A stretch of DNA of 40,628 bases from Acidobacteriota bacterium (GTDB taxonomy: Bacteria; Acidobacteriota; Terriglobia; UBA7540). The position numbers and the translations under genes are program-made. The stretch spans positions 1-40,628 of the forward strand of contig QHZN01000221.1 of assembly GCA_003225365.1 (NCBI GenBank), read 5' to 3'. Positions 1 to 40,628 of the stretch are shown piece by piece. The notes under the pieces were generated by a model, which had not been told where the DNA came from, ran no database searches, and saw nothing but the letters and a program-made list of their open reading frames with translations. Numbering within the stretch: position 1 is the stretch's first letter; every line of letters begins with the position of its first letter.

Positions 1-237
1 GCGGGACGCTCCAAAGCCCGACTGCTTTTCGGCGAATTCATTGGCTCGGTGCTCCTTGAAGTTTCGCCGGAAATAAACCTTCAACGGTATTTTCCGAACA
101 CCCCTTGGCTCGCACTCGGCGAAGTAACTAACCAGCCGACGATCACGATTACTGAAGATGGCGAGATACTTTGGGAGCAAAAGACGGCGGCGCTGGCCGA
201 AGGTTGGGGCAAGACCTTTCAGGAGGTTGTCGAATGA
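1..237 (+). CDS. purL: Phosphoribosylformylglycinamidine synthase, PurL (3' end only)
   Basis: Frame 1 is open from the first base and ends in TGA at 235-237, giving about 78 C-terminal residues of a protein that starts outside the window. The segment begins RSKARLLFGEFIGSVLLEV, which matches the C-terminal ATP-domain end of PurL, and closes with a Trp-containing tail (AEGWGKTFQEVVE). PurL is the FGAR-amidating subunit of de novo purine synthesis and works with PurQ, which supplies ammonia from glutamine. The purQ ATG at 234 overlaps this stop as ATGA, so the two are translationally coupled. The GTG at 49 is internal and not a start. The call rests partly on the PurQ neighbour, because so little of PurL is visible. 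Confidence 0.85.
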   Translation, partial: AGRSKARLLFGEFIGSVLLEVSPEINLQRYFPNTPWLALGEVTNQPTITITEDGEILWEQKTAALAEGWGKTFQEVVE

Positions 238-968
238 GCGCGGCCACCATTGCAATCCTTTACGCTCCGGGGACGAATTGCCACGAAGAGACTGCGGCGG
301 CCATCGAGCGCGCGGGCGGGGAGTCGGAGCTGGTGCTGCTTCGCGACCTCGTGGAGGGCCGCGCGCGGCTTACCGACTATCAAGCCGTTATCATCCCTGG
401 CGGTTTCGCCTATGGGGACCACTTGGGCGCGGGGCGGATTTTCGGCGTTATGCTCATCGCCCGGTTACGAGAGCAGTTGGCGGAGTTCCTGGAGGCAGGG
501 AAGCCGATGCTCGGCATTTGCAACGGATTTCAAGTGCTGGCGGAGGCAGGGATTCTGCCCGGCCGCTCGCCCGGGAAGCGCGGAATGGTGCTTCTCGAAA
601 ACGCTTCGGCGCGCTTCGAGGACCGAAGGATCCGGCTCGTAGTTTCAGCGGAGAAGTCGCCTTGGACCGAGGGCCTAGAGGGCAAGATTCTCCAGATGCC
701 CACGGCGCACGGGGAGGGTCGGCCACTTTTCTCAGACACCACCTCTCCCGCCCGCGTAGCCTTCCGCTATAGTGACCCGCAGGGCCGCCCGAGCTCGCAT
801 TATCCTGAAAATCCCAACGGCGCTCCAAACGGCGTCGCCGGCCTTACCGATTCGACGGGAGCGGTCCTCGGCTTGATGCCCCACCCGGAACGGGCATCCT
901 TGCCCGCGCACTACTCCCAGGACGGGCTAAAAATTTTCAAAAACTTGGTTCGCTGGCTCGGCCAGTGA
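234..968 (+). CDS. purQ: Phosphoribosylformylglycinamidine synthase glutaminase subunit PurQ
   Basis: A 244-residue class I glutamine amidotransferase. It hydrolyses glutamine and passes ammonia to PurL for the fourth step of IMP synthesis in the cytoplasm. The N-terminus (IAILYAPGTNCHEET) is the PurQ signature. The nucleophile is Cys96 in LGICNGFQ, and the His217/Glu219 pair sits in MPHPERA near the C-terminus. The length is slightly above the common 225-235 residues. The ATG at 234 is preferred over upstream starts in the same frame because it overlaps the purL stop and gives the canonical N-terminus. The small PurS subunit usual in this PurL/PurQ type is not visible and may lie upstream of the window. 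Confidence 0.96.
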   Translation: MSAATIAILYAPGTNCHEETAAAIERAGGESELVLLRDLVEGRARLTDYQAVIIPGGFAYGDHLGAGRIFGVMLIARLREQLAEFLEAGKPMLGICNGFQVLAEAGILPGRSPGKRGMVLLENASARFEDRRIRLVVSAEKSPWTEGLEGKILQMPTAHGEGRPLFSDTTSPARVAFRYSDPQGRPSSHYPENPNGAPNGVAGLTDSTGAVLGLMPHPERASLPAHYSQDGLKIFKNLVRWLGQ

Positions 969-1005
969 TCGAGCGATAGCCGGCCCTTTTGACCGAGGGG
1001 TACCT

Positions 1006-1036
1006 GTTCGGCGGGCTCACGGTGAGCCATGTCGAA
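1006..1036. repeat. Short hairpin repeat, GTTCG...GCTCAC / GTGAGCC...CGAAC
   Basis: This imperfect inverted repeat lies in the gap between purQ and the HD-GYP regulator. Its arms resemble the hairpins at 21155-21189 and 23694-23726 (TTCGACT...GCTCA facing TGAGC...GTCGAA). I see no coding potential here. It may act as a weak transcription end for purQ or may simply be a dispersed palindromic repeat. Confidence 0.5.
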
Positions 1037-1213
1037 CTGGGAGCGTGGTCGAAGGGAGGGCGCCCTGAGCTCTGTCTAAGGGTGCGGTTCTCAAGTTTCA
1101 CGTCGCACCTTCCGATAGTACTTTAGGCGCGCGGCTCAGGCGGGAGACCTTGCCTCCGGGCGAAGCGCAAATCGAAACGGAACGCGAAGAATTTGAAGGC
1201 GTCGGAATTCAAT

Positions 1214-2389
1214 ATGAAATCTCGTCCAGTGGAAGCAGATGGCGAGTCCGGGCAAAGGATCCTCCCGGCCGCCGCTAAAGCAGAGGAAAGCGGGGGACCG
1301 GTGAAATTCCGGGCGCTGCTGGTGGACGATGAGGAAGCCATTTGCGCCTTGCTCTCCCACCGGCTGGCCCGCGAGGGATACCAGTGCCGCACCTGCCAAA
1401 GCGCCTCGGAGGCGCTCGAGCTTATGAAGCAGGGTGAGTTCGATGTGGTGATCAGTGACCTGCGAATGCCAGGGATGTCCGGAATGGAACTGCTGCGGAA
1501 GGTGCGGGCTCAATATCCGCGGGTCACCTTCTTGGTGGCGACGGGGGAGGGCGACGTGCGCGTGGGAATTGAGGCGATGAAAGAAGGCGCGGCCGATTAC
1601 TTGCTGAAGCCCTTCCAAATGGAGGCCGTCGTCGTGAGCGTGGCGCGGGCGCTTGAGAATCAGCGCCTGTCCCGGGAGATCGAGGAGTACCGGAAGAACC
1701 TTGAAAAGATGGTCGAGCAGCGGACCAAGCAGTTGCAGGCGGCGACGAAGCGCATCGAGTCCACCTACGACGAAACGCTCGAGGCTCTGGGAGCGGCGCT
1801 CGACTTGCGGGACACGGAGACTGAGGGCCACTCACGCCGCGTCAGCCGATACTGCCTGGAAATCGCGCGCGCCATGGGCCTGAGCCCCGAACAGCTCCGC
1901 CAAATCGCCCGGGGGTCTTACTTGCACGATATCGGAAAGATTGGCATCCCTGATTCCATATTGCTCAAGCCAGGCAAGCTGACGGATGAGGAAGCGGCCA
2001 TTATGCAGACGCACGCGAGAATAGGGTACGACTTGGTCAGCCGCATCGCCTTTCTCGCGCCTGCCGCCGAAATCATCCTGACTCACCAGGAGCGCTACGA
2101 AGGCACAGGCTATCCGCAAGGGCTGGTGGGCGAGGAAATCCCCATCGGGGCGCGGATTTTTGCCATCGCGGATACCCTTGACGCTATGACCTCCGACCGC
2201 CCTTATCGGCGCGCTCTGCCCTTTTCCGCGGCTTACGAAGAGATTCAGAGAGAGGCCGATCGCCAGTTCGACCCGAAAGTCGTCAAGGTGTTTCTGGAAA
2301 TTCCACAACAAACCTGGGAGCGCATCCGGATGGAAGTGGCGGGCCTTCGTCGTATGGGGGAGACTCCGGGGGATCCACAAGCAGCCTGA
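1214..2389 (+). CDS. Response regulator with HD-GYP output domain (putative c-di-GMP phosphodiesterase)
   Basis: About 391 residues. The receiver domain (about 33-150) has acidic residues VDDEE, phospho-acceptor Asp82 in ISDLRMPG, and Lys132 in LLKPF. A coiled linker (about 150-185) leads to an HD-GYP domain (about 190-375) with the metal-binding HD pair at 238-239 (YLHDIGKIG), GTGYPQG around 297-303 and the downstream IADTLDAMTSDRPYR motif. HD-GYP domains hydrolyse c-di-GMP to GMP, so phosphorylation probably gates c-di-GMP turnover; activity is inferred. ATG 1214 is chosen; TTG 1193 lies in frame upstream, and GTG 1301 has a better purine-rich site just before it and would still keep the whole receiver. 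A receiver-PilZ gene follows after 63 nt. Confidence 0.92.
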   Translation: MKSRPVEADGESGQRILPAAAKAEESGGPVKFRALLVDDEEAICALLSHRLAREGYQCRTCQSASEALELMKQGEFDVVISDLRMPGMSGMELLRKVRAQYPRVTFLVATGEGDVRVGIEAMKEGAADYLLKPFQMEAVVVSVARALENQRLSREIEEYRKNLEKMVEQRTKQLQAATKRIESTYDETLEALGAALDLRDTETEGHSRRVSRYCLEIARAMGLSPEQLRQIARGSYLHDIGKIGIPDSILLKPGKLTDEEAAIMQTHARIGYDLVSRIAFLAPAAEIILTHQERYEGTGYPQGLVGEEIPIGARIFAIADTLDAMTSDRPYRRALPFSAAYEEIQREADRQFDPKVVKVFLEIPQQTWERIRMEVAGLRRMGETPGDPQAA

Positions 2390-2452
2390 CATGGCCCCGC
2401 GTCCGCGAGAGCGAGGCGTGCCTGAACGCGGCCCCAGGATGGGGGATTCTTT

Positions 2453-3154
2453 GTGCCCGTGCGGATCATGGTCGTGGACGACGAGCCCGAGGTTGCCAGG
2501 GCCATCAAGGCCATGATGGAACCGCTGGGGTGCGAGGTGGTGATCCTCACCGACAGCCGGGAGGCCGCCAAGAGTCTCGCCAGCGAGAAATTCGACGGCG
2601 TCTTTGTGGACGGGCGAATGCCGAACATCGATGGATTTGAGTTGACCGAGAGGGTACGTGCCTCGGCTCTGAATGCCCGCGTTCCAGTCGTCATGCTGAC
2701 CGGCTACGACGATGTCCAGACAATGCGGAAGGGCTTCCGCGCCGGAATCAACTTTTTCCTCGGTAAACCCTTCACTTCAGATCGAATCCTTCGGCTGTTC
2801 AGAGCCATGCAGGGCTCGATCCTACGGGAGAAGCGGCGTTATGCGCGCCTGCCGTTTCGCGCTACCGTCGCCTGGAGGTCGGGGCCGCGCTCGGGAAAAG
2901 CCGTCACCGTCAACATCAGCGAGGGCGGCCTGTTGATGGAAATGCCGGCCGCCTTGGGCCTGGGCGATTCCGTGGAACTCGAGTTCGGGCTCCCTTCCAC
3001 TCCGCAAAAACTCAAGGTCGATGCCATCGTGGTTCATACCGAGCCCGAAGCGGCCGATGGCCGAGGCCGACGGCTCGCGGTGAAGTTTGCGCGCGCCGAC
3101 GCCTTGGACATCGAAGCCATCCAGCGCTATATTCTGGGTGCGCTGCCAACTTAG
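2453..3154 (+). CDS. Response regulator with C-terminal PilZ domain
   Basis: A 233-residue two-domain protein. The receiver domain (1-118) has VVDDEP, phospho-acceptor Asp53 (VFVDGRMPN) and Lys105 (FLGKPF). The PilZ domain (about 122-228) has the c-di-GMP-binding arginine cluster REKRRYARLPF at about 125-135 and NISEGG at 154-159, where the usual motif is D/NxSxxG. It would act as an effector responding both to phosphorylation and to c-di-GMP, for example on motility, pili or polysaccharide. The start is GTG at 2453, with a GGGGGA ribosome site at about 2441-2446. It sits directly downstream of the HD-GYP regulator and is probably co-transcribed. No GGDEF synthase is present in the window. 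Confidence 0.92.
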   Translation: MPVRIMVVDDEPEVARAIKAMMEPLGCEVVILTDSREAAKSLASEKFDGVFVDGRMPNIDGFELTERVRASALNARVPVVMLTGYDDVQTMRKGFRAGINFFLGKPFTSDRILRLFRAMQGSILREKRRYARLPFRATVAWRSGPRSGKAVTVNISEGGLLMEMPAALGLGDSVELEFGLPSTPQKLKVDAIVVHTEPEAADGRGRRLAVKFARADALDIEAIQRYILGALPT

Positions 3155-3610
3155 CGAGCGCCTCTACAAACTCGCCCGCCTCGCCCCGCGTTACTCGTGC
3201 TTCATCCCTCAACCACCAGTTGCGGGCTCTCGCAGACCTTCTGCACGACGATGAGAAACGTTTGTGACGCTGTCATCCTGAGTCCGTCGCTTGTCATTCT
3301 GACCCTGAGCGCAGCGAAGGGGAAGAATCCCTTCATTCCCCGCTCAGGGCAAACTCCGCGAAGGATCTGCTTTGCGGCGGCGTCGGGGAAATCGCCCCTC
3401 TCGAGCAATTGCTTGCCGTGATAAACTTCAACTGGCAGGGAGCAAACTAACGAGGGCGCGTCATGCCTCGCCAGAGTATAATGCGCGAGAAGCATTCGAG
3501 AATTGCAGACCCCGCAGGCGCGGGGTCTGCGCCAGCCTGCCGGAGAGGCGTAATCAAGGGTGACATCGAGCCAGCGCTTCACACCATACCGCCACTGGGA
3601 GCCACTATGA
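3155..3610. repeat. Non-coding gap with a half copy of the TGTCATTCTGAG repeat and a perfect hairpin
   Basis: This 456-nt gap separates convergent genes. It contains a one-armed copy of the dispersed repeat at about 3290-3365 (CTTGTCATTCTGA, then GAAGAATCCC and GCTCAGGGCAAACTCCGCG). A perfect 11-bp stem with a 4-nt loop follows at 3505-3530 (GCAGACCCCGC / GCGGGGTCTGC, loop AGGC). The hairpin lies where both flanking units should end, so it could be a bidirectional transcription end, though it lacks a clear U-tract. I see no credible gene. Confidence 0.65.
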
Positions 3611-4756
3611 TCATGGCGGCGAGGGCAGGTCAAGGGGTAGCAGAATCGAAAAAGTCGTGCCCTCGGCGGCGGTCGCGTCCAGGCTGATGCGCCCGTTGTG
3701 GGAGACAATGATCTTCTGCACCAGCGTGAGCCCCAGGCCAGTCCCGGTCTTCTTGGTGGTATAAAAGGGCAGAAAGATCTTGTCCCGGTCCTCGGCGGCG
3801 ATTCCCACGCCATTATCAGAGACGCGTATCGCCAAATAATCCTCTCTCCCCTGGCGAGTGGGCTCGGCCCCGACTGTGACGCAGCCGTTCTTCGGTTCGC
3901 CGTCGAGAGCCTCGCAGGAGTTTCGCAACAAGTTCATGAATGCCTGCCGCAGGAGAACCTCGTCACCTTCGACGGGCACGAAATCTCCCTCCGAACGAAA
4001 CGCCACATTTTTGAACTGCTCGATCCTGGCAAGGTCGTCCATCACGCCGCGGACAAGTTGGCGCATGTCTACGGCCCGGGTGGCGACCTGCAGGGGTTTC
4101 GAAATCGCCAGGAACTCGGTCACGACTTGATTGAGCGAGCGGATTTCCTGCACGATCTTTTCCGCGTAAACGTGCTGCTCAGGCGGGAGGGATTCCTCAC
4201 GCAGGAACTGTGAGTAACCCGAAATCGTGGCCAAGGAATTTTTGAATTCGTGGGCGATGCCGGCCGACATCGAGCCGAGCGCGGCCAGATGCTCTTTCAA
4301 TCGGACCTGCTCCTGGAGGCGCCGCGTTTCCGTCAAATCGGTCAGAAGGCAGACCGCACCCTCAATCTCATTGGCCGGACCGTGGAAAGGCGAAAGCGAC
4401 ATGCCGAGGACGCGAGTCTCGCCTTTCGCCGTCCGGTATTCGACGGTCTCGCGGGTGACGGTTTTCCCCCCCTCCAGACACTCGCGAATGAGCCCGGCCA
4501 GCGCCGTTTCCGGCCCCAGTATCTCCAGAAAGCGCCGGCGAGCCCAGGTGTCCACGCCCAGCATCGCGCGCACAGCCGGATTCGCCGTGGAGGTCTCATT
4601 TTCGGCGCGCGGGCTCTTGGGGCTGAAGTCAAGCTTCTCGCGCCGCTCCTTGAAAAACTTGTGGATGAAATAGAGGACTACCGCAAGGAGCGCGAGGAAA
4701 AGGAACACGCTTGCAAGCAGCATCCGGGCCTCGAGAGGTGTCAGGTGAAGCGCCAT
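3611..4756 (-). CDS. Membrane-anchored PAS sensor histidine kinase (NtrB-like architecture)
   Basis: About 381 residues from ATG 4756. One N-terminal membrane segment (about 11-31, LLASVFLFLALLAVVLYFI) is followed by a basic stretch, then a PAS domain (about 55-145), then HisKA with phospho-acceptor His169 in SAGIAHEFKNSLA. The HATPase domain has the N box (NLLRNSCEAL), G1 (VSDNGVGI), F box (FLPFYTTK) and G2 (GTGLGLTL). The membrane segment has almost no periplasmic part, so the PAS domain likely senses a cytoplasmic or membrane signal. An upstream in-frame GTG at 4816 exists but adds only a polar, unlikely N-terminus. No partner regulator is adjacent on this strand; the receiver proteins at 1214-3154 converge on it and are possible partners, which is speculative. 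Confidence 0.92.
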   Translation of the reverse strand: MALHLTPLEARMLLASVFLFLALLAVVLYFIHKFFKERREKLDFSPKSPRAENETSTANPAVRAMLGVDTWARRRFLEILGPETALAGLIRECLEGGKTVTRETVEYRTAKGETRVLGMSLSPFHGPANEIEGAVCLLTDLTETRRLQEQVRLKEHLAALGSMSAGIAHEFKNSLATISGYSQFLREESLPPEQHVYAEKIVQEIRSLNQVVTEFLAISKPLQVATRAVDMRQLVRGVMDDLARIEQFKNVAFRSEGDFVPVEGDEVLLRQAFMNLLRNSCEALDGEPKNGCVTVGAEPTRQGREDYLAIRVSDNGVGIAAEDRDKIFLPFYTTKKTGTGLGLTLVQKIIVSHNGRISLDATAAEGTTFSILLPLDLPSPP

Positions 4757-4810
4757 GGCGTCACGAGTCTGTGTAATTATCTCGTTCTCGCAGTTGCAAG
4801 CGCTGCGAAA

Positions 4811-4910
4811 GGGCACGGATTTATCCGTGCCGCAAAAAGGCCGACTATCAAGAAGGCCTTTAGGCCCTGAGGCTTGCGCGCTCAGCGGCTAAAGCCGGTT
4901 GTTTCATCAC
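4811..4910. repeat. Cluster of three short palindromes
   Basis: Between the histidine kinase start and the prepilin peptidase stop lie three adjacent palindromic units. GGCACGGATTTATCCGTGCC (4812-4831) is followed by an AAGGCCTTTAGGCC-type unit near 4853-4867 and a CGGCTAAAGCCGG unit near 4887-4899. The first could act as a terminator for the minus-strand pilD transcript. The cluster looks like tandem insertion of small palindromic repeats, because the units share the pattern of a 6-9 bp arm around an A/T-rich centre. Confidence 0.6.
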
Positions 4911-4964
4911 CACTCCCCCGGCTTCGATGAATCGGGGCCCTTTCGCAGTTCTCACACAAACTCG

Positions 4965-5855
4965 TTACCCCAAACCTGTCCAGTGAAGATAACGCTCGAG
5001 CAAGAGGTCCCCGCCCAGGCTGACGAAAATACCGGCCGCACCGAGGAAAGTACCGTAAGGCCAGGCGTAGTCTTTGAAGCGCGAGTCGGCGACGGACAGT
5101 GGTAAGGCGACCAGCGTCCCACCGAGCGACCCTAGAAGAATGGTCTCGAACGTGAGCGGAATTCCGAAGAAGGTCCCGATCATCAGCATCAGCATCACAT
5201 CGCCGAAGCCCAGATATTCTTTCGCCTGGAACTCTTCCCCCGGGTACTTTTTCTCCAGGTACTCTTTCCTTCGCCGGCCCACGAAGTAGAATATTTCACC
5301 GACGGCATAGAATAGCCCGCCCCCCATGAGCGCGCCGCCAAGCGAGCCCGCGAGAGACAGCAAAGGGCCGCTCGCCGCGAAACCCCAGCGCGCCAGCAGC
5401 CAGCCCAAGGGGCGCGCATCCACCGGAACGAATAGGCTCAAAATCAAACCTGCCGCTATCCCGAAAATGGTGATCTTATGGGGAAGGCGCCGAGTGCGGA
5501 GGTCGGTGAAGGTCAGAACGATGAGGAGCATCAGCACGAGTGCAGCCTTGATGAATTCGGGGCTCAACCGATAACGCCAATACGCCAAGGCCAGCATCGC
5601 AGAAGTCAGGATTTCGACGAGCGGATAAATCCTGGAAATTGACTGCTTGCAATCGCGGCAACGCCCCCCGAGCAGGAGGTAACTCAGCACCGGGATGTTG
5701 TCACGCCAGCGGATGGCGTGCCCGCAGCGAGGGCAGCGCGAGCCGGGCACGACGACAGAATCACCCTCCGGGATGCGCGAAATACAAACGTTTAGAAAGC
5801 TGCCGAAGGCCAGACCGAAGACGGCGACCAGCGCTAAAGGAATAAGAATGCTCAT
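4965..5855 (-). CDS. pilD: Prepilin peptidase / N-methyltransferase (A24 family, PilD)
   Basis: A 296-residue inner-membrane protein that cleaves the leader of type IV pilins and type II pseudopilins and methylates the new N-terminus. The N-terminal domain begins FGLAFGSFLNVCISRIPEG and has two zinc-binding CxxC pairs (Cys41/44 and Cys66/69). The catalytic aspartates are Asp118 in LTFTDLRTRRLPH and Asp219 in LGFGDVMLM. The expected set of about eight membrane helices is visible. ATG 5855 overlaps the glycosyltransferase stop as ATGA, so it is translationally coupled to that upstream gene. No pilin or secretion genes occur in the window, so its substrates are encoded elsewhere. Confidence 0.96.
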   Translation of the reverse strand: MSILIPLALVAVFGLAFGSFLNVCISRIPEGDSVVVPGSRCPRCGHAIRWRDNIPVLSYLLLGGRCRDCKQSISRIYPLVEILTSAMLALAYWRYRLSPEFIKAALVLMLLIVLTFTDLRTRRLPHKITIFGIAAGLILSLFVPVDARPLGWLLARWGFAASGPLLSLAGSLGGALMGGGLFYAVGEIFYFVGRRRKEYLEKKYPGEEFQAKEYLGFGDVMLMLMIGTFFGIPLTFETILLGSLGGTLVALPLSVADSRFKDYAWPYGTFLGAAGIFVSLGGDLLLERYLHWTGLG

Positions 5856-6976
5856 ACGGGAATGCCGCCCGCTCGAAACAGGCGGTCGTAAAGCGACTCG
5901 GTGCGCTCGACCATTATATCGCTCGAATAGGACTTGGCTTTCTCGCGCGCCGCCAGGCCCATCTGACTGAGCCGCTCGGGATCGGAAGCCGCTCGGGAGA
6001 CCGCTTCGGCAAGCGCCGATGGCGAGCCGGGCTCGACGAGCCAGCCGGTTTTTCCGTCTTCCACAATCTCCGGGACTCCACCCACTCGGCTCGCGACGAC
6101 CGGCAGGCCGTGGGCCATGGCGAGAAGCGCCGAGGAGCCCAGGCCTTCAGCCTTCGAAGGTAAGATGAAGAGGTCGAGATATGCGCAGAAATCGGCCAGG
6201 CTTTCGACGTAACCAAGGAGCCGCACGGATTCCCCGATGGCCCTAGCCTGCGCTTCCACTTGCCGCGCATAGGCGCCGCTCCGCTCCCCGGCCAAGTGCC
6301 ACGAGATTCGCGGATGCGTCGCACGGAGCAACTGAGCGGCTTCTAATGTGATGTCCTGGCCTTTTTCGGGTGTGAATGCGCCGACCTGGCCAACCGCAAA
6401 AGTTTCTGGCGCGACGCCCCAGGTTTCCCGGACTCGATCGCGTTCGCCCCTTTCCCGAAGCGCGGCGGGGATCTCGCAGCCGTCGGGAATGACGGCGACC
6501 CGCCCCTCGGGGACGCCGCTTCGGACGATGAGGTTTCTCACGTAATTCGACACCGCGATAACCTCCTGGCAGCTATGGCCGTATTTCCAACGTGAGTCGA
6601 GGCTGCGGCGGGGCTGGAACGTGACGCGGCGGCTTGCTACGCGCCGCACGGCGAGCCCTACTGAGGCGAGCCAGGCGAGCGTTTGTCCGCGGCCATCGTG
6701 CGCGTGAAGAATCTCGATTCCTTCCTGACAGATCTTTCCGCGGAGCTCGAGCATACCGTAAGCGTGGCCAAGGTCGTAGCGGGGAAGCGCGAAGACCGGA
6801 AAGCCCTCGGCGCTTGCCCGCCGCTCGACGGCCGAGCCCTCCGGGCAGACAATCCATTGCCGGTGACCGCGCGCGCCGAGACCCCGGGCGAGCATCAGGA
6901 GCTGGACCTGGCCGCCGCGCATTCCATGGCCCGTGTCCACGTGCGCGATTCGCCGGCAGGGCAGCGGTTCGCTCAT
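5852..6976 (-). CDS. Glycosyltransferase family 4 (GT-B fold)
   Basis: A 374-residue GT-B enzyme, probably transferring a sugar from a nucleotide donor in cell-surface polysaccharide or LPS assembly. The N-terminal domain has the glycine-rich acceptor loop (DTGHGMRGGQVQLLMLA). The C-terminal donor domain has GQVGAFTPEKGQD and PSKAEGLGSSALLAMAHGLP followed by VVASRVGGVPEIV. In the usual EX7E donor motif the second acidic residue is replaced by Leu (EGLGSSALL), a mild deviation. It overlaps its upstream neighbour (GT2) and downstream neighbour (pilD) by ATGA at both ends, so the three form one translational unit. The sugar and acceptor cannot be read from the sequence. Confidence 0.93.
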   Translation of the reverse strand: MSEPLPCRRIAHVDTGHGMRGGQVQLLMLARGLGARGHRQWIVCPEGSAVERRASAEGFPVFALPRYDLGHAYGMLELRGKICQEGIEILHAHDGRGQTLAWLASVGLAVRRVASRRVTFQPRRSLDSRWKYGHSCQEVIAVSNYVRNLIVRSGVPEGRVAVIPDGCEIPAALRERGERDRVRETWGVAPETFAVGQVGAFTPEKGQDITLEAAQLLRATHPRISWHLAGERSGAYARQVEAQARAIGESVRLLGYVESLADFCAYLDLFILPSKAEGLGSSALLAMAHGLPVVASRVGGVPEIVEDGKTGWLVEPGSPSALAEAVSRAASDPERLSQMGLAAREKAKSYSSDIMVERTESLYDRLFRAGGIPV

Positions 6977-7728
6977 GCCGCGCGACCCCCTTCGGCGGCG
7001 GCTGCTTTGGCATACTTGCAGCGTACGTAGCGCGCCGCCATGCGAGCAATCGCGAACCCTTGCGGGCCGTCGAGAACCCCCAGGCGTAGGAAATAGGTTT
7101 CGATGAAGACCCAGGGCGGGACGAGTAACCGTCGCGCTGGGCCGGGCCTCTCTCCGCGTTCGATCATTTCCTGGGCGGCCAGGTCGGTGTAGTACTCAAT
7201 GCGCTTTTCGTGGTCCTCGATCGAGTCGCAAGTGTAATGAAGGATTTCGCCCGCGAGCGTTTCCACCGGCCCTTGGACCACCGCGGACTCGTGGAGATGA
7301 GCGCCCTGCCAGGCGCCGCGGCGGCGGTCGAAGAGTCGCAGTTTGAAATCCGGGTACCAACCGGAATGCAGAATCCAGCGGCCGAGGTAGCGGGCGCGGC
7401 GTCGAAAGCGGTACCCTGCCGCCTTCGGTTCGGCCGCTTTCCAGTTGCGGACGGCCGCCTGCGCGTCCTCATTCAATTCCTCGTCGGCATCAAGGCTCAA
7501 AATCCAGTCGTGTTTAGCCTCGCCGCTCGCGAAATTCTTTTGCGCCGAGAAACCCGGCCAAGCATGGGCGACGACTCGCGCGCCCAGGCTCCGCGCAATT
7601 TCCGGCGTGCCGTCGGTCGAACCCGAATCCACCACCAACACTTCGTCCGCGACGGCAAGCGAGCGTATGGTGCGGGCAATACTTCCCGCCTCGTTGAGCG
7701 CAATAATCGTGGCGGAGATCGTAGTCAT
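6973..7728 (-). CDS. Glycosyltransferase family 2, WaaE/KdtX-like
   Basis: A 251-residue GT-A enzyme of the LPS-core glucosyltransferase-like type. It starts ISATIIALNEAGSIARTIRS, has VVDSGSTDGT, then FSAQKNFA and the metal-binding SLDADEEL motif, followed by WYPDFKLRLF and the acceptor-region GAHLHESAVV. A role in LPS inner-core or related glycan assembly is expected from the family. It is the first gene of the GT2-GT4-pilD unit. Its first 33 codons recur 930 bp upstream at 8559-8658 as a truncated, diverged copy, with a DUF433/DUF5615 pair in between. That arrangement points to a past tandem duplication or insertion at its promoter side. Confidence 0.93.
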   Translation of the reverse strand: MTTISATIIALNEAGSIARTIRSLAVADEVLVVDSGSTDGTPEIARSLGARVVAHAWPGFSAQKNFASGEAKHDWILSLDADEELNEDAQAAVRNWKAAEPKAAGYRFRRRARYLGRWILHSGWYPDFKLRLFDRRRGAWQGAHLHESAVVQGPVETLAGEILHYTCDSIEDHEKRIEYYTDLAAQEMIERGERPGPARRLLVPPWVFIETYFLRLGVLDGPQGFAIARMAARYVRCKYAKAAAAEGGRAA

Positions 7729-7877
7729 ACCAATAAGGGCAGATAGCTAGAAGCCGCGGTTAGTCCGTGTTTTAGTTAACCGAGGGTTCTTGGGCACCCC
7801 AGAGACCCACGGTTGGAACAGCGCAAATCCTGGCTGCCGTTTTCAGGCGCATCAAGATAACCCGAGAGTGAATAGAG

Positions 7878-8225
7878 CTAAGGCTGCCTGATACGGATTC
7901 GGCCCGGCTCGGCAGTAATGATCGCTCCTTGTGTGAGTTCGCTTGCGTGTTTCGTAAGGATTTGGAGGCAGACAAGCCCCTGCTCGGCGGCTCGGAAGTT
8001 AACCAGCCGAACGAGTCCGCTGTGGGTAAGGCCTCGAAGCACCCCAAGTTCGCCAAAATCTTTAACGAGCGTAATTAGAGCACGGCCTTCGCGGCGGGCT
8101 AGGTTGAGCAAGACCACATCACCGGGGTCTTCCCGCCAATCCCCGGCCCAGACCACGTCATGTCCGGCAGATTCCAACTCGGTTTTGGCGTTCGGACTGG
8201 GGCAGGTGTCCAGCAGGACCTTCAA
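7878..8225 (-). CDS. DUF5615 family PIN-like protein (putative toxin)
   Basis: A 115-residue protein of the DUF5615 PIN-like family. It has the N-terminal MKVLLDTC (usual LLDxxLP), LESAGHDVVWA, the central acidic region DPGDVVLLNLARREGRALIT and the KDFGELG motif. In PIN-like nucleases these acidic residues bind metal for RNA cleavage; activity here is inferred. The usual D after LIT (TxDKDFG) is V in this protein (LVKDFG), so one common acidic position is missing. It starts at TTG 8225, overlapping the TGA of the DUF433 gene as TTGA, which is typical tight coupling of such pairs. It is most likely the toxin half of a type II toxin-antitoxin pair. Confidence 0.87.
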   Translation of the reverse strand: MKVLLDTCPSPNAKTELESAGHDVVWAGDWREDPGDVVLLNLARREGRALITLVKDFGELGVLRGLTHSGLVRLVNFRAAEQGLVCLQILTKHASELTQGAIITAEPGRIRIRQP

Positions 8226-8473
8226 GAACTGACCTCGATAAAGAGCGGCTCAATGCGTTCGTTGGCGGCGATACGGCGTGCGTAAATCAGGCAGGCTTGG
8301 ATGTCCTCGCGCTCCAGCCACGGATAGGCTCGAAGCACGTCTTCGAGGGTGTCACCCGCGGCGAGCATGCCGAGGACATGCTCTACTGCTAGCCGGCACC
8401 CACGGATGACCGGTTTGCCGCCGAAAATCTCCGGGTTCACAGTGATGCGCTTCAGGAATTCCGGTTCATTCAT
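8222..8473 (-). CDS. DUF433 family protein (putative antitoxin)
   Basis: An 83-residue DUF433 protein with the family core: RITVNPEIFGGKPVIRG, then LAVEHVLGMLAAGDTLEDV, then AYPWLEREDIQACLIYA. DUF433 proteins are small helix-turn-helix-like domains commonly encoded just before DUF5615 PIN-like proteins and regarded as their antitoxins. The gene starts at ATG 8473, and its stop overlaps the TTG start of the DUF5615 gene. The upstream AT-richer stretch (about 8484-8525) would hold its promoter. An antitoxin that represses its own operon is the expected control, but I do not see a clear operator. Confidence 0.88.
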   Translation of the reverse strand: MNEPEFLKRITVNPEIFGGKPVIRGCRLAVEHVLGMLAAGDTLEDVLRAYPWLEREDIQACLIYARRIAANERIEPLFIEVSS

Positions 8474-8558
8474 AAACCATCCTTTGTCGAGACTTGCTAC
8501 ATCGCCGATTCTAACATATGCCGTGTAGCGGATGACCGCCGACCTGCGGGGGTCGGAG

Positions 8559-8658
8559 CCGCCACCAACACTTCGTCCGCGACGGCAAGCGATCGTATGG
8601 TGCGGGCAATACTTCCCGCCTCGTTGAGCGTGACGATAGTGGCGGAGATCGGAGTCAT
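8559..8658 (-). pseudogene. Truncated copy of the GT2 gene start
   Basis: Read on the minus strand from ATG 8658, this stretch encodes MTPISATIVTLNEAGSIART followed by IRSLAVADEVLV, nearly identical to the first 33 residues of the glycosyltransferase at 6973-7728. It is offset from the intact copy (7629-7728) by exactly 930 bp. Differences are spread out and include a synonymous one (CGC to CGA) plus T to P, I to V and A to T changes, so this is a diverged paralogue rather than a fresh duplication. Similarity stops at the GC-rich hairpin CCGACC...GGTCGG (about 8540-8555). The rest of the gene is missing, and DUF433/DUF5615 lies between the two copies. Confidence 0.8.
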
Positions 8659-8763
8659 GCCACTCGAGGGCTTTCGCCCTCTATGGTAAGCGAAAATGGG
8701 GCGAAATTATCGGGAGAAGGAGCGGCGCGCGAGGCCGTCACGGGCAGGATGTTCCTCGGAGGC

Positions 8764-8867
8764 CTGGTAGCCACGGTTGGCGCATTCCCAATCGCGGGGC
8801 TTTCCCTGTGTTTACGAACCCACGGTTAATCCCGCGCACGCGGGACGAATTAACCGTGCCTACCAGT
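8764..8867. repeat. Inverted repeat with nested hairpin at the hutH end
   Basis: Outer arms CTGGTAGCCACGGTT (8764-8778) and AACCGTGCCTACCAG (8853-8867) are inverted with one mismatch. Nested inside is CACGGTTAAT (8821-8830) facing ATTAACCGTG (8849-8858), and inside that the 16-bp palindrome TCCCGCGCACGCGGGA (8830-8845). The hutH stop codon (8850-8852) lies within the structure. It could serve as the hutH terminator. The same 16-mer palindrome recurs in degP (36313-36328) and, with one base changed, at 21114-21129, so the unit looks like a dispersed repeat. Confidence 0.65.
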
Positions 8868-10379
8868 TCCTGAGAGAATGTCGGCGAATTGCCCATTTGT
8901 GACCAGCTCTGCCACGCGAGCGATGTCGGCGGAGAGAGGGCGGTCGTGAGCGAGTGGCCGGACCGCGCTCCGGACGCGCTTCCGCGCCACTTCCGCCAGG
9001 CGGCCCGTCGCGAGAGGTGCCAGCCGGTCAATTCCTTCGGCCGCCACCATGAGCTCCATCGCCAGAATGGCACTTAGGTTCTTGAGAATCGGTCCGAGCT
9101 TCAGCGCCGCCCCCATCCCCATGCTGACGAAATCTTCCTTGTTGCCCGAGGTGGGAATCGAGTCCACCGAGGCCGGATGCGCCAGGAGCTTGTTTTCAGA
9201 GGCCAGCGCGGCAGCGGCGACCTGCACGAGCATCAATCCGGACTCGAGCCCCGGCGAGCGCGCGAGGAAGGGTGGCAAGTCCGAGGTGAGGGGGTTCACC
9301 ATGCGGTCCGTCCGTCGCTCGGAGATTCCGCCGAGTTGAGCGAGCGCGAGCGCGGCGAGGTCCAACGCTATAGCCAGTGGTGCTCCGTGGAAATTGCCGC
9401 CCGACAATATAACCCCCGAGCGCGCGAAGACCAGAGGGTTATCCGTGGCGCTGTTCATTTCGATTTCGAGCACGCGCTCGAGATACGCCAAAGCATCTCG
9501 AACGGCCCCGTGGACCTGTGGCATGCACCGCAGGCTGTAGGCGTCCTGGACGCGCGCGCAGCCCAGGTGCGAGCGGCGGATGCTGCTGCCACGATTCAAG
9601 CGCAGGAGATTTCGCGCCGAAAGGAGCTGCCCCGGGTGTGGCCGCGCCCGTTGGAGGCGCTCGTCGAAGGCAGCCGGCGAGCCACGCAAGGCGTCGAGGG
9701 ACAAAGCCCCGGCGACGTCGGCGGTATCCACAAGGACCGAGGCGCGCCGGAGGGCGACGAGGCCGAGGGCCGTCATCACCTGAGTGCCGTTGACGAGCGA
9801 CAAACCCTCTTTCGCCTGGAGCTCCAGCGGCCGCAAGCCCGCCCGCGCCAGCGCCGCCGCGGAACTGAGGCGCTTTCCCCGGTAGGTCACTTCGCCCTCT
9901 CCGACCAGAGCCAACGCCACGTGCGCGAGCGGGGCCAGGTCGCCGCTCGCTCCGACCGAGCCGCGCGAGGGAATTACGGGGAGGACGTCCCGATTGAGGA
10001 ACTCGCAAAGCTCGAGAGCCACCGCCGGACGGACTCCGGAGAGCCCTGAGGCTAGGCCGTTCGCGCGCAAGAGCAAGACGCCGCGCACCACCTCAGGTTC
10101 GAGCGGCTCACCCACCCCGCAGGCGTGGCTGCGCACGATGTTCAATTGCAGGCGGCGGGCTTCCACCGGTTGAATGCGCGCGGTCGAAAGGCTTCCCACG
10201 CCGGTGGTCACGCCGTAAACGACTTCGCCGTCGCGAATCATCCGTTCGATGACGGCGCGCGAAGCGGCACAGGCTTGCCGCGCGGCAGGCGCGAGCGCAA
10301 TACGCCGGCCCCGGAAGGCCACGTCTTCGAATTCGCGACGGGTCAGCGTGCGGCCGGTCAATTGAACGGGGCGTGGCAT
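8850..10379 (-). CDS. hutH: Histidine ammonia-lyase
   Basis: A 509-residue aromatic amino acid ammonia-lyase that deaminates histidine to urocanate, the first step of histidine degradation. The MIO cofactor would form from Ala144-Ser145-Gly146 within GSVGASGDLAPLAH. Tyr55 in YGVTTG is the conserved catalytic tyrosine, and SHACGVGEP (84-92) carries the Ser-His pair typical of histidine specificity. Other family motifs are NGTQ, QDAYSLRC.PQVHG, the Asn/Asp segment SATDNPL, and SGNKEDFVSMG. The full expected length is present. It lies 38 nt downstream of a YbgC-type thioesterase on the same strand. The other hut genes are not in this window, so a tyrosine/phenylalanine-active relative cannot be fully excluded. 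Confidence 0.94.
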   Translation of the reverse strand: MPRPVQLTGRTLTRREFEDVAFRGRRIALAPAARQACAASRAVIERMIRDGEVVYGVTTGVGSLSTARIQPVEARRLQLNIVRSHACGVGEPLEPEVVRGVLLLRANGLASGLSGVRPAVALELCEFLNRDVLPVIPSRGSVGASGDLAPLAHVALALVGEGEVTYRGKRLSSAAALARAGLRPLELQAKEGLSLVNGTQVMTALGLVALRRASVLVDTADVAGALSLDALRGSPAAFDERLQRARPHPGQLLSARNLLRLNRGSSIRRSHLGCARVQDAYSLRCMPQVHGAVRDALAYLERVLEIEMNSATDNPLVFARSGVILSGGNFHGAPLAIALDLAALALAQLGGISERRTDRMVNPLTSDLPPFLARSPGLESGLMLVQVAAAALASENKLLAHPASVDSIPTSGNKEDFVSMGMGAALKLGPILKNLSAILAMELMVAAEGIDRLAPLATGRLAEVARKRVRSAVRPLAHDRPLSADIARVAELVTNGQFADILSGTGRHG

Positions 10380-10417
10380 GGGAGATTCAATCGGAAGCGG
10401 TGCTGAATTTCGCGGAG

Positions 10418-10855
10418 CTATTCTTCTTTCGGCGCGCGGGCCATGAAAATGTCCAGGTATTTCGCGGGCAGGGTCCGCGGCCTGCCCTCCCGGTCGGTGA
10501 TGACGTGGACGGTCTCGCCCTCGGCGACGAGCGTTTCGTCGAGCGGCCGCTCGATTTCGTATTCAAACACCAGCACGCGTTTGCGGCAACCGGCAAGCCG
10601 CGTGCGCACCACCAGCTCGTCGTCGTAGTGGGCGGGCGCCTTGTAACGGCAGCGCGTCTCGGCCACCGTGATGTAAAGGCCGTCCTCGACTTCCATCTCC
10701 CGGTAAGCGAACCCGAGCTGGCGGCAATAATCCGTGCGCCCGATTTCAAACCAGACGAAATAATTGGCGTAATAGACGATCCCCATCTGGTCCGTTTCGG
10801 CGTAGCGGACGCGCAGCGTGGTCGAAGTCACTTCCGGAAATGAAGGAGAGGTCAT
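10418..10855 (-). CDS. YbgC/FadM-type acyl-CoA thioesterase (4HBT hot-dog fold)
   Basis: About 145 residues. The 4-hydroxybenzoyl-CoA thioesterase family signature YAETDQMGIVYYANYFVWFE is at about 18-38, with the catalytic Asp22. A family-typical RTDYCRQLG and C-terminal strands follow. Such enzymes hydrolyse short or aromatic acyl-CoAs in the cytoplasm; in proteobacteria YbgC sits with Tol-Pal genes, which are absent here. ATG 10855 is preferred; an in-frame TTG at 10885 would add ten residues. A TATACT sequence about 20 nt upstream could be its -10 box. It precedes hutH by 38 nt and is probably co-transcribed with it. Confidence 0.9.
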   Translation of the reverse strand: MTSPSFPEVTSTTLRVRYAETDQMGIVYYANYFVWFEIGRTDYCRQLGFAYREMEVEDGLYITVAETRCRYKAPAHYDDELVVRTRLAGCRKRVLVFEYEIERPLDETLVAEGETVHVITDREGRPRTLPAKYLDIFMARAPKEE

Positions 10856-10920
10856 CACGTCGAACCCGCGCCGAGAGTATAGCAAAGTTCAAAAAGCGCG
10901 TAGTGATGTCATCGGGAATC

Positions 10921-10953
10921 TTGTCCCTTTCGAAACCCGCCGCGGCGGGACAA
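10921..10953. terminator. GC-rich hairpin between divergent genes
   Basis: CCCGCCGCGGCGGG (10936-10949) is a perfect 14-bp palindrome. An overlapping pair TTGTCCC (10921-10927) / GGGACAA (10947-10953) allows an alternative longer stem. It lies between the divergent thioesterase and blaI promoters, so it insulates rather than ends a known transcript. No U-tract follows on either strand, and the terminator role is tentative. Confidence 0.35.
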
Positions 10954-11018
10954 CAGTACCGGCCGGCTCTCTGGCACGGCTAACTGCTGGGCGGTAGAGT
11001 GGACTGCGAAAAAAGTCC

Positions 11019-11054
11019 TTGACACACAACCACGCCTGTAGTAGGAGTGACTAC
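11019..11054 (+). promoter_or_regulatory. blaI promoter and BlaI-type operator
   Basis: TTGACA at 11019-11024 is a consensus -35 box. Downstream is GTAGT-N7-ACTAC (11038-11054), a dyad of the BlaI/MecI operator type (related to the known TACA/TGTA half-sites). It ends 11 nt before the blaI ATG and overlaps the expected -10 region, so repressor binding would block transcription of its own operon. The -10 box itself is not obvious and is probably embedded in the dyad. Confidence 0.65.
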
Positions 11055-11065
11055 GAGGATAGGCG

Positions 11066-11443
11066 ATGTCTAACCCGCGAGTCACGAAGTTCGAGCTCAA
11101 ACTTCTTGAAAGACTCTGGGCTTTGGGGCCCTCGTCGGTGCGCGAAATTCATTCGAGCCTGCCCGAGCACAACCGGCCCGCCTACACAACCATTCAAACC
11201 ATGATCTACCGCCTCGAGCAAAAGGGCGCGGTGAGGCGCGTGAAGAAGATTGGAAATGCCAACGTCTTCGAGGCGAAGTTCACACGGAAGGTTGTTCACC
11301 GGCGCCTGATCAGCGATCTTCTTGAGCTTCTCGGCGGCTCGGCTGCCCCGGTCATGTCGCACTTGATCGAAGTCGGCAAGCTCACGCTTGCGGACGTGCG
11401 GGCGCTCGAGAAGGAGCTGGCGTCGAGGAAGGTGAAGAAATGA
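11066..11443 (+). CDS. BlaI/MecI/CopY family transcriptional repressor
   Basis: A 125-residue winged-helix repressor. The N-terminal DNA-binding domain (about 1-80) shows the family pattern ELKLLERLWALGPSSVREIH, then TTIQTMIYRLEQKGAVRR, the recognition helix and wing. The C-terminal dimerisation helices follow (LISDLLELLGG...LEKELASRK). In this family the repressor is inactivated by proteolysis triggered by a BlaR1-like M56 membrane protease encoded next door. Here the stop overlaps the ATG of that gene as ATGA. A matching dyad operator sits just upstream, so it is autoregulated. Its partner is frameshifted, so the repressor may now be uninducible or controlled by another M56 protein. Confidence 0.95.
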   Translation: MSNPRVTKFELKLLERLWALGPSSVREIHSSLPEHNRPAYTTIQTMIYRLEQKGAVRRVKKIGNANVFEAKFTRKVVHRRLISDLLELLGGSAAPVMSHLIEVGKLTLADVRALEKELASRKVKK

Positions 11444-12608
11444 TAGGGGAGCTCGCCCGCCACATTCTTGAATCCACGGTGCTCGCCGCGGCCGTCTCTT
11501 TGCTCCCGCTGCTGATGACGAAGCGGAGCGCTGCCGCACGGCACTCCGTCTGGCTGATCGCGGCATCGAAGTTTGCGGTCCCGGCGGCATTGTTTGCAGC
11601 CATAGGCTCCGAGATTCGTACGCTTGTTCACGCTCCTTTCGTACAGGTCAACGTTTCACCCGCCTTCTCGAGGCTCGTGTTTTCCGAGCCATCAGACTGC
11701 GCGCCTCCGAGTCAAGGACGGAGCCGGGTCTCGCCGGAATCCTGCATCCCACGATTACGATTCCTCAAGGACTCTCCGCCCGACTTACAAGCGGGGAATT
11801 CGACGCCGTTTTAATTCACGAGCTGGCGCACGCGAAGCGCAGGGATAATCTCACTGGGGCATTCGTACACGCGCTGGTTTGCATCTTTTGGTTTCACCCG
11901 TTGTTGTGGTGGATTGAGTGGAAACTGGCGAAGGAACGCGAGCTTGCTTGCGACGAAATGGTCGTCCGTTACAGTGGCTCCCCGGATGAGTACGCCGCCG
12001 GAATTCTTAAGGTTTGCCGATTTCACCTTGGAGAAGCCCCGGCAGGTGCTTGCGGAATATCGGGGCTCGATCTCAAGAGAAGAGTGGAGGTTATTATGTC
12101 TTTTCGATTAGGGATGCCGGATTCTCGCTCCCCGCGAACGCTCGTGGGGGTACTGGTCTCTGTCATGACGATCCTTCCTTTGGCTGGCGGTTTCCTGGGG
12201 AGACCTGGCCTTTATGCTCAGACCAGCACCAACCCGAAATCGGCTTCGGGGGCGGCGGAGGCCAAACATTCCGAAGGTTGTGTCTTCGCCGGCAAGAACT
12301 TTGCCGAAGGCCAAGTCATCAAGGAAGAGGGAAGTGACAGGCAACAAATGTGCGCTCACTCCTATGGCGGAGCGCTATGGGTTCGAACAAGTGAAGCTAC
12401 CCGCGAACGTAGCCGGGAAGTCATCACAGTTCCGCGGACTCCTGTCGTCGATTGCCAACCAAAGCCCTCGCCATCTGCGAAGTTGTGCGCTTGTCAGACC
12501 GGAGTCTTCTCGATCGGGTCTATTGTGGACTCGGCGAATGGCAAGCTTAGATGTGACAAGGGCAAGTGGCGGCCCGCGACGCCCGCCGAGTTGGCGCACC
12601 AGAATTGA
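11440..12608 (+). pseudogene. BlaR1-like M56 membrane metallopeptidase, frameshifted and internally deleted
   Basis: Frame 1 from ATG 11440 encodes the N-terminal membrane part (ESTVLAAAVSLLPLLMTKRS, then LIAASKFAVPAALFAAIG). The family then resumes in another frame from about 11715: EPGLAGILHPTITIPQGLSA, the zinc motif HELAHAKRRDN (expected HExxH), WFHPLLWWIEW and ERELACDEMVV, running to the stop at 12608. A frameshift therefore lies at about 11690-11720. Only about 94 codons precede EPGLAG, where family members usually have about 140-160, so a middle section including membrane segments is also lost. A C-terminal segment (about 12170-12608) has another hydrophobic stretch and a Cys-rich extracytoplasmic tail. 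No slippery heptamer is visible, so this reads as decay rather than programmed frameshifting. Confidence 0.8.
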
Positions 12609-12660
12609 CGGGCCCGCGGCCGCGAACGACGGGAGCTCTGGGTGCTCGCGCCCGGCGCGA

Positions 12661-13104
12661 TTACACCAGCGAAACGCCGTTCTCATCCACAGGGTCGGCG
12701 AGCACTTGGCGGAGGCAGGTGCAAAAGGCGTGGAGGAGCGGGCGCGCCTTCGCCCAGGCCGCCGGGTCGCCCTCGCGTTTGATTTCGGCCTCGGCGTCGC
12801 CTCCCGCTTCAATGAGGCGGAAGAAGCCCGCCGCCGACGGCCAAGTGAGCGTCAAGTCGGGACGTTTCACCGGCCGCCGTTCGATGCTGACTCGGCCGCG
12901 ATCGAGGATGACAGTCCAATCGAATTCCCAATCTTCGAGCACCCAGAGCGTGGCGATGCGCGCGCTGCGAGTATGCTGGCGGACGTTTCGATCGCGTCCC
13001 GCCAGGACGAACGCGCGTTGGATCATCCGCCGCGCCGCCCGTTTGGAAAAGGACGGGAAAGCGAGATCCGCATTCCCTTGAACATTGGCCGCTGTCGGAT
13101 TCAT
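12661..13104 (-). CDS. Putative SCP2-like (sterol carrier) domain protein
   Basis: 147 residues from ATG 13104, which overlaps the enoyl-CoA hydratase stop as ATGA. The C-terminal two thirds resemble SCP2-type lipid-carrier domains: a WTVILDRGRVSIERR strand pair, then PDLTLTWPSAAGFFRLIEAG, then a terminal helix. Such domains bind acyl-CoA or lipids and would fit a helper role at the end of an acyl-CoA degradation operon. Similarity is judged by eye and is weak; treat it as a hypothetical protein with a possible lipid-binding fold. It is the last gene of the minus-strand catabolic operon and converges with the broken BlaR1 gene. Confidence 0.65.
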   Translation of the reverse strand: MNPTAANVQGNADLAFPSFSKRAARRMIQRAFVLAGRDRNVRQHTRSARIATLWVLEDWEFDWTVILDRGRVSIERRPVKRPDLTLTWPSAAGFFRLIEAGGDAEAEIKREGDPAAWAKARPLLHAFCTCLRQVLADPVDENGVSLV

Positions 13105-13883
13105 TCCCCCAACCACACGGGCTTGCGCTTTTCGAGGAAGGCCGAAATGCCCTCGCGAAAATCGGCGGTGCCGCGCATCTCGGCGCTCGCCGCTATCGCC
13201 TGCTCGAGTTCGCGGTCGAGTTCGCGCTCGGAAAAGCCCACGATTAGCCGCTTGGTATGGACGAGCGCCAAAGGGCTGAGCGAGGCGAGCTCCTGCGCCA
13301 ACCCCTTCGCGCGCTCCATGAGCTTATCGGCTGGAACGACTTCGCTCACCAACCCGATCCGGCAAGCTTCCTCCGCGCCGATAAGCTTTCCCGAAAGAAG
13401 CAGTCCGCGCGCCGCCTTCTCGCCAATTTGGCGCACAAGGAACGATGCCACGATCGCCGGCATGAAACCGATGCGGACTTCCGTGTAGCCAAAGCGCGCC
13501 TCGGGCGAAGCCAGGGTGAAATCGGCGAGAGTGGCCAGGCCCGTGCCGCCGGCAATCGCTGGCCCGTGGACGGCGGCAATAAGCACCTTGGGGAAACCCC
13601 ACAAGCGGCGAAATAGCCCTGCGATGCGGCGCGCGTCGGCCCAGATATCCGCCTTCGACAGCGAGGGAAACTCCCGCAGGTAATTCAAGTCCATGCCGGC
13701 CGAAAACACTGGACCCGCCCCAGCCAGGATGACCACGCGCGCCGGCGAGAGCTCGATCTCCTGGAGCGAGCGATGGAGCTCCTCGATCATCTCGCGCGAA
13801 ATGGCGTTGCGTTTTTCCGGACGGTTCAAAGTGAGGGTCGAGACGTGATCCTCGGACGCCAGAGTCAGGGTGGAATAGGCCAT
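13101..13883 (-). CDS. Enoyl-CoA hydratase/isomerase family, probably methylglutaconyl-CoA hydratase
   Basis: About 260 residues, the full crotonase length. Visible motifs are RPEKRNAIS, the first oxyanion-hole loop GPVFSAGMDL, the second oxyanion-hole segment AAVHGPAIAGGTGLA, and YTEVRIGFMPAIV, whose Glu aligns with the second catalytic glutamate. The first catalytic glutamate position (GGxxELA in the rat enzyme) is Gly, as I read it, similar to LiuC-like hydratases. Its position directly downstream of HMG-CoA lyase and near a carboxyltransferase suggests methylglutaconyl-CoA hydration in leucine breakdown (inference). ATG 13883 has GGAGG just upstream. A longer in-frame extension upstream overlaps the lyase gene and is unlikely to be used. 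Confidence 0.88.
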   Translation of the reverse strand: MAYSTLTLASEDHVSTLTLNRPEKRNAISREMIEELHRSLQEIELSPARVVILAGAGPVFSAGMDLNYLREFPSLSKADIWADARRIAGLFRRLWGFPKVLIAAVHGPAIAGGTGLATLADFTLASPEARFGYTEVRIGFMPAIVASFLVRQIGEKAARGLLLSGKLIGAEEACRIGLVSEVVPADKLMERAKGLAQELASLSPLALVHTKRLIVGFSERELDRELEQAIAASAEMRGTADFREGISAFLEKRKPVWLGE

Positions 13884-13902
13884 ATCCTCCTCCGCGGATT
13901 CC

Positions 13903-14790
13903 TCAGGGAGCGTATTGCTGGCGCAGTTCGCGGGTGGCCTCGACCGCCGAGAGCAGGGCCCAGGGCTCAATGCCGGTCAGCGCCTCGCGCTCAGCGAGCG
14001 TGGCGACAACGACTTCGGTGGGGATGTTCCCGACCAGCGCATCGCCGGCAAAAGGGCATCCGCCGAGCCCGGTCAGAGCGGAATCAAACCGACGGCATCC
14101 AGCGTCGAACGCCGCCTCGACCTTCTCCCCTGCGCTTTCCGGCCGGCTGTGGAGGTGAACGCCCAGCTCGACGTCGCGGCAAAGCGGCTTCACCGTGCGA
14201 ACCAAGTCGCCGACCCCTCGGGCGTCCGCAACTCCGGCCGTGTCGGCAAGCGAAATCGTCTTGACACCGGCGCCCACCAGCCACCGAACCGCCTCCTCGA
14301 CCAGCTCTGCCCCCCAGGGCTCGTCCCAGGGATTCCCGAAGGCCATGGAAACATACGCCACCAGCTTGCGGCCGGAGCGCTCGGCGTCCGGCACCAGCTT
14401 TTCCACCAGCCGGCGCGATTCCGACTGCGACATGTTCGAATTGGTCCGCCGGAAATGCGCGGAGACCGAGTAGGGATAGCCGAGCGTGGTGACGCCCGGC
14501 GTCGCGAATGCGCGCTCGATGCCGCGGGCGTTGACGACGATGCCGATAATCTCCACTTTGGCGGCGGAGCCGTTGGGCTTGAGGACGCTCCCAGCGAGAG
14601 AGCGCATTACGGCCTCGCTGTCGGCCGTCTGCGGAACGTATTTCGGCGCGACGAAGCTTACAGCGTCAATGTGGCGGAACCCGGATTCGATGAGCCTACG
14701 CAAGTAGGCGGCTTTGGCTTCCGTGGGGATAATCTTATCCAGCCCCTGCCAGGCGTCGCGCGGACATTCGACAATTTTGACTTTTTCCAA
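13903..14790 (-). CDS. Hydroxymethylglutaryl-CoA lyase
   Basis: A 295-residue TIM-barrel lyase that splits HMG-CoA into acetyl-CoA and acetoacetate, the last step of leucine degradation. The catalytic Arg11-Asp12 sit in ECPRDAWQG, a variant of the common GPRDGLQ. The metal-binding histidines are His212/His214 (VHLHSRPE), and the signature cysteine loop is GLGGCPFAGDALVGNIPTE with Cys245. It is followed 19 nt later by the enoyl-CoA hydratase. Upstream it is separated from the carboxyltransferase by an inserted GxxExxY cassette. The ECPRDAxQG form looks like a recognised subgroup, so the deviation is not taken as loss of function. Confidence 0.9.
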   Translation of the reverse strand: MEKVKIVECPRDAWQGLDKIIPTEAKAAYLRRLIESGFRHIDAVSFVAPKYVPQTADSEAVMRSLAGSVLKPNGSAAKVEIIGIVVNARGIERAFATPGVTTLGYPYSVSAHFRRTNSNMSQSESRRLVEKLVPDAERSGRKLVAYVSMAFGNPWDEPWGAELVEEAVRWLVGAGVKTISLADTAGVADARGVGDLVRTVKPLCRDVELGVHLHSRPESAGEKVEAAFDAGCRRFDSALTGLGGCPFAGDALVGNIPTEVVVATLAEREALTGIEPWALLSAVEATRELRQQYAP

Positions 14791-14822
14791 GGACTCCGTC
14801 CTTTGCGTTCTTCCCTTTGCGG

Positions 14823-14848
14823 CTTAGCGCCTTTGCTTGAAGCTTTTC
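14823..14848 (+). repeat. Direct repeat copy 1 (CTTAGCGCCTTTGC type)
   Basis: A 26-bp sequence starting CTTAGCGCCTTTGC that matches 15584-15609 in 24 of 26 positions, in the same orientation, 761 bp apart. The two bracket the GxxExxY gene and the small membrane ORF. A third, inverted copy lies at 15235-15258 at the 5' end of the GxxExxY gene. Confidence 0.75.
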
Positions 14849-14852
14849 GAGG

Positions 14853-15296
14853 TTACTCCGGAAGCTTATTCACGACCCTGGCGATTCCGTCTTTGATCAA
14901 CTCCGTATCGAAGTTGATTAGCAACCCCAGCTTCTTGCCCGCCAGGCGGAGGTAAGTAAGCAGCTGCTTCATGTGAACATGAGCAACGCTTTCAACTGCT
15001 TTGATTTCGATAATTACTTTATCCTCGACGATCATATCGGCCCGAAATCCGGTGTCCAGGTGCACATTCTCATAATCAAGAGGAATAGCCTGCTGGCGCA
15101 CGACGCGAAGCCCCCGCCGGCACAACTCTTCCGACATAACCGCCTCGTAGACCGACTCCAGCAGGCCCGGTCCAAACGTCGTGTGAACTTTATATGCCGC
15201 GTCTACGATTTGGGTGGCGATCTCATTCTCAGTCAAAGCCTCACGCAAAGGCGCAAAGACGCAAAGCTTAAGCACCAATGTGCTCACTTCCCGCAA
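14853..15296 (-). CDS. GxxExxY family protein (PD-(D/E)XK-like)
   Basis: About 147 residues from TTG 15296; the conserved part begins near TENEIATQIVDAAYKVH. The family signature is GPGLLESVYE, with an upstream KVHTTFGPG. The PD-(D/E)XK-like core is FRADMIVEDKVIIEIKAVE followed by the helix HMKQLLTYLRLAGKKLGLLI and a final NFDTELIKDGIARVVN. The fold implies nuclease ancestry, but the family's function is unknown. Its N-terminal codons are formed from the CTTTGCGCCTTTGCG repeat (15235-15258), so the true start is uncertain and may lie downstream of the repeat. It interrupts the catabolic operon between the carboxyltransferase and HMG-CoA lyase, and behaves like a movable cassette. Confidence 0.88.
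   Translation of the reverse strand: MREVSTLVLKLCVFAPLREALTENEIATQIVDAAYKVHTTFGPGLLESVYEAVMSEELCRRGLRVVRQQAIPLDYENVHLDTGFRADMIVEDKVIIEIKAVESVAHVHMKQLLTYLRLAGKKLGLLINFDTELIKDGIARVVNKLPE
15235..15258 (-). repeat. Inverted copy of the CTTAGCGCCTTTGC repeat within the GxxExxY 5' end
   Basis: On the minus strand this reads CTTTGCGCCTTTGCGTGAGG then CTTT. It differs from copy 3 (15584 onward) by one base in 24. It is in the opposite orientation to the two outer copies and forms part of the apparent reading frame of the GxxExxY gene, so it may be a leader rather than a coding region. Confidence 0.7.
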
Positions 15297-15511
15297 CGTA
15301 GGTCGCGAAGGATGGAAATCAGACCAGCAATCATACAGATTAGGCCGACCCAGAAAATACTCTGCAGGAAGGGGCTTGGTTTCAGGTCTATGTAAATGTC
15401 CCCTTGCTCAGCCCAAGCCAATATACGCCGATGCTTAATATAGAACACCGCGATTGATCCAGATGCAAGGGCAGCGCCACATAGCAACAGCTTTGATCTG
15501 TTACTGATCAC
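15284..15511 (-). CDS. Small membrane protein, hypothetical
   Basis: 75 residues from GTG 15511. There are two hydrophobic segments, about 7-24 (KLLLCGAALASGSIAVFYI) and about 48-67 (QSIFWVGLICMIAGLISIL), separated by a polar loop containing HRRILAWAEQGDIYIDLKP. The stop overlaps the GxxExxY start region by 13 nt. I do not recognise the family. It is carried between the same direct repeats as GxxExxY, and its base composition is lower in GC than its neighbours. It could be a real passenger gene of that cassette or a chance open frame. Confidence 0.45.
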   Translation of the reverse strand: MISNRSKLLLCGAALASGSIAVFYIKHRRILAWAEQGDIYIDLKPSPFLQSIFWVGLICMIAGLISILRDLRCGK

Positions 15512-15583
15512 GTTTGTGGCATCCGCCTCTTGAGTTCTTTGATTTTCACTCTTTCCATTTGGCTTTCTTTGCGAGCTTTGCCT

Positions 15584-15609
15584 CTTAGCGCCTTTGCGTG
15601 AGGCTTTTC
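15584..15609 (+). repeat. Direct repeat copy 3 (CTTAGCGCCTTTGC type)
   Basis: This is the second outer boundary of the GxxExxY cassette. It has 24 of 26 bases identical to 14823-14848 in the same orientation and ends three bases before the carboxyltransferase stop codon region (gene end 15612). The placement suggests the cassette landed right at the operon gene junction. Confidence 0.75.
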
Positions 15610-15611
15610 TT

Positions 15612-17288
15612 TCAAGTCTGAAGAACGCCGGTCTTGAACTCCCTCACCTCCGGATTGAGCGCCGCGGCGTCAAGCGCCCAAATCAGCGCCTTGCGTGTTT
15701 CCGCCGGGTCAATGAGGGCGTCCACCCAGAGCCGCGCCGCGGCGTAACGCGGGTCGGTCTGTTCCTCGTAGGTGGCGCGAATGGAATCGCGCAGCGCCTT
15801 CAATTCCTTCTCGCCGAGCTTTTTGCCTTCGCGCTCGAGTTGTTTGGCTTTGATTTCGACCAGTGTGTCGGCGGCCTGGTCGCCGCCCATCACGGCGTAG
15901 CGCGCCGTGGGCCAAGCAAATATAAACCGCGGGTCGTAGGCCTTTCCGCACATAGCGTAATGCCCGGCTCCAAAACTGCCGCCGCAGATGACGGTGATCT
16001 TGGGCACGATGCAGTTCGAGACGGCGTTCACCATTTTCGCTCCCGCGCGGATGATGCCGCTCCATTCAGCTTCTTTGCCGACCATAAAACCATTGACGTC
16101 GTGAAAGAAGACCAGCGGCACCAAGTTCTGATTACAGTCGAGAATGAAGCGCGCGGCTTTTTCCGCAGCTTCCGTGTAGATGACGCCGCCGAACTCAATG
16201 CGCTTTTCGCCGCGTCCGGCGGCGGCCACCTGCACGTGTTTCTTCTGGTTGGCGACAATCCCCACCGCCCAGCCGCCGATGCGCGCGTAACCGCAGACCA
16301 CCGTCTGCCCATACTCGGCGCGATACTCGTCGAAGGCCGAGGCGTCCACAAGGCGGGCGATGATTTCCCGCACGTCGTATTGGCCGGCAGCTTCTGATGA
16401 AAAAATGCCGTAAATCTCCTCGCGCGGATACGCGGGCTCTCGGGCCGGCTGGTGATTGAACGTCGCGGAGGGGGCGTTCCCCATCTTGTCCACGAGCGAC
16501 CGGACGCGCTCCAGGCACGCCTCGTCGTTGGGCTCGCGGAAATCCACCGTGCCGCTGATGCGCGAGTGCACCTTCGCGCCCCCGAGTTCTTCGGCGGAAA
16601 CCTTCTGGCCGATCGCGGCTTCGACCAGCGCCGGGCCCGCCAGGAACAGGCCACTCCCCTCGGTCATCAGGATGTGGTCGCACATCACCGGCAAATAGGC
16701 GCCTCCGGCCACGCACATGCCCATGATGGCGGTGATCTGCCGAATGCCGAGCGCGCTCATCACAGCGTTGTTGCGAAAGACGCGGCCGAAGTCGTCGGTG
16801 TCAGGGAAAACGTCTTCCTGGAGCGGCAAGAATACGCCCGCCGAGTCCACCAGATAAATTGTGGGAATGCGGTTCTCGATGGCGATATTTTGCGCGCGAA
16901 TCACCTTCTTGGCGGTCAGGGGGAAGAATGCGCCGGCTTTTACCGTGGCGTCGTTGGCGATGACCATGAACAAGCGGCCCTGGACGCGCCCGAGGCCCGT
17001 CACCACTCCCGCGGCCGGCGCGCCGCCCCACTCGGCGTACATGCCATGGGCGGCAAAGAGAGAGAGCTCGAACCACGGACTCCCCGCGTCCAAGAGTTTT
17101 TGCAGGCGCTCGCGCGCCGTCAGCCTGCCTTTCTGATGTTGCGCGGCGATATTCTTCGCGCCGCCGCCCTCGCGGATTTTTTCTTCTTCGTCCTTCATCG
17201 CCGCCACAAGTTCCACCATGCGGCGATGGTTCTTTTGCGCCTGGGGCGAATCCAGGTTGAATCGCGTCTCAATCTTCGTTGAAGTCAA
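15612..17288 (-). CDS. Acyl-CoA carboxylase carboxyltransferase (beta) subunit, probably methylcrotonoyl-CoA carboxylase
   Basis: About 558 residues. The biotin-dependent carboxyltransferase subunit moves CO2 from carboxybiotin to an acyl-CoA. The N-terminal half has GRLTARERLQKLLDAGSPW, AGVVTGLGRVQGR, VDSAGVFLPLQEDVFPD and MGMCVAGGAYLPVMCD. The C-terminal half has GYARIGGWAVGIVANQ, NLVPLVFFHDVNGFMVG, GGSFGAGHYAMCGKAYDPRF and WPTARYAVMGGDQAA. These forms are typical of methylcrotonoyl-/geranyl-CoA type beta subunits, and the HMG-CoA lyase and hydratase downstream support leucine catabolism. The biotin-carrying alpha subunit is not in the window. TTG 17288 is chosen because AGAGG lies 7-8 nt upstream and gives the usual length; upstream codons to 17408 overlap a hairpin. 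Confidence 0.92.
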   Translation of the reverse strand: MTSTKIETRFNLDSPQAQKNHRRMVELVAAMKDEEEKIREGGGAKNIAAQHQKGRLTARERLQKLLDAGSPWFELSLFAAHGMYAEWGGAPAAGVVTGLGRVQGRLFMVIANDATVKAGAFFPLTAKKVIRAQNIAIENRIPTIYLVDSAGVFLPLQEDVFPDTDDFGRVFRNNAVMSALGIRQITAIMGMCVAGGAYLPVMCDHILMTEGSGLFLAGPALVEAAIGQKVSAEELGGAKVHSRISGTVDFREPNDEACLERVRSLVDKMGNAPSATFNHQPAREPAYPREEIYGIFSSEAAGQYDVREIIARLVDASAFDEYRAEYGQTVVCGYARIGGWAVGIVANQKKHVQVAAAGRGEKRIEFGGVIYTEAAEKAARFILDCNQNLVPLVFFHDVNGFMVGKEAEWSGIIRAGAKMVNAVSNCIVPKITVICGGSFGAGHYAMCGKAYDPRFIFAWPTARYAVMGGDQAADTLVEIKAKQLEREGKKLGEKELKALRDSIRATYEEQTDPRYAAARLWVDALIDPAETRKALIWALDAAALNPEVREFKTGVLQT

Positions 17289-17309
17289 TTGGCCAACCTC
17301 TATTCCGCT

Positions 17310-17352
17310 CGCCCTGCCTGCGGCTTGCCAGGGGCAAGCAGGCACCAGGGCG
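17310..17352. repeat. Palindromic hairpin between hydratase and carboxyltransferase genes
   Basis: CGCCCTG (17310-17316) and CAGGGCG (17346-17352) form outer arms. Inner arms are GCTTGCC (17323-17329) and GGCAAGC (17333-17339). It lies inside an operon, so it may attenuate or process the transcript, but it also resembles the dispersed palindromic repeats seen elsewhere in the window. Confidence 0.5.
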
Positions 17353-17397
17353 GGATACGCTCCCCTCGGCGGACGCTCATTGTGCGGCCATTGGGAT

Positions 17398-18009
17398 TCA
17401 ATGCGCAAGCGACCCGGAGCGGCGCGCGCTCAGCTCTTCCACCCAACGGACCGCGGCATCCCAGAGCTCTCGGCCGGGGACGACTTCATCCACCAGGCCT
17501 GATGTGAGCGCCTGAGTGGCCGGGACTCGCTCCGCGGTGAGCATGATTTCGAGAGCCTGCGATTTTCCGATGAGACGCGGCAAGCGCCAGGTGCCACCCC
17601 ACCCCGTGATCAGACCAACCGCGACGCCCGGGCAGCCGAACGACGCGTCGAGGCTTGCTACGCGGGCGAGACAGGACAGGGCGAGGTCAAATCCGCCGCC
17701 GAGACAAAACCCTCGCACGGCGGCGACGATGGGAAGAGGGAAGCAGGCGATCTTACCGAAGAGGCTTTGCCCTCGCTCGGCAAATTCACGCGCGCCCACG
17801 CCCGAGAACCGTGATACCTCCGCGATCTCCGCTCCCGTCGGCCACGAGATCGAGTTCGCGGCAATTACCACGCCTTGGAACACCGGTTCGCGGCGAATCC
17901 GCTCGAGAAGAGCCTCGATCTCGTCCAGGATTTCGCGCGTCAGCCGGGGGTATTCCGGGGTTTCGGGAAAAACCAGGAAGGCGGCGGAGTTGTGGGAGAC
18001 AAGGCGCAT
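17398..18009 (-). CDS. Short enoyl-CoA hydratase/isomerase family protein with altered catalytic residues
   Basis: 203 residues from ATG 18009, about 50-60 shorter than typical crotonases. The oxyanion-hole segment is present as VAAVRGFCLGGGFDLALSC, and the fold continues through GLITGWGGTWRLPRLIG. Against the rat enzyme, the two catalytic glutamates (GGGCELA and QPEI) align with Asp in GGGFDLA and Gly in CPGVAVGL. The C-terminal trimerisation helices end early at about residue 203. It may bind acyl-CoA, act as a non-hydratase member of the family or be a degraded copy. Upstream in-frame sequence to 18132 is made of repeat DNA and is not considered part of the gene. Confidence 0.8.
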   Translation of the reverse strand: MRLVSHNSAAFLVFPETPEYPRLTREILDEIEALLERIRREPVFQGVVIAANSISWPTGAEIAEVSRFSGVGAREFAERGQSLFGKIACFPLPIVAAVRGFCLGGGFDLALSCLARVASLDASFGCPGVAVGLITGWGGTWRLPRLIGKSQALEIMLTAERVPATQALTSGLVDEVVPGRELWDAAVRWVEELSARRSGSLAH

Positions 18010-18096
18010 CGAGTCGCCGCGACCACCTCCCTCGGCATAGCGCGGCGCTAGCAGTTTGTTGAAAAACGTTTCGCCGCTGTCATTCTGAGCACTTTG

Positions 18097-18228
18097 CTTG
18101 TCATTCTGAGCGAAGCGAAGAATCCCTTTCATTCCGCGCTCAGGGTAAACTCCGCTTAAAATCTGCTTTGCAAGCAGTTGATCAACGGAAGAGAATCTTC
18201 GCCGCCTTCGGTTTCTCAGAATGACAAG
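18097..18228. repeat. MITE-like TGTCATTCTGAG element
   Basis: The left arm is at 18097-18124 (CTTGTCATTCTGAGCGAAGC then GAAGAATC). The degenerate right arm is at 18193-18228 and ends TCTCAGAATGACAAG. A partial extra TGTCATTCTGAG precedes it near 18078. The core holds GCTCAGGGTAAACTCCGC. It occupies the gap between the B12-subunit gene and the short hydratase gene, and its leftmost part runs in frame into the hydratase upstream region. Confidence 0.75.
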
Positions 18229-18252
18229 CTGAGCGAGTTTTCCAACAAACTG

Positions 18253-18657
18253 CTAGGCCGGTTCCTTCGCGTGGTCGCGGATAAACTCCACGATTTGCTG
18301 CATGGAAGCGCCAGGCTGAAAAACTTCGGCAACACCGGCCTTTTTCAGCTCCGCGATGTCCTCGTCGGGGATGATCCCGCCCACGACCACCAGCACATGC
18401 TCCTGGCCCTGGCCGCGGAGCAGCCCTAAAATGCGGGGCACAATGGTGTTGTGCGCTCCAGAAAGTATGGAAATGCCGACCGCGTCCACGTCTTCTTGCA
18501 ACGCCGCCACGGCGATCTGTTCGGGCGTCTGGCGCAGCCCCGAATAGATGACCTCCATGCCGGCGTCGCGAAGCGCGCGCGCCACGATCTTGGCGCCGCG
18601 ATCGTGGCCGTCCAAGCCGGGCTTGGCGACCAGAACTCGAATGGGACGCTCGGTCAT
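18253..18657 (-). CDS. Methylmalonyl-CoA mutase, small B12-binding subunit
   Basis: A 134-residue stand-alone cobalamin-binding domain. The signature is [12 protein letters not shown] with the cobalt-ligand His18 (DxHxxG), followed by [29 protein letters not shown] and [19 protein letters not shown]. It pairs with the catalytic subunit at 19015-20715 to isomerise methylmalonyl-CoA and succinyl-CoA. Split mutases with a separate B12 domain are known in many bacteria and archaea. It starts at ATG 18657. A coiled-coil protein gene lies between the two subunit genes, an unusual spacing for a two-subunit enzyme. Confidence 0.94.
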
Positions 18658-18702
18658 TTGCTTGAAAGGCCAGCTTTCTTCGCGCGAAGCACTGAGAGGG
18701 CT

Positions 18703-18984
18703 TCACTCCGTCCCAGGGCTTTGGTGGCCGTCGTGCCGTTCCAGCCCGCGAATGAAAGCCTCCAGGCGCTTGAACAAGGCTGTCATCGCGGATTGCATGA
18801 GGTGCATGCGTTTGCGATTCTCAGCCCGCTTAACCTCGCTTTGCTCGATTAGTAGGGTGACCCGGTCAAGCCTTTGATCAACTCGATTTAGCAATTCCGC
18901 CTGCTGCTCGATCAAGTTCTCCTCAATTCGTGACACCCGCCGCTCGTGAAGCTCCAGGCCGCGCTCAAGTTCTTCGTCGGTCAT
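18703..18984 (-). CDS. Small coiled-coil protein, hypothetical
   Basis: 93 residues from ATG 18984. It is almost entirely charged helix: EELERGLELHERRVSRIEEN, then QQAELLNRVDQRLDRVTLLI, then EAFIRGLERHDGHQ. The heptad-like spacing of Leu/Ile/Val predicts a coiled coil. No signal peptide or membrane segment is seen, and I do not recognise the family. It sits between the large and small methylmalonyl-CoA mutase genes with gaps of 30 and 45 nt, so it is co-transcribed with them. A role as a mutase-associated protein is possible but not shown. Confidence 0.65.
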   Translation of the reverse strand: MTDEELERGLELHERRVSRIEENLIEQQAELLNRVDQRLDRVTLLIEQSEVKRAENRKRMHLMQSAMTALFKRLEAFIRGLERHDGHQSPGTE

Positions 18985-19014
18985 TCCCGCCTCCGAGTGC
19001 TCTTTCCCTACTTT

Positions 19015-20715
19015 TCAACGGAACGCCGGCTCTTCGTAAGTCCCGAAAACGCGCCGCAGCACGTCGCACATTTCGCCGAGCGTGGCGTAGGCGCGGACGC
19101 AATCGAGGATAACAGGCATCAGGTTCTGGTCGGAAGCGGCGGCACTCGCCAAGGCTTCGAGCGCTCCTTTCGCCCACGCGTTGTCGCGCTCGCGGCGGAG
19201 CTTGGCCAGCTTTTCGCGCTGGCGCGCGGCCACGCTTTCATCAATCACCAGAAGCTCGATGGGACGCTTTTCCTCGGTCACGAAATCGTTTACGCCCACG
19301 ATAATTTCCTCTTTCCGGTCCACGGCTTTCTGATAGGCGTAAGCGGCGTCGTGAATTTCTTTCTGCGGGAAGCCCCTCTCAATCGCCGCCACCATGCCGC
19401 CGAGCGCGTCAATGCGGTCGAAGTATTCGTAGCAGGCGCGCTCGGTCGCGAGCGTCAGGCGTTCGACGAAGTAGGAGCCGCCGAGCGGGTCCGCCGTGTT
19501 CGCGACTCCGGACTCGTGCGCCAGCACCTGCTGCGTGCGCAGCGCGAGTGTGACGGCTTGCTCGGTTGGAAGCGCCCAGGCTTCGTCAAGGGAATTGGTG
19601 TGGAGCGACTGCGTTCCGCCGAGCACTGCCGCGAGCGCCTGTATCGTGGTTCGGATCACGTTGTTATAGGGCTGCTGCGCGGTAAGCGAGCAGCCGGCGG
19701 TTTGAGTGTGGAAACGGCAAAGCCAGGAGCGAGGATTCGTGGCGCCAAATCGTTCCTTCATCGCGCGTGCCCAGACTTTGCGCGCGGCGCGGTACTTGGC
19801 GACCTCTTCGAAGAGGTCGTTGTGGGAATTGAAGAAAAAGCTCAGGCGGGGCGCGAATTCGTCCACGGCCATCCCGGCGCGGATGACCCATTCCACGTAC
19901 TCGATGCCGTCGCGCAGCGTAAACGCCAGTTCCTGAACAGCCGTCGAGCCCGCTTCGCGGATGTGATAGCCGCTGATGGAAATCGGGTTCCAGTGAGGGA
20001 CTTCGCGAGCACCGAACGTAATCGTATCCACGACCAAGCGCATCGAGGGCGCGGGCGGGAAAATATATTCTTTTTGAGCGATGTATTCCTTCAGGATATC
20101 GTTCTGAATCGTTCCCGAGACTTTCTTCCAATTCGCTCCCTGCTTTTCCGCGGCTACCAGATACATCGCCCAGATCATCGCCGCGGGCGAATTGATGGTC
20201 ATCGAGGTGGTGACGTGTTCGAGAGGCAGGCCGGCGACGAGCGTTTCCATGTCGGCTAGCGAGCTCACGGCGACGCCGCATTTGCCCACTTCGCCCTCGG
20301 CGAGGAGGTGGTCGGAATCGTAGCCCATCAGCGTCGGCAGGTCGAAGGCGATGGAGAGACCCGTTTGTCCTTGCTCGAGGAGGTAATGCAAGCGGCGGTT
20401 GGTGTCCTCGGGAGTCCCGAATCCCGAAAACTGGCGCATCGTCCAAAGCCTCCCGCGATACATGGTCTCGTGGATGCCGCGGGTGTAGGGGTAACGGCCC
20501 GGGTCGCCCAGCTCACGCTCGTAGTCTAAGCCCGCCAGGTCGGCGGATGTGTATAACCGGTTGATCGGAACGCCTGAAAGGGTGGTGAATGACTCTTTCC
20601 GCTCGGGAGATTTCTTAAGGGAAGGAATTAAGGTTTCATCTTCCCATCGCCGCTCGTCTTCGGAAGGCGTGCGGGAGGCCGGGGTTTCTGTGCCGAGTTT
20701 GAAGCTCTTCCTCAT
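19015..20715 (-). CDS. Methylmalonyl-CoA mutase large (catalytic) subunit
   Basis: A 566-residue TIM-barrel mutase subunit without the B12 domain. Signature blocks are [96 protein letters not shown] and [20 protein letters not shown]. It converts methylmalonyl-CoA to succinyl-CoA together with the B12 subunit two genes downstream, linking propionyl-CoA to the TCA cycle. It starts at ATG 20715 and appears to be the first gene of the catabolic operon. The long repeat-filled region upstream (20716-21300) would have to hold the promoter; no clear box was found. The alternative, isobutyryl- or ethylmalonyl-CoA mutase, is a close relative and cannot be excluded by eye. Confidence 0.94.
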
Positions 20716-21300
20716 TGTTCGGGGTAGTTGACGCTGGGTTTTTATCCCTGCGAACTGAGCTCGGCCACGCGCGCTCCAATTCCGGCATGAGCCAGAATCT
20801 CAATCCATATTGCATCTTATTTCGCGCCAGGTTCAAAGTCAAAACTGAGGGCGAATTTACGATTCCGAGAGGAATTGTTGCGGGCGCGCGTCCGAGAGCA
20901 TCAAGCCGACTGATGAAAAATCCCTCCACTATGTCATTCTGGGGAGTCCCGATTCATTCCATCGGGACGACGAAGAATCTGCTTGGTTGTCAATTTATCG
21001 ATGAGCAGATCCCTTCGCGGAGCTCAGGGCAGGCTCTTCGCGGAGTTTACCCTGAGCGGGAAAGAAGGGATTCTTCGCTCCGCTCAGAATGACAATTGAA
21101 GAGCTTGCCCTGATCCCGCGTACGCGGGAGAAGGGGCTCAGAGCCTGCCCTCCCTTCGACTCCGCTCAGGGACAGTGAGCGAAGTCGAACTGTGACCAAC
21201 GGGAAGGGATGACAGCGCACAAGCGTTTTTCATCATCCTGCCTGGGGCGGGGGAAAGGAAGGCCATAGTCCCTTGACGAGGGGCCATGGCCTGCCATTAG
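20716..21300. repeat. 585-nt non-coding gap dense in repeats
   Basis: No convincing gene. It contains a TGTCATTCTG element from 20932 to 21094 whose left half carries the GGAGTCCCGATTCATTCC variant and whose right arm ends CGCTCAGAATGACA. The 16-bp palindrome TCCCGCGTACGCGGGA is at 21114-21129. A hairpin at 21155-21189 pairs TTCGACTCCGCTCA with TGAGCGAAGTCGAA (one mismatch). The first 200 nt next to the mutase start may hold the operon promoter, but I cannot point to one. Confidence 0.75.
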
Positions 21301-23280
21301 CTAGTGGTCACCGGACGCGGGCGTTCCCGGAATGTTGGGAACGTGGTTCACGTGGCCGGACTTGGCTTCCGCCAATTGGATGTGGAAATGCTCGAGGGTC
21401 GAGCCGGTGGCCGTGCTGTACTGATTGAGCGCCGTCGCGTAGGCTTGCCGCGCTTTGGCTTCGTCGCCCTCCCTCGCCGTCAGGTCGCGCTGGTCCTGGA
21501 TGATCATGAAGACTGTGGACTCACCCAACTGGAACTTTTTCTGCTCGGCTTCCAGTGTCTGGCGGGCGAGGATGGTGGCTTTCTGGGCGGCGTTGATTTG
21601 CGCCTTGGCTTGAATCACCGCGATTTCCGCGTTTTTAACGTCCTGGGTGATGGTGTTCTTGGTCTGCTGGTACTGCGTTTTCAACTGCCGTGATTGGAGC
21701 AGCGCCGTAGCCATATTCGCTTGGGACGTGCGATTCCGTAGTGGCAGGGTGAAACTGATGCCGAACGAATAATCTGGATAGACGCCGCGGAAGACCTGGC
21801 CAACAGAGGAGAAGAAGCCATTGCTCGATACAGTCGGAGCCGCGGTGCCGCCGCCCGAAGTATTGCTCGTGCATTGCAGTGTTTGGAAATCCAGCGAGAA
21901 ACCGCTTGGGCAGTTCAGCCGGTTGCCGGACAGACCCGTGGGCGCATAGGTCGCGAAAAGGTCCAAGGTGGGCAGCAAGCCCACGCGGCTGGCTTGAATC
22001 GTGATGTCCTGGTTTTTGATGTTCAAGTCTGCGAGCGAAAGCTCGGGCCGATGGCTATACGCGATATTCAGAGCCTCTTCGAGCGTCGGAATGTCGCCGG
22101 GCGTAGGTTCGGGCAACGCGTCCGTTGGCTCGATTTGAGCCGCGGCGAGTTCCGGGTTTACCTGCTTCGAGATCGCCGTTTTCAGCAACTCCTGCTGCTG
22201 TTGGTAGCTGGTTTGGGCAACAATAAGGCTTTGCTGGTCGGTGGCAAGTTCCGACTCCGCTCGCACAACCTCGATAGGCGCGAGAGTGCCGATTTGGACT
22301 TGGCGCTTATTGTCCTCCAGCAGCTTCTCGGAATACGTCACCGCGTCTTGCGCTACCCGGACATTTTCCCGATCAGTAAGCAAGCCGTTATACAGGTTGA
22401 CGACGTTGGTCACAGAAGTCATAACCTGCTGGCGAAATGTCGTGTCGGCCTGCTTGACGCCGTTTTGCGCAATGCGGAGGAATTTTGCGTTGGCCCGATA
22501 GCCGAAGCCGTTCAAGAGGTGTTGGTTAAAGCCAATCGTGAACCCACTCGGGACTTCGGGGTTGAAAAGGTTGAAGGTCGAAGTGCTGGATTGTCGGAAG
22601 CCGCTTACATCCATCACGAAGCTGGTTCCCGTGAGGAATCCCTTCCCAATAAACCAACTGGCGTTCGTCGTTTGCGTGCCAACCACAGGTATTCCTTGCA
22701 GGACCAGAGAGTTTAGGGGTGTGGTGCGATGATCCCAGCCGAAGCTCACGCCCGTGAAGGGATCGCAGCAACTGACTGAGCCGACGCTGGATGCAAAGCC
22801 GCCGCCCGAGAATCCGCCCGAACTGACACCGCCGCCCCCACCGCCTCCCAGCCCGCCCCCGCCGAACGCCGTGACCGCGCCGAACAGACCGGGGTTGATG
22901 CCTTGGGACGTGCTGCCCGCGCGGGTCCGTAGGATATCGGTTTGGGCGTAAGCCTCTTGGTAGCGAGCGACTTCGATATCCAGACTGTTCTCGAGCGCCA
23001 GCGCGATAGCGTCTTCGAGCGACAATCTCAGCTTCCCGTCGCGGATCAGCGAGTGAAGCCGTTCGGAATTCTTCATGTTCGGCTGGGGAACGAACGGCGA
23101 GCCATACGGCCGGAAGATATCCGGGAAAGCATGGCTGTGCGTGTAATCCAAGGCGGTCGCCGGACTCGTGGATTGGGCCTGCCCACGGGCTAGCCGCGGG
23201 ACTGCGGTGGTCAGGATCAATGCCGCCAGAGTCAAAACCAGAAGCGTGGTAGCAGGGCGCGATAAGCTTTTTAGGTTCAT
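21301..23280 (-). CDS. TolC-family outer membrane efflux protein
   Basis: About 659 residues from ATG 23280, with AAAGG/GGGAG purines just upstream. A signal peptide (SRPATTLLVLTLAALILTTAV) ends near ARGQAQS. A proline- and aromatic-rich N-terminal extension (HAFPDIFRPYGSPFVPQP) is followed by the first OEP block LSLEDAIALALENSLDIEVA. A very Gly-rich stretch lies at about 130-160, and the second OEP repeat begins near PTLEEALNIAYSHRPELSLA. Long coiled helices follow (QSRQLKTQYQQTKNTITQDV and KAQINAAQKATILARQTLEA). It is longer than E. coli TolC (about 470). It should form a trimeric export channel with an inner-membrane pump, but no pump or adaptor gene is adjacent. Confidence 0.92.
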   Translation of the reverse strand: MNLKSLSRPATTLLVLTLAALILTTAVPRLARGQAQSTSPATALDYTHSHAFPDIFRPYGSPFVPQPNMKNSERLHSLIRDGKLRLSLEDAIALALENSLDIEVARYQEAYAQTDILRTRAGSTSQGINPGLFGAVTAFGGGGLGGGGGGGVSSGGFSGGGFASSVGSVSCCDPFTGVSFGWDHRTTPLNSLVLQGIPVVGTQTTNASWFIGKGFLTGTSFVMDVSGFRQSSTSTFNLFNPEVPSGFTIGFNQHLLNGFGYRANAKFLRIAQNGVKQADTTFRQQVMTSVTNVVNLYNGLLTDRENVRVAQDAVTYSEKLLEDNKRQVQIGTLAPIEVVRAESELATDQQSLIVAQTSYQQQQELLKTAISKQVNPELAAAQIEPTDALPEPTPGDIPTLEEALNIAYSHRPELSLADLNIKNQDITIQASRVGLLPTLDLFATYAPTGLSGNRLNCPSGFSLDFQTLQCTSNTSGGGTAAPTVSSNGFFSSVGQVFRGVYPDYSFGISFTLPLRNRTSQANMATALLQSRQLKTQYQQTKNTITQDVKNAEIAVIQAKAQINAAQKATILARQTLEAEQKKFQLGESTVFMIIQDQRDLTAREGDEAKARQAYATALNQYSTATGSTLEHFHIQLAEAKSGHVNHVPNIPGTPASGDH

Positions 23281-23981
23281 TGCCTTTCGTTCTCCCTCAA
23301 AATGAAGTTGCCGCTTTCTTCGACGTACCATCTATACCTACGAATTCGTTGGACGAACAGTTTCAATTGCAGAAAAGCCGTCGGCTTTCGAGGGCGGCGA
23401 GAAGACCTTCGTTGAGCTGACTGAGCATTCAGTGATTCGCCGGGAACTGCCGAGGCCTGAGCGACTAGGGCGATTATCCCTCGATCAGGTCAGCCGACAG
23501 CCTGCAAGAGCAATTATCCTAGCATCCGATATTTCGCAGAGCAACGAATCGCTCTGGTGACCCTGAATCCCCTATGGAACATGCAACACAAAGAAGCTTT
23601 GAAAAAATCAACAGCCTCGCAACGGCGCTGAGGCGCCAACAAAAGCAAACTTGAACTCCTTTAATTACTTCGCGGCCGTTTGCGGCTTTGCCCTTCGACT
23701 TTGCTCAGGGCCGTGAGCCTGTCGAACGGCGCCTTCGCGAGAGATCTTTTGGTTGCGCGCCGATTTTTTCACACCTTCAAAGCGACAACCGACCTAGGGC
23801 AAATCAATTGCCACTCGAAACTCGCTCATAGCTTACAGAATCTTCATCCTTTAAGACGGTTCTGACGGCCCGAACGATTCAACATTTGACCGGTTTTGCT
23901 ATTCTGGTGTACGAATCCGGACATCACTTGGGAAGCGCCCGTTGGCTCGGACCTTTCGGCCGACGTGGATGTCGGAAGACC
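23281..23981. other. 700-nt gap between divergent genes
   Basis: It must contain the promoters of the TolC-family gene and of truA. A hairpin repeat is at 23694-23726 (TTCGACTTTGCTCA / TGAGCCTGTCGAA), related to those at 1006 and 21155. A plus-strand frame is open from at least 23342 to a TGA at about 23558 but has no plausible start codon or ribosome site, and I do not annotate it. Nothing else recognisable was found. Confidence 0.6.
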
Positions 23982-24752
23982 TTGTCGAAAGTTTTGCGGA
24001 ACCTCAAGCTCATTATCGCGTACGACGGTACGGATTTTCTCGGCTGGCAGCGCCAGAGGAGAGGTGCGACCGTTCAGGGAACGCTCGAAAGGGCGCTGGC
24101 GACAATCACCGGCGCTTCGGTCGATGTCCAAGGCTCCGGGCGCACCGACGCCGGAGTCCACGCCGCGGGCCAGGTTGCGAACTTCAAGACCAGTTGCCCC
24201 ATCCCCACTGCGAACCTTCTCAAGGCGCTAAATAACCTCTTGCCCCCGACGGTGCGCATCCGAGGGGTCAGTGAGGTGCCTGACTCCTTTCACGCCCGCC
24301 ACAATGCGCGCGCGAAAACGTATCGGTATCGGATCCTCCAGGCGCCCGTAGCGCTGCCGTTCATCAACCGTTTTGTCTATCACTATCCGTACCCGCTCGA
24401 CCGGAGGAATATGGCGGAGGCGGCGAAACTCTTCGAGGGCGAACACGATTTCACGTCTTTCGCGGGCTCCGAGGGCCATGCGGTGGCCGGAGCGAGGGGC
24501 GGTGACAATGTTCGGCGCATCTTTTCGTCGAAAATTCTTTGGAGGCCCAAGTTGGACCTGATTGTTTACGAGGTTCGAGGCAACGGGTTCTTGCATCACA
24601 TGGTCCGCAACCTCGCAGGCACTTTAATCGAAGTCGGGCGGGGAAAACTCGGGCCGCGTGATATGCTGAGAATTCTGGAGGCGCGCAGCCGCTCCGAAGC
24701 CGGGCCGACCGCGCCTCCTTCGGGGCTTTGCCTAGTCCGGGTGGAATACTGA
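23982..24752 (+). CDS. truA: tRNA pseudouridine synthase A
   Basis: About 256 residues. TruA converts U38-U40 of the tRNA anticodon arm to pseudouridine. The N-terminus LKLIIAYDGTDFLGWQRQ is the family start, and the catalytic Asp56 sits in QGSGRTDAGVHAAGQ. RYRIL, FTSFAG and the C-terminal GNGFLHHMVRNLAGTLIEVG block complete the family pattern. TTG 23982 is chosen: GGAAG lies about 5 nt upstream and it gives the normal length. An earlier in-frame TTG (23886) would add 32 residues without family similarity. It stands alone, between the repeat-rich gap and another dispersed repeat. Confidence 0.93.
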   Translation: MSKVLRNLKLIIAYDGTDFLGWQRQRRGATVQGTLERALATITGASVDVQGSGRTDAGVHAAGQVANFKTSCPIPTANLLKALNNLLPPTVRIRGVSEVPDSFHARHNARAKTYRYRILQAPVALPFINRFVYHYPYPLDRRNMAEAAKLFEGEHDFTSFAGSEGHAVAGARGGDNVRRIFSSKILWRPKLDLIVYEVRGNGFLHHMVRNLAGTLIEVGRGKLGPRDMLRILEARSRSEAGPTAPPSGLCLVRVEY

Positions 24753-24830
24753 CGAACGTACCCTGGGCATCTTGCCCGCGGGCAGTGGACCCATTTGCGA
24801 GACACGGGCGATCCCCCGCCGCGGCGAGCA

Positions 24831-24911
24831 GTCATTCCCGCGGGAATCCAGTCCGACGAAGGCACGTTTCCAAAGGCTTGCGAAGTAGATTTCCGCTTTC
24901 GCGGGAATGAC
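24831..24911. repeat. GTCATTCCCGC inverted-repeat element
   Basis: Perfect 11-bp terminal arms GTCATTCCCGC (24831-24841) and GCGGGAATGAC (24901-24911) enclose a 59-bp centre. It lies between truA and the aldehyde dehydrogenase gene. The design (short arms, small centre, intergenic) resembles the TGTCATTCTGAG elements, but the sequence is a separate family. Confidence 0.7.
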
Positions 24912-24985
24912 GGGGTTTCGAAAGGGAGGCAATTCCAAATAACATTATCACCTGCCCTCGCGCACTTCAGGATGGCCGTGCGACA

Positions 24986-26563
24986 ATGAAAATGCCGGCT
25001 GAAACTACAACCGTCGCGCAAAAGCTGGTGTCGATAAACCCGGCGACGGGTGAAGTGCTCGCGGAATTCGAGCCTGCGAGCGCGGCCGAAATCCTCGCTG
25101 CTGTCCGCCGCGCCCGCGAAGCCGCGCCCGCGTGGCGTGCCCTCGGGCTTAAGGCCCGCGCGAGATATCTACGGCAGCTCAAAGACGTTCTGCTCGCGCG
25201 CCGCGAAGATATCGCCCAACTGATTTCGCGCGAGACTGGAAAGCCGCGGTTCGAATCCCTCGCCGCAGAAGTCCTGCTCGTGCTCGATGCCTGCGAGTAT
25301 TATAGCCGTGAGGCGCCCGCGTTTCTGCGGCCCGAGCGCGTGCCGCACCACAACCTGGCGGTTAAAGGGAAGCGCGGGCGACTCGAATACGAGCCCTACG
25401 GGGTCATCGGCATCATCTCGCCGTCGAATTACCCCTTCAGCATTCCCTTGAACGAACTCATTCCGGCGCTTGTGGCAGGGAATTCGGTGGTCCTCAAGAC
25501 TTCCGAGCTCACACCGCAAGTCGGGATCGCCATTCGGGACCTCGTAAGGGCGGCGGGATTTCCTCCGGGCGTCGCCGAGGTTCTGGCGGGCGATGGAATG
25601 ACCGGGCGGGCGCTTGTCGCGGCGCCTATCGACAAGCTGATCTTTACGGGCAGCGTTGCCACCGGGAAGCGAATTCAAGCCGCGGCTGCTGAACGGCTTC
25701 TCCCCACCGTGCTCGAGCTCGGCGGCAAAGATCCGATGATCGTTCTCGACGACGCGGACCTTGAGCGCGCGGCGAGCGGCGCCGTCTGGGGAGCATTTAC
25801 GAACGCCGGCCAGGCTTGCCTTTCCGTCGAGCGCTTGTACGTAGCGCGGGCCGTCTCAGACCGGTTCGCCGAGCTGTGCGTCGAGAAGACGAAGCAGCTT
25901 AAGCTCGGCCCGCCCGACGACTCTGACGTCGGCCCGCTCATTCGCGAGCGCCAAGTGCGGATTGTCGAAGAGCACGTCCAGGACGCCGTCCGCCAGGGAG
26001 CCGAGGTGCGGGTGGGCGGGCGGCGGCCGCCTCGCGACCGCTGGCCCGGGTTTTACTACGAGCCCACCGTCTTGACGCGCGTCCACCACGGCATGCGCGT
26101 TATGCGCGAGGAGACCTTCGGGCCGGTCCTGCCTATCCAGGCGGTCGAAGACGACGCCGAAGCGGTCAGCCTGGCGAACGATTCCGAGTTCGGCCTCTCG
26201 GCGAGCGTTTGGACTCGCGACCGCCGGCGCGGCGAGCGCATCGCCCGCGAGCTTCTGACGGGCGCGGTGATGGTCAACGACTGCGCCAGTTACTTCGGCA
26301 TTACGGAGGCCCCACATGGCGGCGTGAAGCTGAGCGGGCTCGGGCGCACTCACGGGCGCCTTGGACTCCGGGAAATGGTTCGAGTAAAATACCTCGACGT
26401 GGACCTCGTGCCGAGGCTGCCCAAGGTCTGGTGGTTCGGCTACGACGAGCTCGCGACCAGGCTGATGAGCGGGTTCACGGATTTTCTTTTTGCGCGAGGC
26501 TTGCCCAAGCGCCTGCGCGGATTGCGGGACGTCGTCCGGGGCCTCGGAAAACGGCGGGTGTAG
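24986..26563 (+). CDS. Aldehyde dehydrogenase family protein
   Basis: 525 residues. This is an NAD(P)-dependent aldehyde dehydrogenase with catalytic Cys278 (FTNAGQACLSVER), general base Glu244 (VLELGGKDP), Lys171 in VVLKTSE and the cofactor loop FTGSVATGKRI. A common EETFGPVLP motif is present. The C-terminal extension after the dehydrogenase core (FGYDELATRLMSGFTDFLFA, then a basic tail) may contact the membrane. The family includes succinate-semialdehyde and fatty/aromatic aldehyde enzymes; the substrate cannot be assigned. Start ATG 24986 is followed closely by another in-frame ATG (24992). The neighbours do not reveal a pathway. Confidence 0.92.
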   Translation: MKMPAETTTVAQKLVSINPATGEVLAEFEPASAAEILAAVRRAREAAPAWRALGLKARARYLRQLKDVLLARREDIAQLISRETGKPRFESLAAEVLLVLDACEYYSREAPAFLRPERVPHHNLAVKGKRGRLEYEPYGVIGIISPSNYPFSIPLNELIPALVAGNSVVLKTSELTPQVGIAIRDLVRAAGFPPGVAEVLAGDGMTGRALVAAPIDKLIFTGSVATGKRIQAAAAERLLPTVLELGGKDPMIVLDDADLERAASGAVWGAFTNAGQACLSVERLYVARAVSDRFAELCVEKTKQLKLGPPDDSDVGPLIRERQVRIVEEHVQDAVRQGAEVRVGGRRPPRDRWPGFYYEPTVLTRVHHGMRVMREETFGPVLPIQAVEDDAEAVSLANDSEFGLSASVWTRDRRRGERIARELLTGAVMVNDCASYFGITEAPHGGVKLSGLGRTHGRLGLREMVRVKYLDVDLVPRLPKVWWFGYDELATRLMSGFTDFLFARGLPKRLRGLRDVVRGLGKRRV

Positions 26564-26572
26564 CGCGCGAAT

Positions 26573-26764
26573 GTGGGACAGAACAAGCAACTCCGCATGC
26601 GCCTCGAGGGGCTCGAGCGTTAGATCAGGGAGCATCAAGCCAAGATTGGCAAGGAGCTGGCCCGTGATGCCCCGGATGAAGGCCGCATCGCTGCCTGGCA
26701 AAGGGAAATCGAAGTCTGGAAGCGACAGACGGAGCGGCTGAGCCGCCGCTTGAGGGGACGCTGA
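26573..26764 (+). pseudogene. Small coiled-coil ORF interrupted by one stop codon
   Basis: From GTG 26573 the frame reads GQNKQLRMRLEGLER, hits TAG at 26621-26623, and continues IREHQAKIGKELARDAPDEG then WQREIEVWKRQTERLSRRL to a TGA at 26762-26764. Both sides of the stop have the same charged, helical, heptad-like character, as expected of one protein of about 63 residues broken by a single nonsense change. The next gene starts 6 nt later. A restart at a downstream codon is possible but no good ribosome site is seen. The alternative is that this is only chance coding-like sequence. Confidence 0.5.
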
Positions 26765-26769
26765 CGAAA

Positions 26770-27012
26770 ATGCCGAAGGCCAAGACCGGGACGAGTCTCG
26801 AAACGCTGGAGCATAAATTGGGCGAAATCGCCGAAGAGTGCAAAGCCATGGAAAGCCTCGCCCACAAGCTAGCCCGAGCGAAACGAGGCAACGAAGCCTA
26901 CTTCGACCTGCTGGCGCAGATTGCTGTCAGCGGGAATGTTCTAACCGCAAAATTGCAGTCGCTTGAAAATATGATCGAGGATGTCGAAGATGCCATGCCC
27001 GACGAGCCTTGA
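26770..27012 (+). CDS. Small helical protein, hypothetical
   Basis: 80 residues, ATG 26770. It is helical and charged: LETLEHKLGEIAEECKAMES, then LAHKLARAKRGNEAYFDLLA, then LQSLENMIEDVEDAMPDEP. No membrane segment or signal peptide is seen, and I do not recognise the family. It follows the interrupted coiled-coil ORF by 6 nt, so the two probably formed a pair. The dispersed repeat at 27091-27216 follows about 80 nt later. Confidence 0.6.
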   Translation: MPKAKTGTSLETLEHKLGEIAEECKAMESLAHKLARAKRGNEAYFDLLAQIAVSGNVLTAKLQSLENMIEDVEDAMPDEP

Positions 27013-27090
27013 CACGACTGTTGACGCGAGCGCTTGAGTGCTGCATTTGCCATGCTGGGCCCCTTCGCTCTGCTCAGGGCAGGCTCTTCG

Positions 27091-27216
27091 CTTGTCATTC
27101 TGAGCGAAGCGAAGAATCCCTTTCGTTCCGCGCTCAGGATAGACTGCGCGAAGCATCTGCACTGGTTTGAGGGAGCCACGCAAAAGCAGATTCTTCGCTT
27201 CGCTCAGAATGACAAG
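27091..27216. repeat. MITE-like TGTCATTCTGAG element with perfect 28-bp terminal arms
   Basis: This is the best-preserved copy. The left arm 27091-27118 starts CTTGTCATTCTGAGCGAAGC, and the right arm 27189-27216 is its exact reverse complement over 28 bp, ending CAGAATGACAAG. The 70-bp centre contains GCGCTCAGGATAGACTGCGC. There is no coding capacity. The bases flanking the arms do not show an obvious target duplication. Confidence 0.8.
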
Positions 27217-27269
27217 GCATCGAATGCGCCACTCTCCTCCATCACGCAACACAGGAGAGCGAGGAACAA

Positions 27270-27539
27270 TTGCCTGTCACCTTTAAAGAAAAAAAGCCGG
27301 GGCAGCGCGCGTGTGATCAGAAGGACGCCAAGGGCGAGTTCTGCGTCGGCCATCTGAAACGCTGGTATTACTCGGCAGATTCGGAAGTGGCGAAAGAGCT
27401 TGGCCTGGGGAAGGAGATTTACCGCTGCGAGCGCTGCCGCACACTTTACAGCCCCGCAGCGGCCGACGATTCGACCGCCGGGCAGCGTTACGTCGCACAG
27501 CCCGTAAACATCCTCGGCGATACAGTCAGGAAGCGGTAG
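27270..27539 (+). CDS. Small Cys-containing protein, hypothetical
   Basis: 89 residues from TTG 27270, with GAGG about 8 nt upstream. It carries RACDQKDAKGEFCVGHLKRW and IYRCERCRTLYSP. The CxxC plus two earlier cysteines could bind a metal as a small zinc ribbon. No signal peptide or membrane segment is seen. The family is not recognised. It stands between a repeat element and a hairpin repeat, upstream of the isopropylmalate-synthase-family gene. Confidence 0.6.
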   Translation: MPVTFKEKKPGQRACDQKDAKGEFCVGHLKRWYYSADSEVAKELGLGKEIYRCERCRTLYSPAAADDSTAGQRYVAQPVNILGDTVRKR

Positions 27540-27561
27540 CCTCTCGGCTCTCGTTCAGTAG

Positions 27562-27618
27562 GGGCACGGCGCGCCCCCTGGGCGCCGTAGCCGCTCTGGG
27601 GCGAGGGCTGCCGTGCCC
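27562..27618. repeat. GGGCACGGC hairpin repeat
   Basis: GGGCACGGC (27562-27570) pairs with GCCGTGCCC (27610-27618). A partly self-complementary GC-rich centre lies between. It ends 11 nt before the next start codon, so it would form part of that mRNA leader. It belongs to the same general type as the GTAGGGGCG palindromes found inside the kinase gene. Confidence 0.6.
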
Positions 27619-27629
27619 TTGCGGCCAAA

Positions 27630-28865
27630 ATGTCCCACCCCCACGAACTCATCTACGACTGGAACCGCGTGGAGGGACCCGAAATCCAGACCGCGCATCC
27701 TCCCATGCTCGACGATGAGACGCTGCGCGACGGGTTGCAATCACCATCCGTCCTCGACCCGCCGATTGAAAAAAAGATTCGCATCCTGCATTTCATGGAG
27801 GAGCTGGGGATTGACTCGGTGAATTTGGGCCTTCCCGGCGCGGGCCCCCGAGCGAAAGCCGACGTGATGCGTCTTGCCAAAGAGATTGCGGACGCGAAAC
27901 TCAAGATTCGCCCGAACTGTGCCGCGCGCACCATCGAGTCGGACATTCGCCCCATCGCCGAGGTCGTTGAGGCAACGGGTGTCGAAATCGAAGCCGCGAC
28001 GTTTCTCGGTTCAAGCCCCATCCGGCAATACGCCGAAGACTGGACGCTCGATTTCCTGCTCAAGACCACCGAGCAGGCCGTGAAGTCGGCGCGCTCGATG
28101 GGCCTTGCCGTCATGTACGTCACCGAAGACACTACGCGCGCCCGCCCCGAGGTGGTGAAGAAGCTCTATACCACTGCCATCGAGTGCGGGGCGCGGGCCG
28201 TTGCCGTGTGCGATACGGTGGGGCATGTGACCCCCCGCGGCGCGCGGGCGCTCGTTGGCTTTGTGCGCGAGGAAGTCATCAAACCGACGCGGGAAAAAAT
28301 TCGCCTGGACTGGCATGGGCACATGGACCGCGGCCTGGGCGTGGCCAATTCGCTGGCGGCTTTCGAGGCCGGCGCGGACCAGGCGCACGGCGCGGCGCTC
28401 GGCATCGGCGAGCGCGTGGGCAACACCCCCATGGACCAGTTGCTCGTCAATCTAAAGCTCATGGGTCTGATTGATCGCGGCCTCGGCCGACTCCAGGATT
28501 ATTGCACGGTGGTTTCAGAAGCTGTGGGGGTCCCCATCCCGCCAAATTACCCCGTGGTCGGCTCGGACGCGTTTCGCACCGCCACCGGCGTCCACGCCGC
28601 GGCCGTCATTAAAGCGTTTAAGAAGAACGACGTGGAACTCGCCAACCAGGTCTATTCCGGCGTACCTTCGCATTGGTTCGGCATCGAGCAGAAAATCGAG
28701 ATTGGGCCGATGAGCGGAAAATCGAATGTGCTTTACTGGCTCGAGAAGCGCGGCATTCACTCGACCGACGATCTAGTCGAAAGAATCTTTGCCCGCGCCA
28801 AGCAGTCCGACCGCGTGCTGACCGAAGCCGAATTGCTCGAGCTTTGCGGCCAGTCGGCGCACTAA
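27630..28865 (+). CDS. Isopropylmalate/homocitrate synthase family enzyme (HMGL-like barrel)
   Basis: 411 residues. The catalytic start of the barrel is DDETLRDGLQSPS (Arg33, Asp34). The metal-binding segment is DWHGHMDRGLGVANSLAA (His229, His231, Asn240), followed by GADQAHGAALGIGERVGNTP and the C-terminal GSDAFRTATGVHAAAVIKA. It should condense acetyl-CoA with a 2-oxoacid in the cytoplasm, as 2-isopropylmalate or homocitrate synthases do. The C-terminal LeuA regulatory domain is absent, which fits homocitrate-type or LeuA-like enzymes without leucine feedback. Exact substrate unknown. A DMT exporter follows after 9 nt. Confidence 0.9.
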   Translation: MSHPHELIYDWNRVEGPEIQTAHPPMLDDETLRDGLQSPSVLDPPIEKKIRILHFMEELGIDSVNLGLPGAGPRAKADVMRLAKEIADAKLKIRPNCAARTIESDIRPIAEVVEATGVEIEAATFLGSSPIRQYAEDWTLDFLLKTTEQAVKSARSMGLAVMYVTEDTTRARPEVVKKLYTTAIECGARAVAVCDTVGHVTPRGARALVGFVREEVIKPTREKIRLDWHGHMDRGLGVANSLAAFEAGADQAHGAALGIGERVGNTPMDQLLVNLKLMGLIDRGLGRLQDYCTVVSEAVGVPIPPNYPVVGSDAFRTATGVHAAAVIKAFKKNDVELANQVYSGVPSHWFGIEQKIEIGPMSGKSNVLYWLEKRGIHSTDDLVERIFARAKQSDRVLTEAELLELCGQSAH

Positions 28866-28874
28866 CCTCCGACC

Positions 28875-29789
28875 TTGGACAAACCTCAGGGCAAAGCGAA
28901 CAAAGGGCTTCGGGCACGAGCCGAAGCGCTGCTCGTCCTCATCACTTTGATTTGGGGCTCGACGTTTGTCATCGTCAAGGCCGCCCTCCAAGACGCCACA
29001 CCCTTGGCCTTTATCGCCTTGCGCTTTGTTGCTGCCGGGCTGCTGCTCTACGGTTTTCTCGCGCGCGGAAAGGTAGCTCATCGGTCGGTCTTGCCGGGGA
29101 TAACGCTCGGCATATTCCTTTTCGGCGGCTACGCATTCCAAACCTCAGGCTTGGCGTTGACCACGCCCTCGAAGGCCGCGTTCATCACCGGGTTCAGCGT
29201 CATCCTGGTGCCGCTCCTAGTGATGGTCGAGGGGACTCGGCTGCGCCCGGCAAACATAGCTGGCGCCTTCTTGGGCCTTGCGGGACTTTATTTTCTAGTG
29301 CTGCCGTCAGGCTTCGCAGAGGTCAATCGCGGCGATTTGCTGGTGCTCGTGGGAGCGGTTTCCTTTGCGCTCCACATCGTTATGGTCGGAGTCTATGCCC
29401 GCAAGCACTCGTTCCTTCACCTGGTACCTCTCCAAATCCTTACCGTAGGCGCCCTCGCCTCACTAGCCTTGCCGGTATTCTCGGTCATGTCCGGGCACGC
29501 AGTCTTTGAGGTCCATTGGACCGGGCGCCTGACAATGGCGCTGGCTGTGACTGCGGTCTTCGCGACCGGGGTGGCGTTTTCAGTTCAGAACTGGGCGCAA
29601 CAATATACCCCGGCGGCGCATACCGCCTTGATCTTCGCGCTCGAGCCCGTTTTCGCCGCCCTGACTTCCTGGGCGGTGTTGGGGGAAAGTTTGGGTGGGA
29701 AGACCCTGCTGGGCAGCGCGCTGGTCCTCTCCGGCATGGTGGTCTCGGAGTTCTGGGGCGGGGCTTCGCCAACGCCTGTCGAAGGGTGA
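28875..29789 (+). CDS. EamA/DMT family permease
   Basis: 304 residues in the inner membrane, with about ten hydrophobic helices in two EamA repeats. The first repeat has LLVLITLIWGSTFVIVKAAL and PLAFIALRFVAAGLLLYGFL. The second has YTPAAHTALIFALEPVFAAL near its end, the usual family signature. Such proteins export small metabolites or amino acids; the cargo cannot be read from sequence. It starts at TTG 28875, 9 nt after the preceding stop, so it is co-transcribed with the isopropylmalate-synthase-family gene and may move a product of that pathway (inference). Confidence 0.9.
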   Translation: MDKPQGKANKGLRARAEALLVLITLIWGSTFVIVKAALQDATPLAFIALRFVAAGLLLYGFLARGKVAHRSVLPGITLGIFLFGGYAFQTSGLALTTPSKAAFITGFSVILVPLLVMVEGTRLRPANIAGAFLGLAGLYFLVLPSGFAEVNRGDLLVLVGAVSFALHIVMVGVYARKHSFLHLVPLQILTVGALASLALPVFSVMSGHAVFEVHWTGRLTMALAVTAVFATGVAFSVQNWAQQYTPAAHTALIFALEPVFAALTSWAVLGESLGGKTLLGSALVLSGMVVSEFWGGASPTPVEG

Positions 29790-30178
29790 ATGGCGAGATC
29801 GGAAGGCATTCTACAGGCAATGCATGGCTACATGCCTTCCTGCTCAACCAAAGTTAGATCCCCTGCGTCAAACCGTGTACTCTTTATACGAAATTGGAAG
29901 CTTAGGGCCTTTTTGCGCTGCTCCTTGTGCAGTCTTGCCCGCGCTCTCTATCTGCTATGGTTCTGTATAAAAGTGAGTTAATTGAAAATCGGGCCTTCTC
30001 GAAGGAGTTTGGAACCCCCTTTGCGCTTGAAAGCTTGGCGAGGTGCAGTTTATCGCTAAGCCTAGTTGGTTATACAAGTTAAGGTTTTATGGGCAACTTT
30101 CAAAAGCGGGCCAGCATCTACTGTGAAATGTGGACCAAGGCTACCAAGACATACGGATGTCCCGGGGGGGAATTAAAA
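29790..30178. other. 389-nt gap with a terminator-like hairpin and a promoter region
   Basis: GGAAGGCAT (29801-29809) pairs with ATGCCTTCC (29832-29840), a likely end point for the permease transcript, though the U-tract is poor. The rest is AT-richer than its surroundings and should carry the promoter of the outer-membrane protein gene. I see no gene, tRNA or riboswitch core. Confidence 0.5.
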
Positions 30179-31081
30179 ATGTCACTCGGCAGACGAAGCG
30201 GGTTTACTCTTCTGGCCTTGGCGATCACCATCCCTGGCTTCGCTCAGCAGAAGCCGACCGACAAAGCGGATGAGGAGAAGGGCTTCACTTATTACGAGAC
30301 TTTTCAGGGCAGCACAAACGAGCTCGGGCAAGTGATGAAGCTCGACACGACGGTCGGGTACCAGTTCACCAGGCATTTTGGGGTGGATTTTGGTGTTCCT
30401 TTTTATTTCGTCAGCCCGTCTTCGACCGAGACTTCCTCCGGCGGCGCATCGCACAATGGTATTGGCGATGCCTACGCGGAAATCCGCGCCACGTTTAACA
30501 ACCCGCTAGTCAATTACGCCACGGTCTTGACGGGCGCGGCCCCAACCGGCGACACCAAGTCCGGGCTCAGCACCGGGCGTGCAATGTTTGACTGGACCAA
30601 CCACTTTGACAAAGGCGTCCTCGGCTTGCGGCCGTTTGCCAACGTGGGCGTCGCGAACACGATTTCCGATACTACCTTCTTCACGCGGCCTTTCACAACA
30701 CTCGGAATGAACACGCACGAAGAGGGCGGGGTAAGCTGGAGCGTTTTCCCCTTTGTGCGCCTAGGCGCCTCGTATTACGCCATCGAGCCGTGGGGAACGC
30801 AGAAGGTGTTCAGCAGGTTTGCCCCCACGCCGACCTCTTTTCTGCCGGTGGCGCCTGGAGCCAGGCGCAGCCACGGTGTCTTTCAAGGCGCCGCGGAGAC
30901 CACTGGCACCTCCGACCTCACTCGCGACAACGGTTTTTCCGCCTGGGTTTCGGGTCGGGCTTTTAATCTCGTGGACCTCGAGCTCGGATACGAGCGCAGC
31001 GTGAAATACGATTTGAATACGGTCTCGTTCCTGGTGGGTTTCAACTTTGGTTCACTCGTCCGCAAGGCCCGCGGTTTTTAG
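30179..31081 (+). CDS. Secreted beta-barrel-like outer membrane protein, hypothetical
   Basis: About 300 residues from ATG 30179, with a G-rich site about 10 nt upstream. The signal peptide RSGFTLLALAITIPGFAQQ is followed by alternating strands typical of an outer-membrane barrel: MKLDTTVGYQFTRHFGVDFG, then DAYAEIRATFNN, then VVDLELGYERS-like strands and a C-terminal FLVGFNFGSLVRKARGF. It resembles transporter-like or phenol-degradation-type barrel proteins in general form, but I cannot name a family. Start codons upstream to 30089 lack a signal peptide and are rejected. It lies 56 nt before a His/Gly-rich secreted protein. Confidence 0.8.
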   Translation: MSLGRRSGFTLLALAITIPGFAQQKPTDKADEEKGFTYYETFQGSTNELGQVMKLDTTVGYQFTRHFGVDFGVPFYFVSPSSTETSSGGASHNGIGDAYAEIRATFNNPLVNYATVLTGAAPTGDTKSGLSTGRAMFDWTNHFDKGVLGLRPFANVGVANTISDTTFFTRPFTTLGMNTHEEGGVSWSVFPFVRLGASYYAIEPWGTQKVFSRFAPTPTSFLPVAPGARRSHGVFQGAAETTGTSDLTRDNGFSAWVSGRAFNLVDLELGYERSVKYDLNTVSFLVGFNFGSLVRKARGF

Positions 31082-31137
31082 CGCGCGGGCGGGAAATCCG
31101 GTTTTAGAGGAAATCTGGTATTAAAGGAGGCAAAGAA

Positions 31138-31695
31138 ATGAACGTCAAGCGTTTGATTGCTATGAGCACTTCATTCGGCGTATTGGTTTTCATGCTGGCC
31201 CTACCGGTTTTCGCCCAGCACGGTACCGGAGGCGGCGGCCACGCGGGCGGCGCCGGCGGGATCGGTCACGGCGAAGCCGGAATTGGCCACGGTGAAGGGG
31301 GCACGACCCACGGAAAGAACTCCACGAGCGGGCCCGCAGGCCTGGCTCGGACGAGCGGGAAGTCCATGTCGGACTTGCTTTCGCAGAACACCAAACTTTC
31401 AGGGAAGCTCGAAAGCATGCTCGGCTTGAGCGGCCCAAACGCCCTCACCGAGCTTCAAGGGGATGCTGCGGGTTTTAAGAACCTCGGCCAGTTTGTCGCA
31501 GCAGTACACGTCTCGCACAACCTGGGCATCCCTTTTGACCAGCTCCAGAGCACGATGATCACCGGCGACAAGCAAACGACAACCTTGGGCGGGGCCATCT
31601 ATAAGCTCAAGCCCGACGCCGAAGCCAAGAACGAATCAAAGAAAGCGACGAAAGAAGCCAACAACGACCTGAAAGAATCGAGCGAGCAAGGCTAA
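31138..31695 (+). CDS. Secreted Gly/His-rich protein, hypothetical
   Basis: 185 residues from ATG 31138 with a strong AAAGGAGG site. The signal peptide (SFGVLVFMLALPVFAQ) is followed by a low-complexity stretch HGTGGGGHAGGAGGIGHGEA that continues with repeated GHGE and HGK units. A helical domain comes next: SDLLSQNTKLSGKLESMLGL, then FKNLGQFVAAVHVSHNLGIP, then LGGAIYKLKPDAEAKNESKK. The His clusters could bind metal. The C-terminal Lys/Glu-rich helix resembles a family seen in Acidobacteriota secreted proteins, of unknown role. It is probably co-transcribed with the barrel protein. Confidence 0.8.
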   Translation: MNVKRLIAMSTSFGVLVFMLALPVFAQHGTGGGGHAGGAGGIGHGEAGIGHGEGGTTHGKNSTSGPAGLARTSGKSMSDLLSQNTKLSGKLESMLGLSGPNALTELQGDAAGFKNLGQFVAAVHVSHNLGIPFDQLQSTMITGDKQTTTLGGAIYKLKPDAEAKNESKKATKEANNDLKESSEQG

Positions 31696-31723
31696 TCTTC
31701 CCGCCTCTCCTGACCTGCGATTA

Positions 31724-31787
31724 TGGGGGGCGATTCTTGACTGCGGGGCCTGTTTGTCCAGGCCACGCAGTCGCGAATCGGCCCTCC
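31724..31787. repeat. Long palindrome upstream of the kinase gene
   Basis: GACTGCGGGGCCTG (31739-31752) pairs with CAGGCCACGCAGTC (31759-31772) with one mismatch, and the loop is TTTGTC. The stem extends outward through GGGCGATTC and GAATCGGCCC. It lies in the 255-nt gap between the secreted protein and the kinase gene. It could be a terminator, but the size and symmetry suggest a repeat element. Confidence 0.6.
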
Positions 31788-31950
31788 GTGCGCTGGAATC
31801 CCGCAAAGCGTATATTGCGTTTGGCCGTCGATAGCCCCAACGGCACTTCGTGATTAGTTCCGTCGCGCGCTTGATTTCCGTCTTCAATGCCCATAAGATT
31901 CCGCTCATTGTGCCGAAGCGCAACGCCTGTCGAATCCCGCAAGGCGGCCC

Positions 31951-34371
31951 ATGATCGGGACCACCGTTTCGCATTATCGAGTACTCGAGAAGCTCGGCGG
32001 CGGGGGCATGGGCGTCGTGTACAAGGCCGAGGACACGCGCCTGGTGCAATACCTGGAAGGCGAAACGCTCAAGCGGCACATCGCCGCCCGGCCGTTGAAG
32101 ACTGAGGAAACCCTCGACTTGGCTCTTCAGATCGCCGACGCACTTGACGCCGCCCATCAGAGAGGGATCATTCATCGCGACATCAAGCCGGCGAATATCT
32201 TCATCACCACGCGCGGGCAAGCGAAGATCCTGGATTTCGGTTTGGCGAAATTGACGCCCGTAGGGGCGCAAGGCCTTGCGCCCCTACCCTTGTGCGGGGT
32301 AGGGGCGATTCATGAATCGCCCCTACTCGATACACCCACGGCGACAATCCAGCCCGAACAACTGACTTCCCCCGGCGTGGCGATGGGCACGGTGGCCTAC
32401 ATGAGCCCCGAGCAGGCACGCGGTGAGCAACTCGACTCGCGCAGCGACTTGTTCAGCTTCGGCGCCGTACTCTACGAGATGGCCACCGGCAAGCAGCCAT
32501 TTGCCGGAAACTCCACGGCGGTCATTTTTACCGCGATTCTCACCCAGGCGCCCGTCTCGCCCGTGCGGCTCAATCCGGAAATTCCCTCGGACCTTGAGCG
32601 CATTATCTATCGCCTAGTCGAAAAGGACCGCGACCTGCGCTATCAGAGCGCCGCCGATTTGGGCAGCGAATTAAAGCGCCTCAAACGCGACACCGACTCG
32701 GGCCGCTCGGCGGCTGTAGCGGCGGCCTCTGACCGCCGTGCGGCGGTGGGGCCTGCCCTGAGCGGAGCCGAAGGGACACCGCCGCTACAGCCAGGCGCGC
32801 AGGCAGCGCCAGGGACTGTTTCACCGCTTACGCCCAGTGCCGGCGCGCCGGTCAGTGCATTGCCGATCCAAGAGACGGCGGCCGTAATCGGGCGGAGACG
32901 CAGCACGCGTCTTGCGCTCGGGGTTGGGGCCGTCGCCGTCGTCGCCATAGCAACCGCATCCATTCTCTATTGGCGATCAAGTCGTCAGACCCGCGCGGTC
33001 CACTCCATTGCGGTCCTTCCCTTCGTCAACGGCACTCGCGACACCGCCCAAGACTATCTGAGCGACGGGATCACCGAGGGCGTCATCAACAACCTCGCCA
33101 AACTTCCGAGCCTGCGCGTCCTGGCGCGCGCCACCGTGTTCCGATTCAAGGATCACGAGGACGACCCGCTCAAGATCGGCCGCGACCTCAACGTGGACGC
33201 GGTTTTGACCGGCACCATGTCCCGCGGGGGCGGCGGCATGGCGATTCAGGCCGACCTCGTCAGCGTCACCGACGGCTCAGAGCTTTGGGGCGAGCAATTC
33301 AATTTCTCTGCTCAGGAACTCGCGAGCGCTCAAGCGCAAATCGCAAAGCAGATATCCGAAAAGCTTCGTCTCCAGCTCACTCCCGAAGAAGCCCGGCAGC
33401 TCGCCAAGGCGCCCACCGAGAACAGCGACGCCTATCAAGCTTACCTGCGCGGGCAATACGCCTATAACCGGCGGACCTATGATTCGCTCAAACAGGCATT
33501 GCAATCTTTCCAGGAGGCGATAGCCCTCGATCCCAACTACGCGCCGGCCTGGGCTGGTTTGGCTGCCAATTACAATGTCATTCCCGGCTACGGCGTGCTT
33601 TCCTCGAACGAGGCTTTTCCCAAGGCCGAAGCGGCGGCGCGCAAGGCGATGGCGATTGATAATTCGCTCGCGGACGCGCACGCGGCGCTGGGCCACGTCC
33701 TGGCAGCCTACGATTGGGATTGGGCGGGCGCCGAACGGGAATTCCAGCTCGCCTTGCAACTTAACCCCGGCGACGCCCAGGCACGATACTTCTACGCCTT
33801 CCTGTGCCTAACGCCTCAGGGAAGGAATGAAGAAGCAATCGCCGAGATGAAGAAGGCGCTCAACGCCGACCCACTCTCTTTGATCATCAACGCCAATTTC
33901 GTTCGGGTCTATCAGTACGCGCGCCAAGACGATTTGGCCATGGAGCAGGCTCACAAGGCCCTCGAACTCGATCCTGATTTCGCCGTGGCGCGCGAAAATC
34001 TCGAAGGTATTTATGAACAAAAAGGAATGATCGAGCAGGCCCTGGGCGAGCTCGCCAAGGGAAACAAGGAGGACCAGAGAATGGCGCCCTTGCTTCGCCA
34101 GGCTTTCGTCAAGTCGGGTGCCCGCGGCTACTGGCAGAAGAAGCTGGAGCTACAGTTGGACCTCGGCAAGCGAGAGTATGTCGCCCCAACCTCGTTTGCC
34201 CTGATCTACATTCACCTTGGCGACAGGGATCGAACTCTCGAGTGGCTAGAGAAGGCGCGCGCCAACCGCGATGATTTTCTCGCGCAGCAGGCGGCCGAAC
34301 CCGCCTTCGATCCTCTGCGCTCCGACCCGCGCTTCCAGGCCCTCCGAAAGAGCATCGGTCTCGCCCACTAG
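31951..34371 (+). CDS. Ser/Thr protein kinase-like protein with TolB-like and TPR domains; kinase N-lobe largely missing
   Basis: 806 residues. The kinase-like domain (1-245) begins [20 protein letters not shown] but jumps at about residue 31 straight to [13 protein letters not shown], so the beta-3 lysine and helix C are absent. HRDIKPAN (75-82), DFGLAK (95-100) and SPEQ (152-155) remain. Residues 104-127, between DFG and SPEQ, come from two palindromes. A low-complexity linker (about 250-318), also partly palindromic, leads to one membrane helix (320-341), a TolB-like region ([20 protein letters not shown]) and TPRs (about 450-790). Known relatives phosphorylate targets and sense via the C-terminal part; here catalysis is doubtful, because the lysine that anchors ATP phosphates is missing. 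ATG 31951 gives the canonical N-terminus. Confidence 0.9.
32260..32326. repeat. Two perfect 28-bp palindromes inside the kinase gene
   Basis: 32260-32287 (GTAGGGGCGCAAGG and its reverse complement) and 32299-32326 (GTAGGGGCGATTCA and its reverse complement) are each perfect palindromes. They share the outer nine bases GTAGGGGCG/CGCCCCTAC and are separated by 11 bp. Together they could fold into a larger cruciform. They encode residues 104-125 of the kinase protein and keep its frame. Confidence 0.9.
32712..32792. repeat. Inverted repeat inside the kinase linker
   Basis: GGCTGTAGCGGCGG (32712-32725) and CCGCCGCTACAGCC (32779-32792) are perfect 14-bp inverted arms. The interior has the palindrome ACCGCCGTGCGGCGGT (32732-32747) and the segment CCTGAGCGGAGCCGAAGGG, which resembles the CTCAGGG-type repeats found between genes. 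It encodes a low-complexity part of the protein between the kinase-like domain and the membrane helix, in frame. Confidence 0.85.
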
Positions 34372-34857
34372 TTCCTTCGCGCCGCCATGTGTTCTGCCGC
34401 CGGCGGTTCGCGCTCTTATACATTAAGGCGAAAGTCGGTGCGAAGCCCAGAGCCTGTCATCTGATCCCTTCGCTGGCTGTCATTCTGAGCGAAGCGAAGA
34501 ATCCCTTGATCTCCGCGCTCTGGGTAAACTCCGCGAGGGATCTGCTTTTCGGCAACTCAACAACAAAGCAGTCGTTCATGTCGCCTTGCGACACCCCGCA
34601 GCATGAAAATGGGTGTCGCGAGCCGGCGAAAGCCAAACTGAAGACAAAGGACTTAACACGAATTTTCGGAGCAGATTCTTCGTCGTCCCGATGAATCGGG
34701 ACTCCTCAAAATGACATCGTCGCGGGGTTTTCCACCACCTTGCCAGAACTGGAAATGCGATTTCCTTGCGAGCCTTTAAGGAAGCAGTACGTCGCAGATA
34801 TTTCGGCTAAACTGCGACCATGCCGCGACGCGCGAAAAGCGCCCGCGAGGTTCGCGC
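34372..34857. repeat. 486-nt gap carrying a TGTCATTCTGAG element
   Basis: The left arm begins at 34478 (TGTCATTCTGAGCGAAGCGA then AGAATCCC). The core has GCGCTCTGGGTAAACTCCGC. The right arm at 34674-34716 reads GATTCTTCGTCGTCCCGATG and ends CTCAAAATGACA; it matches the variant left half at 20932-20985. The middle (about 34560-34670) is unrelated sequence, so this copy may have an insertion. No gene is seen. Confidence 0.75.
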
Positions 34858-35862
34858 ATGAAGGCCTGCTTGTTACGATCCGTCGCTCCGGTTGAGACGA
34901 ATCCTTTAGAATTCGGGGACACGGCGATTCCCAATCCGGCGGCAGACGAAGTATTGGTGCGCGTCGAGGTCTGCGGCGTTTGCCGCACCGACCTGCACGT
35001 GGTCGAAGGTGAACTCGCGCCGCGCCACTCGCCCGTTATTCCTGGGCATCAGGTGATAGGCACGGTCGCAAAGTCCGGCAAGGAGGCCAAGCGGTTAAAG
35101 ACGGGCACGCGCGTCGGCATCGCCTGGCTCCACCGCACCTGCCAGTCCTGCGAATTCTGCCGCGCCGGCAAAGAGAACCTTTGCGACCGGCCGGAATTTA
35201 CCGGCTACACGGTGGATGGCGGCTTTGCGGAATACGCCGTCGCGCCAGAGGACTTTGTTTACTCCATCCCCGACGCTTTTCCCGCTGAGCAGGCGGCGCC
35301 TCTGATGTGCGCGGGGATTATCGGCTTCCGGTCGCTGCGCCTGACGGGCGTCGGGCGGGGCGGGCGCCTGGGGCTTTACGGTTTTGGGGCGGCGGCGCAC
35401 CTGGCAATTCAGGTAGCGCGCCACTGGGGTATCGAGGTCTACGCTGCCACGCGAGACGAGCGTCATCGGGAGCTCGCGCTCGAGCTCGGAGCCGCCTGGG
35501 CCGGTGGGACCACCGACGAGCCGCCCGCCAAGCTCGATGGCGCAATTATTTTCGCCCCGGCCGGGGAAATAGTCCCTGCGGCGCTCAGGGCTTTGAAGAA
35601 AGGCGGGACGCTTGTGCTCGGCGGCATCCATATGAGCACCATCCCGCCGCTCGAATACAGCTTGCTTTATCAGGAACGCGTGGTGCGGAGCGTGGCGAAT
35701 AATACGCGCGAAGACGGCAGGGACTTCCTGCGCGTGGCCGCCGAGATTCCCATCCGCACTCACGTCGAGCTATTTCCCTTGAGCGACGCCAACCGCGCCC
35801 TGAACGCCCTCAAACACGACGCCATTCGCGGCGCGGCGGTCCTCGACTGCCGGAAACCTTAG
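34858..35862 (+). CDS. Zinc-dependent alcohol dehydrogenase (MDR family)
   Basis: 334 residues. The catalytic-zinc ligands are Cys42 (CGVCRTD), His64 (IPGHQVIG) and Cys151 (APLMCAGII). The structural-zinc site is [15 protein letters not shown] (Cys95, 98, 101, 109). The Rossmann region has [17 protein letters not shown]. It oxidises alcohols or reduces aldehydes with NAD(P)H in the cytoplasm; the substrate is unknown. It resembles AdhP-like or zinc-binding alcohol dehydrogenases of short length. ATG 34858 gives MKACLLRSV, the normal start of this family. It appears to be a single-gene unit. Confidence 0.93.
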
Positions 35863-36184
35863 CTTGCGTAACTCATTTTCTTCTAGACCCGCAGCCCCTG
35901 CCTGCCCGGCTTAGGGCAGACGGGCCCGGGTCAGTGACACTTACCTTGTCCGAGCCGAGGCATGCGGTCTCATTTAGGGTCTTTCGGACTTATGACTCTA
36001 AACCATCTGACCTACAGCAGGACAAGAAGCCCGCCGCAGGCAAGGGAGATGCCATCCGCAGCAAAGTGAGGCTCCAAATTGAAAGCTTCGAACAAACTTC
36101 GCAGGGACGGCACTTGGAAAGAGGTGTATAATACAGGGATAGCGCTTTTTGGTCGGTGGAGCCTTGCGGCGCGAGGGTTGCGAT
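35863..36184. other. 322-nt gap with small hairpin and degP promoter
   Basis: CTGCCC (35902-35907) pairs with GGGCAG (35914-35919), followed by GACGGGCCCGGG, which extends a GC-rich structure near the alcohol dehydrogenase end. A TATAAT box (36127-36132) lies 53 nt before the degP start. No good -35 is spaced correctly, so an activator may be needed. No gene is seen. Confidence 0.5.
36127..36132 (+). promoter_or_regulatory. Consensus -10 box TATAAT upstream of degP
   Basis: An exact TATAAT preceded by GGTG. The -35 region 17 nt upstream (GGGACG, about 36104) is a poor match to the housekeeping consensus. In other bacteria htrA genes answer to envelope-stress factors, but I see no such consensus here. 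Confidence 0.4.
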
Positions 36185-37771
36185 ATGGACTGGAACGGGC
36201 GGCGGTACCTCCCTCCCATTCTCATTGCTCTGACGCTCGGGGTGGGAGTCGTCATCGGCTCGGTCATCTCCCACGGCGTCGGTGCGGCGAAGGCTTCCGG
36301 GGGCGGGACGGATCCCGCGCACGCGGGACTTTTGCCCGCTCCTTCGCCCGCCGAGCTATCCACTTCGTTTGCGAAGGTGGCCGAGGCCCTTGAGCCGGCA
36401 GTGGTCAACATCTCGACTGAATCCACGATTCATATTAGCCGGCGGGGCCCCCACGGCCGTGATAACGGCCAGCTGGGCGATTTTTTCGACCGCTTTTTCC
36501 AGTTTGAGCCTCCGGAGGGTCTGCCGCCCGACGTAAAGACGCAGTCGCTCGGCTCGGGCATGATCCTCGACAAAGCGGGCTACATACTCACTAACTACCA
36601 CGTCATCGTCCAGGACTACGAGGACCGGCCCGTGGACCGCATTCGCGTCGAGGTTTACGGTGATGACCAAAACCCGAAGGGGTACGTAGGCCGCGTCGTC
36701 GGGAAGGACCGCGACACCGACTTGGCGGTGATTAAGATTGACGCCGGCCGGCCTTTGCCCTTCGCACAAATCGGCGATTCGGACTCGGTTCGCGTGGGCG
36801 ACTGGGTTCTGGCCATCGGCAGCCCCTTCGGCCTCTACTCGACGGTGACCGCAGGCATCATCAGCGCCAAGGGCCGGGACGTCGACAAGACGCAGGAAGG
36901 GCAGTTCAAGCGCTTCCTCCAGACCGACGCGGCGATTAACCCGGGGAATAGTGGCGGACCGCTGGTCAACTTGGGCGGGCAGGTGATCGGAATCAACACC
37001 GCGATCGCCACGCGGCGCGGGACTTACGACGGCGTGGATTTCGCCATCCCCTCGAATACCGCCCGCAAGGTCTATAACTCCATCATTTCCTCGGGCATGG
37101 TGCGACGGGGAGCAATCGGCGTGAGCTTCAGGAACGAGAACAATCCCGTCAAGCTTCGCATGTTCGGCACCGACCACGGCGTGGTGATTGACAACGTAGA
37201 GCCCGGCAGCCCGGCCGATCGGGCGGGCTTCCAGCGCGGCGACGTGATTACCTCGGTCGACGGAAAGCCCGTCCGGGGCGGCGACGAGCTGGTGGACATT
37301 GTTTCCGACGCCCCCATTGGCCGTAATCTGAAGATGGCCGTGGTCCGCGACGGGAAGCCTTTGACCAAAGAAGTCGAGGTCGGGGACCGCAGCCAGATTG
37401 TTCGCCAGATGAGTGGGGCGCTCGAATCGGGCGAACCCAAACAGGCTCGAGAGCCCGAGACGGGGGGCATCCTTGGGATGTCGGTTCATGGTCTGACCAA
37501 GGACCAAACCCAGGAGCTCACCTCTCAATTGCACCTGACGACGCCTCAGGGCGTGTTGGTGACGGAGGTAGAGGCGGGCGGATTTGCCTCCGACCTGGGC
37601 GTCCAGCCAGGAGATGTCATCCTGGGGATCAACCGCAAGCCCCTGGCCAGTACGGACGATTTTAGCCGGCTCCAGGGTCAGCTCAAGTCCGGCTCGGACG
37701 TGCTATTGCTCATCGCGCGCCGTTCTCAGCGGACATTTATAACTGTTTACTTAGCGGACCGTTTGCCGTAA
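36185..37771 (+). CDS. DegP/HtrA periplasmic serine protease with two PDZ domains
   Basis: 528 residues from ATG 36185, with GAGGG upstream. An N-terminal membrane/signal segment (PPILIALTLGVGVVIGSVIS) is followed by the trypsin-like domain with triad His139 (LTNYHVI), Asp179 (DRDTDLAVIKI) and Ser256 (NPGNSGGPL). Two PDZ domains follow: one near VIDNVEPGSPADRAGFQRGD, the second near GVLVTEVEAGGFASDLGVQP. It degrades or refolds damaged envelope proteins. The linker after the membrane segment contains the 16-bp palindrome TCCCGCGCACGCGGGA (36313-36328), encoding part of TDPAHAGLLP, identical to one at the hutH end. It lies upstream of a peptidoglycan-binding protein gene. A start at 36149 is possible but weaker. 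Confidence 0.95.
   Translation: MDWNGRRYLPPILIALTLGVGVVIGSVISHGVGAAKASGGGTDPAHAGLLPAPSPAELSTSFAKVAEALEPAVVNISTESTIHISRRGPHGRDNGQLGDFFDRFFQFEPPEGLPPDVKTQSLGSGMILDKAGYILTNYHVIVQDYEDRPVDRIRVEVYGDDQNPKGYVGRVVGKDRDTDLAVIKIDAGRPLPFAQIGDSDSVRVGDWVLAIGSPFGLYSTVTAGIISAKGRDVDKTQEGQFKRFLQTDAAINPGNSGGPLVNLGGQVIGINTAIATRRGTYDGVDFAIPSNTARKVYNSIISSGMVRRGAIGVSFRNENNPVKLRMFGTDHGVVIDNVEPGSPADRAGFQRGDVITSVDGKPVRGGDELVDIVSDAPIGRNLKMAVVRDGKPLTKEVEVGDRSQIVRQMSGALESGEPKQAREPETGGILGMSVHGLTKDQTQELTSQLHLTTPQGVLVTEVEAGGFASDLGVQPGDVILGINRKPLASTDDFSRLQGQLKSGSDVLLLIARRSQRTFITVYLADRLP
36313..36328. repeat. 16-bp palindrome inside degP
   Basis: TCCCGCGCACGCGGGA is identical to 8830-8845 and differs by one base from 21114-21129. 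Here it lies within coding sequence for the linker between the DegP membrane segment and protease domain, where extra residues are tolerated. Confidence 0.7.
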
Positions 37772-37839
37772 AATATGCTTCTCAGGGTTCGAATCGCCTA
37801 CCGGAGGGCTGTAAAGCGCACTTCGGGCGAATGGCGGCT

Positions 37840-37846
37840 GGAGGGG
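37840..37846 (+). promoter_or_regulatory. Ribosome site that decides the start of the peptidoglycan-binding protein
   Basis: GGAGGGG at 37840-37846 lies 6 nt before GTG 37853 but directly against ATG 37847, so GTG 37853 is the better-spaced start. The ATG at 37775 has no comparable site. Confidence 0.55.
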
Positions 37847-37852
37847 ATGCCA

Positions 37853-38386
37853 GTGCAGCGAATACTCAATAATCGGGGGTGGTGGACTGTCCTTTTGGCG
37901 ATGGCCGTGGCCGTCTCCGCCCATGCCACGACCAAGAGCCATAAGCCTGCCGCAAAGAAGCACGCGCCGGTAAAAACCACTTCAAAATTGGGAGCGCACC
38001 CCGCGGGCGTTCGTCGGCACCGAGCGCGCTCAACGCCCTTCCGCTATCGCCTTGCCCACCTTCAGATGAGCTCTGGCCGCGTCCAAGAAATCCAAAGTGC
38101 GCTGGCGAAGGGCGGGTATTATCAGGGCGAGACGACGGGCAGATGGGATGAGTCCACCAAAGCCGCCATGCGTCAATACCAGGGCGCGAACGGGTTTAGC
38201 CCGACCGGTAATCCCGACGCCAAGTCGCTCATGAAACTTGGCTTGGGGCCGCACCCGCTTCCACTCGAGCTTGATTCCACCGCCCAGTCACGAGTCAACC
38301 TCGAAACCGCTCCCAAAACTGACCCCGCCACCGGGGCCGTACCCAACGATAAGACTCGGCAACCGAACAATTTAAACCAACCATAG
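37853..38386 (+). CDS. Secreted peptidoglycan-binding (PG_binding_1) domain protein
   Basis: About 177 residues. A signal peptide (WWTVLLAMAVAVSAHA) is followed by a basic, Lys/His-rich linker and a PG_binding_1 domain at about 75-140: SGRVQEIQSALAKGGYYQGE, then DESTKAAMRQYQGANGF, then LMKLGLG. A Pro/Asn-rich tail follows. PG_binding_1 domains attach to peptidoglycan; no enzyme domain is present, so it is a wall-binding protein of unknown role. GTG 37853 is selected from ribosome-site spacing; in-frame ATGs at 37847 and 37775 are alternatives. It starts 81 nt after degP. Confidence 0.85.
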   Translation: MQRILNNRGWWTVLLAMAVAVSAHATTKSHKPAAKKHAPVKTTSKLGAHPAGVRRHRARSTPFRYRLAHLQMSSGRVQEIQSALAKGGYYQGETTGRWDESTKAAMRQYQGANGFSPTGNPDAKSLMKLGLGPHPLPLELDSTAQSRVNLETAPKTDPATGAVPNDKTRQPNNLNQP

Positions 38387-39027
38387 GCGCGGCCTTTAAG
38401 CGCGCTAATTTGCTCCCGCACATCCTAGGCGGCTTACGAAGCCATGCTCACAATTTTCTCACCGGTGTTCACAGGCGGAGACGCTCGAAGGGGCCCTTGA
38501 CGTATTGTGTTCACTTGGATACGCCGCATGCCGATAGTCCATGAACTTCGCCAAGCCAAGTGAGAACCGCGCGCCCCTCGAACTGCGCGGCTTGCTTACC
38601 GCCCTCATTGTGTTTTGCGGGCTCTGGCTTGCGAAGCCTATTGCTTCCTGCGCCTGACCGGAAAAGGTTTTCATTTTTGCAGGCAATTGCAGGCTGAGAT
38701 GTTTTCACCGAGTGCCCGCACCATTTCCTTCAGAGTCTGGCGGACTTCCCACCAAAGTATCGTAATTCCTTGAAACTAAAGGCAGTAAGCTTATTTACTC
38801 CCTCGCCAATCTATTCGCTGAGAATCTGCAAACCAAGCCTAATCCTGGAATGCTGCGTGCGAGTTCTTTTTGGTCGTCCGATGGGCGCCAGTGCAATTCC
38901 CGGCCCAAAGGAGGTGCCGTTCACCATTACGCAGACTGCCTGATGCAGACTCCTCAAAGGTGGGCGCGAGTGTGCAAGGGCTGACGAACGATCTGCTTTT
39001 CTCCGCGCCGACTGGAGGTTCGCGACG
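38387..39027. other. 641-nt gap with no recognised gene
   Basis: Neither strand has a convincing frame; the open stretches lack ribosome sites and family features. The region should carry the promoter of the secreted protein at 39028. I looked for a c-di-GMP riboswitch (GEMM) because of the CAAACC sequence near 38830, but the conserved core is not there. Confidence 0.5.
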
Positions 39028-40628
39028 ATGATGCCGACGAAGAACAGACCCGCGGTACACATGCTTCTGCTGATGGCAGGATTGCTCCTCCCTGCTTCTG
39101 TCAGTTATGGGCAAGCGGGAACATTCCTGGGCCAGGTGAATTTCGCCACCGATTGCGGCTTCACCTCTTCGACTGGGAACCGCGATGGCGTTGGCATTAC
39201 ATTTGATGGAACCAACCTCTGGTACTCCTGCTACGACTCCAAAGACTCGGACGACTCTCTCCATCGCGACCTATTTAAGGCCAATCCCAAGACTGGCGCC
39301 GTCCTTGGCGCCTGGGACATCGCCGGCGGTATAGGGGCCCTTGCGTACGACGCAACCCGCAACGTGATTTGGGCCGGTGAAGGAGGTGGCCCGGTCGTTG
39401 GCTGGGTCATCGAGATCCCGCTCGATGCGAACAAAAACGCCTCCTCCGGCAGCTACACGCTGGCCTTCCAGGTTCCAGAAGCCCATAGCTCTCCGCCTAT
39501 TTCCGAGGATATCGTGGATGGCCTCGCCATCGACGCCACCACGGGCACTCTTTACATCCACTATGATTTTGCGACTGAGTTCGAGATGTACAGCACCAAC
39601 AGCGGCAACTTTGGGTCGTTCCTGGGATACATCCAGCAAGCTGCGGACATCCCGAGGGGCACCCCCGTCATCCCGCCCCACTCCGGTGCTAACGGAAAAT
39701 GTGTGCTGAGCGGCTTGGCCGTTGGAGGAAGCACGATATTCCAGGCTTCCGACTATTGCGATCACGTCTGGGCCGTGGACAAGGCCAACCCGCAGAATGA
39801 ACAGACGGCCAACAGTTTTAGCATCACATCCTCCGTTCCATCGGGCTTCGATGAAAAAACACTCACGTGCGACACGAACACCTTCAGTGGATTTGACGCC
39901 ATCTGGGTAAAGGGGGTCTTCACACCGCAGGCCTTTGCGTTCGAGCTTGCCCCGGGAAGTTGCGGAGTGGGCGGTCAGCCGGCCACGACCACGCCTTCGG
40001 CCACCCTTTCTCCCACCTCCGTCACGTTCGCGAGCCAATCGGTGGGAACGACCAGTGCGCCCCAGACAGTGACCCTCACGAATTCCGGCGGCGGCGCACT
40101 TTCGATCAGCGGCATCACCATCACGGGGACCAACAGCGGCGATTATGGCGAAACCAATAACTGTGGCTCGAGTTTGGCGGCGGGGGCCAATTGCACGATT
40201 AACGTGACCTTCTCTCCGGCTGCCACCGGTACGCGGACAGCAGCCCTGACGGTCACCGATAACGCCAGCGGCAGTCCGCATACGGCAAGCCTTTCCGGCA
40301 CGGGAACGTCGGCGGCAGCGACCCTCAACCCGACTTCTCTTACCTTCGCAGGTCAGCAGCTCGGCACAACGAGTGCGCCTCAGACCGTGACCCTTTCAAG
40401 CACAGGCATCACGAGCTTGACCATTTCGAGCATCGCTATTACCGCGAACTTCGGCGAGACCAACAATTGCGGCTCAAGCGTGGCGCCGGGGTCGACCTGC
40501 ACGATCGGTGTGACCTTCGCTCCGACAGCACCTGGCACTCTGACCGGAAGCCTGCAGGTTTCGGACAATGCTTCAGGTAGTCCCCAGACGGTCAGCCTCT
40601 CCGGCACGGGGCTTGGGCCCCTCGCCGC
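39028..40628 (+). CDS. Secreted protein with choice-of-anchor-D (ASPM/SPD-2/Hydin-like) repeats, 3' end outside the window
   Basis: Open from ATG 39028 to the window end (over 530 residues), with GGAGGTT at 39013-39019. A signal peptide (HMLLLMAGLLLPASVSYGQ) is followed by a first domain of about 300 residues resembling a beta-propeller-like region (GVGITFDGTNLWYSCYDSKD, GLAIDATTGTLYIHYDF). Two tandem choice-of-anchor-D units then follow, starting at about 40000 and 40318 with a period of 318 nt: ATLSPTSVTFASQSVGTTSA and ATLNPTSLTFAGQQLGTTSA, each with ETNNCGSS and a closing SLSGTG. Such repeats are abundant in Acidobacteriota surface proteins. More units probably lie beyond the window. Function unknown; likely cell surface or secreted. 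Confidence 0.9.
   Translation, partial: MMPTKNRPAVHMLLLMAGLLLPASVSYGQAGTFLGQVNFATDCGFTSSTGNRDGVGITFDGTNLWYSCYDSKDSDDSLHRDLFKANPKTGAVLGAWDIAGGIGALAYDATRNVIWAGEGGGPVVGWVIEIPLDANKNASSGSYTLAFQVPEAHSSPPISEDIVDGLAIDATTGTLYIHYDFATEFEMYSTNSGNFGSFLGYIQQAADIPRGTPVIPPHSGANGKCVLSGLAVGGSTIFQASDYCDHVWAVDKANPQNEQTANSFSITSSVPSGFDEKTLTCDTNTFSGFDAIWVKGVFTPQAFAFELAPGSCGVGGQPATTTPSATLSPTSVTFASQSVGTTSAPQTVTLTNSGGGALSISGITITGTNSGDYGETNNCGSSLAAGANCTINVTFSPAATGTRTAALTVTDNASGSPHTASLSGTGTSAAATLNPTSLTFAGQQLGTTSAPQTVTLSSTGITSLTISSIAITANFGETNNCGSSVAPGSTCTIGVTFAPTAPGTLTGSLQVSDNASGSPQTVSLSGTGLGPLA

Follow-up and report, generated by a model that had tools for sequence, protein, structure and literature searches.

GTAG-tagged palindromes of a dispersed, probably REP-type family lie in frame in a kinase activation segment of an Acidobacteriota bacterium

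Two perfect 28-bp palindromes lie in frame in the activation segment of a Ser/Thr kinase gene in the window (the whole stretch of 40,628 nucleotides analysed here), and both are members of a dispersed family with 25 copies in the same genome, placed for the larger part in frame inside genes or directly at stop codons. The doublet is shared with a paralogous kinase, and the same protein loops are occupied by different elements in paralogues and relatives. In the best explanation, to which we give a probability of about 75%, the palindromes would be GTAG-tagged REP-type elements that are mobilised by RAYT transposases and kept where in-frame read-through or a stop codon limits the damage.

The ORF carrying the doublet (31951-34371, forward strand) encodes 806 aa with a Ser/Thr kinase domain whose N-lobe is incomplete and with FlgO-like and TPR regions (Pkinase, TPR_11 and FlgO matches); its Pkinase match (E=1e-31) covers positions 77-253 of the 263 in the profile only. 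The DFG and SPEQ motifs are found at aa 95-97 and aa 152-155, with both palindromes between them, as an earlier note on this DNA had it. Palindrome no. 1 (32260-32287, GTAGGGGCGCAAGGCCTTGCGCCCCTAC, centre CAAGGCCTTG) encodes VGAQGLAPL and is followed by an 11-bp spacer (32288-32298) and by palindrome no. 2 (32299-32326, GTAGGGGCGATTCATGAATCGCCCCTAC, centre ATTCATGAAT), either strand of which encodes VGAIHESPL. Both run from GTAG to CTAC with 14-bp arms and no loop, and their outer nine bases are identical, so the lengths, shared ends and spacing described in that note were right to the base. Together they specify a 22-residue peptide; by chance, about 1.5e-4 perfect palindromes of at least 28 bp would be expected in 40.6 kb. 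Two further features of the ORF were absent from the note: a deletion of about 66 residues in the N-lobe, and a third GTAG...CTAC element (32716-32788), a composite (GTAGCGGCGG...CCGCCGCTAC) that is read in frame in the linker C-terminal to the kinase domain and encodes a 25-residue peptide. This third element contains a CCCTGAGCGGAGCCGAAGGG repeat. A second dispersed repeat of about 78 bp (CATTCTGAGCGAAGCGAAGAATC) is also present in the window, in direct copies at 3293-3370, 18089-18166, 27083-27160 and 34468-34545 and in inverted matches near 21056-21113.

Further units, which the note had proposed to look for, were searched for in the 5.16-Mb genome with the pattern GTAGGGGCG-N(4-34)-CGCCCCTAC and, as a control, its reverse, giving 25 matches on 19 contigs and 0 matches, respectively. 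Twenty-four of the copies are palindromes of 28-30 bp that start with GTAG, and one is a 47-bp composite. The main form is identical to palindrome no. 2, and further copies have the centre of palindrome no. 1 or the centre GGGTTTNAAACCC. The count of genic and intergenic copies and of frame preservation, likewise proposed in the note, placed 14 of the 25 in frame in Pfam-supported genes: ten in seven kinase genes, and the others in genes for MnmG, an Eco57I methylase, PMI and PolB. One further copy lies close to the beginning of a TPR ORF. Eight copies provide the TAG closing an adjacent frame that is open for 108-1011 codons, and the last two belong to neither placement class. The canonical 28-mer has a single open frame, reading VGAIHESPL on both strands; the only copy read in another frame, in the linker of the kinase on C171, has a variant centre (ATTCACGAAT) that removes a TGA. 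At an ABC-transporter gene (C354), orthologues already have a TAG at the stop position that the element now provides, which would suit an element that joined onto a TAG present before it. Chance or base composition as the cause is ruled out by the empty reversed-pattern search in the genome and by the viral-contig controls described below.

A predicted RNA fold of the 77-nt region around the doublet reaches -51 kcal/mol (z = -5.9), and REPs have been thought to act on mRNA ends (PMC3733652). Together with the eight copies directly at stop codons, this fold would suit palindromes that serve as nucleic-acid signals, that is, mRNA hairpins for stability, attenuation or termination, with coding incidental; but more than half of the genome's copies lie within coding sequence, where strong hairpins are unlikely to help, and no conserved gene set goes with them, which leaves such a role improbable.

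The genome holds about 28 kinase genes, seven of which have an element or a remnant of one in the activation segment. The note's statement that such kinases do not normally have a peptide of this kind thus failed for six other paralogues of the same genome. The window copy (C29) and C171 carry the same doublet with equal spacing, C35 and C190 share a VGAxFKPAPT insert, and C173 and C205 each have an element; C360 retains a remnant, GI-HESPLQ, at a deletion that took out HRD to DFG, and has a second element in the beta3-alphaC loop. In C360 (L140, about 3323-3650) HESPLQ follows directly on ...SKGI in the frame, an arrangement that a deletion fusing the catalytic loop with the latter half of a palindrome would give. 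When shared inserts are counted once, the activation segment was occupied at at least four independent places, for which random placement gives P ~2.5e-9 (calculated with 29 kinases of 48 codons), a value that measures landing plus survival, not targeting. The alphaD-alphaE loop, the beta3-alphaC loop and the C-terminal linker of kinase genes gather insertions as well. Among relatives, the activation segment holds other GTAG palindromes (G009, GTAGGGGCACGCCATGGCGTGCCCCTAC) and REPIN forms (G017, G023 and G011), some relatives and paralogues have unrelated dispersed repeats there, and many paralogues are empty. A repeat encoding (M)LRSAQH(E/D)... was observed in the activation segments of the C233 kinase (L259) and a G008 kinase (L303). 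Because such insertions gather there repeatedly, the loop seems to be a place where they land and are tolerated, not a switch by design.

The doublets of C29 and C171 are identical at 64 of 67 nucleotides, above their flanks, in which identity drops with distance; the doublet probably predates the divergence of the two kinase copies. This conservation relative to the surroundings, the recognised regulatory nature of the activation segment and the seven kinases of one genome with an element or remnant could also be read as adaptation, the peptide tuning kinase activity or adding phosphorylation or binding sites and being kept by selection. We regard this as unlikely: unrelated repeats fill the activation segment of further paralogues and of relatives, repeats also gather in two more kinase-domain loops (beta3-alphaC and alphaD-alphaE) and in the C-terminal linker, the same peptide occurs in MnmG, PolB, PMI and a methylase, and the affected kinases include one without its N-lobe core (the window copy) and one without HRD to DFG (C360).

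The window copy differs from its paralogues by an alignment gap at the junction 32041-32047 (forward strand), at which it lacks about 66 residues from beta2-3 to beta5, the VALK lysine and alphaC glutamate among them. Alignment columns 32-98 are gapped in the window protein alone, and the lysine (column 38) and glutamate (column 70) are nearly invariant in the others; the deletion, at about 32044, leaves the reading frame intact. Judged by the criteria for active Hanks-type kinases, the gene lacks the VAIK lysine and the alphaC glutamate and has HRD and DFG, whereas the copy on C171 is complete. With these N-lobe residues absent, the gene probably does not encode a conventional active kinase, and it may specify a pseudokinase or be in decay; alternatively, two paralogues may have been misassembled at the junction. 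The proposed location of the palindromes in a regulatory loop is borne out, since they do lie in the activation segment, but a regulatory role of the insert is unsupported because this loop, like other loops and the linker, hosts many kinds of repeat and because the region of the ATP-binding lysine is missing. Most likely, the insert adds a floppy stretch to a length-tolerant loop; that it tunes the kinase is conceivable but unlikely.

Relatives were compared in a set of 61 genomes (the own genome and 60 others), of which 26 match the pattern once or more, with up to 41 matches each and with centres that vary from genus to genus. True REPIN forms (GTAG-hairpin-spacer-hairpin-CTAC), with GTAG outside each local hairpin, occur in the nearest relative, G001. 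One loop of MnmG holds GTAG palindromes or REPINs of differing sequence in eight genera of the family, the own genus included: palindromes in the own genome (GTAGGGGCGATTCACGAATCGCCCCTAC), G009 (GTAGGGGCACATCATGGTGTGCCCCTAC) and G007 (GTAGGGGCGCATCGCGATGCGCCCCTAC), a related form in G008, a GTAGGGGAGGGCTC REPIN in G004, G017 and G018, and another GTAG composite in G003. In several other genera the loop contains non-GTAG repeats or no recognisable repeat, and in MnmG orthologues of other families (for example, L283, L284, L286 and L288) no insert was found in it. In G001 (L354) a 10-residue peptide occupies the same loop and the frame is broken just after it, reflecting a pseudogene or an assembly error. 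The PolB loop has different repeats in several relatives, and the PMI insert occurs in the own genome only, with a net gain of 24 nt over five relatives that have no element; a 29-nt variant does not fit a simple rule of 24-nt insertion. Orthologues without elements, which the note had suggested seeking, were thus available in the more distant MnmG and in the relatives' PMI. Its refuting observation, distant orthologues all carrying the same peptide encoded without palindromy, did not turn up, related kinases being either empty at that place or occupied by another palindrome or repeat. When DNA flanks were compared with those of 20 relatives, no clean empty site proved near enough in sequence for a target duplication to be read.

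The filling of the MnmG loop by differing GTAG palindromes in many genera, and the inserts common to C35/C190 and to C29/C171, would also be expected if the elements were old and orthologous and gene conversion or template switching had swapped their sequence to the host's current family, that is, by replacement rather than new insertion. Such a history is possible but doubtful, given that several genera have a non-GTAG repeat or no recognisable repeat in the MnmG loop, that none occurs outside the family, and that insert positions in kinases vary in detail among paralogues.

Among published systems, GTAG REPs and REPINs (PMC3733652; Nunvar et al. 2010, PMC2817692) are close to the present family and share with it a length of 20-40 bp, a terminal GTAG, dispersal, occasional doublets, the use of TAG as a stop codon and some in-frame intragenic copies. 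For GTAG REPs, Di Nocera et al. 2013 (PMC3733652) described the use of the tag as a stop codon, copies within genes and, in part of the genomes, an association with RAYT genes. The published tag is unpaired, whereas GTAG here pairs with CTAC in a fully symmetric palindrome, and GTAG REPs are mostly extragenic, whereas 14-15 of the 25 copies here lie in frame inside genes; recurrent landing in the kinase activation segment and one identical 28-mer in many phyla are further differences. A REPIN consists of two inverted REPs; in the window doublet the relative orientation of the two palindromes is undefined, each being self-symmetric. In-frame read-through is shared with the intragenic REPs of Opitutus terrae, Thauera and Xanthomonas recB (PMC3733652); different REPs occupy about one site in recB of two Xanthomonas species (PMC3733652), and recurrence at the same site here extends to several gene families, across a bacterial family and among paralogues of one genome.

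The note had been reminded of the palindromic elements of Rickettsia (RPEs), and the likeness holds at the level of function: the units are dispersed, palindromic, in frame in genes for conserved proteins (here MnmG, PMI, PolB and kinases) and apparently tolerated, as has been reported and reviewed for RPEs (PMC2229807; PMC3733652). It does not extend to kinship. RPE-4 and RPE-6 belong to the CGTC class, whose tag is not linked to transposases (PMC3733652), and other RPEs measure 105-146 bp (PMC2229807), whereas the present units are GTAG-tagged, 28-30 bp long and have relatives of REPIN type, a form that, like the GTAG tag, RPEs lack. A relationship was rejected on tag class and is very improbable.

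In the best explanation, the palindromes would be copies of a short mobile unit (about 24-30 bp) that is non-autonomous and is moved by a RAYT (Y1 HUH tyrosine) transposase, which acts on single-stranded DNA; the target may be a short GTAG-like sequence. In other phyla, two RAYT genes contain the 28-mer shortly after their HUH motif (L072, Pfam-supported, and L123, called with a profile built in this analysis), a further copy lies at a weak Y1-like ORF (L024, below the cut-off), and GTAG palindromes or REPINs occur near Y1_Tnp genes in L376, L380, L390 and L396. The own genome has two Y1_Tnp matches on short contigs with no palindromes nearby, and no palindromes of the GTAG...CTAC window family were seen alongside the Y1 transposase loci examined in relatives. 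We therefore infer RAYT mobilisation of the window family from its resemblance to GTAG REPs and from these other phyla. Kinases would not be targeted specifically; copies would survive only at places where the harm is small, either immediately at a TAG stop codon or in permissive surface loops, where the open frame GTA GGG GCG ... gives VGA...SPL or VGAGLKPAPT. The kinase activation segment, from DFG to the P+1 loop, would be one such permissive site, in which elements gathered repeatedly, and the insert itself would be near-neutral.

At least 115 stretches, representing about 15 or more phyla, contain the exact 28-mer; the genomes listed are from Acidobacteria, Chloroflexi, Deltaproteobacteria, Pseudomonadota, Clostridia, Omnitrophota, Bacteroidota, Balneola, Nitrospirae, Spirochaetia, Elusimicrobia, Binatia, Fibrobacterota, Zixibacteria, Shapirobacteria and Microgenomates, Symploca, WOR-3 and Glassbacteria. 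Single cross-phylum cases may be misbinned because most of these are metagenome bins; Balneola EhC07, which also carries the 28-mer, is not labelled as a MAG. In the cross-phylum set, 14 of 94 copies lie in read-through ORFs of at least 200 codons and most lie outside long ORFs, and stop-codon copies show a modest excess (19 of 94, with 10.1 expected). The exact 28-mer is also present on ten IMG/VR contigs (L358-L367); in the same collection of putative viral contigs a control centre, a scrambled palindrome and the centre of palindrome no. 1 each gave 0 matches. Two Nitrospirota-type genomes (L027 and L096) have the 28-mer in frame in a gene that seems to be common to both, and this insert may have been kept by vertical descent. 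A literature search with the DNA core returned only an unrelated Leishmania qPCR paper, and one with the encoded peptides returned nothing. Since a perfect palindrome with one open frame gives the same peptide from either strand, we tentatively propose, as a rather unlikely reading, that a minimal mobile palindrome of one exact sequence, shaped for tolerance within proteins, circulates between phyla and that such REPs repeatedly supply new surface-loop sequence, with kinase activation segments preferred.

Beyond what was known, the present family adds the symmetric GTAG...CTAC form, an intragenic majority, recurrent filling of particular loops throughout a bacterial family, kinase activation segments that serve as a sink, and a 28-mer common to many phyla. 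The name REP implies an extragenic element, and here a GTAG family of REP type is mostly intragenic. Its recurrent landings in the kinase activation segment, the MnmG loop and the PolB loop involve different elements in different genera and form a natural insertion series in known proteins, on which tolerance, drift and a possible gain of function can be tested. The occurrence of one exact 28-mer in many phyla raises a testable question, that of horizontal spread versus convergence of REP elements.
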